Positions 1-8,874 of a DNA stretch of 8,874 bases are shown here, in pieces; the first letter of the stretch is position 1, and the number at the start of each line of letters is the position of its first letter. The position numbers and the translations under genes were made by a program. Where the stretch lies: the NCBI GenBank assembly GCA_002411615.1, contig DHOF01000031.1, positions 331-9,204 of the forward strand, written 5' to 3'. The stretch is from Ruminococcaceae bacterium UBA5397. Its GTDB lineage: Bacteria > Bacillota > Clostridia > Oscillospirales > Acutalibacteraceae. A model generated the notes under the pieces. That model worked only from the letters and a program-made list of their open reading frames with translations, was not told where the DNA came from and ran no database searches.

Positions 1-354
1 CGAATCCGGTCGGATATCCATAAGGGATGAAATCGAGCGGCGGGATCGATCCACTGCAAAATCTTCAAAAAATTCGCCGATCTGAAAGAAAAGCATAACC
101 TCTACGGCTTCATCATATTTTCCGATTCCCAATGCACCAACAGTCGCAAGTGCCATTAAGAAATTTTCATCAAACACTTTTCCATGAATTAAATTTTTGA
201 TTGCTTCCCATAAAATATCCCACCCAATGACAAGATAAGGAATCAAGCAAAAAATAAATTTTCCACCTTCCTCTAATGGCAGAAAAAAAGAGACTGCAAA
301 TAAAGCGCCGCTAACAATAATTCTGATTAATTGTTTCTTTTGTTCTCTCTCCAT
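1..354 (-). CDS. Heavy-metal-translocating P1B-type ATPase, N-terminal part (runs off left edge)
   Basis: This is the first 118 codons of a gene that continues past the left edge. The family pumps Zn(II), Cd(II), Pb(II) or related ions out of the cell using ATP. The visible part starts directly with hydrophobic helices (about residues 9-26 and 33-49). It then carries the family signature FDENFLM (61-67), a helix with EAVEVMLFFQIGEFFEDFA (82-100), and the membrane-exit segment VDRSRRSISSLMDIRPD (101-117), typical of ZntA/CadA pumps. The phosphorylation site, CPC motif and ATP-binding domain are outside the window. No N-terminal HMA metal-binding domain is encoded: the ATG lies only 66 bases after the upstream repressor stop, and no usable in-frame start occurs between them. 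The ribosome binding site is weak, so translation may partly depend on the upstream gene. Linkage to an ArsR/CadC-type repressor supports a metal-resistance role. The exact metal cannot be told from this fragment. Confidence 0.9.
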   Translation of the reverse strand, partial: MEREQKKQLIRIIVSGALFAVSFFLPLEEGGKFIFCLIPYLVIGWDILWEAIKNLIHGKVFDENFLMALATVGALGIGKYDEAVEVMLFFQIGEFFEDFAVDRSRRSISSLMDIRPDS

Positions 355-420
355 AAAATCATCCGCTTTCGTTAGATTTTGAATTTGGATTTTAAGTATT
401 ACTGATCGCTTAGAAACTCT

Positions 421-792
421 TTATTCGGATACATGCTCCATACCCTGATCAAGGATCGTACGGACATGGGAATCTGCCAGAGCGTAAAATACAGTTTTCC
501 CCTCTCTGCGGAAAGAAACTAATTTGCTTTGTTTCAATGCACGAAGCTGATGAGAAATTGCAGACTGGGTCATCTGCAGAAGCTGTGCAATATCGCACAC
601 ACACATTTCTGACTCAAACAGCACATACAAAATCTTGATGCGCGTGGAATCCCCAAATATTTTAAATAATTCCGAAAGATTATAAAGGGTATCCTCATCC
701 GGCATTACCCGATTCACTCTGTCAACAATATCCTGATGCACATGAATAAATTCGCAGCATTCTGCTTCCTGCTTTTTTTTCAACTCTTTCAC
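421..792 (-). CDS. ArsR/SmtB-family metal-sensing repressor (CadC/ZiaR-like)
   Basis: A 123-residue winged-helix repressor, the usual size for the family, that releases DNA when it binds metal. The recognition region is about residues 66-89 (DIAQLLQMTQSAISHQLRAL), followed by the wing FRREGKTVFYAL. Two metal sites are visible. The alpha-3 Cys box EMCVCD has C64 and C66, supported by N-terminal C12, C13, H17 and H19. The alpha-5 site has D107-x-H109-x10-H120-x2-E123, which matches the SmtB zinc ligand spacing exactly. Known biology of the family suggests a Cd/Pb/Zn sensor, and the downstream P-type ATPase is the expected target, probably co-transcribed. The assigned start is GTG at 790-792. 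An ATG ten bases upstream is out of frame, and a TTG three codons downstream (781-783) is an alternative; none has a strong Shine-Dalgarno sequence. An eight-A run (minus strand, 773-780) lies just inside the gene. Confidence 0.93.
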   Translation of the reverse strand: MKELKKKQEAECCEFIHVHQDIVDRVNRVMPDEDTLYNLSELFKIFGDSTRIKILYVLFESEMCVCDIAQLLQMTQSAISHQLRALKQSKLVSFRREGKTVFYALADSHVRTILDQGMEHVSE

Positions 793-800
793 GTTCTTTC

Positions 801-820
801 ATATGAGATAATGTTCATAT
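801..820 (-). promoter_or_regulatory. Candidate metal-repressor operator
   Basis: A 20-bp imperfect inverted repeat with half-sites ATATGA and TCATAT separated by 8 bases. It lies just downstream of the -10 box and over the expected transcription start of the repressor gene. ATATGAA-type inverted repeats are characteristic of SmtB/CzrA/CadC-class operators. The position would let bound repressor block transcription of both the repressor and ATPase genes. The repeat is seen directly; its function as operator is inferred. Confidence 0.5.
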
Positions 821-824
821 ATTC

Positions 825-852
825 ATTATATGCAAACTCTTTAAAAAGTCAA
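825..852 (-). promoter_or_regulatory. Sigma-A-type promoter of the repressor/P-type ATPase unit
   Basis: On the minus strand, a TTGACT -35 box (847-852) and a perfect TATAAT -10 box (825-830) are separated by 16 bases. The predicted start of transcription falls near 818, inside the candidate operator and about 26 bases before the GTG start codon. This is one of the best promoter matches in the window, as expected for a strong promoter held down by a repressor. Confidence 0.75.
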
Positions 853-862
853 CAAAAGCGAT

Positions 863-897
863 AAAAAAATCCCATGCTAAAATCAGCATGGGATTTT
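863..897 (-). terminator. Rho-independent terminator of the nitroreductase gene
   Basis: A perfect 13-bp stem (866-878 with 885-897) with a six-base loop. Read on the minus strand it ends in an uninterrupted T-run. It lies 30 bases past the nitroreductase stop codon and just upstream of the repressor promoter, so it insulates the metal-resistance unit from read-through. Confidence 0.88.
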
Positions 898-927
898 CCA
901 AAAAGGTAATAACCTTAACCTATTCTT

Positions 928-1467
928 TTATTCAACAAACCGAGCAATCTCTTCCATTGGTTTTCGAATCTTACGCGGCATTTTTTGTTCTTTCGGGTAG
1001 CCAAGTGCTATCATCATGCGCAGCTTCTGCCCTTTGGGGATATCCAGCAATTCTTTTACCTTGTCCTCATCATAGACACCAATAATGCAGCAGCCCAAAC
1101 CTTGATTTGCGGCCTCCAGCGTTAAATCTGCGGTAGAGATTCCCAAATCTCCGTGCGCATAAACATGACTGCCAAACATTTCTTGAATTTTTGGTAGCAA
1201 CCGAGGCTCCTCCTCTTCACAAACGGTAATCAATACCGGAGCATGTTCTGTAAAGCGATTGACTCCGCAAAGCTGGGTCAATTTTGAAAGTTTTTGCAGC
1301 GTTTCCGGATTTGTAACAACCACAAATCTCCATGGCTGACTATTGCACCCAGAAGGGGCCATTCTCGCAGCCTCTAAGCATTTTAAGATTTTCTCTTTTT
1401 CTACCGTCTTTTCTTCATAGGTTCTGCAGCTATGCCGCTCAGAAGCCAACTGATAAAAATCCGTCAT
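928..1467 (-). CDS. Nitroreductase family FMN-dependent oxidoreductase
   Basis: A 179-residue protein of the small nitroreductase type, which usually forms FMN-containing homodimers using NAD(P)H. FMN-phosphate contacts are suggested by R11-H-S13-C-R15 near the N-terminus, followed by the strongly conserved APSGCNSQPWRF (38-49). A glycine-rich helix region at 106-130 ends in GLGCCIIG, and ALGYP (154-158) lies near the C-terminus. The start is the ATG at 1465-1467, preceded by a near-perfect GGAGG at good spacing. The gene stands alone, with its own promoter region and terminator. The natural substrate cannot be deduced from sequence: members reduce nitroaromatics, quinones, flavins or enones, and many clostridial members are uncharacterised. 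No iron-sulfur domain is fused to it. It does not appear functionally tied to either neighbour. Confidence 0.93.
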   Translation of the reverse strand: MTDFYQLASERHSCRTYEEKTVEKEKILKCLEAARMAPSGCNSQPWRFVVVTNPETLQKLSKLTQLCGVNRFTEHAPVLITVCEEEEPRLLPKIQEMFGSHVYAHGDLGISTADLTLEAANQGLGCCIIGVYDEDKVKELLDIPKGQKLRMMIALGYPKEQKMPRKIRKPMEEIARFVE

Positions 1468-1495
1468 ATTTACCTCCTAAATAATATTTAAATTT

Positions 1496-1504
1496 ATTAT
1501 ATCA
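1496..1504 (-). promoter_or_regulatory. Probable extended -10 promoter of the nitroreductase gene
   Basis: The minus strand reads TGATATAAT, an extended -10 element with a perfect TATAAT hexamer (1496-1501). The -35 region at the usual distance is poor (AATTTT). Transcription would begin around 1489, leaving a leader of about 22 bases that carries the GGAGG site. Other TATAAT-like strings nearby make the exact choice uncertain. The rest of the 1468-1646 gap is AT-rich with no other recognisable element apart from the opposing promoter. Confidence 0.42.
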
Positions 1505-1585
1505 TATTATATTATAAGAAAATTTATCTGTGTTACCATTTTAAGAATTAATATTTCCTCCCCCCGAATGTTTTCGTATTTTGGA

Positions 1586-1614
1586 TTGTTTTTTACCCTC
1601 CAGTATGATAAAAT
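1586..1614 (+). promoter_or_regulatory. Sigma-A-type promoter of the carbonic-anhydrase-like/DUF1445 unit
   Basis: A TTGTTT -35 box (1586-1591), a 17-base spacer and a TAAAAT -10 box (1609-1614) with an upstream TG (extended -10). The expected start is near 1621, about 26 bases before the ATG, leaving room for the AGAGGA ribosome binding site at 1633-1638. No other promoter is seen before the second gene, so both genes are probably transcribed from here. Confidence 0.72.
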
Positions 1615-1646
1615 AGATTTGAAAAATAAAAAAGAGGAAAAAATAA

Positions 1647-2150
1647 ATGCCCGAGTTTTTTTATATTGCACCCGACTCACATATAATCGGAGACGTTACG
1701 CTTGGTAAAAACACCTCCGTTTGGTATAGTTCTGTTCTGCGCGGAGATAAGTCCTACATTCGAATCGGGGAGAATGTGAATATTCAGGACGCAAGCGTTC
1801 TTCACGTTGATGCTGATTATCCAATTCATCTTGCCGACGGTGTCAGCATTGGTCATGGTGCTATGCTGCACGGTTGTTCTGTCGGAGAGAATAGTCTCAT
1901 CGGGATCGGCGCCATCCTCCTCAACGGCGCTAAAATTGGACGTGATTCGATTGTCGCCGCCGGATCACTTGTTACGATGCATAAGACATTTCCAGACGGC
2001 ATGCTGATTTTAGGTTCTCCCGCCCATGCTGTCCGTCCATTGACTCCCGAAGAAATTGAATCCAACCGCAAAAATGCCAAAGTCTATTTGGAACTTTCCA
2101 AAAAAGAGCTTTCTCCTACTGCATGTTCGCCGTCAAAATCAGACGGCTGA
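1647..2150 (+). CDS. Gamma-class carbonic anhydrase-like hexapeptide-repeat protein
   Basis: A 167-residue left-handed beta-helix protein of the YrdA/CaiE/PaaY group, normally a trimer with a metal ion at each subunit interface. Hexapeptide repeats run from about residue 13 to 108 (for example IGDVTL, IGENVN, IGHGAM, IGIGAI, IGRDSI). The three zinc or iron histidines of gamma carbonic anhydrases are all present: H53 in VLHVD, H70 in IGHGA and H75 in MLHGC. R32 and D34 (LRGD) and N45/Q47 (NIQD) match conserved active-site positions of the Methanosarcina enzyme Cam. The acidic loop with the Cam proton-shuttle glutamate is not evident, as in many short bacterial homologues whose CO2 hydration activity is unproven. 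An extended -10 promoter and AGAGGA site precede the ATG. The DUF1445 gene follows after 19 bases, implying co-transcription. It may supply or use bicarbonate, or act on CoA-like substrates; the role is not settled by sequence. Confidence 0.92.
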   Translation: MPEFFYIAPDSHIIGDVTLGKNTSVWYSSVLRGDKSYIRIGENVNIQDASVLHVDADYPIHLADGVSIGHGAMLHGCSVGENSLIGIGAILLNGAKIGRDSIVAAGSLVTMHKTFPDGMLILGSPAHAVRPLTPEEIESNRKNAKVYLELSKKELSPTACSPSKSDG

Positions 2151-2154
2151 TTAT

Positions 2155-2162
2155 AAAGGAGG
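2155..2162 (+). promoter_or_regulatory. Ribosome binding site fixing the DUF1445 gene start
   Basis: AAAGGAGG lies seven bases before the ATG at 2170. The reading frame is open further upstream, to an ATG at 2056 inside the preceding gene. That earlier start has no ribosome binding site and would add about 38 residues with no family similarity, so 2170 is the start. Confidence 0.88.
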
Positions 2163-2169
2163 TTTTTTC

Positions 2170-2955
2170 ATGAACTTTTATCATCAGGATCCAAAAACGG
2201 TTCGCCAAATGATTCGCGAAGGAAAGATTACTTCCCCCACTTCCGGTATGTGTGCCGGGTATGCCCAAGGAAATCTGGTTGTTCTTCCCAAAGAGTATGC
2301 TTATGATTTTTTGCTCTTTACGCAGCGAAATCCGAAACCTTGTCCTGTGTTGGAAGTCAGTGACGTCGGTTCCAGAGAATTTCCCCTAACTGCAAAAGGC
2401 AGCGATATTGCCCAGGATATTCCCCGCTACCGCATTTATGAACACGGAGAACTAAAAGGCGAATATACGGATGTCTCTAAATTTTGGCGAGAGGATCTTG
2501 TAAGCTTTCTTCTGGGCTGCAGCTTCAGTTTTGAAGCGCCGATGATTGAAGAAGGGATTGAAGTCCGCCATATCACACTTGGCTGTAATGTTCCCATGTT
2601 CATTACGAATATTCAATGCAAACCAGCCGGTATTTTCCATGGACCTATGGTTGTCAGCATGCGGCCGATCCCGTACGAAAAGGTAGTCAAGGCCGTTACG
2701 GTAACAGAGCGCTTACCGCAGGTACATGGAACACCGATTCATATCGGCGACCCTTCCCATATTGGAATCAAAGATTTGCAAAAGCCGGATTTTGGAGACC
2801 CTGTTCCGATTCATGAAGGAGAAGTTCCTGTTTTCTGGGCCTGCGGCGTCACTCCACAAGCGGTTGCCATGCAGGTAAAGCCTAGTTTTCTGATTACTCA
2901 TTCTCCCGGACATATGTTTATTACCGATGTGAAAAATTCTCAGCTGGGCGGCTGA
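2170..2955 (+). CDS. DUF1445/YcsI family protein, D-glutamate cyclase-like (putative hydro-lyase)
   Basis: A 261-residue soluble protein, about the length of Bacillus subtilis YcsI. Conserved family blocks are visible in order: TSPTSGMCAGYAQGNLVVLP (21-40), DIPRYRIYEHGEL (83-95), FLLGCSFSFE (113-122), VVSMRPIP (161-168), HGTPIHIGDPSHIGI (186-200), VFWACGVTPQ (221-230) and ITHSPGHMFITD (242-253). The family includes the mammalian mitochondrial D-glutamate cyclase (DGLUCY), which makes 5-oxo-D-proline from D-glutamate; bacterial members are annotated only as putative hydro-lyases. The conserved His/Cys/Asp-rich motifs look catalytic, but exact residues are not known to me. In B. subtilis the homologue sits inside the ycsF-kipA (pxp) operon. 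Here it lies on the opposite strand, facing the 3' end of pxpC and co-transcribed with a carbonic-anhydrase-like gene. A role in glutamate/5-oxoproline chemistry is the best inference, not proven. Confidence 0.9.
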   Translation: MNFYHQDPKTVRQMIREGKITSPTSGMCAGYAQGNLVVLPKEYAYDFLLFTQRNPKPCPVLEVSDVGSREFPLTAKGSDIAQDIPRYRIYEHGELKGEYTDVSKFWREDLVSFLLGCSFSFEAPMIEEGIEVRHITLGCNVPMFITNIQCKPAGIFHGPMVVSMRPIPYEKVVKAVTVTERLPQVHGTPIHIGDPSHIGIKDLQKPDFGDPVPIHEGEVPVFWACGVTPQAVAMQVKPSFLITHSPGHMFITDVKNSQLGG

Positions 2956-2977
2956 TATGTTTTCTTGATATAAAAGA

Positions 2978-3015
2978 AATCCCTGTGCAGTTTTTCAGTA
3001 AACCGCACAGGGATT
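2978..3015. terminator. Bidirectional terminator between the DUF1445 gene and pxpC
   Basis: A 16-bp stem (2978-2993 with 3000-3015) with one mismatch and a six-base loop lies between two converging genes. On the plus strand it is followed by ATTTTTAT, and on the minus strand by a T-rich stretch. It sits 22 bases past the DUF1445 stop and 19 bases past the pxpC stop, so it can end both transcripts. Confidence 0.85.
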
Positions 3016-3034
3016 ATTTTTATACCTTTAAAAA

Positions 3035-3997
3035 TCAGCCTGGCAGACTTAGCATACAGATTTTAAAAATCTTGATCTTATCCGCATACTCTCTAAGCGC
3101 CTGTTGTGCTTTTTCAACCGTTACTTTTTGGAACCGAATAAAGTTTCCCGGCCGCATCTGTCCGACCAGCGGAAGATCTGCTGTAATCACTGTAGCGATT
3201 TTCGTATAGCCGCCGGTAGTCTGACGATCTGCCATCAAAATAATCGGCTTCCCATTTCCAGGAACCTGTACCGCACCGATGACAATTCCGTCGGAAATAA
3301 TATCTCCGCCTTTTTTATGTTCGATTACAGCGCCCTCTAACCGATAACCCATCCGATCAGAATCACTGGTAACCTGATAAGCCGTTCCAAAAAATGTATT
3401 GATTCCCGCTTTTGTAAAGCAGTCGTCCTGCGGTCCAAGAACCGCACGCAACGTTACTTCAGGATAGTAGGAAGGAATCATGCGCGGAGAAGCTTCTTTC
3501 AGCACTGTTTTTGAAAGGACTTCCTCTGAAGCACTCAGCTTGAGTTCATCTCCGGTTTTGAGATTGCGTCCTTCAAAGCCTCCGACTTTTGCCTTCATAT
3601 AAGTCGACTTGCTTCCCATAACCTCTGGAACATCAATTCCTCCTGCAAACGCAATATAAAGTCTTGTGCCAGAAGTCGTCATGCTGAATGAAACCGTATC
3701 GCCTGCTTTTACTCGAATTGCTCTCCACATAAAAGAAGGTTGTGCATTTACTTTCACTTGTGCAGTTGCTCCGGTTACGGCAAAAACTGCATCTCCGGTA
3801 AATTCCATTGTCGGCCCCAGAAGGGTACACTCCAAAACGGCTTCCGTCTCCGGATTTCCGACTAAAAGATTCGCCGCACGAAAGGAATAATCATCCATCA
3901 CACCGGAAACGGACATTCCCGACTGCTGATATTCTATTCGGCCTTTATCCTGAATCGTCGTCAGAGGCCCCGCCGTTTTAATTTTCACACTGCTCAT
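3035..3997 (-). CDS. pxpC: 5-oxoprolinase subunit C (KipA-type, biotin-dependent carboxyltransferase fold)
   Basis: A 320-residue protein, typical length for PxpC/KipA. With PxpA and PxpB it forms the ATP-dependent 5-oxoprolinase that opens 5-oxoproline to glutamate in the cytoplasm. Recognisable sequence includes the N-terminal GPLTTIQDKGRIEYQQSGM (10-28), VSGVMDDYSFRAANLLVGN (30-48), LGPTMEFTGDAVFAVTGA (60-77), SDSDRMGYRLEG (about 212-223) and a C-terminal GYTKIATVITADLP block. The fold is shared with the carboxyltransferase half of urea amidolyase, hence the common annotation as allophanate hydrolase subunit 2. The start ATG overlaps the pxpB stop as ATGA, with AGGAGG upstream, so the two are translationally coupled. 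In B. subtilis KipA was first described with KipI in control of the sporulation kinase KinA; the surrounding genes here favour the metabolic role. It is the last gene of its operon. Confidence 0.93.
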   Translation of the reverse strand: MSSVKIKTAGPLTTIQDKGRIEYQQSGMSVSGVMDDYSFRAANLLVGNPETEAVLECTLLGPTMEFTGDAVFAVTGATAQVKVNAQPSFMWRAIRVKAGDTVSFSMTTSGTRLYIAFAGGIDVPEVMGSKSTYMKAKVGGFEGRNLKTGDELKLSASEEVLSKTVLKEASPRMIPSYYPEVTLRAVLGPQDDCFTKAGINTFFGTAYQVTSDSDRMGYRLEGAVIEHKKGGDIISDGIVIGAVQVPGNGKPIILMADRQTTGGYTKIATVITADLPLVGQMRPGNFIRFQKVTVEKAQQALREYADKIKIFKICMLSLPG

Positions 3998-4737
3998 TTT
4001 ACGGTACCTCCTTCTTTCGGAAAATAATGATACTCATAGGTGCCGTTCTTCACAGCCTCTTCAATCGACTGATATTCTTTTTGATCAATCGGGACAAACC
4101 GAATATAATCACCCGCATGATGCAAAATTGGCGGATTGCGCTGCGGATCATAGAGCAAAATTGGTGTTTTTCCGATCAACTGCCAGCCCCCAGGGCTATC
4201 AATCGAATAAATTCCGGTCTGAGAACCCGCAATGCCGACGGATCCTCCAGGAATCTTCGTCCGCGGCGTTTTAAGACGAGGAGTCGCAATTTTTTGATCC
4301 ATCCCTCCAAGATAAGAAAATCCGGGAGTAAAGCCCAACATATAGACGAGATAATCCCTTCCGGAATGAATTTTTATGACCTCTTCTTCTGTAAGGCCGC
4401 TATGTTCACACACAAATCCGAGATCCGGACCAAGTTCTCCGCCATAAAGCGTTGGTATTTCCAAAATATTCGGACTTGGAAGATCCATATTCTGAAGATT
4501 CTCTTCCAATCCTTGTAAGGTTTCTAGGATTTTCTCATAGGGGCACTGCAACGGATCATACTGCACCAGCAGAGACCGATAGGTCGGATTCATTGCCCGA
4601 ATAAACGGAAACTTTTTTTGTTCGATTGCTAAATACATTCCACGTACTTTCGCACTGATCTCTTCAGAAATTTCATTTCCAAATTCGACGACAATACTGG
4701 AATCTCCTGCAATCAAATAATGTGCTTTTTCATACAT
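3994..4737 (-). CDS. pxpB: 5-oxoprolinase subunit B (KipI-type)
   Basis: A 247-residue protein of the KipI/allophanate hydrolase subunit 1 family, the usual length. Motifs seen are YLVYMLGFTPGFSYLGGMD (129-147), TPRTKIPGGSVGIAG (157-171) and the strongly conserved SPGGWQLIGKTP (181-192), followed by the beta-strand end DYIRFVPI (210-217). Its fold pairs with that of PxpC, and the two together supply part of the 5-oxoproline-cleaving, ATP-using complex. The ATG at 4735-4737 is preceded by TAGGAGA about 12 bases upstream. The gene starts 21 bases after the transporter stop and overlaps pxpC by four bases. No biotin carboxylase or biotin carrier gene is present in the window, consistent with PxpABC working without carboxylation. 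An alternative role as a kinase inhibitor, as first described for B. subtilis KipI, cannot be excluded by sequence alone. Confidence 0.93.
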   Translation of the reverse strand: MYEKAHYLIAGDSSIVVEFGNEISEEISAKVRGMYLAIEQKKFPFIRAMNPTYRSLLVQYDPLQCPYEKILETLQGLEENLQNMDLPSPNILEIPTLYGGELGPDLGFVCEHSGLTEEEVIKIHSGRDYLVYMLGFTPGFSYLGGMDQKIATPRLKTPRTKIPGGSVGIAGSQTGIYSIDSPGGWQLIGKTPILLYDPQRNPPILHHAGDYIRFVPIDQKEYQSIEEAVKNGTYEYHYFPKEGGTVK

Positions 4738-4758
4738 AATTTTTTATCTTCTCCTATC

Positions 4759-5967
4759 TTATGCAAAGAGTTTGCCAAGGCTGCCAAGAGAAGTAATGCC
4801 CAGATAAGCGGAAAGAATCACGACGATAATTCCAAGGACAAAAAGGCTTGTCGGATGATGATAGGTCTTCCCCATGATTTCCGGCTTCTGCGAAGCAATT
4901 AGGCAGATTCCCAGAGTCAGCGGAAGAATCAATCCATTGAGTGCACCTGCCAAAACCAAAAGCTGTGCTGGCTGACCAACCACTACCATTACAAGAGTGG
5001 AAAGCACAATAAATCCGACTGTAAACCATTTTTCATACTTTGCAACGGTTTTATTGAGTGTTTTCAGGAAGGAAACAGAAGTATAGGCTGCACCGACAAC
5101 AGAAGTAATTGACGCGGAAAGCAGAACCAATCCGAAGAAACGATAGCCAAGTTCACCGGCGCCCTGCTTAAATGCATCTGCAGCAGGATTAGCAGGATCC
5201 AATGAGACCCCTTTTACCACTACGCCAAGAATTGCTAGGAACAGAAGAATACGAACAAGCGTTGCAACGCCGATTCCCATCATGGAACTCTTTTTAATTT
5301 GTCCAAGGTTTTCTTCCTTCGTAATCCCAGCGTCAATCAGACGATGCGCGCCGGAAAACGTGATATATCCGCCGACGGTGCCGCCCAGAAGGGTCAGAAT
5401 TGCAGGGAATAATGTAGAATAACCAACAGAAGGAACAAAGGTTTCTTTTACGGCCATCCCCACCGGAGGCTGAACAATAAAGATCACAATGAAAATAACT
5501 ATGATCATTACGCCGCCAAGAACTTTTGTAAGCGTATCCATTGCTTTTCCAGCGTTTTTAAATAGGAAAATCACGACGCCCAGGGCACCGGTAATAATAT
5601 ATCCCCATTTTAAATCCATACCAAAGATGGTATTAAAGCCCAGTGCACCGCCGCCAACATTTCCAATATTAAAGACCAACCCGCCAAGAACAATCAGCGC
5701 AGCAATGACATAGCCCATGCCCGGCAGCACTTTATTGGCAACATCCTGCCCGCGCAAACCTGAAACGCACAAAACTCTCCAGACATTAAGCTGTACGACA
5801 ATTGAGAGGATAACTGAAACCAAAATAACAAAGCCAAACCCGCCCTGATAATCATTGACAAATTTTGCTGTCTGTGTTAAGAATCCTGGACCGATTGCAG
5901 AGGTTGCCATAATAAAAGCGGCACCTAAAAGCACCCCAAAATTTGAATTTGATTTGTTCTTTTCCAT
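4759..5967 (-). CDS. NRAMP-related membrane transporter (YcsG-like) of the 5-oxoprolinase operon
   Basis: A 402-residue polytopic membrane protein with about 11 hydrophobic segments, related to NRAMP divalent-metal transporters (LeuT/APC fold). Segment 1 reads TSAIGPGFLTQTAKF (22-36), where true NRAMP proteins have the metal-binding DPGN. Segment 6 reads GGTVGGYITFSGAHRL (195-210), where they have the metal-binding Met of the M-P-H motif. Both metal-ligand motifs are therefore replaced, so transport of a metal ion is doubtful. The homologue YcsG holds the same place in the B. subtilis pxp cluster, and operon membership suggests uptake of 5-oxoproline or a related acid; this is inference. The start is ATG at 5965-5967, with AAGGGG 11 bases upstream. 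A longer frame beginning with TTG at 5997 would lack a binding site and adds ten non-conserved residues. It lies 34 bases after pxpA and 21 before pxpB. Confidence 0.88.
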   Translation of the reverse strand: MEKNKSNSNFGVLLGAAFIMATSAIGPGFLTQTAKFVNDYQGGFGFVILVSVILSIVVQLNVWRVLCVSGLRGQDVANKVLPGMGYVIAALIVLGGLVFNIGNVGGGALGFNTIFGMDLKWGYIITGALGVVIFLFKNAGKAMDTLTKVLGGVMIIVIFIVIFIVQPPVGMAVKETFVPSVGYSTLFPAILTLLGGTVGGYITFSGAHRLIDAGITKEENLGQIKKSSMMGIGVATLVRILLFLAILGVVVKGVSLDPANPAADAFKQGAGELGYRFFGLVLLSASITSVVGAAYTSVSFLKTLNKTVAKYEKWFTVGFIVLSTLVMVVVGQPAQLLVLAGALNGLILPLTLGICLIASQKPEIMGKTYHHPTSLFVLGIIVVILSAYLGITSLGSLGKLFA

Positions 5968-6001
5968 ACTGGAGGATTCCCCTTTCTTTATTCCCAAAAA
6001 T

Positions 6002-6772
6002 TCAGCGAAGCCCTTCCACTAAATTACAGAGTTTGATTCCCTCTTTTTGCAGGCTTTCCCGAATATTCTTTACGAATTCCACTGCTTCGGGCGTATCTCC
6101 ATGCACACAAATTGACTGCGGAGAAAGCTGCACAGTTTCCCCCGTAATCGCAATCACCTGATGCTTCTTGACCATCCCAATGATTCTCTTGATACACTCG
6201 TCTACATCATGAATAACTGCTCCCGGAGTTCCGCGTGGAACAAGGCTGCCATCCGCCTGATAAGCACGGTCTGCAAAGACTTCACTTGCTGCGCGCAACC
6301 CAATATCGGATGCTGCACGAATCATCTGACTGCCGGAAAGAGCCATCAGAATCAAATTAGGATCGACTTCATAAATTCCCTCGGCAATTCCACGCGCAAG
6401 ATCATAATCCTTTCCTGCCATATTATAAAGAGCCCCATGTGGCTTTACGTGCTGCAGTTCGACTCCGCTTGCATCACAGAACGCACGCAGTGCACCAAGC
6501 TGGTACTTCACATAAGCTTTTGCCTCGGCAGGTGTAATGGTCATCTTGCGGCGTCCAAAACCCATTAGATCCGGAAATCCAGGATGTGCACCTACCGCAA
6601 CATGATTTTTTTTGCACATTTTTACTGTCTCGTCCATTACGCAGGGGTCTCCCGCATGAAAACCACAGCCGACGTTTGCAGAAGTAATAAATGGAATGAT
6701 CTCTTGATCTCTCCCAATTTTGTAAGCGCCAAAGCTTTCCCCTAAATCACAATTCAAATCAATCCAACTCAT
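6002..6772 (-). CDS. pxpA: 5-oxoprolinase subunit A (LamB/YcsF family)
   Basis: A 256-residue TIM-barrel-like protein of the LamB/YcsF family, full length. Family signatures run throughout: the N-terminal [12 protein letters not shown] (4-15), [13 protein letters not shown] (31-43), [15 protein letters not shown] (61-75), VKPHGALYN (109-117), [17 protein letters not shown] (164-180) and SICVHGDTP (220-228). The conserved acidic residues and histidines (D5, D9, E12, H39, H63, H112, H224) are likely catalytic or substrate-binding. With PxpB and PxpC it hydrolyses 5-oxoproline to glutamate using ATP. The chosen start is ATG at 6770-6772, with AAAGGAG ten bases upstream. An in-frame GTG three codons earlier sits almost on top of the binding site and is rejected. 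It is the first gene of the operon and has its own candidate promoter. Confidence 0.95.
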
Positions 6773-6803
6773 ATGCAGCACTCTCCTTTAAAAAATAAAG
6801 TAT

Positions 6804-6832
6804 AATATAGAACTTAACGATCTCTATGTTAA
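6804..6832 (-). promoter_or_regulatory. Probable promoter of the pxpA operon
   Basis: The minus strand shows a TTAACA -35 box (6827-6832), a 17-base spacer and a TATATT -10 box (6804-6809). The predicted transcript starts near 6797, leaving a leader of only about 25 bases with the AAAGGAG site. That leaves no room for a riboswitch or leader hairpin, so control would be at the level of initiation. A second -10-like TATTAT overlaps at a less favourable spacing. Confidence 0.55.
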
Positions 6833-6985
6833 CACAACAACTTATAAAAAATCAAATAATATCTGTCGATTCTTATATAGAATTTATAATGTATTTTTTG
6901 GATAAATTATCTAAAATTGATTTTTTTATCATTTGCTTTTGGAATTTGACTCTCTCAAAGTATAAACAAATCAAAATTTATGCGA
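6833..6985. other. Very AT-rich intergenic region upstream of the pxpA promoter
   Basis: About 150 bases between the pxpA promoter and the terminator of the regulator gene, markedly more AT-rich than the surrounding genes. I see no credible gene: a short plus-strand frame starting at 6826 has no ribosome binding site and encodes a low-complexity Ile/Phe/Lys-rich peptide. The only clear small symmetry is TTTGA-N5-TCAAA at 6945-6959, a possible but unsupported protein-binding site. The region may act as an UP-element or regulator-binding DNA for the pxp operon. Confidence 0.5.
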
Positions 6986-7027
6986 ACAAAAAGCCTCTGG
7001 GGAATTATTTTCCCAGAGGCTTTTTGT
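6986..7027. terminator. Strong bidirectional hairpin terminator after the ANTAR gene
   Basis: A perfect 16-bp stem (6986-7001 with 7012-7027) with a ten-base loop. The arms include CCTCTGGG, flanked by A5 on one side and T5 on the other. It lies 9 bases past the stop codon of the ANTAR regulator on the minus strand, where its 3' arm ends in TTTTTGTT. It marks the end of the glutamine synthetase/ANTAR transcript and separates it from the pxp operon. Confidence 0.9.
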
Positions 7028-7036
7028 AAAAATATT

Positions 7037-7606
7037 CTATCCTTCATAAGTTCTTAAGATATCTTCTGCAATGTCTAAAACGGAAAGCCGCTGATCCATT
7101 GCCTGCTTTTCAATAAAGTGGTGGGCCTCCTGCTCCGTCAAATGGCGATACTGTACCAAAGCACATTTTGCTCTGCCAACTTCTCTTAGCTCATTCACTT
7201 TTTTCTGTAGGCGGCTATTCTCTTTTTGCAAAATTGCAAGGCGCTTATTGGCAATTAAAGACAGACGCAAAGACTGATAAAAGATTGTTCTGTTAATTGG
7301 CTTTGAAACAACAATAACACCTTCATCTTCTACACGAAGCGATACAGAATCTGCCAGTTCACTTTTGACAACCATCAAAACACCAGCAGAAGTCGTGTTG
7401 CTCAAATCAATCGCCAATTCATGCCCGAATTCATCTCTTAAAGGGGCATTGATTACAACCAAATCATAAGGCATTTCCAAAAGGATTCTACGGGCTTCTC
7501 CGCCGGAAGCTGCAATTCCAATACGGTTAAATTCATGTGCATTTAAAAAATCAGAAAAATATTTTTGTCCTTTACTCGTACTGGACACAATCAATACGCT
7601 ATCCAC
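7037..7606 (-). CDS. ANTAR-domain antitermination regulator with degenerate receiver domain
   Basis: A 189-residue two-domain protein. Residues 1 to about 118 have a response-regulator (receiver) fold pattern, with SVLIVSS at the first strand, DLVVINAPL (48-56) at the phosphorylation loop and VSKP (100-103) near the end. The acidic pair is replaced by S8-S9 and the phospho-acceptor Asp by N53; only the lysine K102 remains. Phosphorylation is therefore unlikely. A coiled-coil linker (about 118-143) leads to a C-terminal ANTAR RNA-binding domain (about 129-186) with CALVQYRHLTEQEAHHF (148-164), KQAMD (167-171) and IAEDIL (179-184). ANTAR proteins bind paired hexaloop RNA hairpins and prevent termination. 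The start is GTG at 7604-7606, with AAAGGGG seven bases upstream. It follows the glutamine synthetase gene by 43 bases and is likely co-transcribed, pointing to nitrogen control. The signal it senses is unknown. Confidence 0.92.
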   Translation of the reverse strand: MDSVLIVSSTSKGQKYFSDFLNAHEFNRIGIAASGGEARRILLEMPYDLVVINAPLRDEFGHELAIDLSNTTSAGVLMVVKSELADSVSLRVEDEGVIVVSKPINRTIFYQSLRLSLIANKRLAILQKENSRLQKKVNELREVGRAKCALVQYRHLTEQEAHHFIEKQAMDQRLSVLDIAEDILRTYEG

Positions 7607-7649
7607 CCTTCATCCCCTTTTCCTTTGATTTTTCATTAAAAAATCTTTT

Positions 7650-8874
7650 TTACATCCGCAAAAAATAGGTTCCCATCTCGTATTTTCTAGTATCACCACA
7701 GGTCAGATATTTTTCCCATTCCTTACGCTTCTCTGTAAGATAACAGTTCAAAAGGGGACTCGGAACATAGCGATGAACAAATTCGCTCTTTTCTGCAAGG
7801 TCCAGTGCTTCTTCCAGACTTTCCGGCAGCATCTCTAAATGCTGCAATTCTTTTTCCGACGCGGTAAAGAGGTTCCGATTTTCCGGTTCACAGAGAGGCA
7901 GCTTTTCTCGAATTCCTTCCATACCGGCATAAAGGAGCAATGCAAAGCTCAAATAAGGGCTGCAGCCGGGGTCCGGACTTCTCAGCTCCATACGAGCATA
8001 AGAACCCCAAGAAGCTGGGATTCGTACCAGTTGTGAACGATTCTGATGAGACCAGCTCACATATTTGGGCGCTTCAAAATTTCCAAATCTTGCATAAGAA
8101 TTTGGAACTGGATTCAAAAAGCAGGTGATCTCACGAATTCGGCGCAAAATGCCCGCCAAAAAGCTCTCTGCAATGGGATTATGCTCACCAGGGTCGAGCT
8201 TAAAAAGATTTTCTCCATCGCAGTAAAGAGAAAGATTAATATGAAGCCCGCTCCCGCTTTCATTCTCCAGTGGTTTTGGCATAAAAGTTGCATAGAGTCC
8301 CCCAGCAGCAGCAATCGATTTGACAGCCGCTTTAAAAGCCACCAAGCGGTCAGCTGCCGTCAAAATATCACTGTACTTAAAATCAATCTCATTTTGCCCT
8401 GGCCCAAGCTCATGACGGCTGCTTTCAGGGCGCATTCCCATCTCTTCGAGACTGAGACAAATTTGCCGCCTAACGTTCTCCCCTTTATCATTTGGTGCTA
8501 CATCACAATAAGTTCCATGATCCTGAGGAATCAAAGTTGGATTTCCATCTTCATCTGTCTGAAAAAGATAAAATTCGCATTCAGTGCCCGCTTTGCAGAC
8601 AAGTCCAAATTCATCGAGAATTTGAGCGCGGGCGCTTCGCAGCAAAGTTCTGCAGTCTCCTACAAAGGGAGAACCGTCTGGTGTACGGATATTACAGAAA
8701 AGACGCACAACCTGTCCCTCAGCGGGCCGCCATGGCATAGGGGTCAACGTATTGGCATCCGGCACCAAAAACAAATCAGACTCATTTGCATTCAGAAATC
8801 CACGAACTATACTGGCATCAAAAGAGATTCCTAAATCAAACGCACGAATTAATTCCGAAGGCATTACGGAAACA
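7650..8874 (-). CDS. glnA: Glutamine synthetase, type I (5' end beyond the window)
   Basis: The last 407 residues of a type I glutamine synthetase; roughly 30-40 N-terminal residues lie past the right edge. The frame stays open to the edge, and the ATG at 8862-8864 lies inside the conserved beta-grasp domain, so it is not the start. Catalytic landmarks are all visible: FDASIVRGF, the metal ligands in TECEFYLF and GPGQNEIDF, SGSGLHINLSL, the flap glutamate in NFEAPKYVSW, and the arginines in QNRSQLVRIPAS and ARMELRSPDP. The adenylylation motif and extra segment of the proteobacterial GSI-beta class are not evident, suggesting feedback and protein-level control as in Bacillus. The C-terminus (TRKYEMGTYFLRM) departs from the common WEIDRY ending. 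A gamma-glutamyl-amine ligase activity is a less likely alternative. An ANTAR regulator follows after 43 bases in the same direction. Confidence 0.92.
   Translation of the reverse strand, partial: VSVMPSELIRAFDLGISFDASIVRGFLNANESDLFLVPDANTLTPMPWRPAEGQVVRLFCNIRTPDGSPFVGDCRTLLRSARAQILDEFGLVCKAGTECEFYLFQTDEDGNPTLIPQDHGTYCDVAPNDKGENVRRQICLSLEEMGMRPESSRHELGPGQNEIDFKYSDILTAADRLVAFKAAVKSIAAAGGLYATFMPKPLENESGSGLHINLSLYCDGENLFKLDPGEHNPIAESFLAGILRRIREITCFLNPVPNSYARFGNFEAPKYVSWSHQNRSQLVRIPASWGSYARMELRSPDPGCSPYLSFALLLYAGMEGIREKLPLCEPENRNLFTASEKELQHLEMLPESLEEALDLAEKSEFVHRYVPSPLLNCYLTEKRKEWEKYLTCGDTRKYEMGTYFLRM

Follow-up and report, generated by a model that had tools for sequence, protein, structure and literature searches.

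An NRAMP-fold carrier that has lost the metal ligands of its family is probably the 5-oxoproline importer of a 5-oxoprolinase operon

What does a member of the NRAMP family carry when its gene lies among those of 5-oxoprolinase? The question is raised by a gene, pxpT, at 4759..5967 on the minus strand of the window, the 8,874-nucleotide stretch of DNA analysed here, whose type of product is classed by databases as a manganese/iron transporter. A first-pass annotation had placed it between pxpA and pxpB in a pxp operon, and the open reading frames, Pfam and the NCBI models agree. The frame is open from an ATG at 5967 (a TTG start at 5997 is also possible), and the 402-residue product matches Nramp (PF01566) with 106.2 bits over residues 46-368. 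The gene is the second in the order pxpA-T-pxpB-pxpC, which runs from 6781 to 3035 entirely on the minus strand, and all three 5-oxoprolinase subunit genes are present: pxpA (6002..6781; PF03746 at 351 bits and NF003814 at 378 bits, above its cut-off), pxpB (3994..4737; TIGR00370 at 209 bits, above its cut-off) and pxpC (3035..3997; TIGR00724 at 340 bits, above its cut-off, and the PxpC model NF045499 at 276 bits, below its cut-off of 500). By consensus scan only, a promoter-like site (TTAACA-17-TATATT, 6804..6832, minus strand) precedes pxpA and a strong terminator-like hairpin (2978..3015, minus strand) lies right behind pxpC. Convergent with the operon, on the plus strand at 2170..2955, is a gene of the D-glutamate-cyclase family (PF07286, DUF1445), a frequent pxp partner across many loci. 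The family of the window gene (YcsG/PxpT, here T1) has already been proposed as a 5-oxoproline importer, so this reading is not new, and a database record (P0006) for a protein 88% identical to it already bears the name '5-oxoproline transporter'.

Immediately upstream of the operon lie an ANTAR-domain regulator gene (7037-7606) and a glutamine-synthetase-like gene (7650-8864), an arrangement that suggests nitrogen control. The ANTAR gene has its own terminator-like hairpin; a hairpin at 6985-7027 is taken to be this terminator and not a riboswitch, as no Rfam family reached its gathering score anywhere in the window, and no ANTAR-type RNA was identified there. At the other end of the window an apparent heavy-metal P-type ATPase start (1-354), assigned by eye with no Pfam match, stands behind an ArsR/SmtB-type metalloregulator gene (421-792). 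As PxpB is found in 0 of 10 genomes listed from the order or class to which the window belongs, the pxp operon may have been acquired by horizontal transfer.

Every tested metal ligand of the canonical NRAMPs (DraNramp, EcoDMT, E. coli MntH) is replaced in the window protein, the assignment of ligand residues following the published accounts (PMC8806188, PMC12873925) and the residue numbers being the protein's own. In an alignment that includes E. coli MntH among others, the TM1 break reads GPGF (residues 26-29; 5881..5892, minus strand) in place of canonical DPGN, with Asp replaced by Gly26 and Asn by Phe29, and the TM6 break has Gly199-Gly200-Tyr201 (5365..5373, minus strand) in place of Met-Pro-His. 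This bears out the earlier observation of missing Asp, Asn and Met ligands, and two further replacements are added to it, TM3 Glu (Glu134 of DraNramp) by Asn103 (5659..5661, minus strand) and TM10 Gln by Gly341. The TM1 Asp and the TM3 Glu matter in relatives: mutation of the former is reported to compromise transport strongly, even in the NRMT branch (PMC8806188), and the latter is reportedly required in BfraNramp. Judged from the alignments, the ligand loss in T1 is not chance, because among distinct relatives longer than 350 residues GPGF is present in 227 of 228, the sole exception (L095) reading GPVF, and GGYI followed by (H/N)R in all 228, in a pool of which 120 were nearest relatives and 80 were loci found by TM6 and TM3 patterns, so that these two stretches were partly selected by the patterns, among which GPGF did not figure. 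Five relatives do contain the letters DPGN, placed in the TM7-TM8 loop and not in TM1. The TM6b pair His208-Arg209 (5341..5346, minus strand), invariant in alignment A2, provides candidate carboxylate or gating residues.

The window protein has in common with canonical NRAMP/SLC11 transporters the LeuT-type NRAMP fold and PF01566. Its AlphaFold2 model, built with 59 relatives (pLDDT 89.3, pTM 0.87), matches best among PDB folds the integrative YcsG-FabL model 9a52 (TM 0.93, 54% identity); EleNRMT and DraNramp come next (TM about 0.8), followed by amino-acid carriers, AdiC and ApcT among them. Amino-acid carriers of this fold hold a carboxylate, and IGPGF may resemble their GSG break, a likeness that stays conditional because hhalign gave no meaningful score for the GPG break against AdiC, CadB and YjeH (probability 9% or less in every run, with a 3-sequence APC profile). 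By profile (16 relatives) the closest solved sequence is EleNRMT (7qia, E 2.1e-14), and a single-sequence search of PDB chain sequences with the window protein returned none at E <= 10. Both the window protein and the NRMT magnesium transporters, to which EleNRMT belongs, lack the canonical Met; however, the NRMTs are described as keeping the TM1 Asp (DxxG) together with TxxA/T in TM6 (PMC8806188), where the window protein has GPGF and GGY. It should fall within the 'G-motif 3' group of Nramp-related proteins, which holds B. subtilis MntG (Ray, Berry and Gaudet, preprint PMC12873925); in the portion of the preprint text covered here, that group is not tied to 5-oxoproline and other Nramp-related groups are termed uncharacterized.

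The genomic setting separates the Asp-less T1 carriers from metal-type NRAMPs. Across 299 sampled genomes of the phylum, with linkage defined as at least two of pxpA, pxpB and pxpC nearby and with flanks of 6-8 kb read, shorter toward contig ends, T1 loci other than the window's own are pxp-linked in 25 of 25 cases. Among carriers with a readable TM1, all 33 that read GPGF or GPGT have pxp genes next to them (GPGF 23/23; GPGT 10/10, these loci drawn from the sample plus one further search), and 4 further partial carrier pieces are all in pxp-linked loci. None of 74 Asp-keeping controls does (DPGN 0/42, NRMT-like 0/32), the controls being part of the sample's Asp-keeping matches, several of which have short flanks only; L183, one of 20 loci first chosen as canonical controls, is NRMT-like and is counted as such. 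G143:C53 (L044), a candidate T1 protein, was dropped, as it keeps the TM1 Asp. Loss of the Asp does not by itself signify 5-oxoproline, since other Asp-less proteins (3 GPGS, 1 GPAS, 1 GTGT) are pxp-linked in 0 of 5 cases. When named loci were fetched by carrier similarity alone, 76 of 80 were pxp-linked, and in a plasmid collection 8 of 9 T1 loci were; the four unlinked named loci (L091, L095, L160 and, on a 4.2-kb contig, L155) and the plasmid exception, Ilyobacter, count against the 5-oxoproline reading. The linkage outlives rearrangement, as 105 loci display 23 gene-order patterns.

A second Asp-less clade, T2, with GPGT in TM1, occurs at pxp loci too. T2 proteins are about 25% identical to T1, score more than 320 bits with PF01566 and in alignment are without the Asp, Asn and Met ligands; one member (L217) passes the NCBI cut-off for 'Nramp family divalent metal transporter'. 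The 10 T2 genes read in Bacillota are all in pxp loci. The earlier suggestion of a distinct substrate branch of the NRAMP family agrees with the GPGF clade but is too narrow, the GPGT branch being pxp-linked as well. Indeed, three genomes of one genus share a near-same locus in which the carrier is T1 in one (G107) and T2 in the other two (G136, G208), the T1 and T2 proteins being 24.6% identical. On one side of the swap the pxpABC products have 90-98% identity to those of G107, and on the other, at 86-87% DNA identity, stand a CRP-type regulator, a pyroglutamyl peptidase (PF01470; such enzymes release 5-oxoproline from peptides), DUF979 and DUF969. A sodium:solute symporter gene, found in the G107 and G136 loci and absent from the G208 stretch, is a rival transporter at the first two. 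Pyroglutamyl peptidase followed by the DUF979 and DUF969 membrane proteins is also seen beside pxp genes at L045 (10201-12426), L225 (9476-11712) and L224 (8135-10369), and DUF979 with DUF969 may form a further carrier of pyroglutamyl compounds.

Co-occurrence follows the same line. Of the 7 genomes in the family of G107, G136 and G208, five have PxpB, two of them along with T1 and three along with T2; the remaining two are without PxpB and have neither carrier, nor any PF01566 match at all. Across the sample PxpB is present in 91 of 299 genomes, among them all 25 T1 and all 8 recognised T2 genomes. T1 and T2 occur together in 0 listed genomes, which is not significant (P 0.06 by chance).

Outside Bacillota, T2 keeps different company. 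HyuA is the next gene in 8 of 9 haloarchaeal T2 plasmid loci read; HyuB is present in 7 of these 8 (L214 stops at the record end) and an Asp/Glu/hydantoin-racemase-like gene in 5 of 8. The Natrononativus locus (L241) is without HyuA, HyuB and the racemase-like gene, as are the bacterial plasmid loci L242 and L243. The nearest NCBI model for HyuA/HyuB of L215 is caprolactamase, with a score below its cut-off. Asp-less NRAMP carriers are thus associated with two lactam-opening systems that are unrelated to each other, PxpABC and HyuA/HyuB falling into different Pfam families. The pxp linkage of T2 is apparently new: in a literature search that left subscription papers largely outside, we found neither a tie of T2 to pxp or hyu genes, nor the T1/T2 swap, nor an NRAMP joined with hydantoinase in an operon, nor the pxp reading of the mum locus given below.

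The substrate of the YcsG/PxpT family is disputed, manganese versus 5-oxoproline. B. subtilis YcsG falls in the same T1 clade as the window protein (via the B. tequilensis member, L102), has the same place in a pxp operon and carries both GPGF and GGYI; the gene order is A-T-B-C in the window and A-T-D-B-C at the B. tequilensis locus. Ogura et al. (PMC10448178) report from whole-cell work that YcsG imports Mn, rename it MntG, describe binding of MntR to the B. subtilis pxpA promoter, and hold that earlier 5-oxoproline data might be polar. In C. glutamicum, deletion of pxpT is reported to abolish growth on 5-oxoproline, which was restored in trans, and the authors leave metal transport by PxpT possible (PMC13274462). 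PxpT is given there as 50% identical to YcsG, an identity from which its motifs are presumed; the published pxpT primer had 0 matches to genome contigs. The same B. subtilis protein is therefore called both a Mn transporter, MntG, and a 5-oxoproline importer, and the evidence gathered here favours 5-oxoproline.

The other published metal transporter of this type is A. baumannii MumT, which Juttukonda et al. (PMC5050338) describe as importing Mn and as part of a urea operon, also from whole-cell data: a mumT deletion mutant had less Mn, a loss reversed in trans, and resisted 3 mM Mn. An A. baumannii record of the plasmid collection (L034, 6678-14139) encodes, in order, a LysR regulator, a T1 protein, PxpA (PF03746, above the NCBI PxpA subfamily cut-off), a D-glutamate-cyclase relative, a PxpB-PxpC fusion and a biotin carboxylase with a biotin domain. 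Its T1 protein has GPGF and GGYI, as in the window protein, and lies in the 45% identity range with the B. badius member. The order matches the mumR-mumTLUHC layout as published (PMC5050338), and from this layout, with A1S_1266 itself outside the comparison, we infer that L034 is the mum locus. The enzymes beside MumT would then look like a 5-oxoprolinase set plus biotin carboxylase, which suggests that the urea-operon reading of mum deserves a second look. Such a pxp reading leaves the published Mn and urea phenotypes standing; the change in Mn seen with MumT could be indirect, through glutamate metabolism or co-transport.

We therefore consider it likely that the window T1 gene encodes an NRAMP-fold secondary carrier that imports 5-oxoproline and not metal. 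This is favoured because the ligands are lost clade-wide, because linkage is 33/33 against 0/74 and extends to 76/80 named loci, because T2 is also found in pxp operons, exchanges with T1 and, like it, co-occurs with pxpB, and because the C. glutamicum pxpT deletion is reported to block growth on 5-oxoproline (PMC13274462). The first-pass annotation had suggested 5-oxoproline from gene position; this fits all the neighbourhoods and the PxpT growth phenotype, although the name had already been given. In the mechanism we propose, T1 would import 5-oxoproline (pyroglutamate) and hand it to the co-encoded, ATP-dependent PxpABC for conversion to glutamate. The central site between the broken TM1 and TM6, with Asp, Asn, Met, Glu and Gln gone, has Gly-Pro-Gly and Gly-Gly instead, and backbone amides left exposed at both glycine-rich breaks could, jointly with the neutral Asn103 of TM3, accommodate and hold the carboxylate and lactam of 5-oxoproline.

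Three other explanations were weighed. A related substrate (5-oxo-D-proline, another lactam or a hydantoin), or export of excess 5-oxoproline, is unlikely: the frequent partnership with a D-glutamate-cyclase relative, the haloarchaeal T2 genes preceding HyuA/HyuB with a racemase-like gene in 5/8, and HyuA/B scores below the cut-off of the caprolactamase models are consistent with it, whereas the reported need of C. glutamicum for PxpT in growth on external 5-oxo-L-proline argues for import of the L-form in that relative. A dual carrier that moves 5-oxoproline along with a divalent metal (as a complex, for instance) by way of a new site would account for both the Mn measurements and the growth on 5-oxoproline, and the invariant His208 and several Asn remain; however, the alignment is without an apparent metal site and published co-transport was not found in the literature examined, making this reading less likely still. 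Least credible is a manganese importer supplying Mn2+ to adjacent nitrogen enzymes, for although membership of PF01566, the whole-cell Mn measurements reported for YcsG (PMC10448178) and MumT (PMC5050338) and the binding of MntR at pxpA speak for it, and qualify the earlier judgement that Mn/Fe transport is unlikely, the TM1 Asp and TM3 Glu needed in relatives are both gone, pxp linkage is found in 0/74 Asp-keeping NRAMPs examined, T2, a carrier clade of unrelated sequence, replaces T1 at a pxp locus, and the two pxp-less genomes of the 7-genome family are without any PF01566 match.

If T1 is a 5-oxoproline carrier, how did the metal transporters of the same family arise? In a tree of 80 proteins and 410 columns T1 forms one clade with support of 100/100 (19 T1 rows, including the window protein and B. 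tequilensis L102), and the test proposed in the first-pass annotation, whether pxp-linked members sharing the replacements group together, comes out positive. T2 is a separate clade (99/97). T1 and T2 held as one clade are not rejected (p-AU 0.252), so two independent pxp recruitments are not claimed. A branch with support of only 80/88 sets all Asp-keeping proteins, canonical and NRMT-like, apart from the rest, and the Asp/Gly state needs one change on the tree. With the Asp-less outgroup as root the TM1 Asp would be a gain, the single-gain reading depending on that root; this agrees with a published rooted tree in which Nramp-related proteins are reported as paraphyletic to canonical NRAMPs (PMC12873925).

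These observations suggest a textbook metal-transporter family grown out of organic-solute carriers. It is conceivable, though we hold it somewhat short of probable, that the first NRAMPs carried small cyclic amides and carboxylates, that the T1 (GPGF), T2 (GPGT) and GPGN/GPGS clades still carry organic solutes, with T1 and T2 as interchangeable 5-oxoproline/lactam carriers serving the unrelated PxpABC and HyuA/HyuB, and that metal transport arose late and once, through gain of the TM1 Asp in the ancestor of the NRMT and canonical proteins; on this view the 'manganese importers' MntG and MumT would carry 5-oxoproline. The prediction is that thousands of 'divalent metal transporter' labels, haloarchaeal ones included, denote lactam carriers. 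A third Asp-less NRAMP-related type (GPGN, GPGS, GPAS) is encoded in the window's own genome (L082 / L001 1243-2652) and at L227-L230, and may carry another organic acid. A DapA-family gene lies near it in 5 of 5 stretches, a tie to be taken as a lead only because the outgroup locus L079 has one too.

Two minor observations concern the T1-pxp operons themselves. They are carried on Klebsiella plasmids, with 93 records giving a match, and on 7 Enterobacter records; one Klebsiella locus (L038) was read. A biotin carboxylase lies within the operon in 5 of 25 sample loci and 10 of 80 named loci (e.g. L036, L037, L038, L043), hinting at a biotin-dependent form of 5-oxoprolinase.
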